Source of the DNA: a virus
Length of the DNA: 64,000 bases
Reading direction: 5' to 3' (one strand)
IMG/VR virus record: IMGVR_UViG_3300015371_000007
Location: 1 to 64,000 of that record
Part shown: piece by piece, positions 1 to 64,000 of the stretch
Numbering within the stretch: the first letter of the stretch is position 1
How the letters are laid out: every line of letters begins with the position of its first letter
The notes under the pieces: generated by a model
What the model saw: only the letters and a program-made list of their open reading frames with translations
Databases searched by the model: none
What the model was told of the DNA's origin: nothing
Program-made: the position numbers and the translations under genes

Positions 1-431
1 CCACCGGTCCGCAAGGCGGCACTGGCACGACGGGGCCACAGGGACCTGCCGGGCCGCCGGGACCGACCGGTCCGCCCGGCCCAGTCGAAGCCGTCGAGTG
101 GCAGCAGGTCTCGCTCTCGGGTGATGTGCCCCTGCCGAGCATGGTCTACACGCCGCTGACCCTGGCAATCGGCGGGGGGGCGTATCTCGTCATGGGGCGC
201 GCCGTGCTGCGGAACGAGGTCCGGACGGACTTCACGCTGACGCTTGACATCGGCGACTCGCGGTGCGCGACGGGCTACGCGTCATCGATGGGTGACGGCT
301 ACGTCACGCTGCAGCTCGTGACCGTGGTCGCTGCCGCAGGTACGTTGACGTTGACGGTCATGGCCTCTGAACCCGGCGCCGTGCTCTTCGCTGGAGCCGG
401 AACCCAACTGCAAGCCATCCAGCTCCACTGA
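1..431 (+). CDS. Collagen-like fibre protein, C-terminal part (5' cut by window edge)
   Basis: The frame is open from base 3 to a TGA at 429-431. The first ~28 visible residues are Gly-X-Y triplets rich in proline (GPQ, GPA, GPP, GPT), which trimerise as a collagen-like rod in many phage fibres. About 115 residues follow, rich in beta-prone and glycine residues (IGGGAYLVMGRAVL, near the end TLTLTVMASEPGAVLF), which look like a compact trimeric head. The role is probably a virion fibre or host-contact appendage; this is inferred from the fold type and not from a specific homologue. The stop overlaps the next start (TGATG). The N-terminus lies outside the window. Confidence 0.75.
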   Translation, partial: TGPQGGTGTTGPQGPAGPPGPTGPPGPVEAVEWQQVSLSGDVPLPSMVYTPLTLAIGGGAYLVMGRAVLRNEVRTDFTLTLDIGDSRCATGYASSMGDGYVTLQLVTVVAAAGTLTLTVMASEPGAVLFAGAGTQLQAIQLH

Positions 432-601
432 TGTCGAAGAAGGTCCGCCCCACCTCGCGCGCCGAGTCGCACCTCCAGAACCGCTTTCGCCACCCGCACG
501 ACACGTGGGTGAACCACGACCAAGCCGTACGGATCGCGAAGCGCCGGTGGAAGCGGAAGCGCAGCAAGCTGCTCCGCCGCACGCCCATCAAGGAGGATTG
601 A
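431..601 (+). CDS. Small basic hypothetical protein (56 aa)
   Basis: ATG overlaps the stop of the fibre gene. The product is strongly basic, with a run of Lys/Arg near residues 36-50 (RIAKRRWKRKRSKLLRR), and could bind nucleic acid. No family is recognised. Translational coupling to the fibre gene supports it being real. Confidence 0.55.
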   Translation: MSKKVRPTSRAESHLQNRFRHPHDTWVNHDQAVRIAKRRWKRKRSKLLRRTPIKED

Positions 602-632
602 GATTATGAACAGCGGCGATGAGTAGCCCGGC

Positions 633-911
633 ATGAAGCATTTCGCGTCCGTCATCGTCGACAGCGATGGCACCACGCTCACGCTCACCATCCGGTGTCA
701 GCAGTGCGGCGAGTCCGTCTTCAAAACCGCCGTCGCGCACCTCGAAACCCTGGCGCGCATTCTGCCGCGCATCGCGCAGGAGCAGGGCATCGACTTGGAC
801 GTCGCCAAGACCGAGACCTTCGTGTTCCAGGCGGAGACGCGCGCGGAGGCGCAGGCCAAGGCCGACGAGATGCTGGTCGAGTTCATCCGGCGGCGGACGC
901 AAGGTAAGTGA
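633..911 (+). CDS. Hypothetical protein (92 aa)
   Basis: Begins MKHFASVIVDSDG and carries one CxxC pair (CQQC, residues 22-25) in a beta-rich first half, followed by an amphipathic helical half ending near RRRTQGK. Its end overlaps the next start by four bases, as expected in a compact operon. No function can be assigned. Confidence 0.6.
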   Translation: MKHFASVIVDSDGTTLTLTIRCQQCGESVFKTAVAHLETLARILPRIAQEQGIDLDVAKTETFVFQAETRAEAQAKADEMLVEFIRRRTQGK

Positions 912-1144
912 CCCGGCCGTCGTGTCGTCGGCACGTCGGGTTGATCCGCCTGCTGCGGATGATCCGACTCCTCGAAGCGAGGCCGCGGACGGTGGCGAAG
1001 TTGGCGCAGTACTTCGGCGTGACCCGGCGCACGATCTGGCGCGACTTCGACGTGATCGAAGCGGCGCGCCTCACCATCGAAACGGATAGGCGCGCGCCGG
1101 GCGCGCCGTCGAGATACCGAATCAAACCCCGTCATGGCAAGTAG
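908..1144 (+). CDS. Helix-turn-helix protein, DeoR/HTH_11-like (78 aa)
   Basis: GTG start overlapping the previous stop. Residues ~16-50 (LRMIRLLEARPRTVAKLAQ then YFGVTRRTIWRDFDVIE) match the winged-helix DNA-binding unit of DeoR-type regulators, with the recognition helix around TRRTIWRD. The protein is little more than this domain, so it is a plausible small phage regulator. The target is unknown. Confidence 0.7.
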   Translation: MTRPSCRRHVGLIRLLRMIRLLEARPRTVAKLAQYFGVTRRTIWRDFDVIEAARLTIETDRRAPGAPSRYRIKPRHGK

Positions 1145-1541
1145 GCAGTTCGAGCACCTTCAGGAGCAATCGCTGGCGCGCCTGCGCGCGCTCGTGCCGG
1201 CCGGCTGTCCGCTGCGCGTGCTGCGCGAGCCCCGCGGCGGCTTCCGCGTCGCGACCACCGACCGGCACGCCGGCACCCACGGCCGCTTCCAGATCGTCGC
1301 GACGTGGATCGACGGCTACGTGGCGGCGTGGAAGTGCAGCCTCTGGAACGCCAACGCCGCGTATGGCGCGCTCATCACCGCGCGCGTTCGTCCGCCCGAC
1401 CGTGCGGCCATTCGCAGTATCCAGGCCTTCATCGCCGCCGCCGCCGCGTGCACCTGTCGCACGGCGAGCTGCGGCCACCGCGCCGACGAGCACGGGCCCA
1501 ACGGCGTGTGCGTGATCTGCGGGAAGGCGTGCTGGTCGTGA
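1134..1541 (+). CDS. Hypothetical protein with C-terminal Cys cluster (135 aa)
   Basis: Starts MASRQFEHLQEQ inside the end of the HTH gene. The body is alpha/beta without a recognised motif. The last ~30 residues have a cysteine/histidine cluster (CTCRTASCGH ... CVICGKACWS) that could bind zinc. The stop overlaps the GTG of the next gene. Confidence 0.6.
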   Translation: MASRQFEHLQEQSLARLRALVPAGCPLRVLREPRGGFRVATTDRHAGTHGRFQIVATWIDGYVAAWKCSLWNANAAYGALITARVRPPDRAAIRSIQAFIAAAAACTCRTASCGHRADEHGPNGVCVICGKACWS

Positions 1542-1825
1542 AGACCTATGGATTGGAGTTTGTCGACCCCGAGACGGGCCAGTTCTTGGGCGTCTGCGTG
1601 ATCGACGTGACGGTTGAGCAAGCCGCCGACGAGTTGCCGTCGCTGCCGCCACAAGCCATGCCTGGGGCCGAGTGGCTGTCGGCCGCGGTGCGTCGCGCGT
1701 GGGTCGTCGGCGCCAACCCCGGCGGGCAGGTCCGGATCGGTGAAGTGGACCCGATCCTCGCCGCGCAGCTGCCGCGCAATCGGCTGATGCTGGAGCCGGA
1801 ACTCGCCGAGCGCGGGCTCATCTGA
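1538..1825 (+). CDS. Hypothetical protein (95 aa)
   Basis: GTG start in a GTGA overlap with the preceding gene. Product begins MKTYGLEFVDPETGQFLG; acidic and soluble, no known motif. The open frame extends further upstream, but that stretch lies under another gene, so the short start is preferred. Ends two bases from the convergent leftward gene. Confidence 0.6.
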   Translation: MKTYGLEFVDPETGQFLGVCVIDVTVEQAADELPSLPPQAMPGAEWLSAAVRRAWVVGANPGGQVRIGEVDPILAAQLPRNRLMLEPELAERGLI

Positions 1826-1826
1826 G

Positions 1827-2096
1827 CTAGGGCTCTTCGTCGCGCAGCTGCTCGCGTGTGAGCCGCTCCACCACGACACACGTGTGCCGGACGATTTCCC
1901 GCCACCGCCCGTCGTCGTCGAGCAGGAGCGGCAGGAAGCCGAGCGCGTAGCCGTCGCCGACCGGCAACATGCCGTCGTAGAGCACCGCGATTGAGCGGCC
2001 GTTCTCGGACGCGAGGCCGACGAACGCGCGCTTGGTGATGCCGGCGCTCGTGATGCGGACGAAGTCGCCGCGCCGCAGCGGACGGTCCTCGGTCAT
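1827..2096 (-). CDS. Hypothetical protein (89 aa), possible SH3-like fold
   Basis: Starts MTEDRPLRRGDFVRITSAG. The pattern of a short basic start, GDFVRI and a later GDGYALGF is typical of small beta-barrels, but no family is certain. It overlaps the end of the next leftward gene by four bases, so it is the last gene of the repressor operon. Confidence 0.6.
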   Translation of the reverse strand: MTEDRPLRRGDFVRITSAGITKRAFVGLASENGRSIAVLYDGMLPVGDGYALGFLPLLLDDDGRWREIVRHTCVVVERLTREQLRDEEP

Positions 2097-2254
2097 GCCT
2101 CCCGCCGATCGCGCAATTGCGCGCAGAGCCCGCGGAGCTTTCGATTGATGTGGACGCGCAGCAGCAAGTCCGCGCGCGTCGCCGTCGCCACGTGCGCGCG
2201 ATGGAGCGCGCCCCACACGCACTTGTCGGTCTCCGGGCGGTACCAGCACGGCAT
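2093..2254 (-). CDS. Small hypothetical protein (53 aa)
   Basis: ATG lies two bases after the repressor stop codon; product begins MPCWYRPETDKC and is basic. It is too short for functional assignment. Spacing on both sides supports translation from the repressor transcript. A longer in-frame start would lie under the repressor gene and is not preferred. Confidence 0.5.
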   Translation of the reverse strand: MPCWYRPETDKCVWGALHRAHVATATRADLLLRVHINRKLRGLCAQLRDRREA

Positions 2255-2256
2255 GT

Positions 2257-2730
2257 TTAGATAGGAGCGCGCTGACGGCGCGGCGCGCGTCGACGTGGTG
2301 AAGAGGACGCACGATTCACAGAATCGGCGGCGATCGCGTCGAGGTACGCGATCAGGAGGGCGCGTTCGACGTCGGTCGCTCTTCGCCATCGCTTCAAGTA
2401 CTCCTGCTCCATCAGCGACAATTCAAACTCCTTCCCTTGCAGCAACGGCTCCGCCAGGCGGGCCCAATCCTTATTCACGAGTTTGAAGATCGAGAGGAGA
2501 TTTCCGCCAGTCATCGCTGCGAGTCGGAAGCACTGCGGCATGGTGAGTTTTCCGTCCTTGAGGGCGCGGCTAAACGCGGACGACGCCATCCCGAGCTGCT
2601 TCGCGATGTCTTGGTCCTTCACGCCTCTTAACGTGGTGTTACTCGCACGGCTCTTCGCGTCAAGAAGGTCTCGAATGTATTTCGCGAGAGGTGTTTGAGA
2701 TTTACGCACGGGCTTTGGCTCTCCTTTCAT
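2257..2730 (-). CDS. Lambda-like/XRE transcriptional repressor (candidate immunity repressor)
   Basis: Residues ~38-62 (DQDIAKQLGMASSAFSRALK) form a helix-turn-helix with recognition helix around SSAFSRAL, followed by a helical region. It is divergent from a Cro-like gene across an operator region, the arrangement of phage immunity switches. The annotated ATG is followed at once by AAAGGAGAG, itself a good ribosome site, so translation may really start at the GTG of codon 8 (2709-2707). A leftward -10 TATAAT lies at 2755-2760. No LexA-type autocleavage domain is visible, so induction would need another mechanism. Confidence 0.7.
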   Translation of the reverse strand: MKGEPKPVRKSQTPLAKYIRDLLDAKSRASNTTLRGVKDQDIAKQLGMASSAFSRALKDGKLTMPQCFRLAAMTGGNLLSIFKLVNKDWARLAEPLLQGKEFELSLMEQEYLKRWRRATDVERALLIAYLDAIAADSVNRASSSPRRRAPRRQRAPI

Positions 2731-2903
2731 GGGGGGAGTCGCTCGACGCCCGCGATTATATAACGCACAGAATACGTAGAAAACGTAAATGACGCGGAAA
2801 CGGTTGGAGTTGAGATCCTGTCAACTTTAGTTGGCGAATCCGCAAAAGAGGCGTAGCGTGTCGGACCGTGAAGCGCGGAAGACGCGGGCGAGGCGTCGTG
2901 CAA
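2731..2903. promoter_or_regulatory. Divergent switch region with operators between repressor and Cro-like gene
   Basis: Contains a leftward TATAAT (2755-2760), an inverted repeat TACGT-AGAAA-ACGTA at 2773-2787 and a second dyad CAACT-TT-AGTTG at 2822-2833. On the minus strand the second dyad embeds a TTGACA hexamer (2819-2824). This stretch is A/T-richer than its surroundings. The second dyad resembles the half-sites of the large palindrome at 23448-23471. Operator function is inferred from position and symmetry. Confidence 0.6.
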
Positions 2904-3131
2904 ATGCCCCAAAAGAAGAAAACGCTCATCTCCGAGCTGGAAGCGGTCCGGATGGACAACGACTGGACCTACGAGCAGGTCGCCGACGCCATCAAGAAGG
3001 CGACCGGCCACCGCCGGAACCCGGACTGCTGGCGGAAGCTCTGCACGGGGGAGACCAAGAGCCCCCATTCCCGGACGCTCTACCTCCTTGACGCCTTCCT
3101 GGCGACCGTGAACCGCCGGAGGACGGCGTGA
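2904..3131 (+). CDS. Small Cro-like HTH protein (75 aa)
   Basis: Product begins MPQKKKTLISELEAV; residues 15-60 (DWTYEQVADAIKKATGHR ... CWRKLCTGE) have the spacing of an XRE-type helix-turn-helix. It is the first rightward gene opposite the repressor, so a Cro-like role is likely. ATG 2904 is chosen because upstream codons (GTG at 2898 or further) lie close to the operators; GTG 2898 is possible. Confidence 0.6.
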   Translation: MPQKKKTLISELEAVRMDNDWTYEQVADAIKKATGHRRNPDCWRKLCTGETKSPHSRTLYLLDAFLATVNRRRTA

Positions 3132-3337
3132 CACCCCTCTACGTGGCGCTGCTCGGCGTCAGTCTCTTTGCCGTGCTGCGCGTGCTGGCGTGGCGCAAGG
3201 TGCACCGCCAGCGCACCGACGCCACGTTGGTCATCCATCCGCCCCGCCGGTTCGTCGATGCCGACGGCCGGTCCGACTTTCGTCCCGAGCTGCGCGAGGC
3301 CACCGAGGCGCGTCGCGCGAAGGAGTCGCGCGCATGA
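3128..3337 (+). CDS. Single-pass membrane protein (69 aa)
   Basis: GTG start overlapping the previous stop. Residues 3-22 (PLYVALLGVSLFAVLRVLAW) form one membrane segment, followed by a charged cytoplasmic tail rich in Arg and Glu. The function is unknown; candidates include a superinfection or lysis helper. Confidence 0.6.
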   Translation: MTPLYVALLGVSLFAVLRVLAWRKVHRQRTDATLVIHPPRRFVDADGRSDFRPELREATEARRAKESRA

Positions 3338-4323
3338 CGGTCGGGCTGTCGGCGATTCGCGTGGATGACGACATGCAGGTCCGCGCCGGGATCAACCAGC
3401 AGGTTGTCGAGGAGTATGCCGCGAAGTTACGCGCGGGTGCCAAGTTCCCGCCCATCGTGGTCTTCGCCGACGCGCTGGGGTTCTACATCGCGGACGGCAA
3501 CCATCGCTACCGCGCACACGACCTGGCCGGCCGCACCACCATTGAGGTGGAGCTGCGGCAGGGGACCAAGGCCGACGCGTTGTGGTATGCGCTCGGCGCC
3601 AACAAGGCCCACGGGCTGCAGCTGTCGAAGCAGGATAAACGGCACGCGGTGCTTCGGGCCTTTGCCTCGTTCCCTGACCGTGGCGCCGCGGAGATTGCCG
3701 ACCACGTCGGCTGCAGCGCGCAGTGGGCGTGCATCGTGCGGCGGGGGACGGAAACCCCTAGCGATCGGATCGTCACCCGCGCCGGCCAGGTGCGGATCGC
3801 GTCCAAGCGCGCGGCGATTGAGGCGCACCAACAGATCGAGGTGTTGCTGAAGGACGGCGTGCCCAGCGTCGACATCGTGCGTCGATTGCGCGTCGGGCCG
3901 GATCTGGTGTCGTCGATCAAGCGCCGGTTGAATCTCGGCCGCGACCAGTCGCGCGAGGCCATCGAAGCACGGCGCGCCCGCATCCGTGAGATGGCCGCAG
4001 GCCAATACACCTCGCAACAGATCGCCGACGCGGTGGGCCTGACCGACATTCATGTGCGCGAGGTCGCCCGCCGATTCGGCATCGACATCTCGGCCGATCG
4101 CGCAATGGGCAAGATGTTCCGCCACGATGCCAACCGCATCGTCTCGCGCATCGTGCTCGACGCAGAGAACCTCCTCGAAGGCCTCGGCCTCATCGAGTAC
4201 CGCGATCTGGAGCGGGCGCAGATCCCGGCCTGGCTCACGTCGCTGAAAAAGTGCCGCGAGCAACTCTCGACGTTCATTCGTCGCCTGGGGGAGGAGCAGT
4301 CACACAATGGCGAAGCTGCCTAA
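3334..4323 (+). CDS. ParB/Spo0J N-terminal domain protein with two HTH segments (329 aa)
   Basis: ATG overlaps the previous stop. Residues ~5-95 form a ParB-like domain; the signature ADGNHRY sits at 53-59, in place of the GERR box of plasmid ParB. A helix-turn-helix follows around residues 97-135 (AAEIADHVGCSAQWACIV) and a second around 220-250 (SQQIADAVGLTDIHVREV). Phage proteins of this kind act as DNA-binding regulators, nucleases or CTP-dependent clamps. No ParA partner is seen, so partition is unlikely. It overlaps the next gene, another DGxHR-type protein, by 17 bases. Confidence 0.75.
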   Translation: MTVGLSAIRVDDDMQVRAGINQQVVEEYAAKLRAGAKFPPIVVFADALGFYIADGNHRYRAHDLAGRTTIEVELRQGTKADALWYALGANKAHGLQLSKQDKRHAVLRAFASFPDRGAAEIADHVGCSAQWACIVRRGTETPSDRIVTRAGQVRIASKRAAIEAHQQIEVLLKDGVPSVDIVRRLRVGPDLVSSIKRRLNLGRDQSREAIEARRARIREMAAGQYTSQQIADAVGLTDIHVREVARRFGIDISADRAMGKMFRHDANRIVSRIVLDAENLLEGLGLIEYRDLERAQIPAWLTSLKKCREQLSTFIRRLGEEQSHNGEAA

Positions 4324-5152
4324 CAGTCGCAAGCCGTCCAAGATCCGTCCGGTGTCCATCGCGCAGATGAAGGTGCCGACCGCGCTGGTGACGCAGCGGG
4401 AGTTTCGCAAGGCGCACGGCGATAACATCGCCGCCGATCTGGACCTGAACAAGATCGGCTACCCCATCATGAACCATCGCGACGGCATCTTTTGGGTGCT
4501 CGACGGCCAGCACCGCATCTATGCGCTCAAGCAGAACGGCTTCGAGCACGACAACGTCGATTGCGAGGTCTACGAAGACCTGACCGATGCGGAGATGGCC
4601 GACATCTTTCTCGGCCGGGACCGGCGGAAGCAGATTGCGACGTACGACAAGTTCCACGTGTCGTGCACCGCGGGCTACAAGCGCGAGCTGGACATCCTGC
4701 GCGCGATTGAAAGCAACGGCCAGCGCGTGAGCCGAGAGCGGGGCGAAGGCATCACGGCGGTCGGCGCGCTGGGCGGGGTCTACGACCGCTCGGGCGACGT
4801 CGTCGTCGGCCAGGTGATTCGCACGATCAATCTCGGCTTCAGCGGCGATAGCGATGCCTTCGACCGCGCCATCATCGAAGGCCTGGGACTCGTCTTCAAC
4901 CGCTACAACGGGCGGACGAACGAGAAGGTCCTCGGGCAACGGCTCGGCCAGCTGCGGCACGGCGCGCGCGAGCTGCTCCGCAAGGCAGAGAGCATCCGCG
5001 AGCGCACCGGCAATCAGAAGAAGCACTGTGTCGCCGCCGCCGTGGTCGACATCTACAACAAGGGCGAGGGCGCGCACGGGAAGGGCCGTCTGCCGGCGTG
5101 GTGGAAGGAAGGCATCGGCAACGCGAAGACGCGGTCAGAGGTGGACGCATGA
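4307..5152 (+). CDS. DGQHR-type ParB-related phage protein (281 aa)
   Basis: Carries VLDGQHRIYAL around residue 65-75, the DGQHR signature related to ParB N-terminal domains. A helical C-terminal half follows with a conserved-looking CVAAAVVDIYN segment. Good ribosome site (GGGGGAGGAG) nine bases before ATG. Proteins of this family occur in phages next to recombination or replication genes, but their biochemical role is poorly known. It directly follows a second ParB-like gene, suggesting a pair. Confidence 0.7.
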   Translation: MAKLPNSRKPSKIRPVSIAQMKVPTALVTQREFRKAHGDNIAADLDLNKIGYPIMNHRDGIFWVLDGQHRIYALKQNGFEHDNVDCEVYEDLTDAEMADIFLGRDRRKQIATYDKFHVSCTAGYKRELDILRAIESNGQRVSRERGEGITAVGALGGVYDRSGDVVVGQVIRTINLGFSGDSDAFDRAIIEGLGLVFNRYNGRTNEKVLGQRLGQLRHGARELLRKAESIRERTGNQKKHCVAAAVVDIYNKGEGAHGKGRLPAWWKEGIGNAKTRSEVDA

Positions 5153-5403
5153 CGCTCCTCGCGCAAGCGGCCATCGGCCTGGTCCTCGTGATCGTAGCCG
5201 TGGCGTTCATCGCCGCCCTGCTGGCGCACGGCGCGTCCCCGGCCCGCTGTCAGTCGTGTGGTCTCGATCTGACGGACCGGCACCTGTCGTCGGAATACTG
5301 CCTGCTGTGTCTCGCCGAGCGGGCGCGGGAGGCCGAGCGGCTCAAGATCCGGAATGACGTGCGCGCGTACGTCCAGCGGAGGCAAAAAAAGACCGGGACG
5401 TAG
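5149..5403 (+). CDS. Membrane-anchored zinc-ribbon-like protein (84 aa)
   Basis: ATG overlaps the previous stop. Residues 6-26 are a hydrophobic membrane helix (AIGLVLVIVAVAFIAALLA). Two cysteine pairs follow (CQSC ... CLLC), likely one zinc site facing the cytoplasm, then a basic tail. No homologue is recognised. Confidence 0.6.
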   Translation: MTLLAQAAIGLVLVIVAVAFIAALLAHGASPARCQSCGLDLTDRHLSSEYCLLCLAERAREAERLKIRNDVRAYVQRRQKKTGT

Positions 5404-5417
5404 GCAGCGTCCCGGTC
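5384..5417 (-). terminator. Leftward intrinsic terminator
   Basis: A perfect 10-bp stem, GACCGGGACG (5391-5400) with CGTCCCGGTC (5408-5417), has seven A residues immediately to its left. Read on the minus strand this is a textbook rho-independent terminator with a seven-U tail. On the plus strand it has no U tract. No leftward gene is seen just to its right, so it may stop antisense transcription. Confidence 0.6.
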
Positions 5418-5565
5418 CCACCCTCGCGGGTGCATTGGCGCGGCAGAGGTGACAAGTCGGCCGCGCGGAGAGTCTAGCAAACCTCGGGTTTCGGCAGCAA
5501 ACCAGTTTCCCGTGGCGCGGGCCCGTCGAGGGGGTCTCAGGCCACGTCTGCCTAAAGGAGTGCGT

Positions 5566-6225
5566 GTGGCGAACGAGAAAGCCCCGAATCCGCCGAACGT
5601 CTACCAGTGCATCTTGAAGGTGTGCGCCGACCTGGCGCAGACCGGCATCGGGAAGGACCGGCGGAACGAGCAGCAGAACTACAAGTTCCGCGGCATCGAC
5701 GACGTTTACAACGCGCTGGCGCCGGTGCTCGCCAAGCACGGGTTGGTGATCCTCCCGCGCATCGTCAGCCGCGAGGTGGCCGAGCGCGTGACGCAGAAGG
5801 GCGGGACGCTCTTTTACGTCACGCTCTGCGCGGAGTTCGACTTCGTCTCGGCGCACGACGGCAGTCAGGTCACGGTGCGGACCTACGGCGAAGCGATGGA
5901 CAGCGGCGACAAGGCGACGAATAAGGCCATGTCGGCTTGCTACAAGTACGCGGCGCTGATGACCTTCGCGATCCCGACCGAGGGCGACCACGACACGGAG
6001 AACGCGACGCCGGAACCGACCGTCGAGAAGGCGCCGGCCGGCTTCGATGACTGGTTCGCCGACGTCCTCGCGACCGCCGACACCGGCCTGGAGCCGCTGA
6101 AGGCGGCGTGGACCGCCAGCAAGAAGGGCTACCGCGAGTACGTGCAGAAGTATCGCGCCGCTGAGTGGGACCGGGCGAAGAAGCGCGCGATCGCGATTGA
6201 CCAGACGAAGCCGCAGCCGGTCTAG
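5566..6225 (+). CDS. erf: ERF-family single-strand annealing protein
   Basis: 219 residues. The N-terminal part has the ERF-family pattern YKFRGIDDVYNAL (about residues 39-51) and DKATNKAMSACYKYA (about 112-126), found in P22 Erf-type recombinases that coat and anneal single strands. GTG 5566 follows AAAGGAG with suitable spacing; the frame is open from 5449 but that leader is Arg-rich and not conserved-looking. It is followed by a YqaJ exonuclease, giving the usual annealase-exonuclease pair for recombination and circularisation. Confidence 0.85.
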   Translation: MANEKAPNPPNVYQCILKVCADLAQTGIGKDRRNEQQNYKFRGIDDVYNALAPVLAKHGLVILPRIVSREVAERVTQKGGTLFYVTLCAEFDFVSAHDGSQVTVRTYGEAMDSGDKATNKAMSACYKYAALMTFAIPTEGDHDTENATPEPTVEKAPAGFDDWFADVLATADTGLEPLKAAWTASKKGYREYVQKYRAAEWDRAKKRAIAIDQTKPQPV

Positions 6226-6227
6226 CC

Positions 6228-6893
6228 ATGCGGGCCTTCACCGTCGACTACTGCGAGCAACGCTCACCCGAGTGGTTCGCCGCCCATGCCGGGCTGCTGT
6301 CGGCCTCGGACGCGGCGGCGATGATGTCTCGGCTGAAGCGCAGCGGTGAAGAACCTGTCGGGAAGACCGAGCTGCGGCTCCGCCTGGCGCTCGAAACGAT
6401 CCGCGGCGTGGCGCTGGCGGAGGACGGCTACGACAACCACTGGATGCGGCGCGGCCGCGAGCTGGAAGCGGCCGGCGTCGCCTCCTACGAGGCGATCACC
6501 GGCGAGATCGTGCAGACGGTCGGGTTCCTGCGCAGCACGACGCTGCCGATTGGCTGCAGCCCGGACGGGATCATCGGGGACTTCGAGGGCGGGCTGGAGC
6601 TGAAGTGCCCGAAGTTCACGACGCATTGGGAGTACCTGAGTGGGAACCGCCTGCCGCCGGAATACCAGTGGCAGGTCGTGCATTCGCTGTTCGTCAGCGG
6701 CTTGCCGTTTTGGGACTTCTGCTCCTACTGCCCGGAGTTCGAGGGGGACGCGCAGCTGTTTCGCTTCCGCGTGTGGCGCGACAGCGTTGACCTCGACGCC
6801 TACGCCCTGGCGTTCGCGCTGTTCTGGACCGAGGTGGCGGCGTTGACGGAGACGCTGCGCGCGCGCAGCGGGATGGAGGTGGCTCATGCCTGA
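6228..6893 (+). CDS. YqaJ/lambda-Exo-like recombination exonuclease
   Basis: 221 residues. Conserved elements of the YqaJ fold are present in order: QRSPEWFAAH (11-20), GCSPDG (109-114), the E-x-K metal/catalytic motif in GLELKCPK (E124, K126), and YQWQVVHSLFVSG (146-158). The expected activity is 5'-3' resection of double-stranded DNA to supply single strands to the adjacent Erf protein. Start two bases after the Erf stop. Confidence 0.85.
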   Translation: MRAFTVDYCEQRSPEWFAAHAGLLSASDAAAMMSRLKRSGEEPVGKTELRLRLALETIRGVALAEDGYDNHWMRRGRELEAAGVASYEAITGEIVQTVGFLRSTTLPIGCSPDGIIGDFEGGLELKCPKFTTHWEYLSGNRLPPEYQWQVVHSLFVSGLPFWDFCSYCPEFEGDAQLFRFRVWRDSVDLDAYALAFALFWTEVAALTETLRARSGMEVAHA

Positions 6894-7215
6894 CCCGAAC
6901 GAGGTCGGTGCGATCTGGAAGCAGTCGAATGAACGCGGCACGCAGTGGTTGCGCGTGAAGGTAAATCTCGAGCGGCTGCTGGAGCTGACCGGCGGCGCGG
7001 TGGGCCCGGTCACGCTCGTGGCGTTCAGCCGGACGAAGACGAAGGACGAACAGCCGGACTACGACCTGCTGCTGTCGAATCGCCGGCATCAACAGGTAGT
7101 CGCGCCGGAACCCGAGGCGGACGTGCGGCCGAACACGCCCAGCGAGACGGACACCGAGTGGGACGCCGTGCCGGGCACGATGTCTGAGGCGCGCCGAAGG
7201 GCGCACGAACGCTGA
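6886..7215 (+). CDS. Hypothetical phage protein near recombination genes (109 aa)
   Basis: Overlaps the exonuclease gene by eight bases. The pattern GAIWKQSNERGTQWLRVKV followed by VAFSRTKTKDEQPDYDLLLS recalls short phage proteins with a 'GAxW...VKV...PDY' beta-sandwich pattern (DUF736-like), and its position suggests an accessory to recombination or ssDNA handling. The C-terminal third is disordered-looking. Assignment is tentative. Confidence 0.55.
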   Translation: MPDPNEVGAIWKQSNERGTQWLRVKVNLERLLELTGGAVGPVTLVAFSRTKTKDEQPDYDLLLSNRRHQQVVAPEPEADVRPNTPSETDTEWDAVPGTMSEARRRAHER

Positions 7216-7238
7216 CTCGCGCCGAGTGCCGCGCCGCG

Positions 7239-7484
7239 GTGATCGCGCGCGCGTGCGGCCGGTGCGAGCGGTGTGGTGGGCCCGCGCGCGACGACCTGCC
7301 CGAGTGGCATCCGCGTCGAGCGGCGGTGAACGAGCTGGTGCCGCGGTCGAAGGGCGGCGACCCGACCGATCCGACGAACTGCGAGTTGCTCTGCCAGGAC
7401 TGTCACATGCCGGGCGGGCAGCACGCGCCAACACAGACACGGATGGAACGGCTGCGCCGCGGGCGCAGCACGGAGTGGCCCTAA
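7239..7484 (+). CDS. HNH-endonuclease-like protein with altered first His
   Basis: 81 residues. CxxC (CGRCERCG) is followed by VNELVPRSKGGDPTDP, TNCELL and CQDCH, the layout of HNH proteins. The usual catalytic His before E is Asn here, so activity is doubtful. The reading frame extends upstream to a possible CTG (7212) giving LTRAECRAAV, which resembles the usual start of such proteins; GTG 7239 is the first standard start. It could be a nuclease, nickase or a metal-binding remnant. Confidence 0.6.
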   Translation: MIARACGRCERCGGPARDDLPEWHPRRAAVNELVPRSKGGDPTDPTNCELLCQDCHMPGGQHAPTQTRMERLRRGRSTEWP

Positions 7485-8071
7485 TGAGCGAAGCGAACGA
7501 GATTGCGAAACTTCCCGACGAGACAGAGGTCGCGCGGCCCCTGCGGCTCCTGATTCCCCTCATTCAGGAGGATCTGGAGCACGCGCGCGATGCGGCCGAC
7601 CGCGCCGGAATGCCGTACTACCGCGCGGCCGGTGAAAAGCTCCTCGAAGCCAAGGCGCAGATGGAGCACGGCGCGTTCCAGCCGTGGGTGACGCGTCACT
7701 TCAAGATTCGCCATGCGCAGGCGCGGGTGTACATGGCGCTGGCGAAGGAAAACGCTGCCGCGGCGGCGTTTTCGAGTCTGAGCGATTTTCAACGGCAAAA
7801 GGGGCATCGCTCGGCCGATTACCACAAGTCGCCCGAGTGGCACGCGCCGGTCAAGCAGATCGTGGGCCGTGTCGATACCGACAAGCTCAACCTCAAACGC
7901 GAAGAGCTGAAACGCGCGGATGAGCGCGAGGCGCAGCGGACCCTCGGGCGGCAGCTGATCGACATCGGCTACAAGGTGCTCGCGCGCAAGCTGCATCCAG
8001 ACCGCGGCGGCTCGCGGGAGGCGATGGCCCGGCTCAACGCGGTTCGCGACCGACTGAAGCTGCACGCGTAA
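7484..8071 (+). CDS. DUF3102-like protein with C-terminal J-domain-like motif
   Basis: 195 residues; ATG overlaps the previous TAA. Residues ~45-90 (YYRAAGEKLLEAKAQ ... HGAFQPWV ... AQARVYM) match the DUF3102 pattern of phage and plasmid proteins, often linked to ParB-like functions. The C-terminus (about 158-190) contains IGYKVLARKLHPDRGG with the HPD tripeptide of DnaJ co-chaperones and a helix after it. The combination suggests recruitment of host DnaK to a phage DNA complex, perhaps the replisome. No glycine-rich or zinc J-protein parts are present. Confidence 0.6.
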   Translation: MSEANEIAKLPDETEVARPLRLLIPLIQEDLEHARDAADRAGMPYYRAAGEKLLEAKAQMEHGAFQPWVTRHFKIRHAQARVYMALAKENAAAAAFSSLSDFQRQKGHRSADYHKSPEWHAPVKQIVGRVDTDKLNLKREELKRADEREAQRTLGRQLIDIGYKVLARKLHPDRGGSREAMARLNAVRDRLKLHA

Positions 8072-8088
8072 ATCAAAAGGAGCGAGCG

Positions 8089-8571
8089 ATGGATGACGAG
8101 AACGTCGTCGGCGAGGAACTCGTATTAACGCCACCCGACAACGACGTCGAGGTATCGCGGCGGCAGAACCAGGCGACCCTCGTGCAGGTCGGCACCCGCT
8201 GGGTGACGTCGGACGGGCGATTCCACCCGGATCTCGCCGCCAAGTACGTGCTCGATCACGCGCGCGTGCAATGGGTGTCGGTCGCTACCCTCGCGAAGGT
8301 GTTTGGCGGCGGCAACACCAAGGAGGGCAAGCGCAAGGTCCGCCGGAATATGTCGATGGTGTTCACCCTCCTCCTGAATCACGGCGAGTTCCTGCTCTAC
8401 GACGTCGCGTCCAAGGGTCGCATCGAGGCCGTCAAGCTGCTGGATGCGAAGTCGGACCACGAGCGCCGCGCGGCGGTCCCGCAACTCGACCGCATGAAGC
8501 AACGCCACCAGATCACCGTCGACAAGTACCAGAAGGCGCTCGACGTGATCCATTTTCAAGATGCCGTGTGA
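8089..8571 (+). CDS. Hypothetical protein (160 aa)
   Basis: Strong ribosome site AAAAGGAGCGAGCG before ATG. An acidic N-terminus is followed by a mixed region with VATLAKVFGGGNTKEGKRK, which could be a winged-helix-like segment, and a charged helical end. No family is recognised; the place in the recombination/replication operon is the only clue. Confidence 0.6.
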   Translation: MDDENVVGEELVLTPPDNDVEVSRRQNQATLVQVGTRWVTSDGRFHPDLAAKYVLDHARVQWVSVATLAKVFGGGNTKEGKRKVRRNMSMVFTLLLNHGEFLLYDVASKGRIEAVKLLDAKSDHERRAAVPQLDRMKQRHQITVDKYQKALDVIHFQDAV

Positions 8572-8583
8572 GGCACGAGCGCT

Positions 8584-8877
8584 ATGGAAATCAACCTGAC
8601 CAAAGACAGCGTCGTCGACAACCGCACCGGCGAGGTGAGCGCGCCGAGCGAGTACGTCGAGAATCTCCGCCTCCTCGAAGTCACGATCACGCGCGCGGAT
8701 GAGGCGATCCTCGAAGCCAAGGCGGATCTGAAGACGGCCCGCGACGACCGCGAGAAGGCGGTCGCGCAGCTCCGGGCGGCGGTGCGCGAAGGCGCCGTCT
8801 TGCCGCTGCTCGAAATCCCGGACGACGACGATGACGACACCGCGAATTGGGACGGCCACAACGACACCGGCGAGTGA
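8584..8877 (+). CDS. Coiled-coil hypothetical protein with acidic tail (97 aa)
   Basis: Residues 27-65 form an Ala/Glu/Arg-rich helix likely to be a coiled coil. The last ~20 residues are very acidic, with six Asp in a row. Such tails are found on SSB-like and DNA-mimic proteins, but nothing further supports that. Confidence 0.55.
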   Translation: MEINLTKDSVVDNRTGEVSAPSEYVENLRLLEVTITRADEAILEAKADLKTARDDREKAVAQLRAAVREGAVLPLLEIPDDDDDDTANWDGHNDTGE

Positions 8878-8881
8878 CGTC

Positions 8882-8992
8882 GTGAAGTTGCAACGCCTGT
8901 GGGTCTGCATCAAGTGCCGCATCTCGCAGCGGGCGTCGAAGCGCCCGAAGTGTCCCGGCTGCAACGCGCGGATGGTCGAGGCCAGGGCGTGA
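8882..8992 (+). CDS. Very small zinc-ribbon protein (36 aa)
   Basis: GTG start four bases after the previous stop. The sequence has two CxxC pairs (CIKC ... CPGC) separated by 16 residues in a basic context, enough for one zinc ion. The stop overlaps the GTG of the next gene, which supports translation. Confidence 0.5.
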   Translation: MKLQRLWVCIKCRISQRASKRPKCPGCNARMVEARA

Positions 8993-9291
8993 GCGGCCGG
9001 CAGGGCGACCTCTTCGCGGAACCGCGCCGTTCGCCGCGCCCGTACTTCGACGGGCCGAGCGACGAGCCGGATCGCGACGAGCGCCTCGGCCGGCAGCTCG
9101 ACGACATCCGCGCGTTGATGCGCGACGGGCAGTGGCGCACGCTGGCGCAGATCGAGACGGCGACCGGGCATCCTCCGGCGAGTATTAGCGCGCAGCTCCG
9201 GCATCTGCGGAAGCCGCGCTTCGGCGCCCACGTCGTGAACAAGCGGCACATCGGCCACGGGCTCTACGAGTATCAGGTGCTCCTCCAGTGA
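8989..9291 (+). CDS. Winged-helix-like protein with N-terminal QGDLF motif (100 aa)
   Basis: GTG overlaps the previous stop. Residues ~45-80 (WRTLAQIETATGHPPASISA) look like a helix-turn-helix with a wing. Near the N-terminus QGDLF (residues 5-9) matches the QxxLF peptide that binds the bacterial sliding clamp. The next gene is the RusA resolvase, so a role in DNA transactions is likely. Confidence 0.6.
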   Translation: MSGRQGDLFAEPRRSPRPYFDGPSDEPDRDERLGRQLDDIRALMRDGQWRTLAQIETATGHPPASISAQLRHLRKPRFGAHVVNKRHIGHGLYEYQVLLQ

Positions 9292-9680
9292 CGACGTTCA
9301 TCGTGTTGGGCCCGGCGAGCACCAAGGGCTCGACCGTGTCGTTCATCGGCGCCACCGGGCGGGTCGTGACGAAGGCCGACAACCAGGGACTGGCGAGCTG
9401 GACGCAGGCGGTCGGCTGGGCCGCACGTGCGGCCGGCGTGCGGTGCGCGCCGCGCGACGTCGCCATCCAGATCGTGGCGATGTTCCAGTTCGTGCGGCCA
9501 GAGAGCCGGAAGCATCGGGTGACGCCGACCGTGAAGCCGGACATCGACAAGCTGACGCGCGCGCTGCTTGATGCGCTGACCGGCGTCGGCTACGTCGACG
9601 ACGCGCAGGTCGTGAAGCTGCTGGTGGAGAAAGTCTACGGCGTGGACGCACGGACATGGGTACAGGTCGAGCAACTATGA
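9288..9680 (+). CDS. rusA: RusA-like Holliday junction resolvase
   Basis: 130 residues. The RusA signature is clear: KPDIDKLTRALLDAL (83-97) with Asp residues 85 and 87, then GYVDDAQVV (101-109) with a DD pair; these acidic residues bind the catalytic metal. It cuts four-way junctions made by phage recombination and replication. GTG start overlaps the preceding stop, so it belongs to the same operon as Erf and YqaJ. Confidence 0.85.
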   Translation: MTTFIVLGPASTKGSTVSFIGATGRVVTKADNQGLASWTQAVGWAARAAGVRCAPRDVAIQIVAMFQFVRPESRKHRVTPTVKPDIDKLTRALLDALTGVGYVDDAQVVKLLVEKVYGVDARTWVQVEQL

Positions 9681-9883
9681 GCGAAGGACCAGTGGCGACC
9701 GACGAGAAGCCGGCGGTCATGTTCGATGCGGACGTGTGCCGTGCGCTGCGCATTAGTCAGCGCACGCTGCGGCGGCTGCGGCGGGCGCGCGTGTTCCCCA
9801 TCCCCGAGCTGCGGAGCCTCGATAAGCGCCACCGCTACGCGAGGGCCGACGTCGATGCCTACACCCAGCGCGTGAAACGGTGA
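9677..9883 (+). CDS. MerR/excisionase-like HTH protein (68 aa)
   Basis: Residues ~18-60 (FDADVCRALRISQRTLRRLR ... KRHRYARADVDAY) match the helix-turn-helix plus wing of excisionase and MerR-like proteins. Two genes before the integrase, it is the best candidate for the recombination directionality factor. Confidence 0.65.
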   Translation: MSEGPVATDEKPAVMFDADVCRALRISQRTLRRLRRARVFPIPELRSLDKRHRYARADVDAYTQRVKR

Positions 9884-9884
9884 C

Positions 9885-9914
9885 TTGCATGTTGGGTCGT
9901 GACGTATATACAAT
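9885..9914 (+). promoter_or_regulatory. Sigma70-type promoter for BrnA-like gene and integrase
   Basis: TTGCAT at 9885-9890 and TACAAT at 9909-9914, 18 bases apart (or TATACA at 9907-9912 with 16). It overlaps the end of the HTH gene and is followed by a GGAGG ribosome site. It would allow the integrase to be expressed apart from the early operon, for example in lysogeny. Confidence 0.55.
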
Positions 9915-9931
9915 AGGCGTCGGAGGTTCGA

Positions 9932-10090
9932 GTGACGCAGACCGCACGACGCCCACGGGACACGAAGGAACCCATCAGCATTCGGCTCGACCGACAGGTG
10001 CTGCGCGCCTGGCGCGCGACGGGCAAGGGGTGGCAGACGCGGCTGGCCGCAGGCATCGCGCGTCTCAAGCCCGTGCCGGGTGCCCGGTAA
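9932..10090 (+). CDS. BrnA-antitoxin-like small DNA-binding protein (52 aa)
   Basis: GTG seven bases after GGAGG. The C-terminal 30 residues (ISIRLDRQVLRAWRATGKGW then QTRLAAGIARL) closely follow the BrnA pattern 'RLD..VL.WF.A.GKGWQTR.N', a ribbon-helix-helix fold. No BrnT toxin gene is adjacent. Its stop overlaps the integrase start, so it probably acts as a repressor or helper of integrase expression and not as an antitoxin. Confidence 0.65.
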   Translation: MTQTARRPRDTKEPISIRLDRQVLRAWRATGKGWQTRLAAGIARLKPVPGAR

Positions 10091-11223
10091 TGGCCCGCAA
10101 GGATCGCGGCACAAAGATCGCCGAAGGCATCTGGCGCGACGAGTTCGGCTACGCCGTCTCGGTGGCGGTCGGCAGCGGGAAGAACAAGGTACAGCGGGAG
10201 GCCCGCTACCCGTTCGACACGAAGCTCAAGACGATGACCGACTGGCAGGACGAGACGCGCGTGGCGCTGCGAAAGCTGGTGCCCACGCACGGGAAGGGCA
10301 CGCTCGCGGCCGCGGTCGCGACCTACCTCAAGTCGGTCGCCTCGATGCCGACGTACGGGGATCGCGAACGCGACTTGGCGTTGTGGGTGGCGGAGTTCCC
10401 GAATCGCCAGCGGCATTCGATCAAGTCGCACGAGATTTCCGCGGTGCTGCACAAGTGGATAAAGGACGGCTACGCGGCGATGACCGTCATCAATCGGCGC
10501 ACGGCGCTCATGGCGGTCTGGACCGCGCTCGACGGCGCGAAGGCCGTCAACCCGGTTGATGAAGCCTACCGGCCCGACACCGATCCGTTGACGGCGAATG
10601 ACATCCCGTGGCCGACCATCGAGCGCGTGCTCGACGCGGTCGAGGATCGCGGACAAGGCATTCGCGGCCAGAAGCGCACCGACGTAAGCAAGACCAAGAT
10701 CCGGCTGCGGCTGATCGCCTACACCGGCTTGCCGCACAAGCTCGTCAAGCAGATCACGGCGGACGGGATCGATTGGGAGAAGGGCCGGGTGCTCGCAGCG
10801 AAACGGCGCAAGGGCACCGGCGTCGAGGCGCGCTGGCTCCCCATCGCGCCGGAGGCGCTGCGCGCGCTGGAGGACTTCGTCGAGTACGACTGTTTCGGGT
10901 CGTTCTCCAATTCGAGCATGTTGAAGACGTGGCGCCGCGCGTGGCGGTGGGTGCATCCGACCTGGCCGAAGGATAAGAAGATCCCCTGCGTCTACCGGCT
11001 GCGGCATTCCTTCGCGACGGCGACCTACGCCAAGAGCGGGGATGACCGCGGGACGGCACTGCTGCTCATGCACAGCCGCAAGAGCAACATGATCCAGCGC
11101 TACACGCTCGGCGCGGAACCGGAGCGGATGGAGAAATGCGCCGAGGCATTCGCGGACCGGCGCCTGGAACTCGTCAAGGGCGCCGCGAAGCCCAAACCGA
11201 AGCCGAAGCGCAAGGCCGGGTGA
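10090..11223 (+). CDS. int: Phage integrase, tyrosine recombinase (377 aa)
   Basis: An N-terminal arm- and core-binding region (residues 1-190) is followed by a catalytic domain. Box I reads YTGLPHKLVKQI, where the canonical catalytic Arg position is Pro. The later motifs are YRLRHSFAT (Arg kept, first His replaced by Tyr), LLMHSRKSNMIQRYTLG (His kept), and the nucleophile Tyr of RYTLG. The substitutions look like a family feature and not decay, because the frame is intact and attP lies immediately downstream. The C-terminal tail is a Lys/Pro repeat (KPKPKPKR). Confidence 0.85.
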   Translation: MARKDRGTKIAEGIWRDEFGYAVSVAVGSGKNKVQREARYPFDTKLKTMTDWQDETRVALRKLVPTHGKGTLAAAVATYLKSVASMPTYGDRERDLALWVAEFPNRQRHSIKSHEISAVLHKWIKDGYAAMTVINRRTALMAVWTALDGAKAVNPVDEAYRPDTDPLTANDIPWPTIERVLDAVEDRGQGIRGQKRTDVSKTKIRLRLIAYTGLPHKLVKQITADGIDWEKGRVLAAKRRKGTGVEARWLPIAPEALRALEDFVEYDCFGSFSNSSMLKTWRRAWRWVHPTWPKDKKIPCVYRLRHSFATATYAKSGDDRGTALLLMHSRKSNMIQRYTLGAEPERMEKCAEAFADRRLELVKGAAKPKPKPKRKAG

Positions 11224-11243
11224 AGTTGATAAACTGCTGGGCG

Positions 11244-11528
11244 GTGCCAGCCACATTCGGTGGCTGGCACTGGCTGGCACCGCGGCCGGTCACCCAAAGT
11301 GGCTGGCACCAGTGGCTGGCACCAATGGGAAAAAGTAAAAAAAGGGCCGTATTTATTGGGGGCGCCCGTAGCTCAGAAGGACAGAGCACCGGTTTCCTAA
11401 ACGGAATCCGACCCCCCCCGTCCCTCAAGAATCCCGAAAACATTCAGCTTTTTCACACCCGAGCGTGGCCGCATCCGGCCTCGCTTGGCCGGTGCCGGCC
11501 GCAAACGGCTGGCACCACGGCTGGCACC
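11244..11528. other. Phage attachment site attP with arm-type integrase repeats
   Basis: Copies of an 11-12 bp element (G)TGGCTGGCACC lie on both sides of a tRNA-derived core. Left arm: inverted copy 11244-11254 facing 11260-11270, then 11271-11281, 11299-11310 and 11312-11323. Right arm: 11506-11516 and 11518-11528 (CGGCTGGCACC), with a degenerate inverted copy at 11491-11500. The first two form an 11-bp hairpin. The layout matches arm sites flanking a core, directly after the integrase gene. Confidence 0.75.
11362..11402 (+). other. tRNA-Arg(CCT) 5'-half fragment: attP core
   Basis: The sequence starting GCGCCCGTAGCTCAG, with D-arm GAGC pairing and CCGGT then loop TTCCTAA, matches the first ~40 bases of a bacterial tRNA-Arg with CCT anticodon. 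Similarity stops just after the anticodon loop: the 3' stem, T-arm and acceptor end are absent. It cannot be a working tRNA and is best read as the identity block shared with the host attB. Confidence 0.75.
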
Positions 11529-11545
11529 AAGGGGAGTATCCAGTG

Positions 11546-12151
11546 ATGCGCCCCCAGCCCTCGCTGGCGTTCGAGCGCGGCATCGTGATCCCCCCGCCCT
11601 CCCGCTCGCTGGTCATCGACCCGCCGTGGGCCTACGGCGACCGGCTGATGTCGGGCGCCAACGCCAAGCGCGGCGCGGCGAACCACTACGCCGTGATGCC
11701 GCTCGCCCGTCTGCGCGCGCTGCACCCGGACTACGTCGCGTACGACGACGCGCACCTCTACCTCTGGACGACGAATGCCTTCATCAGCGAGGCGCTCTCG
11801 TTGATGGCGTCGTGGGGCTTTCGCCAGAAGACGGTCCTGACCTGGGTCAAGCCGCAGATCGGCATGGGCCACTACTTCCGCAACAACACCGAGCACGTCC
11901 TGTTCGGCGTGCGCGGCAAGCTGGCGACCGCGCAGCGCGACATGCGGACGGCGTTCACGGCGCCGCGCACCCGCCATTCCGAGAAGCCGGAGATTTTCTA
12001 CCGCATCGTCGAGCGGATGTCGCCTGGCCCGTACCTGGAGCTGTTCGCGCGGCGCGAGCGGCCCGGCTGGCGCACGCTCGGCGACGCGATCGACGGGCGC
12101 CCCATCCAACGCGCGCTCAGCGCGCTCGAAGACGAATTGTCGGCGGCGTGA
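11546..12151 (+). CDS. MT-A70 family DNA N6-adenine methyltransferase
   Basis: 201 residues. The catalytic DPPW motif is at 25-28 (SLVIDPPWAYG), followed by LYLWTTNAFI and WGFRQKTVLTWVK, then YFRNNTEHVLFGVRGK and HSEKPEIFY, all typical of the MT-A70/Ime4-like phage methylases. It should methylate adenine in phage or host DNA, as protection from restriction or for regulation. ATG 11546 follows AAGGGGAG; a GTG one codon earlier is equally possible. Confidence 0.85.
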   Translation: MRPQPSLAFERGIVIPPPSRSLVIDPPWAYGDRLMSGANAKRGAANHYAVMPLARLRALHPDYVAYDDAHLYLWTTNAFISEALSLMASWGFRQKTVLTWVKPQIGMGHYFRNNTEHVLFGVRGKLATAQRDMRTAFTAPRTRHSEKPEIFYRIVERMSPGPYLELFARRERPGWRTLGDAIDGRPIQRALSALEDELSAA

Positions 12152-12164
12152 GGAGGGAGGAGCA

Positions 12165-13187
12165 ATGGGGCGCATCGGCCTGACGAGCAACCTGAAGTTC
12201 CGCCACCTCGCCACCACCCTCGGCAGTCGGATGCTGGCGCGCGGCGCGCTGGAGCTGTTGTGGGAGCCGGCCTACGAGATCGGCGATCCGTACGTCGGCA
12301 CCTCGGACGACGTCGAAGCGGTCTGCGGCTGGACGGGCGCGAAAGGCGCGTTGACGCGCGCGCTGCTCGCCGCCGGCACCAAGAGCGGCGCGGGCTTCAT
12401 CGAACCCTACGCCGGATCGGTGCGCGAGGCGACCGAGCCGCACTACCAGATCCACGATTTCTTTCATCACTGCCCGGAGTACGTGAAGGGCCGGCGCGAG
12501 CGCGAGCTGCAGAAGAACACCGCGAAGACCTGCGCGATGTGCGGCGGCGACTACTACTCCTCGCAGGAGAGCCAGTTCTGCGGCCAGCGGTGCCGTGTGC
12601 GCGCCTACCGCGAACGGCACGCCAAGGCTGAGCCTCCATATCACACACCGTTACGGCCCGTAACGGCTGGTAACGGCACTCCCACACCCACACCCACACC
12701 CGCACGTACGTACTCCGTACCAGCGGATGACCCAAGTACCAGCGTACGGGTGGTTGAGAGAAAAGGAGGCGCCGAGGCGCTGACGCGCTCGGCGTCGCCA
12801 CCCCCTGTAACGCCTGTAACGGCCCTCGCCGTTACAGACCCGTCCCCGGTGCTGCTCGTCTTCCCGGTCGTCGGCGGAAAAGCCAAGAAGGGGGAACCCC
12901 CACGGACGACGTGGCCGCTGCATCAAAGCCGCATTGACGAATGGACGGCGGCGTTCGGGACGCTGAACATCCTCGACGAATGCCGGCGCGCGTTGTCGTG
13001 GGTGAACGCGAACCCGGAACACCGGAAGACGTACGACGGAATGCCGTCGTTTCTGCATCGGTGGTTCTCGAAGTCGGTCAACTTCCGCGGCGGCGGCAGG
13101 GTCATCACCGGCTCGCTGAAGACCGCCGGCAACCAGGCGGCGATGGAGGAGTTCCTGCGGAGGCGCGGTCATGCCGTGGACAAATAA
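12165..13187 (+). CDS. Phage replication initiator-like (O-like) protein
   Basis: 340 residues. The N-terminal ~110 residues contain DDVEAVCGWTGAKGALTRAL, the layout seen at the start of many phage replication proteins. A zinc finger follows (CAMCGGDYYSSQESQFCGQRC spans about residues 123-143). The middle is a low-complexity TPTPTPTP and Pro/Ser-rich linker. The C-terminus (about 255-310, DECRRALSWVNANPEHR) resembles DnaD/DnaT-like replisome parts. Six GTAACGG elements sit within the linker-coding part, as iterons do in lambda O. The next gene is a probable helicase loader. Confidence 0.65.
   Translation: MGRIGLTSNLKFRHLATTLGSRMLARGALELLWEPAYEIGDPYVGTSDDVEAVCGWTGAKGALTRALLAAGTKSGAGFIEPYAGSVREATEPHYQIHDFFHHCPEYVKGRRERELQKNTAKTCAMCGGDYYSSQESQFCGQRCRVRAYRERHAKAEPPYHTPLRPVTAGNGTPTPTPTPARTYSVPADDPSTSVRVVERKGGAEALTRSASPPPVTPVTALAVTDPSPVLLVFPVVGGKAKKGEPPRTTWPLHQSRIDEWTAAFGTLNILDECRRALSWVNANPEHRKTYDGMPSFLHRWFSKSVNFRGGGRVITGSLKTAGNQAAMEEFLRRRGHAVDK
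12648..12837. repeat. Iteron-like GTAACGG cluster inside the replication gene (candidate origin)
   Basis: Six copies: CCGTTACGG 12648-12656, CCGTAACGG 12658-12666, GGTAACGG 12669-12676, TGTAACGCC from 12806, TGTAACGGC 12815-12823 and GCCGTTACA 12828-12836. The last two form an inverted repeat. A CACACC microsatellite and a GTACGTAC palindrome lie between the two groups. Location inside an O-like gene suggests a replication origin. Confidence 0.55.
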
Positions 13188-13785
13188 CCAAGAGCGCGAG
13201 TTCGCGCTGCTACTGCTCGGGATGGGCGAGCTGTTCGAGACGCCGGTGTCGCACACCCGCGCCGAGCTGTTCGCGCGCGCCGTCGAGGACTTGCCGTTCG
13301 ACGCGGTGAAGGCGGCGGCGAACGCGTACGCCCGCAGCGGCAAGTTCTTCCCGAAGCCGGCCGAGTTGCGCGAGCTGGTGCTCGGCGACCCTTTTGACCA
13401 GGCGGAGCTGGCGTGGTCGCATCTGCTCCGCGAAGTGAAGCGCATCGGCTGGACCGGGACGCCAATGTTCACCGATGCGACCGAGGAGCGCGCGGCGCTG
13501 GGCCTGTTCGGCGGGAGCTGGCGCGCGCTCTGCGAGAACCTGCCGGCCGGCGGGCCGGAACTGCTCGGCTACCGCAAGCAGTTCGTCGCGCTGCACGTCG
13601 CGGCGGCGCGGCAGGCGGCGCTCGGCGAGTTGCCGCTGAGCCGTGCCGAGGCGGCGGCATTTCTCCGCGAGGTCCACGCGCGGCGCGCGGCGCACCTGGC
13701 GGCGCCGGCCGACGACGTGGTCGTCCCCACACGCCACGAGAAGGCGGCTGCGCGCCCCGCCACGCCACGCGCGAAGCGGGGGTGA
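13171..13785 (+). CDS. Probable replicative helicase loader (lambda P/DnaI-like N-terminal type)
   Basis: 204 residues, overlapping the replication gene by 17 bases. The pattern LLLLGMGELFETPVS, LFARAVEDLPFDAV, AAANAYARSGKFFPKPAEL resembles the helical N-terminal region of phage helicase loaders that grip DnaB. No Walker motif is seen, so it would be of the non-ATPase type. Position next to an initiator supports the call. Confidence 0.5.
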   Translation: MPWTNNQEREFALLLLGMGELFETPVSHTRAELFARAVEDLPFDAVKAAANAYARSGKFFPKPAELRELVLGDPFDQAELAWSHLLREVKRIGWTGTPMFTDATEERAALGLFGGSWRALCENLPAGGPELLGYRKQFVALHVAAARQAALGELPLSRAEAAAFLREVHARRAAHLAAPADDVVVPTRHEKAAARPATPRAKRG

Positions 13786-13791
13786 GGGTCA

Positions 13792-14088
13792 ATGGGGAGC
13801 TGCGCCGACGGCACGTGTACGGACCCGCAGTGCCCGATGTGTGTGGAGCTGCCGAAGCGGTTCCCGCCGGTCGTGCAGTGCAACGGGATCGTGTCGACGG
13901 CGAAGCGCGAGATGCGCTGTCGGCTCATCGACGGGCATTCGGGCGCGTGCCTGCCGTCGACACGCACGCAGGCGCCCGAGAAGCTGCAGAGCAATCCCGC
14001 GCGCGACGGCGCGCCGACGTTGGCCGGCGAGCGGAAGCGGGGATCGCTGGCGTTCGAGAAACGCACGCGGGTTGGCCCGCATCGGTGA
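13792..14088 (+). CDS. Cysteine-rich hypothetical protein (98 aa)
   Basis: Six cysteines in the first ~55 residues (CADGTCTDPQCPMC, then MRCRL and GACL) could form a metal site or zinc knuckle. A basic tail follows. It continues the replication operon six bases downstream. No family is recognised. Confidence 0.55.
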   Translation: MGSCADGTCTDPQCPMCVELPKRFPPVVQCNGIVSTAKREMRCRLIDGHSGACLPSTRTQAPEKLQSNPARDGAPTLAGERKRGSLAFEKRTRVGPHR

Positions 14089-14100
14089 GAGGAGCCTCCC

Positions 14101-14493
14101 ATGACTGAGATCATCATCGCGCCGACGGCGCAGCAGGTCGAGCGCGCCCACGAAGCCTACAAGTGGGCGCTCGAGATTTTGCTGGCGGCGCAACGCGCCG
14201 AGGATCTGGACGCGAAGGGACGGCTCGTCGGCCAGTGCTTCAAGCACGTCCAGTCCGATCCTCGCGTGGGATGGCTGGTCTATATCGCGGCCACGGGCAT
14301 CGACCCGCAGCAGAAGTTGATCGGCTGGCACTTCCAGCAGACGCCGGCCGGACAGATCGAGGTCGCGGCGGAGACCGATCTCCAGGCGGGCTTCCTCGTC
14401 GAGCAGTGCGAGCGGATCGAGCGGCAGGAGTTCGTCGTCGCCTTCAACGAGCTGCTGGGCACCATCGCGCGCTTCGGGACATGGCTGACCTAA
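14101..14493 (+). CDS. Hypothetical protein (130 aa)
   Basis: Good GGAGCC ribosome site. Mostly helical, with a hydrophobic centre (WLVYIAATGIDPQQKLIGW). It overlaps the NinB-like gene by 13 bases. The function is unknown. Confidence 0.6.
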   Translation: MTEIIIAPTAQQVERAHEAYKWALEILLAAQRAEDLDAKGRLVGQCFKHVQSDPRVGWLVYIAATGIDPQQKLIGWHFQQTPAGQIEVAAETDLQAGFLVEQCERIERQEFVVAFNELLGTIARFGTWLT

Positions 14494-14966
14494 AGATCGC
14501 GGTTGCCGGTCACACCACGAACGGCAAGCTGCACGTCGAGCCAGCGGCGCGGCACGCGCTGCAGGACGGCGTGTTGCTCTGGCCCGATGGCCCGGTCGTG
14601 ATTACCGTCGAGCGCGAGAGCGTGACGCGGAGCACGCAGGCCAATGCCTACTATTGGGCGGTCGTCATTCGCGCGCTGAGCGACTACACCGGCAGCACAC
14701 CCGACGAAATGCACGAAGTGCTGAAGATGAAGTTTCTGCCGAAGGATGTCGCCATCGCCAGCCCGAACGGCGAAGTCATTGGCGAGTTCGTGATCGGCGG
14801 CAGCACGCGGCGCCTGACGTCGTCGCAGTTCTACGTCTACGTCGAGCAGATCCGCCTGTGGGCGTTCGAGGCGCTCGACGTGGATATGCCGCCGCCCGAT
14901 CCCGAGTGGCGCGCGCACGCACTGGCCGAGCTGCGCGCCGCCGAGGTCAAAGAGGGCGCGGCGTGA
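14481..14966 (+). CDS. NinB-like recombination protein
   Basis: 161 residues. The segment TVERESVTRSTQANAYYWAV, then ALSDYTGSTPDEMHEVLKMK and FLPK, is typical of NinB (lambda Orf) family proteins, which help load recombinases on single strands. RLTSSQFYVYVEQIRLWA near the C-terminus fits the same family. It complements the Erf-YqaJ-RusA set upstream. Confidence 0.75.
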   Translation: MADLKIAVAGHTTNGKLHVEPAARHALQDGVLLWPDGPVVITVERESVTRSTQANAYYWAVVIRALSDYTGSTPDEMHEVLKMKFLPKDVAIASPNGEVIGEFVIGGSTRRLTSSQFYVYVEQIRLWAFEALDVDMPPPDPEWRAHALAELRAAEVKEGAA

Positions 14967-15439
14967 TCGAAACCACGCTGGCCTACACGTTCCCGGCGGC
15001 GTTCGCGCTGCTGCCTGGGGTCATGGATTCGCCCGAGGCCCGCGCGCTGCTCTTGGCGATTGGGTTACAGGAATCCGGCTTCGAGGCGCGCCGGCAGCAC
15101 GGCAGCGGGCCGGCGCGCGGGTTCTGGCAGTTCGAGGCCGGCGGCACGTCCGGCGTGTTGACGCACGTCACGTCGATGCGGCACGCCGAGCACGTCTGCG
15201 CCGAGCTGGTGTACCCGGCGTCGTCGGTCGCGTGTTATCCGGCGCTCGAACACAACGACGTACTGGCGTGCTGCTTCGCGCGCCTGTTGCTCTGGACGTT
15301 ACCGGAGCGACTCGCCGGCCGCGCGTCCGCGGATCGGGCGTGGACGCAGTACGTTGCGGCCTGGCGTCCGGGCCAGCCGCGCCGCGCGACGTGGGACGCG
15401 TACGTGGCGCGCGCGTGGAGCTTAGTGGACGGCTTCTGA
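14963..15439 (+). CDS. Lysozyme-like/lytic transglycosylase domain protein (158 aa)
   Basis: GTG overlaps the NinB stop. LLAIGLQESGFEARRQHG (about residues 30-47) presents the catalytic Glu of soluble transglycosylases in the usual 'ESGF' setting, followed by GFWQFE. The remainder is helical. It lacks a clear signal peptide. Its position in the recombination block and not in a lysis or tail block is unusual; it could be an endolysin or a virion cell-wall enzyme. Confidence 0.65.
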   Translation: MIETTLAYTFPAAFALLPGVMDSPEARALLLAIGLQESGFEARRQHGSGPARGFWQFEAGGTSGVLTHVTSMRHAEHVCAELVYPASSVACYPALEHNDVLACCFARLLLWTLPERLAGRASADRAWTQYVAAWRPGQPRRATWDAYVARAWSLVDGF

Positions 15440-15450
15440 GGAGGGTGACG

Positions 15451-15624
15451 ATGGAGATACCGAAATTGCCGAAGACGATCTACGTGAAATGGGGCGGCGT
15501 GGACGAAGACAGCCTCTATCTCTCGGCGGATGTCGAGATCACGGGCCTCGACGACGGGGATCAGGTGGGGGTCTACGAGCTGCGCGCGGTGAGCACGAAG
15601 CGCGTGAAACACACGCTCGACTAG
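15451..15624 (+). CDS. Small hypothetical protein (57 aa)
   Basis: Preceded by GAGGAGGGTGACG, a strong ribosome site. A beta-rich sequence (YLSADVEITGLDDGDQVGVY) suggests a single small domain. It is the last rightward gene before the leftward block and overlaps its convergent neighbour by four bases. Confidence 0.6.
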   Translation: MEIPKLPKTIYVKWGGVDEDSLYLSADVEITGLDDGDQVGVYELRAVSTKRVKHTLD

Positions 15625-15869
15625 GCGTGGTCGCGGAGCCACTCGGCCACCTTCCGGTTCATCCAGTCACGCAGGATGACCGGCGGCGCGGTGTAGAACT
15701 GGTCGTCGTTGTCGATGGCGACCGGCTCGAACGGCGGACAGAACCACCACTTCGCGCCGCAGCCGACGCATTTGATGTTGAGCGCCATCCCGCCCTGCGG
15801 GCCGATCACAAACTGTTCGGCGCCGCAGGTTGGGCAACGCTGGTCGGTGTTGAGGGAGTTGTTCACCAC
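15621..15869 (-). CDS. Zinc-ribbon protein (82 aa)
   Basis: Two CxxC pairs (CPTCG near residue 12, CVGCG near 34) with an aromatic-rich centre (KWWFCPPF). Such ribbons are usual in small phage regulators and RNA polymerase-binding proteins. It is the most distal leftward gene, downstream of the tRNA. Confidence 0.65.
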   Translation of the reverse strand: MVNNSLNTDQRCPTCGAEQFVIGPQGGMALNIKCVGCGAKWWFCPPFEPVAIDNDDQFYTAPPVILRDWMNRKVAEWLRDHA

Positions 15870-15890
15870 GACTCCACGCGCGACGGAAAC

Positions 15891-15984
15891 TGGCGGTGAG
15901 GCAGGGATTTGAACCCTGGATACAACTGTTAGGTCGTATAACGGTTTAGCAAACCGCCGCCTTCAGCCTCTCGGCCACCTCACC
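15891..15984 (-). tRNA. tRNA-Ser (GCU anticodon) with encoded CCA
   Basis: On the minus strand the gene begins GGTGAGGTGGCCGAGAGGC and ends CCTCACC-G-CCA; the 7-bp acceptor stem pairs perfectly. The anticodon stem CGGTT/AACCG encloses GCT, and a long variable arm of class II tRNA follows, then a T-arm with GGTTCAAATCC. All parts are intact, so it is probably functional and reads AGC/AGU serine codons. Confidence 0.9.
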
Positions 15985-16079
15985 GCATGGAAAGATAGAG
16001 GGACGCGCTGGGCAGAGGCGCAAGGGCGCTGTCCTCGACGCCCTCCCCCTGCGATCCCAAGCGCGTCCCACGGCGTTGC

Positions 16080-16610
16080 CTAGCTCGCGGCGGCGGCTTT
16101 CTGTTCGTCGCGGAAGCGGATGACGTCTTCCTTCGGAATCACCATCACCTTGAGCTTCACGTCGGGCCGCGCCTTGGACCCACGCCGTTCATAGCTGGTG
16201 TGCGGCAAGCGGCCATCGTTCATCATCAGGCGCACGTTCGCATCGCTGCACTTGAGGATCTTCGCGGCCTCTTTCACGGTGACGTTGGTGCCGTCCGGGA
16301 GTGGCGCGTCGAGCGGGATCGAGGAGCCGTTGCCGTTGCCGTGCTCGGCGCCGTTGGCCTTGGCGCGCTTGGCTCTCTTGCCGCCGCTGCGCCGCGCTTG
16401 GAACATCTCCGTCGCCTTCTCGCGCAGCCGCTCGACGTTGATGCGCCCACTGCCGTTACCATTGGCCCCAGCGAGTCGGCCGCGCTTCGTCGTTTGAAGC
16501 GCGAGGCCGGTGCGGTCCATGAACGCCAGCGCGGCGTTCGTGTCGTGCTGAATCTGCTCTAACACCGTTCGCAGCTCGAAAAAACTCTGCATCTCTCTGT
16601 TCGCAGCCAT
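16080..16610 (-). CDS. HTH protein with Gly/Asn-rich linkers (176 aa)
   Basis: Ribosome site GAGGTGACA before ATG. The N-terminal 45 residues are helical; a basic, Gly/Asn-rich middle (ANGNGSGR, HGNGNGSS) follows. Residues ~115-170 (VTVKEAAKILKCSDANVRLM ... GRLPHTSYERRGSK) form an excisionase-type winged helix. Probably a DNA-binding regulator. The inner ATG gives MAANREMQ; an upstream ATG adds six residues. Confidence 0.65.
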   Translation of the reverse strand: MAANREMQSFFELRTVLEQIQHDTNAALAFMDRTGLALQTTKRGRLAGANGNGSGRINVERLREKATEMFQARRSGGKRAKRAKANGAEHGNGNGSSIPLDAPLPDGTNVTVKEAAKILKCSDANVRLMMNDGRLPHTSYERRGSKARPDVKLKVMVIPKEDVIRFRDEQKAAAAS

Positions 16611-16675
16611 TGTCACCTCGCTACACAAAGTACACGAATAGGGTTAGTCGGAATCCGGAATCCCGCGTCCCCCGG

Positions 16676-17113
16676 TTAGGCGGATTTCGCTTTGGTCTTC
16701 AGGCTCGTCAAGACGCGATGCTTCTCCGTGGCGAGCGTCACAACCTCCGAGGGTTTGCGATGCACCCATTCGAGGGGGTTGCGCTGCGCGTGCTCCAGGG
16801 CGCACATCAAGACGAACATCGTCGTCACGCCGAATCGTGATTCGGCAAAGAGGTCTTCCATTGAGAACCGGGAGGCGAGCTGTTTGAGGGAATCGACTTG
16901 GAGGGTTGCGGCGATCTTGGTGAGGTTCAGCGCGGCCACGAAGTTGCCGCATTTCAGTTCCTCGACCATTTCCTTGCGGGTCCAGACGTCCTTGCCGATG
17001 ATGAGAACGCCTTCGTTTTGTTTGTCGATGAACGTCTTGCCAAGGAGTCGTTCGTCGCGCCAGTACGGTCGCTTGCGTCGATCTCCATGCTGAAACGGTA
17101 GATGTCGCGCCAT
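16676..17113 (-). CDS. Hypothetical protein (145 aa)
   Basis: AGAGGAG ribosome site before ATG 17113. Basic N-terminus (MARHLPFQHGDRRKRPYW), then an alpha/beta body including VLIIGKDVWTRKEMVEELK and a helical C-terminus. No family is recognised. Base composition is slightly lower in G+C than its neighbours (ATCTTGG, TTCGTTTTG stretches), hinting at separate acquisition. Confidence 0.6.
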   Translation of the reverse strand: MARHLPFQHGDRRKRPYWRDERLLGKTFIDKQNEGVLIIGKDVWTRKEMVEELKCGNFVAALNLTKIAATLQVDSLKQLASRFSMEDLFAESRFGVTTMFVLMCALEHAQRNPLEWVHRKPSEVVTLATEKHRVLTSLKTKAKSA

Positions 17114-17311
17114 GTACTCACTCCTCTTACTTCCTTTCGCCTTGGGTGTAGCGGAGGTCTTGTCCCTCAACGCTCTGAAGGCTGGCGAAAGCCTCCATGC
17201 TCTGCCGGCCGGCGCCGGCTCTAATTCGCGGCGCCATTGTAAACCAGCTCTAGCCGTTTCTCACGAAATTGCCGTCTTTCGCACCTACCTGGCACGATGC
17301 CCCGGTGGCCC

Positions 17312-17330
17312 GCCCCCCGGCTCGGGGGGC
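17312..17330 (-). terminator. GC-rich hairpin downstream of the 17378 gene
   Basis: GCCCCCC-GGCTC-GGGGGGC forms a perfect 7-bp stem about 50 bases past the stop of the leftward gene. There is no U tract, so it may act as a weak or rho-assisted terminator or an mRNA end-stabiliser. The rest of the 17114-17377 gap shows no convincing gene. Confidence 0.35.
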
Positions 17331-17377
17331 CAGCCCCGAGGCCGGGTGTGAGGCGGACGGGGGTGCTCCGGTCAGGT

Positions 17378-17650
17378 TCAGGGCGCTTCCGCCGCAATCT
17401 TGACCAGCGTGGGTATAGGCTTCTCGACCGCGTCGGTGTAGACCCACTGCGGCTCGCCCCCGTTCACCCAATGCTGAATCCACCCAAGGAGTAGGTTGCG
17501 TTGCGACTTGCCCTCGCGCCGGCACTTCTTCGTGAACTTCTCGCGCAATCCCGGCGGGACGTGCGAGATGTTGATTTGTTTAACGGTCGCGCCTCGCGGC
17601 GTGAACGCGCGGGACCATTGCCGTTGTTTCTTTGCGACTTTTTTCGCCAC
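17378..17650 (-). CDS. Small RHH/CopG-like DNA-binding protein, paralogue of the 24866 gene
   Basis: 90 residues from GTG 17650. Lys-rich start (AKKVAKKQRQW) then SRAFTPRGATVKQINISH, GLREKFTKKCRREGKSQRN and LLLGWIQHWV. The same skeleton (SR-FTP-G-T ... KREG-S-R-LIL--L--W) recurs in the protein at 24866-25048, so the two are paralogues. Strand-helix-helix spacing suggests ribbon-helix-helix binding to operators. The longer frame upstream lies under the next gene. Confidence 0.6.
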   Translation of the reverse strand: MAKKVAKKQRQWSRAFTPRGATVKQINISHVPPGLREKFTKKCRREGKSQRNLLLGWIQHWVNGGEPQWVYTDAVEKPIPTLVKIAAEAP

Positions 17651-17657
17651 GATACAT

Positions 17658-17948
17658 TCACCCTGTCTTTCGGCCGCAGTCGTCACAGACGCCATAGCCG
17701 TCGTCGGTGAAATAGCGCCACTCGTCGATGTGATGCGGATGGCTGTGGCAGATCGCGCAGCTCTCCGGCGGAATCGGCTCCCCTTTCTCTGCGGCCTCGA
17801 CCTGTGCATCGGTCGGGTCCACGATCAGCGTCGGCGCGCCATACCCTACGCGCCGTATTTCAACGCCGCTCACACGGTCGAGCAGCACGCACTCGTTGAG
17901 ATCGTCCCCGGTGGTGTAGACCCGGCCGGCGTAGATGGCGAGCATCAT
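17658..17948 (-). CDS. Zinc-binding hypothetical protein (96 aa)
   Basis: Starts MMLAIYAGRVYTTGDD. The C-terminal third has CAICHSHPHHIDEW and CDDCG, giving a Cys4 site with nearby His. The N-terminal part is beta-rich. The neighbours also carry CxxC sites. Confidence 0.65.
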   Translation of the reverse strand: MMLAIYAGRVYTTGDDLNECVLLDRVSGVEIRRVGYGAPTLIVDPTDAQVEAAEKGEPIPPESCAICHSHPHHIDEWRYFTDDGYGVCDDCGRKTG

Positions 17949-17960
17949 GCCGGCCTCCGG

Positions 17961-18287
17961 TTAGTGTTTGGTGTCGGTGTCATCGGTCCTTGGTCCTCTT
18001 TCTGGACGTGACTCCGGATTCCCCAAGTGCAAGACATCGGTTCCCGCCAGTGTCGCCCCGAGGGTTTCCGCGAAGTGCTGCGCGCAGATCAGGCAGTAGA
18101 TCGGAATGCCTACGGCGAGCACGCGCGGGCCGACGTTCAGCTCCATCTTGCAGGCGGTGCAGGGGCGCGTTTCGGCTCCGTCGCGGTAGAGCGCCGGCAA
18201 GGTAATCTCCGGCGCGATGCGGCGGAGCAATTCGCGCTGGCCTTCGGCAAGCGGGAAGGCCACGGCGATTGGCTCAATCTTGGGCAT
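17961..18287 (-). CDS. Zinc-binding hypothetical protein (108 aa)
   Basis: MPKIEPIAVAFPLAEGQRE start. A central CTACKMELN and CLICAQHF pair separated by ~18 residues looks like a small zinc finger. The C-terminal ~25 residues are charged and disordered. First gene after the -10-like element at 18318-18323. Confidence 0.65.
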   Translation of the reverse strand: MPKIEPIAVAFPLAEGQRELLRRIAPEITLPALYRDGAETRPCTACKMELNVGPRVLAVGIPIYCLICAQHFAETLGATLAGTDVLHLGNPESRPERGPRTDDTDTKH

Positions 18288-18317
18288 AGGGCACCCGGTG
18301 TGAGTCCGTCAAGGGCT

Positions 18318-18371
18318 ACTATAGTCGTTTTACTAGGGATGCGCTGGGTCTTTACTAGCCTTGCGGCTAGT
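18318..18371 (-). promoter_or_regulatory. Leftward promoter/operator region with stem-loop
   Basis: On the minus strand a -10-like TATAGT lies at 18318-18323, about 30 bases before the 17961-18287 gene. Two TTTACTAG elements lie at 18328-18335 and 18351-18358, halves of the palindrome found at 23448 and 27473. A perfect 7-bp stem ACTAGCC/GGCTAGT (18354-18371) has a GCAA tetraloop when read leftward and overlaps the stop codon of the next gene. No good -35 is seen, so activation or repression by a bound protein is likely. Confidence 0.5.
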
Positions 18372-18723
18372 GGGTCTTCGGCGGCGGGCAGGTTTCGCAC
18401 CGCCCGAGGTGCAGAAAGCGGACGCCGTAGCCGAGGTGTTTCCCGCAGGTTTCGCACACGTCTTCCGCCACCTCCCATAGATGGCCGGGTTCGGGCTGGG
18501 GCTGGTCGGCCTCGGTGAAGACGTATTCAATGAGGTAGGCCAAATACCGCGCGTTGTTGGCCTGGCCGAGCGCGCGGTCGATGCGCGCCAAGTTGGGCGC
18601 GACGATTTGCCGCTCAACCTCAGCGGCAAACCGTCCCGTCCCCCGCAGCTCGCGCCAGAGCACAAGCGCCTGCTCGATTTCGGCCTCGGTGAGAAACTGC
18701 GGCAGCGTAACGTGGTTCTTCAT
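18367..18723 (-). CDS. Hypothetical protein with C-terminal zinc ribbon (118 aa)
   Basis: MKNHVTLPQFLTEAEIEQAL start; the helical N-terminal 90 residues are followed by CETCGKHLGYGVRF and CETCPPP, a Cys4 ribbon. The longer frame upstream belongs under a neighbouring gene and is discounted. Confidence 0.65.
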   Translation of the reverse strand: MKNHVTLPQFLTEAEIEQALVLWRELRGTGRFAAEVERQIVAPNLARIDRALGQANNARYLAYLIEYVFTEADQPQPEPGHLWEVAEDVCETCGKHLGYGVRFLHLGRCETCPPPKTH

Positions 18724-18740
18724 TGTGTGGCCTATCGTCC

Positions 18741-19241
18741 TCAGCGCGCGTCCTCGTAGCAGTCGGTGCAGTTGGCTTTGCCGCAGCCGTACTCGACGCC
18801 AGCCTTGCGCTGTTTCCCGTCTGGTACGGGATACGTCCGGTCGATCTTGATCTTCTCCCATACGTCGCTCGCGCGCTCGAACAGCTCGTTGAGCTGCTCG
18901 CGCGTCAGGTCCATCGACGCCGCGATCTTGCCGTAGTCCTCGTCCCGCAGCACGGTGTCGGCAATCTCGCAGATCAGGCGCGGGAACTGAATCGCGTTGT
19001 TGCGCCAGTTGGTATCGGGGTCGGACGACACTCTCGGGTCCTCGATCTCGACCGGATAACACAGCGCGCCGCAGTCGTCGTCCGGGCACTCGCCGGCCGG
19101 ACAGGGCACGCCGGGACCAATCCGCTGCGTCAAGTCCGCGATGTTGTGGAGCTGGTCGAACGTCCACACCTCCTCGCAGTTCCCGCAGACGTATTGATCC
19201 GGCCCGCCGTCCTCGCGCTCCATCTTCAGGGTGCTGCTCAT
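18741..19241 (-). CDS. Zinc-binding hypothetical protein (166 aa)
   Basis: Two or three Cys clusters: CGNCEEVW (about 19-26), CPAGECPDDDCGALC (about 47-61) and CGKANCTDC near the C-terminus. The region between is acidic and helical (DLTREQLNELFERASDVWEK). A multi-zinc scaffold is likely; the function is unknown. Confidence 0.65.
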   Translation of the reverse strand: MSSTLKMEREDGGPDQYVCGNCEEVWTFDQLHNIADLTQRIGPGVPCPAGECPDDDCGALCYPVEIEDPRVSSDPDTNWRNNAIQFPRLICEIADTVLRDEDYGKIAASMDLTREQLNELFERASDVWEKIKIDRTYPVPDGKQRKAGVEYGCGKANCTDCYEDAR

Positions 19242-19242
19242 C

Positions 19243-19416
19243 TCAAACCTCCTCGCAGTGCTCGCACGCCGAGCACCCGTAAAACGTCGCCGGCCGCGCG
19301 CGGCGGGACACCTCGCCCCAGCCGCTCACGACCGTTTCGGTGATAGTGCCGTGCTCTTTCGTCATCGTGCCGCCGCACGATGGGCACGGCTTAGTCGGCG
19401 GATTCGTTGGCGTCAC
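19243..19416 (-). CDS. Small zinc-ribbon protein (57 aa)
   Basis: GTG 19416 gives MTPTNPPTKPCPSCGG; the second pair CSACEHC is at the C-terminus. This YgiT-like spacing is that of a single zinc ribbon. It overlaps the end of the upstream gene by 26 bases. The frame is open further upstream, but there the Arg/Ser-rich text is a shadow. Confidence 0.5.
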   Translation of the reverse strand: MTPTNPPTKPCPSCGGTMTKEHGTITETVVSGWGEVSRRARPATFYGCSACEHCEEV

Positions 19417-19606
19417 GTTCGTCCTCGTCCTTGTCAAAGGTGTCGAACGGCGCGCCGACCGCCTGTCGGATGACCGCCTCGCCGCCGGCCTGCAACTCGC
19501 TGACGCGGCGGCGCAGGCCGTCCATGATTTCCTCGGTGCTCGCCCGAGTGGCGTCCTCACTCAATGCCTCGAACGCCAGCGTGTAGGCGTGGTTGTATGT
19601 CGTCAT
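19391..19606 (-). CDS. Small acidic hypothetical protein (71 aa)
   Basis: MTTYNHAYTLAFEALSED start, then STEEIMDGLRRRVSEL and an acidic tail (DKDEDERDANESAD). Likely helical dimer. Its ATG overlaps the stop of the next upstream gene by one base. Confidence 0.6.
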   Translation of the reverse strand: MTTYNHAYTLAFEALSEDATRASTEEIMDGLRRRVSELQAGGEAVIRQAVGAPFDTFDKDEDERDANESAD

Positions 19607-20286
19607 CAGAACACGACGATTTCGCGGATGTCCTCGTAGCGCACGCGCTCGCGGCGCTCGGGGGTGAGCGGTTCGTAGGTGTCGGTGTCCAGCTCCACAA
19701 CCTCGATGCCGGCCGCGGGGACGTGCGCGCGGGCCTCACCCTCGCGCCTGTCCTCGATCCACTGCCACTGCTTCATCCGCACGGGCCGCGACCGGCCGTC
19801 TGCGGTCGTTAAGAGAAAGTTGACGCTCATCAGCTTCTCCAGGCCGAAGCCGGTGGTGTCCCAATCGCTCTCCGCGGCGAACGCCAGCATCCAGCCGCAC
19901 CACGGCCGTTCGTTCAGAAACGCGGGCGACGGCCTGTAGGTGAAGCGGTTCGCCAACAGATCCCCCTCGGCCACAAACTCGCCGGCCTTGAGGTCGTAGC
20001 GCGTCGAGCGTTCGTACTCGGTGTCGCCGCGCTCGTCAACGACGAACGACGTGATTTCGTCGGCGTACTCCGCGTACTCGATGTGGCCCAGGCCGTCCAC
20101 GTCCACGCCGATTTCGCGGTCGCAGTGCTCGCGCGGCCGGAGCTGCGTTTCGACCTGTTCAAAGGCCGCGCGCTGACTCGTCGCCTTCACGCCGGTCACT
20201 TTGATCCGTACCGTGACGTAGGCGTGAACGTCGTACTCGTTCAGGGCGGTCCCGTCTGCCAACGGGGGTGTTTGCTGTTCTTCCAT
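19606..20286 (-). CDS. Hypothetical protein (226 aa)
   Basis: Preceded by AAGGAGAAGGTGAC. Soluble, beta-rich and acidic; includes VTVRIKVTGVKATSQRAAFE near the N-terminus and a region with WCGWMLAFAAESDWDT. No motif is known. The 5' leader contains two stable stem-loops. Confidence 0.6.
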   Translation of the reverse strand: MEEQQTPPLADGTALNEYDVHAYVTVRIKVTGVKATSQRAAFEQVETQLRPREHCDREIGVDVDGLGHIEYAEYADEITSFVVDERGDTEYERSTRYDLKAGEFVAEGDLLANRFTYRPSPAFLNERPWCGWMLAFAAESDWDTTGFGLEKLMSVNFLLTTADGRSRPVRMKQWQWIEDRREGEARAHVPAAGIEVVELDTDTYEPLTPERRERVRYEDIREIVVF

Positions 20287-20303
20287 GTCACCTTCTCCTT
20301 ATG

Positions 20304-20398
20304 GAGCGTTGCCTAAACGCTCTCCACGGCCCCCGAAGGGGCCGAGGGCAGCATTCACGCTACTCGTTTTGCGTCGTGCGGCGCGCGTCCGGTAGTCT
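20304..20398. promoter_or_regulatory. Intergenic region: two stem-loops and a rightward promoter
   Basis: Stem-loops GAGCGTT/AACGCTC (20304-20322) and CGGCCCC/GGGGCCG (20327-20344); the second has a C(UUCG)G loop in the leftward RNA and is very stable. A rightward promoter TTGCGT (20369-20374) and TAGTCT (20393-20398), spaced 18, lies just before ATG 20405. The expected transcript start coincides with the ATG, so a leaderless mRNA is likely. Confidence 0.5.
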
Positions 20399-20404
20399 GC
20401 CGGC

Positions 20405-20656
20405 ATGGCCGTTAACATCCCGACCACGAAACCTCCGAATCAGCCGCCCGAACAGTACTGTGGCAACTGCGAGTACTGGGATCCGAATCCGATCCCGACG
20501 CAAGGGCGCGGCTACTGCCGGCGCCGTCCGCCCTCGATGCCCCCGCCGTCCGTGCGGGGCGGGGACGTCCTGACGTGGACGTGGCCCGTCACGGCCCAAC
20601 CCGACTGGTGCGGCGAGTGGGCGGGGGAGCTGACCGTGAACGCGCTGCCCGCCTAG
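20405..20656 (+). CDS. Small four-Cys metal-binding protein (83 aa)
   Basis: YCGNCEYWDPNP followed by GYCRRRPPSMPP and DWCGEW: a Cys4 pattern common in small phage and bacterial proteins that may bind zinc or an iron-sulphur cluster. The only rightward gene inside the leftward block, with its own promoter, so it is probably regulated independently (a moron-like gene). Confidence 0.65.
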   Translation: MAVNIPTTKPPNQPPEQYCGNCEYWDPNPIPTQGRGYCRRRPPSMPPPSVRGGDVLTWTWPVTAQPDWCGEWAGELTVNALPA

Positions 20657-20661
20657 TCGCG

Positions 20662-20859
20662 CTACTCGCACTCTAGGCTGACCTTGTAGCCGCCAATCGT
20701 GGGTTGGGTGGCGCCGAACGCATTGGCTTTCAGCTCCCCCGTGCACGTGGTCGAGCGGCCGGCCGCGCGCACGGCCGGCGTGAACGAGTTGAGCGTGAGC
20801 GCCAGCAGGCACGCCGCGATGAGGGTCAGGACGATCTTGGTGTAGAGGTCTGTTTTCAT
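20662..20859 (-). CDS. Small exported or membrane-anchored protein (65 aa)
   Basis: MKTDLYTKIVLTLIAACLLALTLNSF is a signal-anchor or signal peptide (16-17 hydrophobic residues after a short charged start) with possible cleavage after VRA. The remaining ~35 residues include a pair of Cys. Such small envelope proteins can exclude other phages or alter the host surface; this is inference. Confidence 0.6.
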   Translation of the reverse strand: MKTDLYTKIVLTLIAACLLALTLNSFTPAVRAAGRSTTCTGELKANAFGATQPTIGGYKVSLECE

Positions 20860-21092
20860 GGTTGCTGTTCCTTTTCTTGTCGGTTGATGCGCTGGCGCGC
20901 CCTGCGCCTGCGCCGGCACTCGTTCACGGCCTGCCGCTGCCGTTCGTCGTCGTCTACCATGATCGGCGCGACCTCGCGTGCCGCGCGGCGCTGGTCCCGA
21001 TGCAGCGAGCTGTGCCCGCGATAGCTGGACAGGTCAGGCGCGCTGCCTTGGCGGTGCAGCGCGGCTGACCATGCCACCTCGAACGCGCTCAC
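20856..21092 (-). CDS. Small basic hypothetical protein (78 aa)
   Basis: GTG 21092 overlaps the preceding stop (GTGA) and the stop overlaps the following ATG. The C-terminal half is extremely Arg-rich (ECRRRRRARQRINRQEKE). Possibly nucleic acid binding. Confidence 0.5.
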   Translation of the reverse strand: MSAFEVAWSAALHRQGSAPDLSSYRGHSSLHRDQRRAAREVAPIMVDDDERQRQAVNECRRRRRARQRINRQEKEQQP

Positions 21093-21514
21093 GACGCCGC
21101 AACCGGCGGGATTGCCACCTCGGTGCAATACCACTCGGTGCCCTGTTCGTCGCCGCGACTCTCGCACCACTCCATCAGCTCGTCCAGCTCGGTCGGGATC
21201 GCGTCGTCAGCGTAGTCGGCCTCGTCCTCGTGGCCGATGGTCAGGTACTCGACCAGGGCGGCGTACGCCTCGGTGGTCGTGCGGTGCAGCGTGATGCCGT
21301 TGACGCCGTGCTTCGCCGTGGACACGTAGAGCGCCACGACGGTGCCGGTCGCGCCGATCAGCCCCAGCGGCGCCAGCGGCACGAGCTGCTTGCTATGGCG
21401 CGGGACCGTGACGTACGAGAATGTGACTTCGCGGGCGGCGTCGTCCAGCCACCGCAGGAGGATGTCTCCGACTTTGGTCTGCGACACTTCCAACGCAACG
21501 GCTTGCGTCTTCAT
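21089..21514 (-). CDS. Hypothetical protein (141 aa)
   Basis: MKTQAVALEVSQTKVGDILL start; alpha/beta with hydrophobic core (VPLAPLGLIGATGTVVALYV) and acidic C-terminal region (HEDEADYADDAIPTELDEL). Overlaps neighbours on both sides by four bases. No family is recognised. Confidence 0.6.
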   Translation of the reverse strand: MKTQAVALEVSQTKVGDILLRWLDDAAREVTFSYVTVPRHSKQLVPLAPLGLIGATGTVVALYVSTAKHGVNGITLHRTTTEAYAALVEYLTIGHEDEADYADDAIPTELDELMEWCESRGDEQGTEWYCTEVAIPPVAAS

Positions 21515-22356
21515 GGCTGCACTCCACTCCCGCTACACACTGGACACGGCTCGATGAGACTGCCGCCCGCGATGCTGTGCGGGTCCGGTTCCTTGCGTCC
21601 GCTGCCGCCGCACACCTTGCAGTCGTGCGCCAGCTCGCCGGCCTCGACCTCGATGTCGGTCACGGTGCGATCTTCCTCGTCGTCGGTTTCCTGACTGACA
21701 AACTCTACGAGCGCATCGCCGCGCGTGGTGTCGTGATCCAGTAGCGACTCGCGCGTCAGCGCGTGCTTACTGCGGACGCGCCACACTTCCTTAATCGTGC
21801 CGGTGCAAGTGGCGAAGACGGTGTAGCGGTGGGGATAGTCGTCGCCTGGTGCCGGCGGCGCGGTCGTCGCCTCGGGCGGCGCTGACGGGCAGGGCCATGT
21901 CTCCCAACACTCGGCGCAGCGGGTGATGCCGTCCTCGTCGCCCGCGCAGGGCGTGTGTGCGGCCTCCGCCTCGTCGCCGTCGCCGCCGACGCCGTGCGCC
22001 GTCAGGATGTCGGTGAGCTGCTGCACGAGATCGGCACCGCTCACGTTCGCGCGCCACTGGCCGCGCTCGTTCACGAGTAGCGCCTGGATGGCCGGCAGCG
22101 CGCCGAAGCGGTCCAGCTCCTCGCGCGCGCGCGCCTGCCAGCGGTCGGCGCTCGTTTCCTCGTTGTCGTCGCGCGCATCGTCGTCGTAGTCCGGATCGGG
22201 GACGGTGATGGTCAGCTCGCGTCCGTGCTCGGTAAATGCGACGTCGGCCTCTAGGCCGTCGCTGACGCCGCGAAAGAGCACTTCCCGCACGCCGTCGAGC
22301 GTGACGCCGGCCGTGTCGGGGAATGCGGCCTTGACGGTGACGGTGATGAGTTTCAT
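21511..22356 (-). CDS. Hypothetical protein with DnaJ-type zinc repeats (281 aa)
   Basis: The N-terminal ~60 residues are beta-rich; an acidic linker (DYDDDARDDNEETSADRW) and a helical region follow. A first Cys set (CAECWETWPC) lies near residue 145 and two CxxCxGxG units at the C-terminus (CKVCGGSG, CPVCSGSG), as in DnaJ zinc domains. It may bind unfolded peptides or RNA; the true role is unknown. Confidence 0.6.
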   Translation of the reverse strand: MKLITVTVKAAFPDTAGVTLDGVREVLFRGVSDGLEADVAFTEHGRELTITVPDPDYDDDARDDNEETSADRWQARAREELDRFGALPAIQALLVNERGQWRANVSGADLVQQLTDILTAHGVGGDGDEAEAAHTPCAGDEDGITRCAECWETWPCPSAPPEATTAPPAPGDDYPHRYTVFATCTGTIKEVWRVRSKHALTRESLLDHDTTRGDALVEFVSQETDDEEDRTVTDIEVEAGELAHDCKVCGGSGRKEPDPHSIAGGSLIEPCPVCSGSGVQP

Positions 22357-22895
22357 TTGTCCTCCCGCAGTCCGCAGGCGCGCTCTAGCTCGTAGCGGTC
22401 GGGACCGCACGGCGCGTCGTGCTCGGTGAATGTCTGGAACGTTGCCTTCGCTAACGCGAGCTTGGCGTGGAGGTCTTCGATCTCGTTCATGACGAACGCC
22501 AGTCGCGTGAGCATCGGCCGGTCCGCCAGTGCCTCGGCGCGGCGCTGATTACGTTCGCGCCGGCCGCTGAAGTACGCCGGGTTCTCGCGCTCGACCCACG
22601 CCACGTCCAGCGGGACGCTGGCCTCGGAGCGCACGAGCATCAAGCACACGCCGTCGCTGGAGCTGGCCTGCGACCGGACGTACGCGTCGTTCTTGATCTC
22701 GGTCCAGCCGTAGGCGCGCGACAACCGCCACTTCGTCCGCCCGCCCGGTAACTTGTCGAGCAGGCGCGTGGTGATCAGGTGGCCGTCGAGCGGGCGCAGC
22801 GCGTCAAGCACCCGCTCGGCGGTGTCCGGCTCGATCCGGCTCGTGATGAGCGCGGCGATCGTACTCGCGGAGTGTTTCGATACCATCGTTGTCAT
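22353..22895 (-). CDS. Hypothetical protein (180 aa)
   Basis: MTTMVSKHSASTIAALITSR start. The first 70 residues may fold as a winged helix (ERVLDALRPLDGHLITTRLL, RTKWRLSRAYG). A C-terminal helical region with MNEIEDLHAKLALAKATFQ suggests coiled-coil dimerisation. Overlaps the next gene by four bases. Confidence 0.6.
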   Translation of the reverse strand: MTTMVSKHSASTIAALITSRIEPDTAERVLDALRPLDGHLITTRLLDKLPGGRTKWRLSRAYGWTEIKNDAYVRSQASSSDGVCLMLVRSEASVPLDVAWVERENPAYFSGRRERNQRRAEALADRPMLTRLAFVMNEIEDLHAKLALAKATFQTFTEHDAPCGPDRYELERACGLREDK

Positions 22896-22907
22896 CCTTC
22901 GCGTCCC

Positions 22908-23351
22908 TTAGAACCTCAACCTTGTCGGACGGCTCGGAACGGCGATGCTGTCCAGGTTGTCGCGGTCGCGGCCCGCATTGCGCTCGGTATAGCTCGGAGG
23001 CACGACGCGCAGCACGTAGCCGCGCGGATCGCCTTGACTGAGAAGAATCCAGCCCGCCGGCAGCACGCCCTTGGCCCGCTGCTCGGCGCGGTAGTCCTCG
23101 ATACGAATGCGCGGGATGCGCTCGTGCGGCTCGGCGGCGTTGGCGCGCACGCGGTGATCGCAGAGGCATGGCCCGCCCGTCGTCGCGGGGCACGGCACGC
23201 GGTCCCGATTGACGTCCGCCGAGCTGCATTCCAGTTCGGCAATCCGCTGCATCGTCGTCGCCGCGCGGAGGAGTACGCGGATCGTTGGCAGGTCGAGGCC
23301 GTTCCGCGTCATGGTGGAAACGAAGTGATCGCGCTCAGCGGCGTAGCTCAT
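22908..23351 (-). CDS. Hypothetical Cys-containing protein (147 aa)
   Basis: First gene of the leftward unit driven from the 23424-23452 promoter. MSYAAERDHFVSTMTRNGLD start; a helical N-terminus, a CPATTGGPCLCDHRV cluster near residue 55, and a beta-rich C-terminus with GWILLSQGDPRGYVLRV. The function is unknown. The longer ATG frame crosses the promoter and is excluded. Confidence 0.6.
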   Translation of the reverse strand: MSYAAERDHFVSTMTRNGLDLPTIRVLLRAATTMQRIAELECSSADVNRDRVPCPATTGGPCLCDHRVRANAAEPHERIPRIRIEDYRAEQRAKGVLPAGWILLSQGDPRGYVLRVVPPSYTERNAGRDRDNLDSIAVPSRPTRLRF

Positions 23352-23413
23352 GGCGCGCCCCTGAGAGTCGTGGTTGTCACCGGATGCCTGCCTTGTCACT
23401 GGTCGCGGAAGTG

Positions 23414-23495
23414 CGACTAGTAAACCATACGCCTCTCGTTTTCTGAAGTCAACTTTACTAGTAAAGTTGACATTGGCTGGCGCGCGGCGCATACT
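23414..23495. promoter_or_regulatory. Symmetric divergent promoter with a 24-bp palindromic operator
   Basis: A perfect 24-bp palindrome (half-site GTCAACTTTACT) at 23448-23471 contains a -35 box on each strand. Rightward: TTGACA 23467-23472, 17-bp spacer, CATACT 23490-23495. Leftward: TTGACT 23452-23447, 17-bp spacer, TATGGT 23429-23424. A further half-site ACTAGTAAA lies at 23416-23424, over the leftward -10. One dimer could thus switch both directions. Operator use is inferred. Confidence 0.7.
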
Positions 23496-23514
23496 CGCGG
23501 GAGAGGTGACAGGC

Positions 23515-23889
23515 ATGGCGACAACGACAGTATTTGCAGAGCGCGGGACGCCGCTATGGGACCGCGTGTGGGCGCTCCTGGCCGGCGATGTCGGCGGCGA
23601 CACCGCGCAGGAATGCGCGTGTTGCGGCGAGCGGTGGCAGTACATGGGAACGTACGTCGAGCACGGCAAGTCGGCGCACGAGTTCCGGCACCGGCACAGC
23701 CCGGGGACGGGGAATCGGGAGTACCGGCGCTTCATCGAGGACACCGCCGCCGGCACGACGACGCAGGCCACGGCCATCGTCTATCCGCCGCGCACCGGGG
23801 CGGCGCACGAGCTGCGCCCCTTGCTCGCGCAGCTCTCGGAGGAAACCGTCGCTCTGCTCCGGGCCGTCGTGCCTGGCTTGGGGGAGTGA
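23515..23889 (+). CDS. Zinc-binding hypothetical protein (124 aa)
   Basis: Ribosome site GAGAGGTGAC before ATG. CACCGERWQYMGTYVEHG then HEFRHRHSP gives a Cys2His-rich site; the C-terminal part is helical (LLAQLSEETVALLRAVV). First rightward gene after the divergent promoter. Confidence 0.6.
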   Translation: MATTTVFAERGTPLWDRVWALLAGDVGGDTAQECACCGERWQYMGTYVEHGKSAHEFRHRHSPGTGNREYRRFIEDTAAGTTTQATAIVYPPRTGAAHELRPLLAQLSEETVALLRAVVPGLGE

Positions 23890-24353
23890 TGGGGTACTGC
23901 TACTGCGCGCGCACCGGCCGGCTGGCGTGTGACGCCTGCGGGACCGCGAACGGGAAGGTCCGGAAACGGACCTGCCCGCATCGCATCGTGTACGCCGACG
24001 GCGGCAGCGCGCCCTACTGCTCGCCGCCTGCGCTCTGTCCGGAGTGCTACGCCACGCATCGGCCCACGCTGCACGTTGACTGCAAGGACGGCGCAGCTCG
24101 GGCGATGCAGCGGGAGGCCGAGCGCGGCGCGCGCTTCGCCTCGGGCGACTTCGAGGTCCGCACGGCGTGGGGCGCTGGCCCTGCGCTCGGCACGTCGCGC
24201 GTCGAGGTGCCGGCGGGACTGGTCGGCGTGCGCTTCGCCAACCGCGCGGGCGCGGAACGCTTTCACTTGCTGGCGAAAGATCGCTACGCCGGCCAGGGCT
24301 GGCTCAGCGACTATGCGCCGGCGGAGCTGGCCGCGTGGGACGCCAAACCCTAG
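23889..24353 (+). CDS. Zinc-binding hypothetical protein (154 aa)
   Basis: ATG overlaps the previous stop by one base. The N-terminal half has at least eight Cys (CYCARTGRLACDACG, CPHR, YCSPPALCPECY) in two zinc-finger-like groups; the C-terminal half is beta-rich (VPAGLVGVRFANRAGAERF). The function is unknown. Confidence 0.6.
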   Translation: MGYCYCARTGRLACDACGTANGKVRKRTCPHRIVYADGGSAPYCSPPALCPECYATHRPTLHVDCKDGAARAMQREAERGARFASGDFEVRTAWGAGPALGTSRVEVPAGLVGVRFANRAGAERFHLLAKDRYAGQGWLSDYAPAELAAWDAKP

Positions 24354-24386
24354 GATTTGACAATCCTATGATTCGTGTTTTATACT
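24351..24386 (+). promoter_or_regulatory. Promoter with inverted-repeat operator over the -35
   Basis: TTGACA 24357-24362 and TATACT 24381-24386 (18-bp spacer; TTATAC at 17). The -35 lies inside the inverted repeat TAGGATT-TGAC-AATCCTA (24351-24368). The right half and flank recur exactly at 25577-25599, so the same protein probably controls both promoters. Confidence 0.65.
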
Positions 24387-24407
24387 GGCGGGCAGAGGTG
24401 AATGCTT

Positions 24408-24869
24408 ATGTCCGCCAGTGATTCCAGTTCCGTGCTCCCGTCTGATCCGTTCGATCAACTCCTGTCGCGCCTCATCGGCCTGCCCAACGGCGCGCACACA
24501 CAGCCCACGGTCGTGCAATCCGTCGATTTCTACGGGAACGTCACCAGCTACATGGTGCAGACCGTGAAGGCACCGCAGCGGCCGGCCGTCGATGCGCGTA
24601 AGGGCGCGCTCGTGGAGGAAGGGCTGACCGTGTTCGTGACTCAGGTGAACGCCTCGGGCAGCTCGCGCTACATCCTGCCGGCGGCGGTGCTGCGCGCGAT
24701 TGACCGGCAGCGGGACGCGACGACGACGCAGATCCGCCGCCGGCACGGCAAGCGCCTCGCGGCGGAGCGCGTAGGCGGGGCCAACCCCTTCACGCCGGAG
24801 ATGCGCGCCAAGGCGCTGGCGACTCGCCGTCGCAAGGCGGCGCAGCGCGCCAAGCGGAGGGCACGATGA
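24408..24869 (+). CDS. Hypothetical protein with basic C-terminus (153 aa)
   Basis: Two in-frame ATGs (24402, 24408); the second has better spacing from AGAGGTGA. N-terminal half soluble (DPFDQLLSRLIGLPNG), middle beta-rich, C-terminal 60 residues very basic (RRRHGKRLAAERV, RRRKAAQRAKRRAR). Likely binds nucleic acid. Confidence 0.6.
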   Translation: MSASDSSSVLPSDPFDQLLSRLIGLPNGAHTQPTVVQSVDFYGNVTSYMVQTVKAPQRPAVDARKGALVEEGLTVFVTQVNASGSSRYILPAAVLRAIDRQRDATTTQIRRRHGKRLAAERVGGANPFTPEMRAKALATRRRKAAQRAKRRAR

Positions 24870-25048
24870 CGAAGCGCGGCTACTCGCGCGACTTCACGCC
24901 GCACGGCGACACCGGACGCCGGTATCTCTTGGATGAGATACCGGCGGGCCTGTGGGCGGCAGGCAAGGGGAAGGCGAAGCGCGAGGGGGGGAGCCTGCGC
25001 GCGCTCATCCTCCGTCTGTTGACCGATTGGCTGGCACAGAAGGATTGA
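24866..25048 (+). CDS. RHH/CopG-like protein (60 aa), paralogue of the 17378 gene
   Basis: TKRGYSRDFTPHGDTGRRYL, then AGLWAAGKGKAKREGGSLR and ALILRLLTDWL. The skeleton matches the leftward protein at 17378-17650. A basic strand followed by two helices suits operator binding as a dimer. Overlaps the preceding gene by four bases. Confidence 0.6.
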   Translation: MTKRGYSRDFTPHGDTGRRYLLDEIPAGLWAAGKGKAKREGGSLRALILRLLTDWLAQKD

Positions 25049-25053
25049 ATCCG

Positions 25054-25239
25054 ATGACTCAGACACTCAAGTGCAAGAAATGCGGGAAGGAGATCGGAGA
25101 GCTGGAAGCGTTCCCCGGCACGATCTGTCTGGCGTGTCACGCGAAGGCGTTCGACGCCTCGCCGGAGGAGATGCACCGCACCATCGTTGACGTGTTCCAG
25201 AAGGGGAAAGCCATCAACACACGGCGGAGGCCGCGATGA
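25054..25239 (+). CDS. Small zinc-ribbon protein (61 aa)
   Basis: MTQTLKCKKCGKEIGELEAF then GTICLACHAKAF: two CxxC pairs 17 residues apart, a single zinc ribbon, followed by a helix and basic end. Its stop overlaps the next start. Confidence 0.6.
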   Translation: MTQTLKCKKCGKEIGELEAFPGTICLACHAKAFDASPEEMHRTIVDVFQKGKAINTRRRPR

Positions 25240-25553
25240 TCTACACACACAAGGTACATGGGTGGACGCGCCGGAGCCTCGGGGACGGCACGAGCCGCGT
25301 CGAGGTGATTCCGACCGATGGGAGCGGCACGCGCGTCGTGCGGTTCCTGTCGGCGCATTCGTGGGCCAACGATCCGCACGACGACACCGCGAAGCAAGGG
25401 GAGGATCGGGTCGTGCTGATCGACGGGCCGGAGCTGCCGGCGTGGGCGCTGGCGTGGCTGGCCGGCGCGAACGCGCGCCAGTGCGAACAGTCGCGGGCGG
25501 CGCTGCGCTCGGCCCTGGACGACGCCGACCGGAACTCGTGGGGCGGCTGGTAG
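25236..25553 (+). CDS. Hypothetical protein (105 aa)
   Basis: MIYTHKVHGWTRRSLGDGTS start. Beta-rich first half and a helical second half (ELPAWALAWLAGANARQCEQ). No motif is recognised. Last gene of the unit that begins at 24408. Confidence 0.55.
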   Translation: MIYTHKVHGWTRRSLGDGTSRVEVIPTDGSGTRVVRFLSAHSWANDPHDDTAKQGEDRVVLIDGPELPAWALAWLAGANARQCEQSRAALRSALDDADRNSWGGW

Positions 25554-25565
25554 GCATTCGAGTTG

Positions 25566-25609
25566 CGCGAATCATGGGATTTGACAATCCTATGATTCGC
25601 GTGTAAGCT
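25566..25609 (+). promoter_or_regulatory. Promoter inside a 36-bp near-perfect inverted repeat
   Basis: Two 16-bp arms (CGCGAATCATGGGATT with one mismatch) surround TGAC at 25566-25601. The -35 TTGACA (25581-25586) is at the centre; -10 TAAGCT at 25604-25609 with a 17-bp spacer. Downstream is a GAGGTGAC ribosome site and ATG 25629. The operator is shared with 24351-24368. Confidence 0.65.
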
Positions 25610-25628
25610 AATTGGCAGAGGTGACGTT

Positions 25629-25814
25629 ATGAGTGGATTTGGTTTCGTGTTCTCGTTCCTGTGGATGACCTCGCTCATCGTGGCGACGGTCACGGCGGTC
25701 AACCATGAGGCGGATAACATGCTGATGCCGCCGCCGTATCGGTACGCGTGGATGCTGGTGTTCGGCAGCGTGGCGGCGATGGTCGGCCTCGTGGGGATCG
25801 CGGTGTTCGCATGA
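25629..25814 (+). CDS. Small two-helix membrane protein (61 aa)
   Basis: Two hydrophobic segments: residues 4-24 (FGFVFSFLWMTSLIVATVTAV) and 41-60 (WMLVFGSVAAMVGLVGIAVF) joined by a short charged loop. Size and topology would fit a class II holin or a superinfection protein, but no lysis genes are adjacent. Between 25815 and 25848 only a 13-codon ORF is possible, which is not annotated. Confidence 0.6.
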   Translation: MSGFGFVFSFLWMTSLIVATVTAVNHEADNMLMPPPYRYAWMLVFGSVAAMVGLVGIAVFA

Positions 25815-25848
25815 TCACCGTGACCCTGACCGACGAAGGCGGCGCGCG

Positions 25849-26241
25849 ATGACTGCCCCGGTGTCGCTGACCGCCCTGCTCGATCTCCTGCACGATCACG
25901 CCTCAGCGTGGGAAGGCGAGGAGGATTCCGTGCGGGAGGAGCACGCCGAGCTGATCGACCGGACGCGCGGGCTGCTCGCGGCGGCGGCGGTGCCGTTCCA
26001 CGAGCTGCCCCCGGTGGAGTGGGCGGCGCGCTTCGACGCGATGCCGCACCAAGAGGCCGTCAACGCCGAGCGCACGGCGGCGACGGTGGCGCAGATGGCC
26101 GCGCGGGCGGCGGCGTACCTGTCGGTCCGCACGTTCCACGGTGGGACGCACGTTGAAGCGGTGAAGCGGCAGAACGCCGTCGTCCGTGGCGTCCGCAAGG
26201 CGCTCGGCTTCGCGTACCCCGACGACCCGCACACCTTCTGA
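25849..26241 (+). CDS. Helical hypothetical protein (130 aa)
   Basis: MTAPVSLTALLDLLHDHASA start. Mostly helix with many Ala and Glu; no metal site or known motif. Position in the rightward unit suggests early or accessory function. Confidence 0.6.
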   Translation: MTAPVSLTALLDLLHDHASAWEGEEDSVREEHAELIDRTRGLLAAAAVPFHELPPVEWAARFDAMPHQEAVNAERTAATVAQMAARAAAYLSVRTFHGGTHVEAVKRQNAVVRGVRKALGFAYPDDPHTF

Positions 26242-26251
26242 GGCCACGATC

Positions 26252-26560
26252 ATGCTCTGTCCACACTGCCGGCATTCAGACGGACTGCACAGCCGCCCCT
26301 CGCCTGACGGGCGGGCGGCTGACGGGCGACTGCTCGCGCCCGACTACCAGGCCGGCCAGTGTGGGCAGTCGCACCGGGAGGCGGACGGCACGATCACACC
26401 GTGCGCCTGCCCCGGCTGGTATCCCCACACGACGACGATGGAGCTGGTGGCGGCGACGATGCGCGCGCGGGCGGAGCACACTGCGGTGGCAGACGCCCCG
26501 TTCTCGCTGACCCCGCCGCTGGCGCGCGCGCCGCGCGGCTCGCAAGGCAATCTGTTCTGA
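26252..26560 (+). CDS. Zinc-binding protein with C-terminal QGNLF clamp-type motif (102 aa)
   Basis: N-terminal CPHCRHSDGLHSRP and later CGQSHREADGTITPCACPGW give several Cys/His ligands. The protein ends RGSQGNLF, which fits the sliding-clamp-binding peptide QxxLF at an accessible C-terminus. It may dock on host DNA polymerase beta-clamp. Confidence 0.6.
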   Translation: MLCPHCRHSDGLHSRPSPDGRAADGRLLAPDYQAGQCGQSHREADGTITPCACPGWYPHTTTMELVAATMRARAEHTAVADAPFSLTPPLARAPRGSQGNLF

Positions 26561-26569
26561 GGTGACACG

Positions 26570-26815
26570 ATGACTGAGACAACCCCTCGCCGCCTGCTCG
26601 CCGTGTGGACGCACGCCGACGGCCGGCGCATTCACGTCTTCACCGACTGCAAGGTCCGGTACCTCGCCGGCTCGCGGCCGAGCATGACCCGGCCCGGTTC
26701 GATGGGCGATGAGTGGCCGGTGCTCTGGCGGCGCGACGTGCCGAACCTGACGGACGCGGAGTGGACCGCCCGTCCCGTCGAGGACGGTTGGACATCCGGC
26801 GAGGTGGCGCAGTGA
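26570..26815 (+). CDS. Hypothetical protein (81 aa)
   Basis: GAGGTGACACG precedes ATG. MTETTPRRLLAVWTHADGRR start, WPVLWRRDVPNLTDAEW later. Probably one small beta-rich domain. The stop overlaps the next GTG. Confidence 0.55.
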   Translation: MTETTPRRLLAVWTHADGRRIHVFTDCKVRYLAGSRPSMTRPGSMGDEWPVLWRRDVPNLTDAEWTARPVEDGWTSGEVAQ

Positions 26816-27084
26816 CGCCGCGCTGCACGCTCTGCGGCGGCAACGCGGGGCAGCTCATCGAGGGAGCGCACGCCCTGTGCTTCGCGCGCGCCGGCCACGG
26901 CCTGCCGACGCCGAGTCTTGGCGAGCGGTGCGCCCTCTGCCACGGCAGCGGCACGACCGGGCGCGGTGGCGTGATGCTGGACCTCGGCCTCGGGCCGGCG
27001 ACCATCGCGCGCAGCCTCGCGGCGCAGTTCCCGCCGTGCGCCGTCTGCGAGGGGCGCGGCTACACCGGGGGGACCGGACGATGA
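26812..27084 (+). CDS. DnaJ-type zinc-repeat protein (90 aa)
   Basis: GTG overlaps the previous stop. Three Cys pairs: CTLCGG at the N-terminus, CALCHGSG at about 40 and CAVCEGRG near the end; the last two are of the CxxCxGxG kind. Small binding module; the role is unknown. Confidence 0.6.
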   Translation: MTPRCTLCGGNAGQLIEGAHALCFARAGHGLPTPSLGERCALCHGSGTTGRGGVMLDLGLGPATIARSLAAQFPPCAVCEGRGYTGGTGR

Positions 27085-27248
27085 CGCTCGCGGACCTCGT
27101 GCGGATTCGCGCGGCGGAAGAACTGGCGGACGCCGGCTCGCGCGACGGCGCGGTGGCAGCGGTCGAGCGGCAGATCGCGTCACCGGAGTCGCTGCGGTCT
27201 GAACGGCGCTTTCTGCGGCTGGTGCTGGCCGCACTGACAGGAGCCTGA
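27081..27248 (+). CDS. Small helical hypothetical protein (55 aa)
   Basis: ATG overlaps the previous stop. MTLADLVRIRAAEELADAGS start; likely two helices. No motif is recognised. Confidence 0.5.
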   Translation: MTLADLVRIRAAEELADAGSRDGAVAAVERQIASPESLRSERRFLRLVLAALTGA

Positions 27249-27250
27249 GC

Positions 27251-27472
27251 ATGGACCCCAACGCCAACCTGGCCGAACAGGACCGGATCCTCCGCGCGCG
27301 CCTGCCGGGGGAGCGCACCGACGCCGGCCGGCTCGCCGAGCTGCGCGCGGCGCTCGCCGGCTGGCTGCACCGGGGCGGCTTCCAGCCTGACTGGTCGGCC
27401 TGCCCGACCGCCGCGCGGCACTGGCGGCACGTCCGGGCCTCGCTCGACCGCCGCGCCGCCGGCCGCATTTGA
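27251..27472 (+). CDS. Small hypothetical protein (73 aa)
   Basis: MDPNANLAEQDRILRARLPG start, helical and Arg-rich. Ends directly at the next promoter/operator, and is thus the last gene of the unit that begins at 25629. Confidence 0.5.
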   Translation: MDPNANLAEQDRILRARLPGERTDAGRLAELRAALAGWLHRGGFQPDWSACPTAARHWRHVRASLDRRAAGRI

Positions 27473-27498
27473 CTTTACTAGTAAAGCGGGTGTAAGCT
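27469..27498 (+). promoter_or_regulatory. Promoter with CTTTACTAGTAAAG operator before the Mom-like gene
   Basis: TTGACT 27469-27474, 18-bp spacer, TAAGCT 27493-27498. A perfect 14-bp palindrome CTTTACTAGTAAAG (27473-27486) fills the spacer and is the core of the 23448 palindrome. The GTG start at 27506 is seven bases after the -10, so the transcript would be nearly or fully leaderless. Confidence 0.65.
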
Positions 27499-27505
27499 CC
27501 GAGCC

Positions 27506-28303
27506 GTGAGTTTACACCCCGTCCAACGCTGGCGCGACCGACGCGACAGCTACCGCCGGCCCGACGAACAGATCGCGGCGCACCAGTTCGAGGTGGCCGA
27601 GCTGCCCGACGACACCACGCCCAAGGGCTTCATCCTCCAGCATCACTACAGCGGCAGCTACCCGGCGGCGCGGGTGCGCTTCGGGCTGTACCGCGGGCCG
27701 GCGCTGGTCGGTGTCGCGGTGTTCTCGGTCCCGATGCAGACCAAGGTCCTCACCTCGGTCTTTCCCGGCGACCCGGACGCCTCGGTGGAGTTGGGGCGCT
27801 TCGTCCTCGTGGACGACGTGCCGGGGAATGGAGAGACATGGTTCCTCGCGCGGTGCTTCGCCGGCCTGCGCGCGAAGGGGCTGCGCGGCGTCGTCAGCTT
27901 CTCGGACCCGCTGCCTCGGGCGAGCGCGGACGGACGAACGGTCTTCGCCGGCCACCTCGGCATCATCTACCAGGCGCACAACGGCCGGTACTTGGGACGC
28001 GCCACCGCGCGGACGCTCGACCTCTTGCCCGATGGCCGGGTGTTCTCGGCGCGCGCCCGTCAGAAGGTCCTCGGCGGGGAACGGGGCTGGGTGTACGCGG
28101 CCGCGCAGCTCGAAGCGTTCGGCGCACCGGCTTGCCCCTCGGACCCCGACGCCCGCGCCGCGTGGCTCAAGGCGGCGCTCGCGCGCTACAGCCGCAGCGT
28201 GCGCCATCCGGGCAACCATCGGTATGCGTGGGCGCTGCACGCGAAGGCCGGCATGGTCGGCACGCCCCAGCCTTACCCGAAGTCTCCCGTCCGCCTGTTC
28301 TGA
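27506..28303 (+). CDS. Mom-like DNA adenine modification protein (265 aa)
   Basis: A GNAT-like protein with landmarks GFILQHHYSGSYPAARVRFG (about 42-61), SVELGRFVLVDDVPGNGETW (about 92-111), GVVSFSDPLPR, and GHLGIIYQAHNGRYLGRAT, followed by RTLDLLPDGRVFSARA. This set is typical of the phage Mom-family proteins. Mu Mom converts adenine to a carbamoylmethyl-type modified base and blocks many restriction enzymes. Preceded by its own repressible promoter, as expected for a toxic modification. The start GTG is leaderless-like. Confidence 0.7.
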   Translation: MSLHPVQRWRDRRDSYRRPDEQIAAHQFEVAELPDDTTPKGFILQHHYSGSYPAARVRFGLYRGPALVGVAVFSVPMQTKVLTSVFPGDPDASVELGRFVLVDDVPGNGETWFLARCFAGLRAKGLRGVVSFSDPLPRASADGRTVFAGHLGIIYQAHNGRYLGRATARTLDLLPDGRVFSARARQKVLGGERGWVYAAAQLEAFGAPACPSDPDARAAWLKAALARYSRSVRHPGNHRYAWALHAKAGMVGTPQPYPKSPVRLF

Positions 28304-28325
28304 TACACTGCCCGCTGAGGCACCG

Positions 28326-28430
28326 ATGGATCTGTTCTGGCAACTCCCTCTAACCGTCGTCGTCGTCGTGCCGGCGCTGCTCGCGCTCGTGGCGCTCGCG
28401 GATGCGGTGTCGCCGCGCCGCCGGCCCTGA
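28326..28430 (+). CDS. Very small membrane protein (34 aa)
   Basis: MDLFWQLPLTVVVVVPALLA then LVALADAVSPRRRP: one membrane helix with a positive C-terminal end. It follows the Mom-like gene by 22 bases. No assigned role. Confidence 0.5.
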   Translation: MDLFWQLPLTVVVVVPALLALVALADAVSPRRRP

Positions 28431-28441
28431 CCTCAGCCGAT

Positions 28442-28470
28442 TTGCACTAACCTCGCGCGCGCGCTAGACT
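28442..28470 (+). promoter_or_regulatory. Sigma70-type promoter
   Basis: TTGCAC 28442-28447 and TAGACT 28465-28470 with a 17-bp spacer of alternating CG. The next start (28488) lies 17 bases downstream of the -10. No palindrome overlaps it, unlike the preceding promoters. Confidence 0.5.
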
Positions 28471-28487
28471 TAGCTCGCACTCTGCCC

Positions 28488-28970
28488 ATGCAGCTCGACC
28501 ACGGTTCGCGGCGCACGTACGCCCACGGCTGCCGCTGCACGCTCTGCCGCGCCGCCAACGCCGCGTATGTCGCCGCCCAGCGCCAGACCCCGACCGGCCT
28601 GACCGACGCCGGCCCCGCGCGTGCCCACCTGGCCGCACTGCAACGCGCCGGCCTCGGGACGCGCCAGCTCGCCGCCCTCGCGCCCGCCAGCCGCGCGACC
28701 ATCGCCGCCGTCCTCGCCGGCACCGTCACGACCGTCCGCCCCGACACCGCCGCCCGCCTGCTCGCCGTCCGTCCCGTCCTCGCCCTCGGCGCGCACGTCG
28801 CCGGCACCAAGACTCACCGCTTCCTCGACAGCTTGCACCGCGAAGGCTTCACCGGCCGAGAACTCGCGTTTCGCCTCGGCTCCCTCGCGCAGCAACTCCA
28901 ACTCCACCCCCGCGTCACCGCGCGCACCGCCCTCCGAGTCGCCGCCCTCTACCGCCACCTCGCCGACTAG
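28488..28970 (+). CDS. HTH-like protein with N-terminal Cys pair (160 aa)
   Basis: DHGSRRTYAHGCRCTLCRAA near the N-terminus (Cys-x-Cys-x2-Cys) resembles the 'HGTxxGYxxGCRCxxCR' pattern of phage and actinobacterial DNA-binding proteins. A helix-turn-helix-like segment follows (TRQLAALAPASRATIAAVLA), then a second helical repeat (GFTGRELAFRLGSLAQQLQL). Probably a regulator of late or structural genes just ahead of terminase. Confidence 0.6.
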   Translation: MQLDHGSRRTYAHGCRCTLCRAANAAYVAAQRQTPTGLTDAGPARAHLAALQRAGLGTRQLAALAPASRATIAAVLAGTVTTVRPDTAARLLAVRPVLALGAHVAGTKTHRFLDSLHREGFTGRELAFRLGSLAQQLQLHPRVTARTALRVAALYRHLAD

Positions 28971-29193
28971 ACCCACCCAACCGCGCCGACGACGCCCCAC
29001 AAAAACCTCGAGGTACGCCCCTGCGTAGGGGAAACACGACCGCCGCGATTCGGCCGGCCCCCTCGCGCCGCTGCGCCGCGCCGACGACCGCCGAGTAGAC
29101 GGCGACCGCCGCAGCCGTCCATCATCGTGATAGGCCCGCCGACGATGCGCTGGATTCGCACGCCTGCGGATAACTTGGCAGGAGACTGCACCG
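28971..29193. other. Intergenic stretch before small terminase
   Basis: 223 bases of GC-rich DNA without a credible gene on either strand. It holds a short CCCC-TGCGTA-GGGG hairpin (29018-29031). GCAGGAG before the terminase start is the only clear signal. Confidence 0.4.
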
Positions 29194-29769
29194 ATGCCGC
29201 GCTACCAGCTCACACCACCGCCCAAGGGCACGCGCCTCCCAGGCGCCGGCCGGAAGAAGGGGACGCCCAATAAAATCAGCGTCGAGGTGCGCCGGCTCGT
29301 GTCCGACCTGATGACCGATGCCGACTATCAGCGCCGGCTGCGCGCCGACTTCCGGCAGCGCCGGGTGCATCCGACCATCGAGGCACTGATCTGGACGTAC
29401 CACCTCGGCAAGCCGAAGCAACAGATCGAGCTGAGCGGCAGTGTGGACGTGACGGCCCGCATGGAGGCGGAGCGCGCCGCCTTCGCCTCGCTCGACCTGG
29501 CCGACCTTGAACAGCTCGCCGCCGAGTCTCAGGCGCTCGTGGACCGCGCGATGGCGCTCTCCAAGATCCGGCAAACACCACAAGATGTAGTAGTTGCCGG
29601 CTACTTACCCGAAGTTAGTGGGGAATCATTGGGGAATCGGGCTGGTTCTGATAACCCCGATTATGTCGTCCATTCTGCTGAGCCAGAAGAATGTGCGCCA
29701 ACCCACGAGGATGCAACGGGTGCGGGCGATCTCCCCGAGCAGGGCGACGACCCTGACGTTACCACGTAA
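29194..29769 (+). CDS. terS: Small terminase subunit-like DNA-binding protein (191 aa)
   Basis: LPGAGRKKGTPNKISVEVRR (about 15-34) is the typical N-terminal DNA-binding start of many small terminase and related phage packaging proteins. A helical middle (ERAAFASLDLADLEQLAAES) would form the oligomer. The last ~60 codons (29577-29760) are clearly A/T-richer than the rest and encode a Ser/Asp-rich tail, with two GGGGAATC repeats that might serve as packaging signal. Large terminase is ~2 kb further on. Confidence 0.55.
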   Translation: MPRYQLTPPPKGTRLPGAGRKKGTPNKISVEVRRLVSDLMTDADYQRRLRADFRQRRVHPTIEALIWTYHLGKPKQQIELSGSVDVTARMEAERAAFASLDLADLEQLAAESQALVDRAMALSKIRQTPQDVVVAGYLPEVSGESLGNRAGSDNPDYVVHSAEPEECAPTHEDATGAGDLPEQGDDPDVTT

Positions 29770-30221
29770 CGCACGACGCGACGACGACGCGATGATGATG
29801 ACGCCGGCCGGCTGACCGGCCTGCCTTCGACCATCGACGACGACGCGCGCGCGACGACGACGAACGGATCGACCCCCCCCGCCCCCTCCCCCCACCGGCC
29901 TGCCGGTCACGAACCTGATCGCCCCGCCCCCCGCCGGGGGCTCTCCGGTACCTCTCGCGTCCGCGAACGGGGTCCTCTTTTTCGGGCTCGCTCGGGCGAG
30001 TCTCCCGCCGGTGGGCGATCGAGCCTTTTCCTAGGGATTTCGAGGATGGGGGGTGGCGGGGGTGATCCCGGAAATGGGGCCCCTTTCGGGTCCGGCGGGG
30101 CACGGGACTCCGGGGCGTAACGGCGGATGTAACGGCCACGGCGTTACGCGGTGTCACGTAACGGCGTTCGGTAACGGCTGCGGTGTCACGGGGCGTTACC
30201 GACGGGAGGAAGGTGACAGGT
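29770..30221. other. 452-base non-coding region with homopolymer tracts and iterons
   Basis: No convincing gene. First part: GAC/GATGAT-rich repeats (29773-29805), GCCGGCCGG dyads, then a C8 tract followed by a C-rich run at about 29873-29892. A 6-bp stem GCCCCC-CGCC-GGGGGC lies at about 29927-29942, with a T5 tract about 30 bases later. The 3' part carries six GTAACGGC-type repeats, and the last bases hold the ribosome site of the next gene. It could be an origin, packaging or promoter region. Confidence 0.5.
30116..30200. repeat. Second GTAACGGC iteron cluster
   Basis: Six elements in 85 bp: CGTAACGGC 30116-30124, TGTAACGGC 30128-30136, GCGTTACGC 30141-30149, CGTAACGGC 30157-30165, GGTAACGGC 30170-30178 and GCGTTACC 30193-30200. 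Several are direct, two are inverted. The same element occurs six times inside the O-like gene at 12.65-12.84 kb, so one protein probably binds both places. Confidence 0.6.
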
Positions 30222-30440
30222 ATGAACGCGACCGTCGGGCGGGTGGTGCATTACGTCGAGCCGGTGACGCGGGAGCATCGCGCGGCGATCGTGACGGGGC
30301 TGCTGCGGGCGCGCGGGGGCGAAGGGGCGGTGGCGCTGCGCGTGTTCGGGATCGACGACACGTGGGCGGTGCCCGACGCGGTGGAGGAGCCGACCGGCAC
30401 CTGGCCGGGGACGTGGCACTGGCCGGAGCGCGACGCGTGA
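30222..30440 (+). CDS. Small phage hypothetical protein (72 aa)
   Basis: GGGAGGAAGGTGACAGGT gives a strong ribosome site before ATG 30222. NATVGRVVHYVEPVTREHRA is a start seen in many small phage proteins of unknown role; W-rich end (TWPGTWHWPERDA). Overlaps the next gene by four bases. Confidence 0.6.
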   Translation: MNATVGRVVHYVEPVTREHRAAIVTGLLRARGGEGAVALRVFGIDDTWAVPDAVEEPTGTWPGTWHWPERDA

Positions 30441-30751
30441 ACCGGCGCGCGTTTCTCGCGCTGGCGGCGGCGAGTGCGGCGGGGTTTGCGCTGGACCCGG
30501 AACGGGCGTTGTGGGTGCCGGGCGCGAAGACGATCTTCCTGCCGCCGGAGCGGACGGTGGTGGCGGCGGGGGTCGGCGACATCGAGGCGTTCATCGCGGG
30601 CGTGGGCGCGCCGTTTGTCACCGACGGCGTGTGGCGCGGGGCCAAGCCGCTGGCGGAGGCGATGCGCTGGGTGAGTGATGCCGAGCACGCGCTGCTGGTC
30701 GCGCGCGGGCGACGGGCGATCGCGGAGCGCACGTGCAAGAGGAACCGATGA
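30437..30751 (+). CDS. Tat-like signal-bearing phage protein (104 aa)
   Basis: NRRAFLALAAASAAGF at the N-terminus combines a twin-Arg RRxFL motif with an Ala-rich hydrophobic stretch. The following DPERALWVPGAKTIFLPP is a pattern recurrent in small phage proteins of packaging modules. The rest is alpha/beta. The signal could direct export by Tat or anchor the protein; the function is not known. Confidence 0.55.
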   Translation: MNRRAFLALAAASAAGFALDPERALWVPGAKTIFLPPERTVVAAGVGDIEAFIAGVGAPFVTDGVWRGAKPLAEAMRWVSDAEHALLVARGRRAIAERTCKRNR

Positions 30752-30957
30752 CGCCGGACGCCCTGACGTTTGTCGTGTCGGGCGACGACCGCGAGCGGGT
30801 GGCGTGGTGGGCGGCGCGGCACACGTGCCGAGCGGAACCGGATTTCGCGGGCGGGCGGCTGACGTATGCGTTCACGCCGAGTGGCATTGGGCCGTCGGTG
30901 CGGGTGCAGTGTGCGTGTGGGGCCGCGCTGGATCTGACGCGGGTGGACACGTGGTGA
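30748..30957 (+). CDS. Small hypothetical protein (69 aa)
   Basis: ATG overlaps the previous stop. MTPDALTFVVSGDDRERVAW start; one CACG pair near the C-terminus. Last codons overlap the next GTG. Confidence 0.55.
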   Translation: MTPDALTFVVSGDDRERVAWWAARHTCRAEPDFAGGRLTYAFTPSGIGPSVRVQCACGAALDLTRVDTW

Positions 30958-31217
30958 CGCCCGCGGCGATGACGCACGAGGAGCTGGACGTCTACATCGC
31001 GGCGATCGCGACGGTGTTGCACGCGACGCTGACCGAAGAGGTGAAGGCGTCGCTCACGATCTTCGGCGGCGCGTTCGCGGCGATTCCCCGGATCGAGGAC
31101 CGCGTCTGGTTTACGCACCGCGTGGTCACGGCGATCCACGACGTCTTAGGCGCGGTCGACGTCGTCGCGTTGATGGAGGTCAAGGTCATCGCGGATGCGC
31201 CGGACCGGGTGCAGTGA
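30954..31217 (+). CDS. Small hypothetical protein (87 aa)
   Basis: GTG overlap start. MTPAAMTHEELDVYIAAIAT, helical with a hydrophobic core (ATLTEEVKASLTIFGG). No family is recognised. Confidence 0.55.
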   Translation: MTPAAMTHEELDVYIAAIATVLHATLTEEVKASLTIFGGAFAAIPRIEDRVWFTHRVVTAIHDVLGAVDVVALMEVKVIADAPDRVQ

Positions 31218-31291
31218 TGCTCGGCTGGCTGGCGGTGGTCTTGTGGATCGCGCTGCTCCTAATTCTGGCCTATCGCGGGGGGCATAAGTGA
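31217..31291 (+). CDS. Tiny membrane protein (24 aa)
   Basis: MLGWLAVVLWIALLLILAYR followed by GGHK: a single membrane helix with basic end. Start overlaps the previous stop (TGATG). Very short; reality rests on the coupling and clean hydrophobic pattern. Confidence 0.4.
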   Translation: MLGWLAVVLWIALLLILAYRGGHK

Positions 31292-31300
31292 GGCGCCTAT

Positions 31301-31501
31301 GTGGGGAGAAGCCAGGTCACGGATCGCGTCGTGGCGGCGCTGAGGCTCTATCAGCGGCTCTACGTCGGCGATGAGGCCATCCCGGTGTCGCGCCGCAAAG
31401 CGCTGCGACGGCGGCTCGACGAGGTGCTGAAGGCGATGGAGGTCGACGAGAGCGCGGCCTACTACTACGGCGTGCGAAGTCTCCGGCGCGAGTTGGACTG
31501 A
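31301..31501 (+). CDS. Small basic helical protein (66 aa)
   Basis: GTG start; TDRVVAALRLYQRLYVGDEA, then Arg-rich helices (RRKALRRRLDEVLKAME). Stop overlaps the next ATG. No family is recognised. Confidence 0.5.
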   Translation: MGRSQVTDRVVAALRLYQRLYVGDEAIPVSRRKALRRRLDEVLKAMEVDESAAYYYGVRSLRRELD

Positions 31502-31923
31502 TGCCGAAGAAGCAGACCCCCGAGCCGGCGTGGAGCGACACGCCCACCCCCGCGCAAGTGCGGATGCTGGCGCAGCAGCGCTTCCTCGCGGAGCGCTCGC
31601 GTCCGGCGGAGCCCTTGCCGCTGCCAGGGCAGCGCCTCGCCCCGCCGACGCCCGATGCGCTGGCGAACACGGCAGAGGCCGAGCAGTACGGCGCCCCCTC
31701 GCCGTGGATGGTCGGACGCCCGCGTCCCTCGCGCACGCCGACGATGGGGCCGTCCAAGCGCACGCCGGCCGCGACGATCTATGACGCGTGGCAGATGGTG
31801 AAAGACCAGCCCGTCATGCGGCTGCTCGGCGCCGGCAAGGACCTCATGGACTACAGCGACCAGCGGTTGTGGGCGGCGTTTGAGTATCCGGGCGACCAAG
31901 TCGCCAAGTGGTTCGGCAAGTGA
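31501..31923 (+). CDS. Proline-rich hypothetical protein before large terminase (140 aa)
   Basis: Disordered, Pro-rich N-terminal 90 residues (EPLPLPGQRLAPPTPDAL), then a more ordered end (TIYDAWQMVKDQPVMRLLGA). ATG and stop both overlap neighbours by one base, typical of packaging operons. May be a virion or packaging accessory. Confidence 0.55.
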   Translation: MPKKQTPEPAWSDTPTPAQVRMLAQQRFLAERSRPAEPLPLPGQRLAPPTPDALANTAEAEQYGAPSPWMVGRPRPSRTPTMGPSKRTPAATIYDAWQMVKDQPVMRLLGAGKDLMDYSDQRLWAAFEYPGDQVAKWFGK

Positions 31924-33656
31924 TGACCGATCCGTTCCTCGCTGATCTTGTGCGGCGCAACGAAGACCTGCAGGCGGTGCTCGCCGAAGCGCGCGGCTGG
32001 AAGATCACGCGCTACTTCCACGACTGCCTCCCCGGCTGCGACCCGACGTCGCTCGATCCCGCCGACCACCTCCCGCGCAAACCGGACCAAGGCCCGACCT
32101 GTCGCGTGCTCTACCGCAAGGCGGTGCGCTGGCTCCGAGCCGGCGCGGCGTATCCGGAGCGCGGCTTCATCGCGGCGAACCGCATCGGCAAGACCGACAC
32201 CGCGGCGTACGAGATCACGTGTCATCTCACGGGCCGCTACCCGGCGTGGTGGGAAGGCAAGCGCTGGGACCGCCCGACGGATTGGCGCGCGGCCGGCGAC
32301 ACGATGCTCACCACGCGCGACATTCTGCAGAAGGCGCTGCTCGGGCCGCACGAAGGCGTGCCGGTGAACGAGTGGACCGGGATGATCCCTCCGCGGCTCG
32401 TGCTCGACGTCACGCGCAAGAGCGGCGGCATCACCAACTGCATCGACACCGTGCACGTGCGCCACGTCTCGGGCGGGGTCTCGCGGTTGTCCTTCCTGTC
32501 GTACGACATGGGACGCCGCGTCTTCCAGGGCTTCGACTGCGACGGGTTCTGGATTGACGAGGAGCCGCCTGACCCCGCCGAGCGCTCCGAGGCGTTGGCC
32601 GCGGGCTCGACCGACATCTACGGCGAGTGCCTGCTCCGCACGATGACGACCGACGGGATCGTGCTGGCGACGTTCACGCCGCTGCGCGGCTGGACCCCGT
32701 TCATGCGCGCCTACTTCGCGGCCGCGCTGATGCCGGGCACCGAAGACGACGAGGTCGACGTGCCGGCGACCGCCGCGATGGCCTCGACGCCGGAAGGGCG
32801 CGCCGCGGAAGCGGACGAAGAGGGCTTCGCCGTCAAGTCCGACCGCGTCGCCCAGGTCGCCGAGGTCAATCCCTACGCGAACGTGCGGCCGCGGTTCATC
32901 ATCGGCGCGACGTGGGATGACGCGCCGCACCTGACCGAGAAGGTCAAGGCGCAGCAGTGGGCGTCGATGCTGCCCTATCAGCGCGCGGCCCGCACCAAGG
33001 GCATTCCCCAGCTCGGGGCCGGCGCGGTCTATCCGATCGACGAGGCGGATCTGAAGGTCAGCGACTTCGTGATTCCCGACCATTGGTGGCGCGGCTTCGG
33101 GATGGACGTGGGCGGCGGCGCCAAAGCGACGGCCGCGGTGTTCTGCGCGCTCAACCCGGAAGACCGCGTGCTCTACGTGACCAGCGTCTACAAGCGCGCG
33201 AGCAATGAGCCGAGTCTCCACGCGGCCGCGATGAAAGAGCGGATGCTCCGGCCGACCGGCTGGTTGTGGCCGGGCGTCGGCGACGCGGCGGCGCTGATCA
33301 TGACCGACCACGACGCCGAGCAGCTGGTCTACGTCTATCGGCGCTTGGGGCTCGACCTGCAGCTGCCCGACAAGGCGGTCGAGACGGGGATCGCGGATCT
33401 GTGGGACCTGATGGTCACCGGGCGCTTCAAGGTGCTGGCGTCGTGCCAGGCGTGGTTCGACGAGTTCCGGATGTACCGCCGCGACAGTCGCGGCCGCGTC
33501 GTCAAGAGCAACGACCACTTGATGGACGCCACGCGCTACGTCGCGCGCACCGGCATCTGGAAGATGAAACGCAAGCCGGCCAAGCCGACCGGCGAGGACA
33601 ACAAGATTCTGCCGTTCGACCGCAACAGCGTGTCGCTCGGCTGGATGGGCGGATGA
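31923..33656 (+). CDS. terL: Large terminase subunit (577 aa)
   Basis: ATPase domain with Walker A GFIAANRIGKT (residues 81-91, the NRxGKT variant of T4/P22-like terminases) and Walker B DGFWIDEEP (207-215). Nuclease domain starts near GMDVGGGAK (393-401) with the first metal Asp, and ends with a conserved SNDHLMDATRYV helix near 530. It cuts and pumps phage DNA into the prohead using ATP. ATG 31923 overlaps the previous stop. Confidence 0.9.
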   Translation: MTDPFLADLVRRNEDLQAVLAEARGWKITRYFHDCLPGCDPTSLDPADHLPRKPDQGPTCRVLYRKAVRWLRAGAAYPERGFIAANRIGKTDTAAYEITCHLTGRYPAWWEGKRWDRPTDWRAAGDTMLTTRDILQKALLGPHEGVPVNEWTGMIPPRLVLDVTRKSGGITNCIDTVHVRHVSGGVSRLSFLSYDMGRRVFQGFDCDGFWIDEEPPDPAERSEALAAGSTDIYGECLLRTMTTDGIVLATFTPLRGWTPFMRAYFAAALMPGTEDDEVDVPATAAMASTPEGRAAEADEEGFAVKSDRVAQVAEVNPYANVRPRFIIGATWDDAPHLTEKVKAQQWASMLPYQRAARTKGIPQLGAGAVYPIDEADLKVSDFVIPDHWWRGFGMDVGGGAKATAAVFCALNPEDRVLYVTSVYKRASNEPSLHAAAMKERMLRPTGWLWPGVGDAAALIMTDHDAEQLVYVYRRLGLDLQLPDKAVETGIADLWDLMVTGRFKVLASCQAWFDEFRMYRRDSRGRVVKSNDHLMDATRYVARTGIWKMKRKPAKPTGEDNKILPFDRNSVSLGWMGG

Positions 33657-33856
33657 TCGGGCGCTGGACCTGCCCGCAGTGTCTCGGGCGGGGCGACGAC
33701 TGCTGTCAGTGCCACGGGCGCGGCACGTTGCCGACGGAGGGACGGTTGATCGCGGCGGTCGCCTACGTCTGGCGCCGCGATGACTGCGCGGCGTGTCGCG
33801 CAATCCCGTGGCGCGGCGACAGCCCGATCCGCAAGGTGGAGAGGATCTGGCGATGA
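33653..33856 (+). CDS. Zinc-binding small protein (67 aa)
   Basis: CPQCLGRGDDCCQCHGRG is a tight Cys-rich repeat like a DnaJ zinc unit; CAAC follows later. Overlaps the terminase stop by four bases. Confidence 0.55.
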   Translation: MIGRWTCPQCLGRGDDCCQCHGRGTLPTEGRLIAAVAYVWRRDDCAACRAIPWRGDSPIRKVERIWR

Positions 33857-34008
33857 CGATCACGAAGACGTTCGTGAAGTGGTTCGAGGGCGAGCAGCGC
33901 ACCTACGGGACGGCGATCGCGCTGAAGAACCTGCTCTGGCTCAAGGCGGCGGCGGATCTCAAGGCGATCGGCGTGCGCAAGCTGACGACCGTCTATCGGC
34001 GGCGGTAA
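33853..34008 (+). CDS. Small basic hypothetical protein (51 aa)
   Basis: MTITKTFVKWFEGEQRTYGT start, Lys/Arg-rich end (VRKLTTVYRRR). Starts and ends overlap neighbours. No family is recognised. Confidence 0.5.
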   Translation: MTITKTFVKWFEGEQRTYGTAIALKNLLWLKAAADLKAIGVRKLTTVYRRR

Positions 34009-34193
34009 TGGCCGCGCGGCCGGTCTGGAAAATCGAGGCCCGCACGGGCGACCGCGACCCGCACCCGGAGTGGCTGGAGCTGCGCGGCTACGGACGGCGC
34101 TATCAGTACGTCGAGCGCGAGGAGGCCGAGAAGATGCTCGCCAAACTCCAGCGCACGCAACCCCAGGCGGAGTTCCGGATCGCCCCGCTCTAG
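34008..34193 (+). CDS. Small hypothetical protein (61 aa)
   Basis: MAARPVWKIEARTGDRDPHP start, ELRGYGRRYQYVEREEAEKM middle. The beta-hairpin then helix layout could be a dsRBD-like or small-stator fold, but it is not assignable. Confidence 0.5.
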   Translation: MAARPVWKIEARTGDRDPHPEWLELRGYGRRYQYVEREEAEKMLAKLQRTQPQAEFRIAPL

Positions 34194-34207
34194 GAAAGGA
34201 CGCCAGC

Positions 34208-34432
34208 ATGGCAGCGGAGATTTTGGTCGGCGAAGCCGCGCGGATTCTGAACTGCTCGACCAACCACGTGCGGTACCTCGAACGCACCGGCCAGGTGCGG
34301 GCCCGCCGGATTGGCAACGTGCGCGTCTTCCTGCGCACCGAAGTGCAGCGGGTGGCCGACGAACGCTACCGCCGCGCCACCGGGCAACCGCACTGGCGGG
34401 GGGAGGACGGATCTCAGGAAGCACCTAGCTGA
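34208..34432 (+). CDS. MerR-like HTH protein (74 aa)
   Basis: VGEAARILNCSTNHVRYLER then TGQVRARRIGNVRVFLRTEV is a classic MerR/excisionase winged helix with the wing at RIGNVRVF. Preceded by AGGAAAGGA. It sits in the packaging region, so a late regulator or a DNA-packaging recognition role is possible. Confidence 0.65.
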   Translation: MAAEILVGEAARILNCSTNHVRYLERTGQVRARRIGNVRVFLRTEVQRVADERYRRATGQPHWRGEDGSQEAPS

Positions 34433-34474
34433 TAGTCGTCGACGGCCCACTACGTCACAAAGAGGAGATTCGGC

Positions 34475-34897
34475 ATGGCTTACGACACGCACGACCTCGC
34501 CGCCGTCGGACACGCGGCCAGCGCCTCACGCGCGCGGACCGATGCGCCCAAAGAGCTGACCGATTTCAGCGTCAAGAAAGGGGACAACGGCGGCGTGCTC
34601 GTCTGCGAGAACTACAAGAGCAAGCAGCCCGAAGGCCGACGCAGCGCCTTCCCGACCACGGGCGACTACAAGGAAAACCCATTCGGCCCCGATGACGGGC
34701 CGAAGGCGACCGCCTACATCGGATCGCTCTTGGCGAAGATGACCGGCGGCGCGATGACCGCGGAGTCGCCCGCCGAAGAAGCCGCCGAGCCGATGGCCCC
34801 GCCGATGCGCCGGCCGATCGGTCCGCCGCCCAATCCCGGCGTCGCCCCCGCGCGACCCGGCGGCATCCAAGGCGTCGGCCCGCGCTCGCTCGCCTGA
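34475..34897 (+). CDS. Hypothetical virion-region protein (140 aa)
   Basis: AAAGAGGAG ribosome site. Soluble first half (ELTDFSVKKGDNGGVLVCEN), Pro-rich C-terminal tail (PPMRRPIGPPPNPGVAPARP). Tail composition resembles head or ejection proteins. No family is recognised. Confidence 0.55.
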   Translation: MAYDTHDLAAVGHAASASRARTDAPKELTDFSVKKGDNGGVLVCENYKSKQPEGRRSAFPTTGDYKENPFGPDDGPKATAYIGSLLAKMTGGAMTAESPAEEAAEPMAPPMRRPIGPPPNPGVAPARPGGIQGVGPRSLA

Positions 34898-34936
34898 TTC
34901 GCGCCGACAGAAGGGGCTTGCGCACACTGACGCGCG

Positions 34937-35140
34937 ATGGCCCCTTCTGACGACGACGACGTCGCGCAGGTCCAGGCCGATCTCAACACGATTCGGACCC
35001 TCGCCCTGATGATTCGGACCGAGGCGGAGCTGCGCGCGTACCTCGCCGACGTCCCGGACCCGGCGCTGCGGACCGCCGTCGAGACGCTCCTGCGGCAGTT
35101 CACCCTCTTCGAGCCGATCGATGCTGCTGACGCCAGCTGA
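34937..35140 (+). CDS. Small acidic helical protein (67 aa)
   Basis: MAPSDDDDVAQVQADLNTIR start, helical. The start codon lies in a stem-loop: AGAAGGGGC (34909-34917) pairs with GCCCCTTCT (34940-34948) and the ATG sits in the 3' side of the loop/stem, which may limit its translation. Overlaps the next gene by 20 bases. Confidence 0.5.
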   Translation: MAPSDDDDVAQVQADLNTIRTLALMIRTEAELRAYLADVPDPALRTAVETLLRQFTLFEPIDAADAS

Positions 35141-35393
35141 TCTCGCGGAGGCCCGCGTCCGCTTCGACCGGTTGCGCGCGGGATCGGTCAGTCGCGTCGA
35201 CTGGCGCGAGCTGTGCGCCATCACGCTCCTCGCCGAGGGCGACGTCGTCTGCGGCACCATCGTCGCCAATGGCCTCGACCACTTTCTCCGCGTCGCGAAG
35301 GACCAGTACGACGGGCACGCCTTTCGTCGCGATGACCTCGCGGCAATCTATGACCGGCTGCGGACCGCGATCTGTCGCCCGGCAGGCGCCTAA
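35121..35393 (+). CDS. Hypothetical protein just before portal (90 aa)
   Basis: MLLTPADLAEARVRFDRLRA start; helical. Its stop is separated by no bases from the portal ATG, so the two are probably co-translated. Unknown function, perhaps a packaging accessory. Confidence 0.55.
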   Translation: MLLTPADLAEARVRFDRLRAGSVSRVDWRELCAITLLAEGDVVCGTIVANGLDHFLRVAKDQYDGHAFRRDDLAAIYDRLRTAICRPAGA

Positions 35394-37898
35394 ATGCCGA
35401 AGCGCCCAATTCAGACCGTCCGTCCGAGCCCGTCGGACGATCTGCCGCCCGGTGCCGTCGGGGCGACCCTCGCCTCGAACCGCCCCGGCACTCTGACGCA
35501 AGCCTCCGCCGAAGAACTGGCGGAAGCCACCGCGCGCACCCAGCAAGAGAAGGCCGACGCCTTCATCGCCATCGCCCGCAAACGCTGGCGGCAAAGCGCC
35601 AGCAGTGAAGCCGAGCTGCGCAAGGACATGCTCGACGACCTGCGGTTCTACAACGCCGAGCAGTGGCCCGACAACATCCGGCTCGATCGCGTGCTCGACG
35701 GGCGTCCGTGTCTGACCATCAACCGGCTCCCGCAGTTCGTCCGACAGGTCCTCAACCAGGCGCGCCAGCAGCGGCCGGCGATTCAGTACAACCCGATCGA
35801 CAACGGGGCCGACGTCGACACCGCCGAAGTGCTGCAGGGCATCGCGCGCAGCATCGAGCGCAACTCCAACGCGCCGATGGCCTACAACACTGCCAACGAG
35901 CATCAGGTCATCATGGGCCGCGGGTGGCTCCGCGTCCGCGCCGACTGGATTGCCCACGATAGCTTCGACCAAGAAATCCTCATCGAGAGTCCCGAGGATC
36001 CCTTCATCGTCTATCCCGACGTCGCCGCGGGGAAACCCGATGGCAGCGACGCGCTGTGGGGCTTCCTCATCGCGCGCGTGCCCTGGTACGAATACAAGGT
36101 CAAGTACCCCGGCGCCGCCAAGGCGTCGATGTCGGACTGGACGAGCATCGGCGATGAAACCGCCGAGTGGGTCAATGAAAGCGGCGTGCTCGTCGCCGAG
36201 TATTACTACATCGACATGGTGCCGGCGGAGCTGGCCGAGTACTACGTCGACGTCGGCGCGCCGACCCCGCTCAAGATCACCACCTATCGCGACGTCATCC
36301 GCCCCGCCGACACCAAGCCCGGTCCGAACGGGGAGCCGCCGCGCGTCACGATCATCCGCACCCGCGAGACCGTGCGCCGCCAGCTCCGGTGGGCGACGAT
36401 CAACGGGCTCGAAGTCCTCGAAGGCAACGCCGACAAGACCGCCGGCCGCGATCTGCCGGGCCCCTTCATCCCGCTGGTGCCGGTCCAAGGCGAGAAGCTC
36501 GTCGTCAACGGCAAGCGGAACCTGCGCGGCATGGTCCGCGACGCCAAGGATCCCCAGCGGACCTACAACTTTTGGGTCAGTGCCGAGACCGAGCTGATTG
36601 CGCTGGCGCCGCGCGCGCCGGTCATCGGCGCGGTCGGCCAGTTCGAGTCGACCAAGGAGCAGTGGCTGCAGGCGAACCGCCGCAACTTCCCCTTCCTCGA
36701 ATACGACCCGATCGACGTCAACGGCAACCTCGTGCCGGCGCCGCAGCGCAACGCCTTCGACCCCAACATCAGCCCGATCGTCGCCGCCACCCAGCAGGCC
36801 GACATGGACCTCAAGTCCGTGATCGGCATGTTCGACGCGTCGCAGGAGCGCAGCCGCGAGCAGTCCGGCAAGGCGATCCTCGCCCGCCAGGCGCAAGGCG
36901 AACAGGGCACGTCGCATTTCCTCGCCCATCAGGCCTTGTCGATTCAGCAGGTCGGCCGGATTCTCCTGCACTGGATCCCGGTCTACTACGACCAGCCGCG
37001 CGTCATCCGCATCGTCGGCATCGACGACCGCGAGCGCGACGTGCTGGTGCACGCCGGCAATCCCGACGGGGCCGACCAGGCGCAGCAGCAGCTCAAGGAC
37101 GACCCGCTCATGCAGGCCGTCTCGTCGGGCGCCATCTACGACGTGGGCGTCGGCCGCTACGACGTCGGCGTCTCCGTCACGCCGTCGTTCCAGTCGCGCC
37201 GCGCGGAGTCAGTCGAGGCGATGACGTCCCTGCTCCAGACGTTCCCGCTGGCGGCACCCTACGCGCTCGACGTGATCACGAAGAACATGGACTGGCCGGG
37301 CGCGCGCGAGCTGTCCGAGCGCTTCAAGCACCTCGTGCCGGCCGAAGCGCGCGAGCCGGAGGACGGCAGCAAGCCGCTCCCGCCCGAAGTGCAGGCGCAG
37401 ATGGGGCAGATGCAGCAGCAAATGCAGCTGATGGGGCAGCAGCTCGAAGAGCAGCAGAAGATCATCGACACCAAGGCGACCGAGCAGGCCGGGCTCGCCA
37501 AGATCCGGCAGATGGAGCTGGAGTCCAACGAGCGCCTCGCCAAGATGAAGGGCGAGATCGAGATCGCCAAGGTCGAAGAGAAGGCCCGCGCCGAGGCCTC
37601 GCTCACCCTCCTCGAAGCCAAGCTCAAGGAACTAGAGAACCAGCAACTCTTCCTCCACGAGCGCAAGCTGCAGCTCGAAGCGCCCCAGCCCGGCGAGAAG
37701 GCCGCGCCCGAGAAGCGCCAGGTCTCGGAGAGCTTGAACTACAAGGACGCGCCGCCGGACGTCCGCCGCCAGATCGAGAAGCAGGCGGGGCTGGTCCCGT
37801 CGAAGCACAGCGATCTGGAGGTCAAGAAGCTGAAGGAAGAGGCCAAGCCGAAGCCGGCCCCGGCCGCAGTGAAGAAGAAACCCGATTTGAAGGCGTAG
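35394..37898 (+). CDS. P22-like portal protein (834 aa)
   Basis: Hallmarks of the P22-type portal family: RKDMLDDLRFYNAEQWPDNI and RPCLTINRLPQFVRQVLNQA (about 80-125), then QHRIQP-equivalent RQQRPAIQYNPIDNGAD, ESPEDPFIVYPDV and ATQQADMDLKSVIGMFDASQ. The C-terminal ~150 residues are Gln/Lys/Glu-rich coiled coil, as in the P22 portal barrel. Twelve subunits would form the DNA entry ring and attach the tail. Longer than P22 gp1 (725 aa). Confidence 0.9.
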   Translation: MPKRPIQTVRPSPSDDLPPGAVGATLASNRPGTLTQASAEELAEATARTQQEKADAFIAIARKRWRQSASSEAELRKDMLDDLRFYNAEQWPDNIRLDRVLDGRPCLTINRLPQFVRQVLNQARQQRPAIQYNPIDNGADVDTAEVLQGIARSIERNSNAPMAYNTANEHQVIMGRGWLRVRADWIAHDSFDQEILIESPEDPFIVYPDVAAGKPDGSDALWGFLIARVPWYEYKVKYPGAAKASMSDWTSIGDETAEWVNESGVLVAEYYYIDMVPAELAEYYVDVGAPTPLKITTYRDVIRPADTKPGPNGEPPRVTIIRTRETVRRQLRWATINGLEVLEGNADKTAGRDLPGPFIPLVPVQGEKLVVNGKRNLRGMVRDAKDPQRTYNFWVSAETELIALAPRAPVIGAVGQFESTKEQWLQANRRNFPFLEYDPIDVNGNLVPAPQRNAFDPNISPIVAATQQADMDLKSVIGMFDASQERSREQSGKAILARQAQGEQGTSHFLAHQALSIQQVGRILLHWIPVYYDQPRVIRIVGIDDRERDVLVHAGNPDGADQAQQQLKDDPLMQAVSSGAIYDVGVGRYDVGVSVTPSFQSRRAESVEAMTSLLQTFPLAAPYALDVITKNMDWPGARELSERFKHLVPAEAREPEDGSKPLPPEVQAQMGQMQQQMQLMGQQLEEQQKIIDTKATEQAGLAKIRQMELESNERLAKMKGEIEIAKVEEKARAEASLTLLEAKLKELENQQLFLHERKLQLEAPQPGEKAAPEKRQVSESLNYKDAPPDVRRQIEKQAGLVPSKHSDLEVKKLKEEAKPKPAPAAVKKKPDLKA

Positions 37899-37935
37899 CG
37901 GAAGGTTTGCATCATCGGACGGGGTACGAACCCGA

Positions 37936-38073
37936 ATGCCGCTGAAGCACGGAAGTAGTCGCAAGACCATCAGCGCCAATATCCGACGGGAGATTGCGCA
38001 CGGCAAGCCGCAGAAGCAGGCGGTGGCGATCGCGCTGTCGGAGGCGCGCCGAACCAAGGGGCGGAAGAAGTAG
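37936..38073 (+). CDS. Small DUF6496-like protein (45 aa)
   Basis: MPLKHGSSRKTISANIRREI then AHGKPQKQAVAIALSEARRT: the 'ISxNIxxExxxGKPxxQAVAIALSxAR' signature of a widespread tiny phage protein encoded in head gene clusters. The function is unknown; location and pattern make it secure. Confidence 0.7.
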   Translation: MPLKHGSSRKTISANIRREIAHGKPQKQAVAIALSEARRTKGRKK

Positions 38074-38080
38074 GTCGGCC

Positions 38081-38203
38081 GTGCGCGGCTGGTGGCTGGT
38101 GCTCACGATCGCCGGGACGATCGTGGTCGGCTCCGTCGTGATTGATAGCTGGCGCCGGTGGCGCGCGTGGCGCGCCTGGCGACGGCGGATGCGGGAGCGA
38201 TGA
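38081..38203 (+). CDS. Tiny membrane protein with Trp/Arg tail (40 aa)
   Basis: GTG start. RGWWLVLTIAGTIVVGSVVI is a membrane helix, followed by DSWRRWRAWRAWRRRMRER, strongly basic and Trp-rich, which resembles membrane-active peptides. A lysis helper is possible; unproven. Confidence 0.45.
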   Translation: MRGWWLVLTIAGTIVVGSVVIDSWRRWRAWRAWRRRMRER

Positions 38204-38253
38204 CGTGACAGCGGAGGACGCCATGACGTAGTGCGCCACGGAGGGCGCCAGTC

Positions 38254-38403
38254 ATGGCGAAGAAGTTCAAGAAGGCCGAGCGCTTCGACGCGGTCAACAA
38301 GGCCGCGATTCACGGGCGCCTCGGCCACACCCGCACGGGGGCGTGCACCGCGAAGGGGCGGTGTTACCACGGGCGGACACGACGACCGATCACCTCACGC
38401 TAG
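38254..38403 (+). CDS. Small basic protein (49 aa)
   Basis: MAKKFKKAERFDAVNKAAIH start; a Cys pair in GACTAKGRCYHGR. Ribosome site GGAGGGCGCC. Followed by a strong terminator, so it ends the packaging/portal operon. Confidence 0.5.
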   Translation: MAKKFKKAERFDAVNKAAIHGRLGHTRTGACTAKGRCYHGRTRRPITSR

Positions 38404-38464
38404 GGGGCACCCGAAGAGCCGCCGCCCGCGGCCTGCGTGAGGGGACATAGGGCAACGGGGACCA

Positions 38465-38523
38465 GGGCGCCTCGTGAGACCGCGACTCATCTCGCGGATT
38501 CACGACGGCGCCCTTTCTTTTTT
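38465..38523 (+). terminator. Long intrinsic terminator between portal and scaffold genes
   Basis: A hairpin with stems GGGCGCC/GGCGCCC, TCGTGA/TCACGA and CCGCGA/TCGCGG (about 19 bp with small bulges) is followed by TTTCTTTTTT (38514-38523). This is the best rightward rho-independent terminator in the window. No classical promoter is seen after it, so scaffold and capsid genes need read-through or a phage-specific promoter. Confidence 0.8.
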
Positions 38524-38551
38524 CGCGGGTTCGTCCTGCGCCGTGGAGCCG

Positions 38552-39604
38552 ATGCCAGACGACACGATCACGCTGATCTCGACCACCGACACGCCGGAGC
38601 AGGTCACCGCCGCGCTGACCGGAAAGCCCGTGGAGGCGCCGGCCACGCCTCCGCCGGCCGCGCCCGTCGACGAGGCCGCGCCGCCGCCCGCGCCGCCGGC
38701 CGAAGAAACGCCCGAAGAGCGCGACACGCGTGAAGCCTCCGAGGCCGGCAGTCGGCTCGCGAAACGCAAGGCCAAGATTCAGGACGAGATCGATGAGCTG
38801 ACGCGCAGCAAGCACGCCGTGCGGCGCGACGTCGAAGCCGAGGAAGCGCGCCTCGCCGCGCTCCGGGCGGAACGCCCCGCGATCGATCCGTCGCACGCGC
38901 CCCGCGCCCAGGCGCCGCCCGAGCCCGCGGTCGCCGCGCCGCCGGACGAGACCCGGCCCGAACCGAAGCTCGACGCCCTCGACGACAAGGGCGTCGCCAA
39001 GTACGCGACGTACGAGGACTACCTCAGCGACCACGCGAAGTGGACGCGCGAAGAGGCGGTCGCCGCCGCCAAAAAGATTGTCGAGCAAGAAAAACTTGCC
39101 GAGCGCGAACGCATCGAACGCGACTCGGCCTCTCGTGTGGTCAACGAACATCTCGCCACCTACAACACCGACCTCGAGACGTTCAAGAAGACCCACGCCG
39201 ATTTCGATGCAGCGTTCGACGACGCGAAAGACGCGGTGCAGGAGACGTTGATCGGCCTCGGACCCAATGCCTTGAAGATCATCGACGGCTACACCGTCTT
39301 TGACGCCGAGGACGGGCCGGCGCTCACCTACTACCTCCTGAAACACCCGGACGAACTGAAGGCGATCGCGCTCAAGGCGCCGCACCAGCAGGTCGTCCAT
39401 CTCGCGCGCCTCGACGAACGTCTCCGCAGCGGGACCGCCAAAGCCACCGGCACGTCTCCCGCCGCACCAACACCAACCAGGGCCCCCGAACCTATTAAGC
39501 CGGTGGGATCGGGCCCTACGGCCACCACGGTGCCGATCGACGAGGAGTCCTTTCAGGACTACAAGCTGCGTCGCGAACGCGACCTGCGCGCCCGACGCGC
39601 CTAA
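38552..39604 (+). CDS. Scaffolding-type head assembly protein (350 aa)
   Basis: Position between portal and coat, acidic Pro/Ala-rich N-terminal third (PATPPPAAPVDEAAPPPAPP), and long helical coiled regions (DEIDELTRSKHAVRRDVEAE; KKIVEQEKLAERERIERDSA) fit a scaffold. The C-terminal end is basic (YKLRRERDLRARRA), like the coat-binding helix-turn-helix of P22 gp8. The frame is open from 38474, but that would lie in the terminator; ATG 38552 follows GGAGCCG. Confidence 0.75.
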   Translation: MPDDTITLISTTDTPEQVTAALTGKPVEAPATPPPAAPVDEAAPPPAPPAEETPEERDTREASEAGSRLAKRKAKIQDEIDELTRSKHAVRRDVEAEEARLAALRAERPAIDPSHAPRAQAPPEPAVAAPPDETRPEPKLDALDDKGVAKYATYEDYLSDHAKWTREEAVAAAKKIVEQEKLAERERIERDSASRVVNEHLATYNTDLETFKKTHADFDAAFDDAKDAVQETLIGLGPNALKIIDGYTVFDAEDGPALTYYLLKHPDELKAIALKAPHQQVVHLARLDERLRSGTAKATGTSPAAPTPTRAPEPIKPVGSGPTATTVPIDEESFQDYKLRRERDLRARRA

Positions 39605-39673
39605 GTCCAGAAGTACCGCCATCCGTCTCGCGCAATGCGTGGAGCCGCCAGCAACTCGCTGATGAGGGCTCCG

Positions 39674-41020
39674 ATGAGGAAAGTTCTGCTCCGTTGGCTC
39701 CAGAACAACACGTTCTGCTGGGCCGTGTCGGCTGTCGTGACGTTCGTGGTGTATCTGCTGATCCAGCAGGGACACGACGCACGCGGCCTCAGTTACGCCG
39801 ATAACACGCTCCTGACGATTTCGATGATCACGCGCGAAGCGCTGCGGATCCTCGAAAACAACCTGTCGTTCACCAAGCGGATCAACCGCCAGTACGACGA
39901 CAAGTTCGCGATCGAAGGCGCGAAGATCGGCTACGTCGTCAACGCGCGTAAGCCCGTGCGCTACATCGTGTCCACCGGCCAGGCGCTGGCCCTGCAGGAT
40001 GCGACCGAGACGCAGGTTCCCGTGGCGCTCACCACGCAGGACCACGTCGACTTCCAGTTCTCCTCGGCCGACCTGAAGCTGTCGATCGACGACTTCGGGG
40101 ATCGCTTCATCCAGCCTGCCGTCGCCGCGCTGGCGAACAAGATGGATTTCAACGGGCTGCAGCTCTACAAGCAGATTTTCAACGCGGTCGGCACCCCCGG
40201 TGTCAACGTCGCCGACCTCCTGACCTATCTGCTCGCGGGCGTGAAGCTCGATAACAACGCGGCGCCGCAGGACGAGCAGCGCTACGTCGTCATCACGCCG
40301 AAGATGCAGGCGTACGTCGTCGACGCGCTGAAGGGGCTGTTCCAGCAGTCGACGGCGATCGCGACGCAGTACACGAAGGGCACGATGGGGATCGCCGGCG
40401 GCTTCACGTGGGCGATGGATCAGAACTGCCCGACCCACGTCAGCGGCACGTTCGCCGGCTCGCCGACCGTCAGCGCCGTCGCCGGCCAGACCGGCAGCTC
40501 GATCGACACGATCGCCTGGACCGCTGGCCCGTCGCTCAAGAAGGGCGACACCTTCACGATGGCGGGCGTTTTCTCGGTCAACCCGCAGTCGCGCCAGTCC
40601 ACCGGCGACCTGCAGCAGTTCACCGTGACGGCCGACGTCGCGTCGGCGGGCACAACCCTGACGATCGCGATCTCGCCGCCCATCATCACCAGCGGCGCCT
40701 TCCAGACCGTCTCGAACTCGCCGGCCGCGAGCGCGGCGATCGTCTACAACGCCGGGAGCGGCGCCTCGGGCGCGACCGGATCGTCCTCGCCCCTCGGCCT
40801 GGCGTTCCATCGCGACGCGTTCACGCTCGTCACCGCGGACCTGCCCGTGCCGAAGGGCACCGACATGGCCTCACGCGTGAGCGACAAGCAGCTCGGGATC
40901 TCGCTGCGCATCGTGCGCGACTACGACATCACGACCGACCAGTTCCCGTGCCGCATCGACGTGCTGTACGGCTGGGCGGTGCTGCGGCCTGAACTGGCCT
41001 GCCGCATTTACTCCGCGTAA
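39674..41020 (+). CDS. Major capsid protein, P22 coat-like, with unusual N-terminal extension
   Basis: ADNTLLTISMITREALRILE, NNLSFTKRINRQYDDKFAIE, GAKIGYVVNARKPVRYIVST and LSIDDFGDRFIQPAVAALAN are typical of P22-type coat proteins (PF11651-like). A Gly/Ser-rich inserted domain (about residues 255-365) would sit on the capsid surface. The 40 residues before the usual start contain a hydrophobic stretch (CWAVSAVVTFVVYLLIQ), unexpected for a coat; ATG 39635 and GTG codons inside are alternatives, and the real start could be near residue 40. Confidence 0.85.
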   Translation: MRKVLLRWLQNNTFCWAVSAVVTFVVYLLIQQGHDARGLSYADNTLLTISMITREALRILENNLSFTKRINRQYDDKFAIEGAKIGYVVNARKPVRYIVSTGQALALQDATETQVPVALTTQDHVDFQFSSADLKLSIDDFGDRFIQPAVAALANKMDFNGLQLYKQIFNAVGTPGVNVADLLTYLLAGVKLDNNAAPQDEQRYVVITPKMQAYVVDALKGLFQQSTAIATQYTKGTMGIAGGFTWAMDQNCPTHVSGTFAGSPTVSAVAGQTGSSIDTIAWTAGPSLKKGDTFTMAGVFSVNPQSRQSTGDLQQFTVTADVASAGTTLTIAISPPIITSGAFQTVSNSPAASAAIVYNAGSGASGATGSSSPLGLAFHRDAFTLVTADLPVPKGTDMASRVSDKQLGISLRIVRDYDITTDQFPCRIDVLYGWAVLRPELACRIYSA

Positions 41021-41045
41021 CGCGGCGCAGCAGGAGGACAGGCAC

Positions 41046-41657
41046 ATGGCTCTTACTCGGACGACTCTCTCAGGCGGCTGCTCGGCGACCGATTTCGAGA
41101 TCCTGGTCGCCAGCATCGCCGGCCTCAGCGTCGGCAGTTCGCTGAAGTGCGACGGGGAACAGATGCGCGTGCAGGCGATTGGGTCGTCCGCCGCCATCCC
41201 GGTCAAGGTCCTACGGGGCGTCGGGGGCACCGCCGTGGTCGCCCATCCGGCGAGTGCCGGCGTCGTCTTCGGCGATCCCGCGGACTTTCTCTACAAACCG
41301 CAGTCGGGCGGCAAGGGGCGCGACGTCGTCAGCTACAGCGCCTCCGGCGCGCTCACGCTGCCGGTCGCGGGGCGCGACGTGGTCGCGATCCTCAACGGCA
41401 CCGGCGCGCTCGCGATGACGCTCGCCGATCCGTCGAAGGAAAACGACGGCGACATGCTCTTCATCGCGAGCAACGGCAAGGCCGCGCATACGGTCACCAC
41501 GACGACTGGCTACGGTGACGGCGGCGCGTCCTACGTGAAGTTCACGTTCGCGGCCGGCGCCCGCAACGTACTCAACCTCGTAGCCATCAACGAACGGTGG
41601 GTGACGAGCCTTATCGGCGGGACCGCCACGGCGATCACGACGACGGTCTCGGCCTAA
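41046..41657 (+). CDS. Head decoration/fibre-like protein, copy 1 (203 aa)
   Basis: MALTRTTLSGGCSATDFEIL start, beta-rich throughout (VVSYSASGALTLPVAGRDVV, KENDGDMLFIASNGKAAHTV). About half identical to the next gene over its length, so the two arose by tandem duplication. Location after coat suggests surface decoration or head fibre; not proven. Confidence 0.65.
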   Translation: MALTRTTLSGGCSATDFEILVASIAGLSVGSSLKCDGEQMRVQAIGSSAAIPVKVLRGVGGTAVVAHPASAGVVFGDPADFLYKPQSGGKGRDVVSYSASGALTLPVAGRDVVAILNGTGALAMTLADPSKENDGDMLFIASNGKAAHTVTTTTGYGDGGASYVKFTFAAGARNVLNLVAINERWVTSLIGGTATAITTTVSA

Positions 41658-41672
41658 CGGGAGGACAGGTCA

Positions 41673-42290
41673 ATGGCTCTAGTGCGGACAACTCTTTCAG
41701 GAGGCGTCGCGGCGACGGATCTGGAGATCCTGCTCGCGTCGCTCACCGGGCTCACCGTCGGCAGCACCCTCAAGATCGACGCCGAGCAGTTTCGCGTGCA
41801 GGCGCTGCCCTCAGCCGCGACCGTACCGGTCAAGGTGTTGCGCGGCGTGAACGGCACCAACGTCGCGGCCCATCCGACCGGCGCGGGCGTCGTGGGGGGC
41901 GATCCTGCCGACTTCGTGGGCAAGCCGCTCGCGCTTTCGGGCCGCGCGCGCGACGTTATCAGCTACAGCGCCTCGGGCGCGCTGACGCTGCCGACGCCGG
42001 GCCGCGACATGGTCGCCATCCTCAACGGCACGACCTTGCGTGCGATGACGCTGGCAGTGCCGACGAAGGAAAACGACGGCGACATCCTCATCGTCGTGGG
42101 CAACGGCAAGGCCGCGCACACGGTGACCATCAGCGGAGGCCTCGGCGCCGCTGGCGCTGGCTACACGGTCGGCACGTTCGACGTCGGCGCACAGTGCTCG
42201 ATGGAGTTTATCGCGGCCAACGAGGTGTGGGTGCCGCTGGGCTCGCCCATGTCGGGCACCCTGACCGCGGCGGACGTCGCCGTCGCGTAA
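41673..42290 (+). CDS. Head decoration/fibre-like protein, copy 2 (205 aa)
   Basis: MALVRTTLSGGVAATDLEIL start; shares AxPxxKVLRGVxGT, SYSASGALTLP and KENDGDxL with copy 1 and has the same length. Both have GGAGGACAGG-type ribosome sites. Divergence in the last 40 residues (ISGGLGAAGAGYTVGTF) may give different surface properties. Confidence 0.65.
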   Translation: MALVRTTLSGGVAATDLEILLASLTGLTVGSTLKIDAEQFRVQALPSAATVPVKVLRGVNGTNVAAHPTGAGVVGGDPADFVGKPLALSGRARDVISYSASGALTLPTPGRDMVAILNGTTLRAMTLAVPTKENDGDILIVVGNGKAAHTVTISGGLGAAGAGYTVGTFDVGAQCSMEFIAANEVWVPLGSPMSGTLTAADVAVA

Positions 42291-42295
42291 CGGTG

Positions 42296-44077
42296 ATGAC
42301 CGCGAACACGCGCGGGATGAGCGCGGCCCTGCTCGGGGCCGCGCTCCTTCTGTGGAGTGCGCCGACCGCGGCGCAGATCCTCGGACAGGACAACATCACG
42401 GCGAACGGCCAGGCGGTGGCGTTCATGGCGATCCCGGCGAACACCGGGGCCGTCACGTTCACGATCTCGGGCACGTGGACGGGCACGTTGCAGCTGGAAG
42501 TCACCGCGGACGGGACGAATTGGGTGGCGGCGGCGGCACTGCCCTCATCCGGCGGCGCCACGGTCAGCTCGACGACAGGGACGGGCGTCTGGTCGATTCT
42601 CAACTACGGGTTCGTCGGCTTCCGCGCGCGCGCGAGCGCTTTCGCGAGCGGCACGGCGGTCATCTCAGCGACGGCAGGGAAACAGGTCACGCTCAGCGGC
42701 GCCGTCACCGTCAGCGACATCACGTCGAGCGGGCGAATACTGCTCGCCAACGGGACGGCCAACGCGCCTAGTCTCAGTTTCTCTGGCGCGACGACGAATG
42801 GGCTCTGGAACAATGCCGGCCTGCCGACCTTTTCGGTGCTCGGCTCGGCCCGCGTGGGCTGGGGCTCCAGCACGATCGGGATGCAGCTCGACTCGGCCTA
42901 TCCGCTCTCGTGGAGCGGCACCACACCCGGCAACCCATCCGACGTCCTGCTCTTCCGCGACGGCGCGGGCGCGCTCGGGTTACGGCAAGGTGCGAACCAG
43001 CAGCGGGTCAACATCTATAACACCTACACCGACGCGAGTAACTACGAGCGCGGGTTCGCGTTGTGGAACGCGAATGCGTTCGTGATTGGGACGGAGTTTT
43101 TGGGCAGCGGGTCGGTGCGTTCGATGGCCTTCTCGACGCCCGCGTCGGGGAACATCTTCATGAGTCCCGGCAACTCCGACAAATGGATGTTTCAGGGGCT
43201 GGGGCACATCACGGCCGTCACCGACAACGTCTACGACATCGGCGCGAGCGGCGCGAACCGGCCGCGCAACCTCTTTCTCGGTGGCACCGTGACGGCCGGC
43301 GGCACGGTCAACACGGGCGCCAACTTCGGCATGAACTCCGGCGGGTCGATCGTGTGGGCGAGTCGGTCGGTGATCAACTCTCCTGCTGACGGCGTCGTCA
43401 CGCTGTTGAATAACACGTCCACGGATTTCACGCGCCTCAATTTCGGCGGGACCACGAGCGCGTTCCCGGCCATCTTTCGCAACAGCAACTTCCTTCAGAT
43501 CGGGCTGGCCGACGGCACGGGCGCGTCGACGGCGATCTCGTCGGGCAGCATCTCCAGCGGGCAGGTGCAGGTTAGCGGGCAGGCGATCACGGCTGGCTCT
43601 GGCGCGGGGATCACGCTGAACAATGCCGGCACCACGACCCGGCAGGTCTACAAGGTCACGATCACGCCCGCGGCCTTCATCTGCAACGCCGTGACGTGCG
43701 ACATCACGATCGCGACGATCCCTGACAAGACGCTACTCGCGGGCGTGCTGGCGGACATGACCCAGGTCTTCGCGTGCGCCGCCGTGTGCACGAGCGCGAC
43801 CTTGTCGTTCCAGCTGGGCACCGGATCTGGCGGCACCCAATTCCTCGCGTCGTTCGACGCGGATGCGGCGATCGGACGATTCGGCACCACCGACGCGCAG
43901 ATGGGCACCTTGAACAACAGGGCCGCAGCCGTTCAGGGCGGGGTGTGGATTTCTGGCGGGACGCAGACCGTGGTCCTGCGATTGACGAGCGGCACGGGCG
44001 TGGTCGGCACCGGCGCGGCGACGAATCTCTCGCAGGGCAGCATCACCTTCTATCTCATCACCGACCGACTGCCGTAG
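42296..44077 (+). CDS. Large beta-rich tail/fibre protein with Sec-type signal (593 aa)
   Basis: The N-terminus MTANTRGMSAALLGAALLLW then SAPTAAQI looks like a cleavable Sec signal with an AxA-type site. The body is Gly/Ser/Thr-rich beta repeats (GGTVTAGGTVNTGANFGMNS, SSGSISSGQVQVSG) as in beta-helical fibres. NVYDIGASGANRPRNLFLGG resembles the neck before S74-type heads. A signal peptide on a virion protein is unusual; it may be a membrane anchor during assembly. GTG 42293 is an alternative start. Confidence 0.65.
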   Translation: MTANTRGMSAALLGAALLLWSAPTAAQILGQDNITANGQAVAFMAIPANTGAVTFTISGTWTGTLQLEVTADGTNWVAAAALPSSGGATVSSTTGTGVWSILNYGFVGFRARASAFASGTAVISATAGKQVTLSGAVTVSDITSSGRILLANGTANAPSLSFSGATTNGLWNNAGLPTFSVLGSARVGWGSSTIGMQLDSAYPLSWSGTTPGNPSDVLLFRDGAGALGLRQGANQQRVNIYNTYTDASNYERGFALWNANAFVIGTEFLGSGSVRSMAFSTPASGNIFMSPGNSDKWMFQGLGHITAVTDNVYDIGASGANRPRNLFLGGTVTAGGTVNTGANFGMNSGGSIVWASRSVINSPADGVVTLLNNTSTDFTRLNFGGTTSAFPAIFRNSNFLQIGLADGTGASTAISSGSISSGQVQVSGQAITAGSGAGITLNNAGTTTRQVYKVTITPAAFICNAVTCDITIATIPDKTLLAGVLADMTQVFACAAVCTSATLSFQLGTGSGGTQFLASFDADAAIGRFGTTDAQMGTLNNRAAAVQGGVWISGGTQTVVLRLTSGTGVVGTGAATNLSQGSITFYLITDRLP

Positions 44078-44097
44078 ACCGACGAAGCGAGGTGCCT

Positions 44098-44313
44098 GTG
44101 AGTGATGACCCTGTAGTCCAACGCTATCCCGCGTGGCGCTATCACGCGACCGAACCGGCCGTGGTCGTGGAGAACGCGGAGGCTGACGAACGGCTCGGCG
44201 ACGGCTGGTTCGACTCGCCAGCGCTCACGAAGCCGGCGAAGGCCGCGAAGAAAACCGAGGAGCCGGCCGAGGAGCCGGAGCCCGAGGAACCGCACCACAA
44301 GCGCCGCAAGTAA
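44098..44313 (+). CDS. Small acidic/basic tail-region protein (71 aa)
   Basis: GTG start after GAGG. MSDDPVVQRYPAWRYHATEP start, then EEPAEEPEPEEPHHKRRK, an acidic run with a basic end. No family is recognised. Confidence 0.55.
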   Translation: MSDDPVVQRYPAWRYHATEPAVVVENAEADERLGDGWFDSPALTKPAKAAKKTEEPAEEPEPEEPHHKRRK

Positions 44314-44337
44314 CGCGCGCGGCGTGAGGGCCGCACC

Positions 44338-45072
44338 ATGACGGCACGCGACATCATCACCGCGACGCTGCGCAGCATTCGTGTGCTCGGCGTGGGCGAT
44401 ACCCTTCTGGCCGAAGACGCCAATGATGCCTTCGACCGCCTGAACGACTGGCTGGACGGGCTCGCCTTGGAGCGCCTGGCGATCTACTACGTCACGCGCA
44501 CGAGCGTGCCGCTGGCGGCGAGCACGGCCACTTACACCATTGGCACCGGCGGCGTGATCAACATCGTGCGGCCGACGCAGATCGAGGCCGCGGGCTTGAT
44601 TCAGGACCCGAGCAACCCGGTCCCGTTCGAGCAGGGCGTCGAAATCTGGACGGATCAGCGTTGGCAGCAGTGCCCGAACAAGACGCTCACGAGCACCTAC
44701 GTGCAGGCGATCTACTACGACCACAATTGGGTCGCCGGGCTTGGCACGATCTACGTCTGGCCGATCCCGACCATCGGCACCACGCGGCTGGTGCTCTACA
44801 CGCCGGTCGCGTTGGCGGAGTTCGCGACGCTCGATACGAACTACACCTTCCCGCCGGGCTATCGCCGGTACATCCGCACCAACTTCGCCGCCGAGATCGC
44901 CTCGGAGTACGGCAAGCAGCTCTCGTCGGACCAAGTCGCGGCCGCGCGCCACGCGAAGGCGCAGGTCAAGCGCGCGAACATCCGCCCGGTCGAGTCGCGC
45001 GTCGATGCGGCGCTCCTGACCTCGTCTGAACAGTTCGATTGGCGGACGGGAGACTGGAAAGGGGGACGGTGA
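44338..45072 (+). CDS. P22 gp4-like head-tail connector (244 aa)
   Basis: MTARDIITATLRSIRVLGVG, then EDANDAFDRLNDWLDGLALE, is the N-terminal helical pattern of P22 gp4-type head-completion proteins. PPGYRRYIRTNFAAEIASEY near the C-terminus fits as well. It would bind below the portal. Longer than gp4 of P22 (166 aa). Overlaps the tail-hub gene by four bases, as gp4 and gp10 are adjacent in P22. Confidence 0.8.
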   Translation: MTARDIITATLRSIRVLGVGDTLLAEDANDAFDRLNDWLDGLALERLAIYYVTRTSVPLAASTATYTIGTGGVINIVRPTQIEAAGLIQDPSNPVPFEQGVEIWTDQRWQQCPNKTLTSTYVQAIYYDHNWVAGLGTIYVWPIPTIGTTRLVLYTPVALAEFATLDTNYTFPPGYRRYIRTNFAAEIASEYGKQLSSDQVAAARHAKAQVKRANIRPVESRVDAALLTSSEQFDWRTGDWKGGR

Positions 45073-47243
45073 GCAACCGTGTCCCCTTCGCGGGGTTCGT
45101 CGGCAGTGCCTTCAAGGCGTCGAGTCCGCGCTTCGAGATTCAGGACCTGTGGAACTGGTTCGTCGAGCGCGCCGAGTCGCCGGGGGCGAAGTCCGGCCAG
45201 GTGCTCTTGCCGTGTCCCGGCTTCGAGACGTTCGCGACGCTGCCGACCTTGCCGGTGCGCGGCGTGTTCGCGCAGAACAACCGGACGTTTGCCGTGGGCG
45301 GCGACACGCTCTACGAGCTGACGCGGCTCGGCGGCATCCTCACGCGCGCGACCACGGCGATTACGACCCCGGCGACCCCGATCATTACCAACAGCCCGCT
45401 CGCGCCCGCGCTGGTGAAGGCGAATCCGCCCGTCGTCACGCACGGCGGCGCGCTGGGCTCGACCACCTACGGCTACAAGGTCACGGCGACCAACGCCTAC
45501 GGCGAGACAGACGCCTCGCTGGAAGGCACGAGCCCCTACGGCAACGCCACGCTCTCGGGCACCAACTGGAACATCATCAGCTGGTCCGCGGTCGACGGCG
45601 CGACCGGGTACAAGCTCTATCGCACGACGGGCGGCGGCGCGGTGCCGGTCCTCGTGGCGGTCCTCAAGTCGACGACGCTGGTCTACAACGACCTCGGCAC
45701 GTCGGGCACGGCGGCGACGCCCCCGACGAGTAACACCAGCGGCGGCACGGTCGGCACGACGACCTACGGCTACAAGGTGACCGCGACGCTCGGCTTGGGC
45801 TCGACGGCCGCGAGCGCCGAAGGCGTGACCATCACCGGCCAGGCGACGCTCAGCTCCACCAACTACAACATCGTCACGTGGGCGAAGGTCACCAACGCGC
45901 GGGGCTATCAGGTCTACCGCACGACCGGCACGTCGGTGGGCACGGGCACGACCGTCCACCTCCCGCCGCCGCGCCTCATCGCCACCATCGACAGCCCCGA
46001 CACGCTGACGACGCAAGACATTGGCGACGATGGCGACAGCAAGACGCCGCCGACCACGAACACGACCGGCACCGCCGTCGTGCTGAACGACGGGTTGCCC
46101 GTCACCTTTTGCTCCAGCGGCGATGCCGGCGGACAGCTGTTCTTCGTGAGCGGCGGCACCGGCTACTGCTATGACCTTCGGACGGACGTCCTCGCGCCCG
46201 TGATTACCGGCGCCAACGCGAGCGGGTTCATTGACAGTTACTTCGTCTGCCTCGACGCCAACACCTCGACGCTGAAGGTCTCGGAGTCCTTCAACGGCTT
46301 CCTGTGGGACGCGACGCAGGTCTACCAGCGTGCGCGCGCGGGCGATAAGTGGCTGTCGATGGCGGTGACCTCGAACGAGATCTGGCTCATCGGCTCGCAG
46401 ACCGGCGAGGTGTGGACCGGCACCGGCAACGATGAGGCGCGCTTCACCCCCTACACGCCCGTTTTTCTCGAGACCGGCATCATCGCGACGGCCTCGATGG
46501 TGCGCGTGGCGGGCTCGCTGATGTGGGTCGCGCAGGACAAGGACGGCGCCGGCTACGTGGTCCGCACCAGCGGGTATCAGCCGCAGCGCGTGAGCACGGT
46601 CGCCGTCGATTACTCGATCCAACGACTCCAGACCATCGCCGACGGCTACGCCTTCAGTTATCAGATGGACGGCCACGCCTTCTATGTGCTGACGTTCCCG
46701 ACCGACCAAACGACCTGGGTCTACGACCTCGGGACCAACGAGTGGCACCGCCGCGGGTATTGGGATAGCGCGGCGATGACCTATGTCGCGTACCGGCCGC
46801 AGTGTTACACGTTCGCGTTCGGCGGGCTGGGCTTCGGCACCAACCTCGTGGGCGATCGTTCGTCCGGGCGCGTCTGCCGGATGCTCACCGATGCGGGCGT
46901 GGACGTCGATGGCTCCGTGATTCGCCGGCTGCGGCAGGCGCCGCACGTGGTCGACCACGACCAAGAGCTGACCTTCGACCGGTTGCAGATGGACATGGAC
47001 GTCGGCGTCGGGCTCTCGGCGGGCCAAGGCAGCGACCCGACGATGATGCTGTCGTACTCCAACGATGGCGGGTTGACATGGGGCAAGGAGCTGTGGCGCA
47101 GCGCCGGCCGGCAGGGCGACCGCCGGATTCAGGTGGCGTGGTCGCGGCTCGGCACGGCGAAGCTGCGCGTCTTTCGCCTCGTCGTCAGTGACCCGGTGCC
47201 GTGGCGCCTGGTCGGCGCGTGGCTGGAGCTGGAGGGCTCGTGA
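45069..47243 (+). CDS. P22 gp10-like tail hub with inserted FnIII-like repeats (724 aa)
   Basis: Start FAGFVGSAFKASSPRFEIQD followed by WFVERAESPGAKSGQVLLPC and PGFETF is typical of P22 gp10-type packaged-DNA stabilisers. Residues ~120-330 hold two repeats with VTATNAYGETDASLEG and WSAVDGATGYKLYRTTGGG then VTATLGLGSTAASAEG and WAKVTNARGYQVYRTTGTS, an FnIII/Ig-like pattern not present in P22. The C-terminal half (QTGEVWTGTGNDEARF, TWVYDLGTNEWHRRGYW) is a beta-propeller-like domain. Confidence 0.8.
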   Translation: MSNRVPFAGFVGSAFKASSPRFEIQDLWNWFVERAESPGAKSGQVLLPCPGFETFATLPTLPVRGVFAQNNRTFAVGGDTLYELTRLGGILTRATTAITTPATPIITNSPLAPALVKANPPVVTHGGALGSTTYGYKVTATNAYGETDASLEGTSPYGNATLSGTNWNIISWSAVDGATGYKLYRTTGGGAVPVLVAVLKSTTLVYNDLGTSGTAATPPTSNTSGGTVGTTTYGYKVTATLGLGSTAASAEGVTITGQATLSSTNYNIVTWAKVTNARGYQVYRTTGTSVGTGTTVHLPPPRLIATIDSPDTLTTQDIGDDGDSKTPPTTNTTGTAVVLNDGLPVTFCSSGDAGGQLFFVSGGTGYCYDLRTDVLAPVITGANASGFIDSYFVCLDANTSTLKVSESFNGFLWDATQVYQRARAGDKWLSMAVTSNEIWLIGSQTGEVWTGTGNDEARFTPYTPVFLETGIIATASMVRVAGSLMWVAQDKDGAGYVVRTSGYQPQRVSTVAVDYSIQRLQTIADGYAFSYQMDGHAFYVLTFPTDQTTWVYDLGTNEWHRRGYWDSAAMTYVAYRPQCYTFAFGGLGFGTNLVGDRSSGRVCRMLTDAGVDVDGSVIRRLRQAPHVVDHDQELTFDRLQMDMDVGVGLSAGQGSDPTMMLSYSNDGGLTWGKELWRSAGRQGDRRIQVAWSRLGTAKLRVFRLVVSDPVPWRLVGAWLELEGS

Positions 47244-49735
47244 TCCCTCCGCCCAAGAACGCCGTCACCGATCCGCAGACCGGCCGCGTCACGGTGGAGT
47301 GGCTCAGTTGGCTGACGGACCTCGCCGACGCGGCGAGCGGCACCACGCCGACGACGCCGACGACCCCCAGCGGCGGCGGCAGCTCCGGGAGCGGCAGCTC
47401 CTCGGCGGCGCTGCCATTCAACCTCGTGACGGGCAGCGGCACCCTCGGCGCGCTGCCGAAGTGGGTCGGCGACAAGATCCTCGGTGACTCGATCATGGCC
47501 GAGGTCGGCGGGGTCATCACCGTCGCCGGCACGCTGTCGGCGATCGGGCTGCGAGCGAGCACCGCCGACATCGCGTTACTGACGGGCACCAACCTCACGC
47601 TGAGCGGCACGCTCACGGCGGGCACGGCGAACATCAGTGGGACGACGACCACGGGCCGACTGGTCGTGACCAACGACATCGCCTCACACCTCATCCCGTC
47701 GCTGACCGACACGTGGGATCTCGGCCGGTTCGATCGGCTGTGGAACCAGGCCTACATTTCGCAGATCAACGCCGTGGTCTTTGCGCGCACGACGCAGACG
47801 CTCTTCGGCGGGTATTCGACGATCGGGAAGAACGCCGGCTCCTTCACGGCCGATGTCGTCGCCGCCGACGTCACGACGATCAACTTCGGGCAGGCGATGA
47901 CGCCGAACGATTTCGTGCTGGTGCGCGCCACCGACACGAGCGGCCCGACCATCAAGGCCGAGTACCTGCAGATCGGCACGTTAGTCAGCGGGACGACCTA
48001 CAACGTCACGCGCGATCTCAGCGGGCTCTACGCGGCCAACGCCAATCCGACCTGGCCGAGCGGCACGCCGTATCTCGTGCTGGGCAACAGCGGCGACGGC
48101 CGGATCGATATGTACGCGTACGACGGGCGCCCGCGCACGGTCTACACCGTGCAGGGCGCGACCTACAACGCGCAGACGGACCGCGGCGTCATTGGGAACC
48201 TGAACGGCTACTACGGATACGTCACCAACGTCTTCGGCGCCGCGTTCGGCGACGCGACCAAGGCGTGGATCAAGATCGACGACGACCCGACGACGGGCGG
48301 GGTGAAGCTCGGGTACGGCGCGACGACCACGGTCCGGATTTCCTCGACGGGCGCGTCGAGCTTCGAGAGCGGCATCACCATCGGCGCGACCGGCAGTCTG
48401 ACAGCCGGCGGCGTCGTGCTGAATAGCTCCGGCCTGTATATCGACCCGGTCAGCGCGTCCGGCGGGGGCGCGTTTACGAATAACAACGCGGTGCGTTGGA
48501 CGACCGACGTGACGTATCACACGGCGATCTGGCGGTCGGATGATACGGCCGGAACGGCGATTAAGTACTGGAACTTCGATCAAATCAACGACTACGCCAC
48601 GGTTTACTCCAAGACGTACTTCAACACTCAGCAACGGTGTGCGCCGGGCTCGGCGATCTTTTGCTGGAGTCGGATGGTGCAGTGGGGCAAAGCGATGGGG
48701 GACGCCGAGTTGCTCTTGGTCTGCAGCGCGACCGACACGGTCAGTCGCTTCGAGGCCTACATCTGGATGTGGGGCTATTACACCGGCGGCTACGGGCAAC
48801 AGATCCAGATCGGTTTCGGGACCGCCCCGTCGATGAACGGCAGCGGGGGTGGAACTGGCGGCGTCTTCAGCAGCGGCCTCGTTCTCCGCAGCTCCGGCGC
48901 GGCGAACTCCGGCGCGACGGAGAACCGAGGGACGTTCACGTCGTATGGCTGCATCTCCGTCGCCGTCGAGGGGTCGACTGACACGCAGCTGCTGAACCTG
49001 TTCCGCATCACCGTCAGCAACGACCAGTCGGGCCTCGGCCATAACCTGCGGTGGGTGAGTGGGTCCGGCTTCCATCGCGGGGATACCGGGAAGTCCGGCT
49101 GGGGGATCCGCTTCGTCGGCAGCTCCAGCGGCGATGTCTTCTACATCGAGCGCGCCGCCGCCGGACCGGCTAACCCGCTGGCGCCCGTGCAGCTCTGGCA
49201 GATCGGGGCCACAGGCGTCGTCACTATGACCAACGCCCTCAACTTCAGCACAGACCCCGGCAGCTGGATCGACTGCGACATCGCCACACGGATCCGCATC
49301 ATCAGCAGCTATTCGGGCTTGAACCGCTGGGTGACGTGGGACGGCGTGCAGTGGTACTGCGCGACTGACGGCGTCGCGAATCTCGGGCACGGCGCCGGGC
49401 GCTGGAACACGCTCTACGCAACCAACGGGACGATCAACACGTCGGATGCGCGCACGAAGACCGACATCATCGAGACCGCTTTCGGGACCGCGTTCCTCAT
49501 GGCGCTGCGGCCCATCGACTTCCGGTGGAAGAACCCAGCGTGGGACGAGCGCCCGCATCACGGGTTCCTCGCGCAGGACGTCGCGCGCGTCGCGCCCGGC
49601 TTCGGGGGCCTGGAGTGGAACGTCGCGCACGAAGCGGTCGGCCTGAACTACATGACCTTCATCGGCCCGTTGGTCGCGGGCTTTCAGGATCACGAAACGC
49701 GCCTCCGCGCGCTGGAGCACCGTCATGGCGAATGA
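47240..49735 (+). CDS. Tail fibre with C-terminal intramolecular chaperone (peptidase S74)
   Basis: 831 residues. N-terminal anchor (PKNAVTDPQTGRVTVEWLSW), Gly/Ser-rich linker, long beta-rich shaft and a C-terminal S74 domain: INTSDARTKTDIIE around 732-745 carries the catalytic Ser735 and Lys740, followed by FRWKN, HHGFLAQDV and LNYMTFIGPLVAGFQDHETR. S74 domains trimerise the fibre, then cut themselves off. The start GTG overlaps the gp10-like stop. Confidence 0.85.
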   Translation: MIPPPKNAVTDPQTGRVTVEWLSWLTDLADAASGTTPTTPTTPSGGGSSGSGSSSAALPFNLVTGSGTLGALPKWVGDKILGDSIMAEVGGVITVAGTLSAIGLRASTADIALLTGTNLTLSGTLTAGTANISGTTTTGRLVVTNDIASHLIPSLTDTWDLGRFDRLWNQAYISQINAVVFARTTQTLFGGYSTIGKNAGSFTADVVAADVTTINFGQAMTPNDFVLVRATDTSGPTIKAEYLQIGTLVSGTTYNVTRDLSGLYAANANPTWPSGTPYLVLGNSGDGRIDMYAYDGRPRTVYTVQGATYNAQTDRGVIGNLNGYYGYVTNVFGAAFGDATKAWIKIDDDPTTGGVKLGYGATTTVRISSTGASSFESGITIGATGSLTAGGVVLNSSGLYIDPVSASGGGAFTNNNAVRWTTDVTYHTAIWRSDDTAGTAIKYWNFDQINDYATVYSKTYFNTQQRCAPGSAIFCWSRMVQWGKAMGDAELLLVCSATDTVSRFEAYIWMWGYYTGGYGQQIQIGFGTAPSMNGSGGGTGGVFSSGLVLRSSGAANSGATENRGTFTSYGCISVAVEGSTDTQLLNLFRITVSNDQSGLGHNLRWVSGSGFHRGDTGKSGWGIRFVGSSSGDVFYIERAAAGPANPLAPVQLWQIGATGVVTMTNALNFSTDPGSWIDCDIATRIRIISSYSGLNRWVTWDGVQWYCATDGVANLGHGAGRWNTLYATNGTINTSDARTKTDIIETAFGTAFLMALRPIDFRWKNPAWDERPHHGFLAQDVARVAPGFGGLEWNVAHEAVGLNYMTFIGPLVAGFQDHETRLRALEHRHGE

Positions 49736-50072
49736 TTCCTACACACAGCAGCGGCTCGGGGCGGACCCCAACTTTCAGGAACGGGTGCGCGCCTGTCTGA
49801 TGACGGCGGCGTGGCAAGTGCTGGGGGAGCCGACCAACACGCCCGACCACGCGCAACGCGCGCAGTTCGCCCGTGTCGTCATCAACAGTCCGAACCAGCA
49901 GACGCAGTCGATCGCCACGTGGGTCGTCATGCGACCCAACGTGATGCTCTTCGAGACGTCGTACAACTTCCAGGCGGGCGCCATCATCAGCGCGACCGGC
50001 GACGCGGACATCACCTCGCAGCTCCTCACCGACTGGAACTTCATGGCCGGCATCACGACCGGCGTGACGTAA
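49725..50072 (+). CDS. Hypothetical virion-region protein (115 aa)
   Basis: MANDSYTQQRLGADPNFQER start; a helical first half with RACLMTAAWQVLGEP, beta-rich second half. ATG overlaps the fibre gene end. Probably a structural or assembly accessory. Confidence 0.6.
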   Translation: MANDSYTQQRLGADPNFQERVRACLMTAAWQVLGEPTNTPDHAQRAQFARVVINSPNQQTQSIATWVVMRPNVMLFETSYNFQAGAIISATGDADITSQLLTDWNFMAGITTGVT

Positions 50073-50079
50073 ACCCCTT

Positions 50080-50484
50080 ATGCCTATTGATTCAACGCTG
50101 GGGCGCCTAGTCGCCGCCGAAGAGGCGCTGCGACGCCTCGCCGAGCAACGGATGCCGCTCAAGACCGCCTATCAGATCGCCAAGCTCGCGAAGCTGTTGA
50201 GCGCGGAGGTCGAGATCTTCCAGCAGAAGAAGACGGAGATCTTCCGTGCCCACGGGACCGAGCGGCCCCCGAAGACGGAAGAGGAGCGCGCGCAGTTCGG
50301 GGAGACCGTGCTCGAAGTGCCACCCGCGTCGCGGCAGGTCGTGTTCGACGCCATGAAGGAACTGTTCGAGGTGCCGGTGCGGATTGAGTGGGCGCCGCTC
50401 ACGCTCGCCCAGCTGGACGGCGTGTCGATTTCGCCGCTCGACCTGATCGCGCTGGACCCGGTGGTCGAGGGCGATCCCGCGTAA
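50080..50484 (+). CDS. Hypothetical structural protein, DUF1617-like helix (134 aa)
   Basis: MPLKTAYQIAKLAKLLSAEV then IFQQKKTEIFRAHG resembles the 'AYKIAKL..LV..E...F...R' helix of DUF1617-type tail accessory proteins. The C-terminal part is a small beta region (VPVRIEWAPLTLAQLDGVSI). Confidence 0.6.
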   Translation: MPIDSTLGRLVAAEEALRRLAEQRMPLKTAYQIAKLAKLLSAEVEIFQQKKTEIFRAHGTERPPKTEEERAQFGETVLEVPPASRQVVFDAMKELFEVPVRIEWAPLTLAQLDGVSISPLDLIALDPVVEGDPA

Positions 50485-50544
50485 CTGGCGTACATCGCAC
50501 CCGTTTTGCGATCGGGGGTGACGGATCCGCAGAATCGACTCGGC

Positions 50545-50976
50545 ATGATCCGCCCCGCCACGGAAGACGACGTTCCGCGCCTGGTCGAAATGGGCGAGCG
50601 GTTTCTCACGGAGACGGTTTATCGCACGCGCGTCCCGGTCAATCCGCAGCAGATGGCGACAACGGTGTTGCGGCTACTCGCGACGGAGACCGGCGCCGTG
50701 TTCGTGTCGGAGCGCGACGGCGCGCTGGTCGGGATGATCGGCCTGCTGGCCTTCACCAACCCGATCACCGGCGAGCCCACGATCAGCGAGCTGTTCTGGT
50801 GGGTCGAGCCGGAGCATCGCGGGTGCGGCCTGCGGTTGCTGCGACGCGCCGAAGCCTGGGGGCGTGAAAGCGGCGCGGCGAAGGTGCACATGATCGCGCC
50901 GACACCGGACGTCGCGCGGCTCTACGAGCGGCTCGGCTACGAGCAACTCGAAACCACGTTTCAGAGGGCACTGTAA
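50545..50976 (+). CDS. GNAT-family N-acetyltransferase (143 aa)
   Basis: MIRPATEDDVPRLVEMGERF start, VSERDGALVGMIGLLAF and SELFWWVEPEHRGCGLRLLR, the acetyl-CoA loop (RGCGLRLL) of GNATs, then AKVHMIAPTPDVARLYERLG and YEQLET. Such enzymes occur in tail/ejection regions of podoviruses; they may modify a virion protein or a host target. The start is ATG 50545. Confidence 0.8.
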   Translation: MIRPATEDDVPRLVEMGERFLTETVYRTRVPVNPQQMATTVLRLLATETGAVFVSERDGALVGMIGLLAFTNPITGEPTISELFWWVEPEHRGCGLRLLRRAEAWGRESGAAKVHMIAPTPDVARLYERLGYEQLETTFQRAL

Positions 50977-51987
50977 ATGGCTGTGGGCACCGCACTCGCA
51001 ATTGCCGGCGCCGCGCAGGCGATCGGCGGCATGATCAAAGCGAAGAAGCAGTCGACCGCCTCGAAGAAGGCGGCAGACGCGCAGGTCGCCGCGACCAACC
51101 AAGCCTCGGACTACATGCGGCAGGGCATGGGCCAGCTGGGGCAGCTCTATTCCCCCTACATCAACGCGGGCGCGGGCGCGATGGGGACGCTCGGCCGACT
51201 GACGACGCCTGGACCGGGCGCGCGCTACGCGTCACCCGGCCCGCCCAACGCGATGCCGTCGCCCTACGGGATGCCGCCGAATCAGGCGATGCCGCGCGGC
51301 GGGGGCTACGGGCCTCCCGGCGGGGGGATGCGAATGCCGGACGGGCGTCAGGTCGCCGGCCCGTACCCGATGGCGGATGGCGGCGACTTCAATGTCGCCG
51401 GCCCCACGATGTTCCTCGCGGGCGAAGCCGGCCCGGAGCGCGCGACGTTCCAGCCGCAAGGCGGCGGTGGCGGGAACTTTTTCGGTGGCGGCGGCGGGTA
51501 CGAAGTCCCTGAGCCCGGTGAGCCCGGCTACGGCCAACCGCCGCAGGGCGGCGGGGGTGGCAACTTCGGCAGCTACGGGGGGCAACCGCAGTTCCAGCCG
51601 CAGGGCGGCGGTGGCGGGGACTTCTTCAATGCCGGCGGTGGCGGGGGCGGCAACTTCGCCCACTACGGCGGAGAACAGCCGCAGTTCCAGCCGCCGCCGC
51701 CGTCGCAGGGCGGCGGGGGTGGCGGGATGAACTTCGCCGACTACATCGGGAGCCAACCGCCGCAGGGGGGCGGTCCGCCGCCACCGCCGCCGGGTGGCAA
51801 TTTCGCCGCGCCGAATCCGGGGATGCCGCGCATGGGCGCCGGCATGGCGATCGGCCGGTCCATGACTGGCGGACGCCGCCGGATGGGAATGCCGATGGGC
51901 GGAACCTTCGCGCGCATGATGCCAGGCGGTCCGATGGGTCCGCAGGGCGCGCCGATGGGCGACGGCGGCGGCAACTTCCGCTACTAA
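50977..51987 (+). CDS. Ejection/internal virion protein with GGNF-rich low-complexity domain (336 aa)
   Basis: VGTALAIAGAAQAIGGMIKA then ADAQVAATNQASDYMRQGMG and QLYSPYINAGAGAMGTL is the N-terminal type of podoviral internal virion proteins. GPTMFLAGEAGPERATFQP follows. Residues ~160-270 consist of Gly/Gln/Phe/Pro repeats (QGGGGGNF, GGNFAHYGG, PQFQPQGGGGG). The repeat region could form a flexible or gel-like passage for DNA ejection. Ends with a GMP-rich tail. Confidence 0.65.
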   Translation: MAVGTALAIAGAAQAIGGMIKAKKQSTASKKAADAQVAATNQASDYMRQGMGQLGQLYSPYINAGAGAMGTLGRLTTPGPGARYASPGPPNAMPSPYGMPPNQAMPRGGGYGPPGGGMRMPDGRQVAGPYPMADGGDFNVAGPTMFLAGEAGPERATFQPQGGGGGNFFGGGGGYEVPEPGEPGYGQPPQGGGGGNFGSYGGQPQFQPQGGGGGDFFNAGGGGGGNFAHYGGEQPQFQPPPPSQGGGGGGMNFADYIGSQPPQGGGPPPPPPGGNFAAPNPGMPRMGAGMAIGRSMTGGRRRMGMPMGGTFARMMPGGPMGPQGAPMGDGGGNFRY

Positions 51988-51996
51988 GGGGCCGCG

Positions 51997-53244
51997 ATGC
52001 CGATGAATTACTTCGACCCGTCGACGATGCCGCGAGGGGCGAGTTATGGGGGCGGGGCCCCCGGCGGCGGCGGCGACACCAACGCGGCCGGCGCGGCGGC
52101 AGATCCGTTTGAGTACACGCAGGGATCGCTGCTCACGCCGTGGCAGGGCCACTTCAACTCGCAGGGCTACGGTGGCGGCTACAGCGTGCCGCAGTTCACG
52201 CCGTTCAACTACGCCGACATCAACTATCGCGCGCCGGATGTGGGCTCGTTCGGCGAGCGCTACGACGACCCGGCGGCGTTCCGCTTCGCCGACTTCGAGG
52301 GGCCCGACCAGTTCAAGGCGCCGACCGCGGAGGAGATGCAGCAGGACCCCGGCTACCAGGCGCGCGCGAAAGCGGCGCAGGCCGGCGCGACCGCGGCGGC
52401 GGCGCATGGGGGTGTGCTCAACACCGGCGGGTTCGCCAAGGGTCTCGCACGGACCCTTGGCGATCAAGCCGCGCAGGAGTACGGGAACGTCTACAACCGC
52501 CGCAAGAGCGAGTGGGACACCAATTGGGGCCGCGCGAAGGACATCTACGGCACCAATCAGGGCAACACGAAGCAGGCGTTCGACACCAACGTCGGCAACA
52601 AGCTCTCGGCCTATCAGACGCGGCAGAACACGTGGAAAGGCAACGCCGACGTCGGCCTCCAGCAAGGGCAACTCGGGTGGGACGTCGCGCAGGGCACGTG
52701 GGACCGCAACATGAGCAAGGCGCGACAGGGCTGGGACGATCAGCGTCAGTACGACCAGCAGGTCGCCGCCGCGAGCGCGTCGAACGCGAATCAGCAGTAC
52801 GAGCGCGACCTCGGGGACTACAACCGCGCGCGCGATGAGTTCTGGACGAATCAGGACCGCCAGTCGGGATTGCTCGATCGCGAAGCGAACCGCGGCATGA
52901 CGGCGGCGAACGCCTACGGCAACCAGCTGATGGGCGGCTACGGCGCGCTCGGCAATCTCGCCATCGGCGGCGGGGACGCGCGCGCCTCGGGCTACATGGG
53001 CAGCGGCAACGCGTGGGGCCAGTTTGCCGGCGACACGGCCGGCACGATCGGCGGGCTCGCGCTCTACGGGGCCATGAATCGGAGGCCGGCGGCGCCTGGT
53101 GGCGGCGGCGGTGGCGCCGCGCCGAGCGGACGATCGTATAGCGCGCCGCCGCAGCTCTCCGGCGTGACGCCGTTCTCGCGTCCGCCCACCGCCGTGATGC
53201 AGAACCCCTATGGCTACGGTGGTGGTGACTGGAGCAACCGCTGA
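51997..53244 (+). CDS. Ejection/internal virion protein (415 aa)
   Basis: TAEEMQQDPGYQARAKAAQA, GGVLNTGGFAKGLARTLGDQ and AAQEYGNVYNRRKSEW match the common helix pattern 'PGYQFR...A...GG...G.....L..Y.Q..A..EY' of phage DNA-ejection proteins. Long Gln/Asn-rich helical region (QQYERDLGDYNRARDEFWTN), Gly-rich ends. Start ten bases after the preceding gene. Confidence 0.65.
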   Translation: MPMNYFDPSTMPRGASYGGGAPGGGGDTNAAGAAADPFEYTQGSLLTPWQGHFNSQGYGGGYSVPQFTPFNYADINYRAPDVGSFGERYDDPAAFRFADFEGPDQFKAPTAEEMQQDPGYQARAKAAQAGATAAAAHGGVLNTGGFAKGLARTLGDQAAQEYGNVYNRRKSEWDTNWGRAKDIYGTNQGNTKQAFDTNVGNKLSAYQTRQNTWKGNADVGLQQGQLGWDVAQGTWDRNMSKARQGWDDQRQYDQQVAAASASNANQQYERDLGDYNRARDEFWTNQDRQSGLLDREANRGMTAANAYGNQLMGGYGALGNLAIGGGDARASGYMGSGNAWGQFAGDTAGTIGGLALYGAMNRRPAAPGGGGGGAAPSGRSYSAPPQLSGVTPFSRPPTAVMQNPYGYGGGDWSNR

Positions 53245-54815
53245 TGCCGCAGATGCCCGACACGCGGATCGCGCTCAGCGGCCTGGGCGGCGGCGGCGGA
53301 CAACCCTCGTCGGGGCCGCTCGGGACGCTCGGCTCGCTGATGCAGATCAAGGAGCAGCAGCAGCAGAACGAAATCCGGAAGCGCGCGCTCGAAGAGGATG
53401 ACGCGCTGGACTCGGCACTCAAGCAGTTCGAGCGGCGCGGCGACGCGGTCGAGCACCTCTATCGACAGGGCTATCAGGGCGCCGCGAGTCGGCTGGCGAA
53501 GAGCGTCTATGACGAACGGAAACAAGAGATCGATCAGCAAACGGCCGAGATGAGCAACACCGCGAAGCGGCTCGAAATGGCCGGACAGATCATGTCCGCG
53601 GTCAACGACGACCAGTCGCTGCGGTTCTCGACGCCCGCGTTGGGCTCGCTGCTCGAACCCGTCTTCGGCAAGGGCATCTACGACCAGCTCGGCACGAAGT
53701 ACGACGAAGGCAAGAAGAAGATGCTGATGGATTGGGGCACCAATCGGATCACGCAGATCAACGAACAGCATCTGCAGCAGCAGGAGGGTCTCGCGAAGTG
53801 GCAGGCGGGCCAGATCGCGGATCCGGTGAGTGGCATGTGGTCACCGCAAGGCTTGGCGATCCGCCAGGGCTACCGCTCCGAGCTGGCGAACGATCTCGCC
53901 ACCGCGCAGAACAAGGAGCAGTGGGAGTACTACCTGACCAAGGCTCACGAGCGGAAGGTCCCGGACGACATCGTGACGGAGTTCGGCCCGTGGACGACCA
54001 ACGCCGCCGAGCGCGCGTTCGCGATCGGGCTGACGGGGCCGCAGGAAGCGACCTACGACGTCGGGAAAGACCGCGCCGAGACCGCGGCGGACCGCGAAGC
54101 GCGGCTGCTCGCGGCCGCGGGCGGTGGCGGCGCGCGCGGGGGCATGACCGCGTACCAGACGTGGGAAGCCGAAGGCAAGAAGGACAAGGAGAACGAGGAC
54201 ACCGAGGATTGGGCACAGGAGCAGTTCGACAGCGCGTTCCGCTTGAAGAAGAACTGGCCCAAGGGTCCGGACGGCAAACCGAAGAAGCCGTCGTTCGATC
54301 TCTCGCTCTTGCCGGAGGCGGATCAACAGGAGTTCGTCAAGCGCAAGCTCCGCACGGAAAACAACGATCGCCGTAAGCGCGGCCTGCTCCCGCTCGATGC
54401 GGCCGCGCGCCGCGCGTCGCAGAGCGGCGACACGGAGGGCTACGCGAAGCTGCAGGAGATCTACAACAGCCTCACCAACGGGTTGGTGCCGCGGCTCGAA
54501 GAGTTCATCCCGCCGCCGTCGGGGGCGATAGGCGCGCAGGGGACTGCCGCGGCACCCGCGTCCCCTCCGTCACCCGCGCCGCCCACGTCGCGCCCGGTCG
54601 GGGGCGGTGGGCCACAAGGGGCCGTCTTCCCCGGTGTCGGACCAACGCCAGGCGGCGGGCCGTTCGACGTGTCGGCGCCCGGCGCGCCCGGCTTCGCGGA
54701 GAAGCGCGCGCGCGTCGCCGCGGTGAACGCGCAGATCCAGCGCGAGACCGATCCGCAGAAGATCGCGGCGCTCTATCAGGAACTCGGCACCATCCTCAAT
54801 CTCAATTCGCGGTGA
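53244..54815 (+). CDS. Internal virion protein (523 aa)
   Basis: Helical, charged protein beginning MPQMPDTRIALSGLGGGGGQ. LMQIKEQQQQNEIRKRALEE and DALDSALKQFERRGDAVEHL suggest elongated helices. The central region includes AERAFAIGLTGPQEATYDVG. The C-terminus is Pro/Gly-rich (APPTSRPVGGGGPQGAVFPG), then VAAVNAQIQRETDPQKIAAL. Precedes the giant protein; likely an ejection component. Confidence 0.6.
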   Translation: MPQMPDTRIALSGLGGGGGQPSSGPLGTLGSLMQIKEQQQQNEIRKRALEEDDALDSALKQFERRGDAVEHLYRQGYQGAASRLAKSVYDERKQEIDQQTAEMSNTAKRLEMAGQIMSAVNDDQSLRFSTPALGSLLEPVFGKGIYDQLGTKYDEGKKKMLMDWGTNRITQINEQHLQQQEGLAKWQAGQIADPVSGMWSPQGLAIRQGYRSELANDLATAQNKEQWEYYLTKAHERKVPDDIVTEFGPWTTNAAERAFAIGLTGPQEATYDVGKDRAETAADREARLLAAAGGGGARGGMTAYQTWEAEGKKDKENEDTEDWAQEQFDSAFRLKKNWPKGPDGKPKKPSFDLSLLPEADQQEFVKRKLRTENNDRRKRGLLPLDAAARRASQSGDTEGYAKLQEIYNSLTNGLVPRLEEFIPPPSGAIGAQGTAAAPASPPSPAPPTSRPVGGGGPQGAVFPGVGPTPGGGPFDVSAPGAPGFAEKRARVAAVNAQIQRETDPQKIAALYQELGTILNLNSR

Positions 54816-54821
54816 CGTAAC

Positions 54822-57800
54822 GTGCCGTCACTGCTGAACCTGGGCACCTTCGGCCGGCTCGCGCAACTCTTTCAGCGCAAGAAGCCGCGCGACGCCTTTC
54901 TCGAGAATCTCGACGAGCAGTGGGGCAACGCGTGGGGCACGCAGCCCGATGCGTCGCCCCCCTCGCGCGATCCGTGGCTCGACCAGATCGCGTCGCAGTA
55001 CCCCTTCGGCGCGTTCGACGAACCGGCCGCGCCCGCGCCCGCGCCGGAGCTGGCGATGCCGCAGCCGGCGCAGCCGGAGCCCGCCGACGATCTCGCCGCC
55101 CGCATCCGCGCCAGCCTCGGCCTCGGCGATACCGACGAGGACAACAGCCTGCTCGCGCAAGTCGAGAGCACGCTGCGGCGCCAGCCGTATGTGCAGCCGC
55201 CAGCGCTGCCGCCGGCAGCGTTGTCGCCGACGGGCGCGCCGCCCGCGTCACGGCCTCCGATCTCGCTAGCGCCGCCAGACATCGCGACGATTGGCGCGAA
55301 CGTGTCGCCGCTGCCGCCGTGGCAGGCCGCGCGCCGGCCCGCGCAGGACGTGCACTTGCCGTCCGAGCCGCCGCCCGCGCCCCCGCCGCCGATTCCGAGC
55401 GGACCGGTCGACATGGCGACCGCGGGCGCGAATGTCTCGACGCTGCCGCCGTGGGCCGCAGCGCGTCCGCCCGCGCGCGATGTGCGCCTGCCGGCGCCTG
55501 GGGCGCCCCCCGCGCCCCCGCCCGCGCCGCCGATGGATGTGGCGACGGTCGGCGCGAATGTGTCGCCGCTGCCGCCGTGGGAAGCCGCGCGGCGCGCTCG
55601 TGATCAACAGTTGCCGCCGACCGCCCCCGCCGAGGATCGGTTGACGACGACGGAGACGATTCCGCAGCTCGCGACGCCGGAGGGCTACGCGCCGCCCCGG
55701 CAGGATGTGTTCAAGGAACGGCTCGCGAGGGTGGTTCAGCGGATGGCAGACGAAGGCTATCCCGTGAAGGTCACCAGCAAGACGCGCACGGCGGCGGAGC
55801 AAGCGAAGCTGTACCAGCAGGGCCGCGACGGCGCGCCTGGCAAGATCGTGACATGGGCCGACGGGACGACCAAGATCTCCAAGCACCAGACCGGCACCGC
55901 CGCAGATCTCGCGTTCGTCGTCGACGGTCGCCCGTCTTGGGACGACAAGTTGCCGTGGCCGCTGCTCGGGCGCATCGCGAAGGAAGAAGGACTGGTGTGG
56001 GGGGGCGACTGGTCTAAGCAGAAGAATGACCGCCCCCACGTCCAGCTGGAGGCCGAGGCCACGCAAGAGGGCCCGTACGCGGCGGCGAAGCCGCTGCCGC
56101 CGAAGCTCCACGGGGCACCGCCGCCGCCACCCGCGGCCCCGCTCCCCACGCCGCCGTCGCCCCCCGTGCCGGTCACCACCGCGGAGGCAAAGAAGGATCC
56201 GTTCGGCTTCGTCGATTTCATCAAGAGCCTCTACACGACCGACGGCGTCGGCATGGTGCCGATCGGCGGCACGCTGATTCCGGTACCGGGCCTGCCGCAA
56301 GTCACCGAGGCGGGCGCGGAGAAGCTACCGTGGGCCGGCGCCGCGTTCGCGGCGGCGGATGCCTACCAGCTCATTGCGGCGGCGCGCCGGCTCCGCGATG
56401 GGAAAGCGACGGCCGCGGACCAGGCGCTTATCGAACAGTACGCCGCCAAAGAACAGGAGATGGCCGAGCACGGCACCTCGTGGGGCTACAACGTCGCGCA
56501 GATCGTGACCGAGATGCCGGCGTTCATGATCGAGATGCTGTCGACCGAGGGTGTGTTCACCGGGGCGCGCACGGCCGGAAAGAAGGCGGCGCAAGAGGCG
56601 ATCGGGAAGCTCCTCAAGGAGTCGGCCGCGGAAGTGATGGCGCGCCGTTCGACGCGATGGGCGACGAAGGTCGCCGAGACCGCGGTGGGCGCCGCCGCAC
56701 AGGAAGCGGCGATGCCCACGCGCGTCGTCGCGAAGATGATGGACTACGTCAAGCCGCCGCTCCATCCGTCGCTGAGTCCGGAGGACCAGCGCCACGTCGA
56801 GGCGGCGACGAAGGCGTACGAGACCATGCGCGGACAGCACGACCACCTCACGGGCGTCTACGACACCGTCGCGGCGCAGCTCCAGCCGGCGCTCGACGAA
56901 ATCGACACGATGAAGGCGCAAGTCGATGCCTTGCGCGCACACGTCAACCCGAACAATCCGGTCAGCGTCGCCGGCTACAACGCCGCGCTGAACGCCCTGA
57001 ACGCGCGCATCGCGCAAGTCCAGCCGCAGCTCGATCGCCTGAAGGCCGACAACGGCCAGATCGTCGATCTTGAGCGCCAGATGCGGACGCACTCGGCCGT
57101 GATGGACAAGGCCGACCAGAAGACGCTGCAGGACACGCTGAAGGAATGGGACGACGATTTCCTCCCGGCGCTCTTCCGCGCCATCCCGGACCAGTTCATC
57201 GAGGTGTTCACCGAGCACGCGGGCGAAGCGATCGAACCGGTCGCGCAGTTGATCGGCGGCAAGCTCGCCAAGACCGCCGTCGGCAAGCAGGTCACCGCGC
57301 TGAAGACCGCGTTGCTGGACGACTGGCTGAAGCTCGCGCCGGGCAACACCATCAGCAAGTGGGTGAAAGAGATCCGCCAGGGCGCGGGCTACAACGGCGT
57401 GCTCGGCGAGTACGGCGAAGAGCGGCTGGCCGACATCATGCGCGCGGCGATGCCGTTCACGCGGCAGGCGGGCGAGCCCAACGCCGCGATGATTCGCATG
57501 ATCACCGGCGAGCCCACGCCGGGGGCGCCCGAGGGCGAGAGCCCTCGTCGCAGCGCGGCGAAGGAGTGGCTCTACCAGACCACGCAGGAGCTGGCCGCGT
57601 TCGCGATCCCCGATGTCATCACGCACGCGGCGGAGCATCTGCCCGCGCCGGGGCAAAAGCCACGCGCGTTCACCGTGCCGAAGGACGTCACGGCCGACGA
57701 ACTGGTCGACCTCCGCCAGCGGCTGCAGGTCGCCCGGCAGAGCGTGCGGGCCGTCGACGACGTGAAGGAGTTGGACTCGCGGATCGCGAAGGTCGACACC

Positions 57801-60800
57801 GCGATCGCCGCCAAGATGCCGCCGTCGGCAGAGGGCCGACCTGTCCGCGAGCCGGCGCCGGCCGCTCCGTCAGGCTCCGAGGCGGCTCCGCCGACGGCGG
57901 CACTCCCCGACACCGTCGTCGAGACGCTCAAGAAGATGGGGCTCACCGATCCCCACCTCGCGGACCTCACCTCGCTACAGGCCGCGTCGATCCTCAGTCA
58001 CAGCGACCGCGGCGCGCTGCACGACCCGGAGGCTGCGGCGAACACCGATCCTGCGGCGCCGCGCACGCTGCGCAGCACCCCCGACTCGGTCGCGCACGCG
58101 GAGACGCTGGTTGAGACCTTGCGCGCGGGTGATCGCGTGACCGACAGCCGTGGGCGCGAATGGCATGTCACGCAACATCCAGTGGCCGGCGGCGGCACCG
58201 TCACGGGCCTGAGTGCGCGCGACGCGGATGGGCCGCAACCGGGCGCGGCGTTCCGCGATGCGTCCGGCGAGTGGCGCCACAACCCGGTCGTCACGGCGAT
58301 CGTCGAGCGCGGGCGCATCACGCGCGGCCGCGCGATCCCACCGAAGGTCACCGGGTTCACCACGGCGAAGGGCAGCGTCTACACGGTCGCCGGCAGCGGC
58401 ACGAGTCGGGCGAAGACGGCGACCGGCGAGAGCTTCGGGCCGTCGGACCGCACGGTGTATCTCGACCCCAAGACCGCCGAACGCGCGCAGCTCCATCTCG
58501 ACAACCACGACGAGGGCGAGACCACCGCGCGGCCACACATCCTGGCCGGTGGACGCATTGGCATCGTGGTCAAGAACCGCAAGACCGGCGAGGTGCGCAA
58601 CGACCTGTCGCGCATCGTGCGCGGCTCGACGACGCCGGCCGTGGGTCTGCATCCCTTCGAGGTGTGGACGAAGGACGCGGAGGGTCGACGTCGCTGGCAC
58701 TTCGGCAACGCGATCACGGAGGTGCAGACCGACGCGCCGACCGCGCCGGCCGAGAAGCCGACCGCGGTCTTCGCCTTCCACCAGCCCGACGAAAAGGGCG
58801 GTGCGCTGCCGATGTATCACGTGCAGGGCGGACCGCTCCATCGGTCGACGGTCTCCGCCGACACGCTGCGCGAGCACGGCATCGACGTGCCCGAGACGCC
58901 AAAGTTCGAGGGCCGCAAGCCGGCCACGCCGACGCCCGCCGATGCGCCACTCGGCGAATGGCAACCGATCGTCGGCCTTGAGGGGCATCGCGTCTACACG
59001 AGCGCAAAGGCGCGCTCGGTCGCTGGGCGAAACGTGGTGTACCTCCAGGCCGAGAGCAAGGATGGGAAGCGTCAGGCCTTCTATCTCGATGTTCACGGCA
59101 GCACGCGCAACGTCGACACGGTCGACGCGGTGGCGGGGGGCGATCCGTATGGGCCGAACGGCGAAGCCCCGGTGTGGAACGCCCCGACGATCGCGGCGGC
59201 AGAAGAAGTCGCGCGGCTGGTCCACTGGCAACGCGTCCATCTCACGGACGCGAGCGACGCCGAACTCGACGCGGTCTCGGCGCGGATAAAAGAGATCGTC
59301 GCGCGCACCGAGCCCGCCAAGACCGAGACGCCGAAGCCGGAAGACAAGCCCAAGACCGAAGCGAAGCCGACGAAGCCCACGTCGGAGATGAGCGACGCCG
59401 AGATCGCGCAGGCGATTCTGGACCGTCTCAAGGCCAAGGGCCAGAAGGTCGCGCCCACAACGGCCGCGCCCGAGACGTCACGCCGCGCGCCCGCCTCACG
59501 GCCCGCCGAGAGCCAGTCGACCGATCCGAAGGCGCAGGCCCGCGCCGAGCGGGCGCGGCTCATCGCCGAGTTGAAGAAGGAGCAGGCACAGGCGAAGGAG
59601 AAGGCCGACACGTCGTCGACGCCGTTGAAGCAAACGGACGAGGACGTCGAGACGCCGCTGTATCACGCAGAGGAAGAAGCCCCGTCGCCGAAAGCCGTCG
59701 AGCGCATGGTCGGCATCGTGCGCAGCTACCTGAACGAGGGCATCACCGATTTCACCGCGGCGGCGCGCCAGTTCCAAGAGGACTACGGCGAGGACGCGCG
59801 CACGCTGGACGCGGCGCTGGAGCTGGGCTGGGAGATGCTCACGGGGCACACCGTGAGCGTGGCCGACGCCCTGGCTCCGCCGACGCAGGCTCCCGAACCA
59901 CAGTGGCGCGACAACCTCCCCGAGGACGACGCCGAGACGATCGCGAACGACCCGGTCGAGGTGTTGGAGGCGACGCTCCGCGAACAGGTCCAGCGCGGCA
60001 AGCGCCTGCGCGAGTGGGAAGCGAAACTCGTCGACAAGCAGGCGCAGATCGCGAAGCTCGAGAAAATCAAGAACCCGACCCGCAAGCAGCAGAAGACGCT
60101 CGTCAACAATCGGAAGAAGGTCGCCGAGGAATATCCGCGCCGCATCGCCGAGGCGAAGCTCGACATCGAAGAGACGTGGGAAGAGCTGGACCGGCTGATG
60201 ACCGGGATCGACCTGGCCGACCTGCGCGCGCGCGTCGCGCGAAACCAGATCAAGCTGCGCACCCGGCGCACTTTCGCCGATGCGTACGAACAGCTCCTCA
60301 ACGACCTGACGCCTGAAGCCCGCAAGAATGCCGAGCACCACTTCGGACGGGCGACCGCCGGCCGCGACGTGCGCCACTTGCGCGTCGCGATGCAGATCTA
60401 CGAGTTGCTGCTGGCGGACGATGGTCCCGAAGGCGGCGAGGCGGAGGCCAAGCGGCTGCTCGACGCGACCAACGCCTACTACGCCGACAAGAGCTATCTC
60501 GCCGAGACGCACGAGGGCCGCGAGACGGAGCACGACGCGTTCTACGCGGCGCTGCACGACGCCGCGGTGCTCGTCTCCGGCAAGGAAGATTTTGACCCGA
60601 ACGATCTCGACGAATGGTCGGCGGGCGACTACGTCGACCCGAGCGAAGTCGGCACGCTGATTTTCCGCACGCTGGATCCGCAGACGGCGTCATTCGACGT
60701 CGATGAGTTCCATCGCGCGTATACCGACATTGAGTTCCGTCGCGAGCCGGACAGCACGTTCCCTCCGCCGGATACGTCGGTCAATCTGCTGCGCGCGAAC

Positions 60801-63800
60801 GCGTCCGGGCCCATGCACACGAAGGCCGAGGGCGCGGCGCAGATCGAGCAGTGGAAAGCCGCCGCGCAGGAGGCTGGCCGCACACAGGACAACTCGCGGA
60901 AGATCATCCTCTCGCTGTACGACCGCACCGGCATCATCTCGAAGCCGTGGGAAGAGGCGGGCTACAGCGTGCGGCGCTTCGACATCTCGCCGAAAGCGGA
61001 TGGCGGCACGGCCGAGGACCTGACGGAGTTCGGCAACTGGATGGCCGAGATCGAGGAAATGCTCGGCCAGGGCTATCAGATCGTCGGCGTGCTCGCGCAG
61101 CCGCCCTGCACGTCCTTCACCGACTCTGGCAATTCGCATTGGGACGCGCTCCATGACACCCCCAACGAGGAGTGGCTGACGCGCACCTACGGCGAAAAGG
61201 CGACCGAGTTCTTCGATCGGCCGATCGATTACGCGAACACGCTCGTGGCGGTGGTGAAGCTCGTGGTCGCGCAGGCGAACCCACGGTTCTACATGATGGA
61301 GAACCCGTTGGGGCGCATCGACCAGCAGAACCAGCTGCCGGAGCCGACGCTGTCGTTCAACCCGTTCGACTTCGGCGAGCCGTTCTCGAAGAAGACGCAG
61401 ATTTGGGGCGAGTTCAACCCGCAGCTGCCGACGTTCCGAGTGCCCGGCTCGAAGGAGGAAGGCGGACAAGGCAGTCGCACGTGGAATCTCTCCAGCGCGC
61501 GGAAGTACGAGCGCGAGATGACGCCCGAGGGATTCGCCTACGCGTTCTTCATGGCGAACCAGGCAGCGGCGCAGGAGGAGTGGGCCAACCAAGAGCGACC
61601 GCCCTACAGCGTGCCGCCGCCGGGCCAGAAGTACGACCCCACCAACCCGGACCCCGATCTGATCACGACGCCGGCCGCGTTTGGTGACGAGGAGATGCCG
61701 GAGCTGACGCCTGAGCAAGCGGCAGCGCAGCGCGCCGAGGCGATCCGCAAGCTGAAGGAAGGTGCCGGCGCGCCGCCAGCGTCGCGGCCCGCTGAGAGCC
61801 TCCCGACGACGCCGGCCGACGACGGCCAGCGTTACGTCGTCTCCAGCAAGCGCGGGCCGACGCGCAAACTCGGCACCGGCGGGGTCTGGCAGGACACGCA
61901 CTACGTCACCGGCGAGATCACGGCGACCGGTCCCGACTGGACCGACAAGCGCGACGCGGCGCGGCCGCTGACGAAGGCCGAGGTCTATCAGATCGTGCAG
62001 GGCGCCGCCGAGCCGGAGGCGCTCAAGATCACGCACGCCGACGACGCGTCGAAGACGGTCACCATCGGCGAGGTGCAGGGCTACGTCGGCCAGGATGACG
62101 AGGACAACGCGATCTACGACCCCGACAAGGCGTGGGGCGCGCGACCCGCGCCCGCGTCGCAGCCGCCCCGGTCGCGGCCCGTCGAGAAGCCCACCGACGC
62201 GTACGACCGCGCCTTCGCCACCGCGCTGAAGCCCGACGATCCCCGATGGGCGCCGCTGCGCGAGACCGGGGCGACGGAGTCACAGATCCTCGACGTGGTG
62301 CGCGAGGTGTTTCCCGAGGGCACGACGTCGTATCACACGCACCCGGACACGGGCTGGGCCTTCGAGATCACGGGCGGCATGGTCCCGAGGGTCGTGGGCA
62401 CCGCCGGCACCACAGGCGTCCGCGTCAGCGAAGTCGGGCGTCATCTCGCCGTCCAAGTCAGTCGCGCCCTCGACATCCCGTTGAACTACGAGGCGCGGCC
62501 GAAGGCGGAGCCGAAGGGGCCAGCGGTCCAGTTCACGCTCGACCAGCACCCGTTCACGGCGAAGGTCACGTTCAACCGGTCGGAGACCAACCCGCTCTAT
62601 CGGGCGGTCATCACGCGCGAAGGCAAGCGCGTCCACGAGTATGAGACCGTCGACCTCGACGACGCGGACACGTGGCTCACGCGCCAGCTCACGCAGACCG
62701 TGGAGGCGTTCAACGCGTCGCCGCGCGTCACCATCTCGCCGGCCGACCACGAGACCGTCAAGACCTACCTGCAGGCGCTCGGCTACAACAACGTCACGCA
62801 GCACAAGGACGGCTCGCTCACGGTCCGCGCGACGGAGGGTCGGCAGCGGTTGGTGTTCCGCGCCACGCCCGGCACCGTCCGCCCCGATACGGGCGGGCCG
62901 AGCATCCGGCGCGACGTCGAGCGCCAGGCCGGCGCGCTGGTCGTGCGCGCGCACAACAAGACGCAGGCCTCGACCGCCGCCTTCAAACAGTTCGAGGCGG
63001 ACCTGAAGCAGTTCGCCACCGGTCGGCCGTTGCCGTCGGCGTCGATGGTCCGGAACGACTCGCGCGAGAAGGCGCAGCCCGGTGGCGTCATCGAGCTGCC
63101 GCCCACGCCGCCGCCGTCCCCTGACGCGACCCCGCAGCGCGACATCGCGTCGCTCCCGCGCGGCACCGCGCCGCCGTGGCAGATGACGCGCAAGGCGTTC
63201 CGCGACGATCGCCGCGCCTACACCGTGCCGAAGGGCAACATTTTCGCCTCCACGCCCGAGGACGTCATGTCCGGGGCCGCGCTGAAGGATCGCAGCCGGG
63301 ACGAGTTGATCGCGTTCGCGCAGTACAGCGGCGTGCCGACGAAGGGCTCGAAGGAGAAGCTCGCCAACCGCATCCAGTCCGTGTGGCGCGTCCGGAGCTT
63401 CCTCGCGGGCCAGACGGTCCAGACCCTCTCGAAGTATCCGCAGAGCGATCTGAACCGGATGCACAAGCTGACGCATCGCGGGAAATCCGCGTCCTTCGCC
63501 GGCAAGGGCGGGCAGGCGATGTCGCTGCTCAAGTGGCTCGCGACGATCCGGAAAAACGGCTTGGACATGATGGCGGACGCCATCCACGAGCTGCACGTCC
63601 GGAAAGCCCTGAAAGACGGGCTGGACGTCCCCGCCGAGGTGCTCAAGGACTACCCGGAACTGGCAAAGGAGGTCGCCGGTGGCGACATTGACAGCACGAC
63701 AACGGGCGCGCCAGGATCGACTGGTGACCAACCGGCGTCCGGTGCCGCCCCGACAGGAGCTGCTGGCACAGGTCAAGGACCTGCTGCGGGCGGGCGTGCC

Positions 63801-64000
63801 CCACTGGACAGCGGCCCAAAGAGTCCTGCGGAAGTACGGTTTGCGGTACTTTCCCGATGGGCCGACGGCTTCTGGACCGACGACGTCCTCCCCAGCGCCC
63901 GCACCCACGGCTACGACGGCGACGACGCCACCCTCCGAGCCCTCTTCGACGGACGAGTAGCGTCCGCCCACGAATATCTCGAATCGGTGCGCCCGCTCGA
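54822..64000 (+). CDS. Giant polyvalent virion protein: M15 peptidase, C5-methyltransferase-like and SAP domains (3' end outside window)
   Basis: Open from GTG 54822 to the window end, at least 3059 codons. Visible order: Pro/Ala-rich N-terminus with three GANVSPLPPW-type repeats (residues 153-253); M15 D,L-peptidase/carboxypeptidase (SKHQTGTAADLAF, His355 and Asp362; RPHVQLE, His406); helical region with GYNVAQIVTEMPAFMIEM near 565; beta-rich region 1100-1450; coiled coil near 1710-1810; methyltransferase-like domain with ILSLYDRTGIISKPWEEAG (near 2030), QPPCTSF (Cys2096) and MMENPLGRI (Asn2161) and KKTQIWGEF; then SAP domain (near 2821-2852) and GLDVPAEVLKDYPEL. This is the pattern of phage polyvalent proteins, probably carried in the virion and delivered to the host. 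Confidence 0.85.
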   Translation, partial: MPSLLNLGTFGRLAQLFQRKKPRDAFLENLDEQWGNAWGTQPDASPPSRDPWLDQIASQYPFGAFDEPAAPAPAPELAMPQPAQPEPADDLAARIRASLGLGDTDEDNSLLAQVESTLRRQPYVQPPALPPAALSPTGAPPASRPPISLAPPDIATIGANVSPLPPWQAARRPAQDVHLPSEPPPAPPPPIPSGPVDMATAGANVSTLPPWAAARPPARDVRLPAPGAPPAPPPAPPMDVATVGANVSPLPPWEAARRARDQQLPPTAPAEDRLTTTETIPQLATPEGYAPPRQDVFKERLARVVQRMADEGYPVKVTSKTRTAAEQAKLYQQGRDGAPGKIVTWADGTTKISKHQTGTAADLAFVVDGRPSWDDKLPWPLLGRIAKEEGLVWGGDWSKQKNDRPHVQLEAEATQEGPYAAAKPLPPKLHGAPPPPPAAPLPTPPSPPVPVTTAEAKKDPFGFVDFIKSLYTTDGVGMVPIGGTLIPVPGLPQVTEAGAEKLPWAGAAFAAADAYQLIAAARRLRDGKATAADQALIEQYAAKEQEMAEHGTSWGYNVAQIVTEMPAFMIEMLSTEGVFTGARTAGKKAAQEAIGKLLKESAAEVMARRSTRWATKVAETAVGAAAQEAAMPTRVVAKMMDYVKPPLHPSLSPEDQRHVEAATKAYETMRGQHDHLTGVYDTVAAQLQPALDEIDTMKAQVDALRAHVNPNNPVSVAGYNAALNALNARIAQVQPQLDRLKADNGQIVDLERQMRTHSAVMDKADQKTLQDTLKEWDDDFLPALFRAIPDQFIEVFTEHAGEAIEPVAQLIGGKLAKTAVGKQVTALKTALLDDWLKLAPGNTISKWVKEIRQGAGYNGVLGEYGEERLADIMRAAMPFTRQAGEPNAAMIRMITGEPTPGAPEGESPRRSAAKEWLYQTTQELAAFAIPDVITHAAEHLPAPGQKPRAFTVPKDVTADELVDLRQRLQVARQSVRAVDDVKELDSRIAKVDTAIAAKMPPSAEGRPVREPAPAAPSGSEAAPPTAALPDTVVETLKKMGLTDPHLADLTSLQAASILSHSDRGALHDPEAAANTDPAAPRTLRSTPDSVAHAETLVETLRAGDRVTDSRGREWHVTQHPVAGGGTVTGLSARDADGPQPGAAFRDASGEWRHNPVVTAIVERGRITRGRAIPPKVTGFTTAKGSVYTVAGSGTSRAKTATGESFGPSDRTVYLDPKTAERAQLHLDNHDEGETTARPHILAGGRIGIVVKNRKTGEVRNDLSRIVRGSTTPAVGLHPFEVWTKDAEGRRRWHFGNAITEVQTDAPTAPAEKPTAVFAFHQPDEKGGALPMYHVQGGPLHRSTVSADTLREHGIDVPETPKFEGRKPATPTPADAPLGEWQPIVGLEGHRVYTSAKARSVAGRNVVYLQAESKDGKRQAFYLDVHGSTRNVDTVDAVAGGDPYGPNGEAPVWNAPTIAAAEEVARLVHWQRVHLTDASDAELDAVSARIKEIVARTEPAKTETPKPEDKPKTEAKPTKPTSEMSDAEIAQAILDRLKAKGQKVAPTTAAPETSRRAPASRPAESQSTDPKAQARAERARLIAELKKEQAQAKEKADTSSTPLKQTDEDVETPLYHAEEEAPSPKAVERMVGIVRSYLNEGITDFTAAARQFQEDYGEDARTLDAALELGWEMLTGHTVSVADALAPPTQAPEPQWRDNLPEDDAETIANDPVEVLEATLREQVQRGKRLREWEAKLVDKQAQIAKLEKIKNPTRKQQKTLVNNRKKVAEEYPRRIAEAKLDIEETWEELDRLMTGIDLADLRARVARNQIKLRTRRTFADAYEQLLNDLTPEARKNAEHHFGRATAGRDVRHLRVAMQIYELLLADDGPEGGEAEAKRLLDATNAYYADKSYLAETHEGRETEHDAFYAALHDAAVLVSGKEDFDPNDLDEWSAGDYVDPSEVGTLIFRTLDPQTASFDVDEFHRAYTDIEFRREPDSTFPPPDTSVNLLRANASGPMHTKAEGAAQIEQWKAAAQEAGRTQDNSRKIILSLYDRTGIISKPWEEAGYSVRRFDISPKADGGTAEDLTEFGNWMAEIEEMLGQGYQIVGVLAQPPCTSFTDSGNSHWDALHDTPNEEWLTRTYGEKATEFFDRPIDYANTLVAVVKLVVAQANPRFYMMENPLGRIDQQNQLPEPTLSFNPFDFGEPFSKKTQIWGEFNPQLPTFRVPGSKEEGGQGSRTWNLSSARKYEREMTPEGFAYAFFMANQAAAQEEWANQERPPYSVPPPGQKYDPTNPDPDLITTPAAFGDEEMPELTPEQAAAQRAEAIRKLKEGAGAPPASRPAESLPTTPADDGQRYVVSSKRGPTRKLGTGGVWQDTHYVTGEITATGPDWTDKRDAARPLTKAEVYQIVQGAAEPEALKITHADDASKTVTIGEVQGYVGQDDEDNAIYDPDKAWGARPAPASQPPRSRPVEKPTDAYDRAFATALKPDDPRWAPLRETGATESQILDVVREVFPEGTTSYHTHPDTGWAFEITGGMVPRVVGTAGTTGVRVSEVGRHLAVQVSRALDIPLNYEARPKAEPKGPAVQFTLDQHPFTAKVTFNRSETNPLYRAVITREGKRVHEYETVDLDDADTWLTRQLTQTVEAFNASPRVTISPADHETVKTYLQALGYNNVTQHKDGSLTVRATEGRQRLVFRATPGTVRPDTGGPSIRRDVERQAGALVVRAHNKTQASTAAFKQFEADLKQFATGRPLPSASMVRNDSREKAQPGGVIELPPTPPPSPDATPQRDIASLPRGTAPPWQMTRKAFRDDRRAYTVPKGNIFASTPEDVMSGAALKDRSRDELIAFAQYSGVPTKGSKEKLANRIQSVWRVRSFLAGQTVQTLSKYPQSDLNRMHKLTHRGKSASFAGKGGQAMSLLKWLATIRKNGLDMMADAIHELHVRKALKDGLDVPAEVLKDYPELAKEVAGGDIDSTTTGAPGSTGDQPASGAAPTGAAGTGQGPAAGGRAPLDSGPKSPAEVRFAVLSRWADGFWTDDVLPSARTHGYDGDDATLRALFDGRVASAHEYLESVRPL
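55278..55580 (+). repeat. Three tandem GANVSPLPPW repeats in the giant gene
   Basis: Units at 55278-55322, 55410-55454 and 55536-55580 each encode DxATxGANVSxLPPW and are 132 and 126 bases apart. DNA identity between units is high (GGCGCGAACGTGTCGCCGCT-type). The spacers are Pro/Ala-rich linkers. They may be docking motifs for an interacting virion protein. Confidence 0.7.
63679..63960 (+). CDS. Overlapping ORF (93 aa), possible nested gene
   Basis: GTG lies seven bases after AAAGGAGG, the strongest ribosome site near the right end. Product MATLTARQRARQDRLVTNRR, then LLAQVKDLLRAGVPHWTAAQ, looks protein-like for 60 residues and then becomes Pro/Thr/Ser-rich. It lies wholly inside the giant frame (+1 register). 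It may be a true overlapping gene, a product of shifted reading, or chance. Confidence 0.4.
   Translation: MATLTARQRARQDRLVTNRRPVPPRQELLAQVKDLLRAGVPHWTAAQRVLRKYGLRYFPDGPTASGPTTSSPAPAPTATTATTPPSEPSSTDE

Follow-up and report, generated by a model that had tools for sequence, protein, structure and literature searches.

A palindromic candidate operator shared by two divergent promoters and a mom-like gene in a temperate phage from metagenomes

The putative divergent promoters and their palindrome

The window, the whole 64,000-base stretch of DNA analysed here, spans positions 1-64000 of a virus record of 94,546 bases and derives from a phage that is known from metagenomes only. The phage was called temperate because it encodes an integrase (phrog_1, 7.2e-15) at 10090-11223, and its portal and coat proteins are of the P22 type. 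Gene calls obtained with a simple codon model place the first predicted ATGs of two divergent gene runs at 23351 (-) and 23515 (+), the latter gene with a Shine-Dalgarno-like GGAGAGG, and a tRNA-Ser gene (gct; 15891-15984, - strand) lies at the distal end of this leftward run. The following features mark the divergent region:

23448..23471, no strand assigned: proposed operator A1, GTCAACTTTACTAGTAAAGTTGAC
23467..23495, + strand: rightward promoter, TTGACA 23467-23472, 17-bp spacer, CATACT 23490-23495 (10/12)
23424..23452, - strand: leftward promoter, TTGACT 23452-23447, 17-bp spacer, TATGGT 23429-23424 (9/12)
23416..23424, + strand: extra half-site ACTAGTAAA, covering the -10 box and inferred start of the leftward promoter

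At 23448-23471 the 24 bp GTCAACTTTACTAGTAAAGTTGAC read identically on both strands, forming the longest perfect palindrome of the 94.5-kb record, in which the arms of other perfect palindromes never exceed 9 bp. Each end supplies the -35 box of a sigma-70-like promoter, and all the elements that a preliminary description of the site had listed, namely the palindrome with TTGAC ends reading outwards, the 17-bp spacers, TATGGT and CATACT, were recovered in place. That account had also called the arrangement perfectly symmetrical, which is true of the palindrome and of the spacing, with inferred starts near 23502 (+) and 23417 (-) that each lie 42.5 bp from the palindrome centre, but not of the hexamers, which differ between the arms (TTGACT/TTGACA and TATGGT/CATACT). 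The -10 boxes of both promoters are non-consensus. A search for terminator-like sites found none, leaving a role as terminator unsupported for the palindrome.

Simulations were used to estimate how often such an arrangement would arise by chance. When the whole record was simulated 200 times with a Markov-1 model, arms of at least 12 bp appeared in 9 runs; none of 20,000 simulations with the composition of the local 200 bp reached this length. One divergent promoter pair with -35 boxes no more than 30 bp apart was observed against 0.01 expected per simulated record, and the 500-bp region held two promoter-like sites against 0.1 expected. By these counts the palindrome alone is moderately unlikely, and the palindrome together with the paired promoters very unlikely.

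Further copies of the core and half-site

Parts of the palindrome recur elsewhere in the phage genome, at the following positions:

27473..27486, no strand assigned: operator A2, core CTTTACTAGTAAAG between -35 TTGACT 27469-27474 and -10-like TAAGCT 27493-27498, upstream of the mom-like gene
27506..28303, + strand: gene for a Mom-like DNA modification protein, 265 aa (PF25680 Mom 3.3e-22; phrog_1384 1.4e-25)
18329..18358, - strand: two CTAGTAAA half-sites at 22-bp spacing (about two helical turns), just upstream of -10-like TATAGT 18325-18320
2820..2829, no strand assigned: isolated 10-mer GTCAACTTTA, equal to the outer arm of the palindrome, between genes 2257-2730 (-) and 2904-3131 (+), of uncertain meaning

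The 14-bp core CTTTACTAGTAAAG of the palindrome (23453-23466) has exactly one further copy in the 94.5-kb record, at 27473-27486, where 1.3e-5 further copies would be expected. Among the 14 perfect palindromes with arms of at least 7 bp, two are AT-rich, and both contain this core. The second copy sits between the -35 and -10 boxes, with a 17-18 bp spacer, of a promoter serving a mom-like gene that has a GTG start at 27506 and is apparently nearly leaderless; its Pfam Mom score was 79.6 bits against a gathering cut-off of 27.1. Mom produced at the wrong time is toxic in phage Mu (PMC4461284), so joint control of mom and a main phage promoter would be sensible.

The half-site CTAGTAAA is the top over-represented 8-mer of intergenic DNA, with 8 copies in the record compared with 0.12 in Markov-1 simulations. 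These copies comprise two per palindrome and those at 23417, 18329, 18351 and 84742, the last of which appears to fall in coding sequence. The equal half-sites at 23416 and 23457 are 41 bp apart, or about four helical turns. Downstream of the half-site pair at 18.3 kb lie the genes 17961-18287, 17658-17948 and 17378-17650, and at 18351-18372 the hyphenated repeat ACTAGCC-gcaa-GGCTAGT is joined to a CTAGTAAA half-site, either as a variant of operator A or as a small hairpin. Outside the palindrome, the 10-mer GTCAACTTTA was found in the 94.5 kb only at 2820..2829.

These repeats bear directly on how far a single site could reach. One bound dimer had been proposed to control about 8 kb of leftward genes together with the rightward units; the copies of the site elsewhere in the genome and in a relative (L005, below) give good support to two promoters that share one likely operator, but the leftward run probably contains an internal promoter at about 18320-18360, and a single site therefore need not govern all of it. 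Nor does the site stand alone as a switch, being one of a small set that includes the mom promoter and the 18.3-kb sub-operon. The palindrome thus probably belongs to a small regulon of the phage, of a kind already familiar, rather than representing a new type of switch.

Conservation of the region in a relative

A terminase search recovered six close relatives, mostly short contigs, of which L005 alone (a 35.7-kb contig) covered the region. Its promoters occupy the equivalent places:

L005 3966-3937, - strand: leftward promoter TTGACA-18-CATACT, equivalent to 23424..23452 of the window
L005 3992-4020, + strand: rightward promoter TTGACA-17-TATGCT, equivalent to 23467..23495 of the window

This back-to-back pair accounts for the only promoter-like sites found in the first 12 kb of L005. 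Between the promoters lies TTTAGTAGTAAAG followed by TTGACA, and within this stretch TAGTAAAGTTGACA is identical to window positions 23459-23472; this 14-base string is the longest common to both regions, whereas none longer than 12 arose in 2000 simulations. The -35 boxes of L005 are 25 bp apart compared with 14 in the window, a difference of eleven bases, or about one helical turn. The left arm of its palindrome is degenerate and the core does not overlap the left -35 box, with the distance from core to right promoter unchanged from the window. With the boxes farther apart and a divergent left arm in L005, conservation extends to the core of the operator and to the back-to-back arrangement but not to exact symmetry, which makes compactness unlikely to be essential.

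No counterparts of the first genes flanking the L005 promoters were detected in the window, whereas genes farther out have counterparts, indicating stronger conservation of the promoter region than of the genes directly next to it. With a single relative, and a 35.7-kb contig that may be a fragment, absences in L005 constitute weak evidence.

Wider searches returned little beyond this record. The closest isolated phages gave no DNA match to the region, only chance plasmid fragments, and a collection scan with the 14-bp string was unspecific. A 19-bp pattern matched twice beyond the L005 record, in AT-richer unrelated contigs, and both matches were rejected as chance. The proteins encoded at 17378, 22353 and 17658, searched against viral contigs, matched the L005 record only, and a terminase search of species genomes found no prophage relatives.

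Candidate binding proteins and a second candidate operator class

Two small paralogous proteins, whose operons each begin with a different operator class, emerged as candidate binders:

17378..17650, - strand: small putative Arc/ribbon-helix-helix-like protein, paralogue of 24866, about 64% conserved in L005
24866..25048, + strand: paralogue of 17378 and Arc-like (ribbon-helix-helix) repressor, encoded in the operon that follows B1 (phrog_6506 Arc-like repressor, 7.3e-5)
24351..24368, + strand: operator B1, TAGGATTtgacAATCCTA, with -35 TTGACA 24357-24362 of an 11/12 promoter at its centre
25575..25592, + strand: operator B2, TGGGATTTGACAATCCTA, one change from TAGGATTtgacAATCCTA, inside the longer hyphenated palindrome CGCGAATCATGGGATTtgacAATCCTATGATTCGCG

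The two proteins share 37% identity over 54 aa (E=8e-12). The 17378 protein gave no significant match to a known repressor family or solved structure; its model is a helix-helix unit of low confidence (pLDDT 67), and a fold search returned no significant PDB match. The model of the 24866 protein was likewise of low confidence (pLDDT 68) and without a significant fold match, its non-significant matches including Arc, AmrZ and AvtR. Operator class B, the inverted repeat TAGGATT-tgac-AATCCTA with a central -35 TTGACA, occurs at two rightward promoters, and the B2 extension CGCGAATCATGGGATTtgacAATCCTATGATTCGCG is a 36-bp hyphenated palindrome.

Among the predicted DNA-binding proteins that were tested, 17378 alone was present in both the window record and L005, and neither the 24866 paralogue nor operator class B was found in the L005 record, a 35.7-kb contig that is perhaps a fragment. 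Gene and operator positions, together with joint presence or absence across two records of which one is probably incomplete, suggest that operator A belongs with 17378 and operator B with 24866. Among the three candidate binders named earlier (2257, 17378 and 24866), 17378 would be the best fit for operator A; 24866 is better matched to operator class B, and 2257 resembles an HTH repressor of the early region. The intergenic segment 2731-2903, between the divergent HTH genes 2257-2730 and 2904-3131, probably belongs to an early immunity region.

Proposed regulation and alternatives

The analysis shows the sequences and where they lie, their enrichment, the recurrence at mom and a partial conservation in one relative; from these we infer promoter activity, repression, the identity of the binder and timing. 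We put at about 0.55 the probability that the palindrome is the main operator of a dimeric phage repressor, probably the Arc-like 17378 protein, acting over both arms and mom. The bound dimer would cover both -35 boxes and keep silent the leftward genes (23351 to about 15621) and the rightward genes (from 23515). The same repressor would occupy the identical core between the mom -35 and -10 boxes, along with the half-sites that lie over the leftward start (23416) and ahead of the 18.3-kb sub-operon, and its release would switch on the two arms and the DNA-modification gene simultaneously. With the 17378-17650 protein as the likeliest binder, the repressor would also repress its own operon.

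The same regulon and sites might possibly, if less plausibly, be read by a different protein: the HTH protein of 2257-2730, the ParB-like protein of 3334-4323, the Arc-like 24866 protein or a host regulator. The 10-mer GTCAACTTTA does occur once more between the HTH genes 2257 and 2904, and 2257 weakly matches phage transcriptional regulators, but the full core is not present near either gene. ParB-like proteins are also encoded by the phage, and their family includes operator binders such as KorB; L005 keeps the site, yet none of these candidates has a closer match there than the homologue of 17378. The 24866 protein lies behind a different operator class, and the motif was not found as a published operator in the literature searched.

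A more elaborate form of the Arc-like repressor reading, which we regard as speculative and rather unlikely, is that the two Arc-like paralogues and their respective operator classes (A, CTTTACTAGTAAAG; B, TAGGATTtgacAATCCTA) act as a paired circuit in place of a CI/Cro-type switch for the middle and late arms, with one dimer at A gating both arms and the Mom-type gene. If this were true, anti-restriction modification would be co-released with the lytic programme.

Improbable, in our assessment, is activation from the palindrome, in which a dimer at -42.5 would contact RNA polymerase on either side and both promoters would depend on it because of their poor -10 boxes. Classical activators, too, can be centred at -42.5, and here the palindrome centre lies 42.5 bp from each inferred start, with -10 boxes that are non-consensus and a core in L005 that keeps its distance to the right promoter. 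DriD, moreover, activates from a site overlapping the -35 box of a bidirectional promoter (PMC12340889). Against this, near-consensus TTGAC(A/T) -35 boxes seldom require such help, the mom core between -35 and -10 with its 17-18 bp spacer suits repression, and a half-site lies over the leftward start. Repression is preferred on these same placements: the palindrome over both -35 boxes, the core between the mom boxes and the half-site at the leftward start.

That the palindrome is a by-product of two back-to-back -35 boxes and chance, with no dedicated binding protein, is very improbable: 10 of its 24 bp belong to the -35 boxes and arms of 12 did occur in 9 of 200 whole-record simulations, but the 14-bp core exceeds the boxes and recurs exactly at another promoter (1.3e-5 expected), and both the half-site enrichment and the conservation in L005 speak for a specific site.

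Comparison with known systems

The locus combines two sigma-70-type promoters, an overlapping palindrome, further copies of the site and an integrase, as in phages whose divergent promoters share an operator. This general principle is already well known, and the suggestion that few such compact two-way switches exist is doubtful given the precedents of BPs, lambda-like and DriD promoters.

Small dimeric repressors, divergent promoters and autoregulation characterize P22 Arc/Mnt and lambda-type operator regions. The present phage resembles them in its divergent promoters, in the small dimeric repressor and autoregulation expected, and in its P22-type capsid and portal; it differs in having two Arc-like paralogues, two operator classes and an operator distant from the repressor gene, and the likeness is drawn without a claim of sequence membership.

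The nearest described system is the 33-34 intergenic region of mycobacteriophage BPs, where PR and Prep are associated with the repressor gp33 and a 12-bp palindromic operator (PMC4557955); the comparison is by analogy, with no homology of binder or operator claimed. In both temperate phages the promoters diverge, the operator is a short palindrome, a half-similar site covers the second promoter's start, and a few other intergenic regions carry identical copies of the operator (PMC4557955). The BPs palindrome, however, lies between the -10 and -35 boxes of one promoter rather than across both -35 boxes, and its operator, CGACATATGTCG, has binding proven by footprinting, whereas ours is a candidate operator (PMC4557955). 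In Caulobacter, the host WYL-domain activator DriD, which responds to ssDNA, likewise uses a pseudo-palindromic site overlapping a -35 box between divergent units, with a different motif and a different protein class (PMC12340889).

In the literature searched, the operator motif was not found as a known operator, the string appearing only in papers with unrelated titles. If the proposed regulation is correct, it would provide a specific regulon open to testing in a group of uncultured temperate phages, with an operator sequence that the literature searched does not contain.

Control of mom in phage Mu involves the activator C, OxyR/Dam and Com (PMC4461284). The present phage likewise appears to hold a Mom-family DNA-modification gene under special control, as is plausible given Mom toxicity, but here through a candidate palindromic operator common to mom and a divergent promoter (PMC4461284). 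The Mom-type gene would then be silenced until the lytic programme by a route other than that of Mu. Relatives of the Mom-like protein at about 60% identity occur in 20 or so viral contigs, while the isolated phages listed match at only about 25-40%. Operator A is absent from the relatives at about 60% identity. One of these contigs (L039) carries a different palindrome, TTGCTAGTTCGACTAGCAA, at about 776-794, shortly upstream of its own mom-like gene, and operator control of mom may therefore have arisen more than once.
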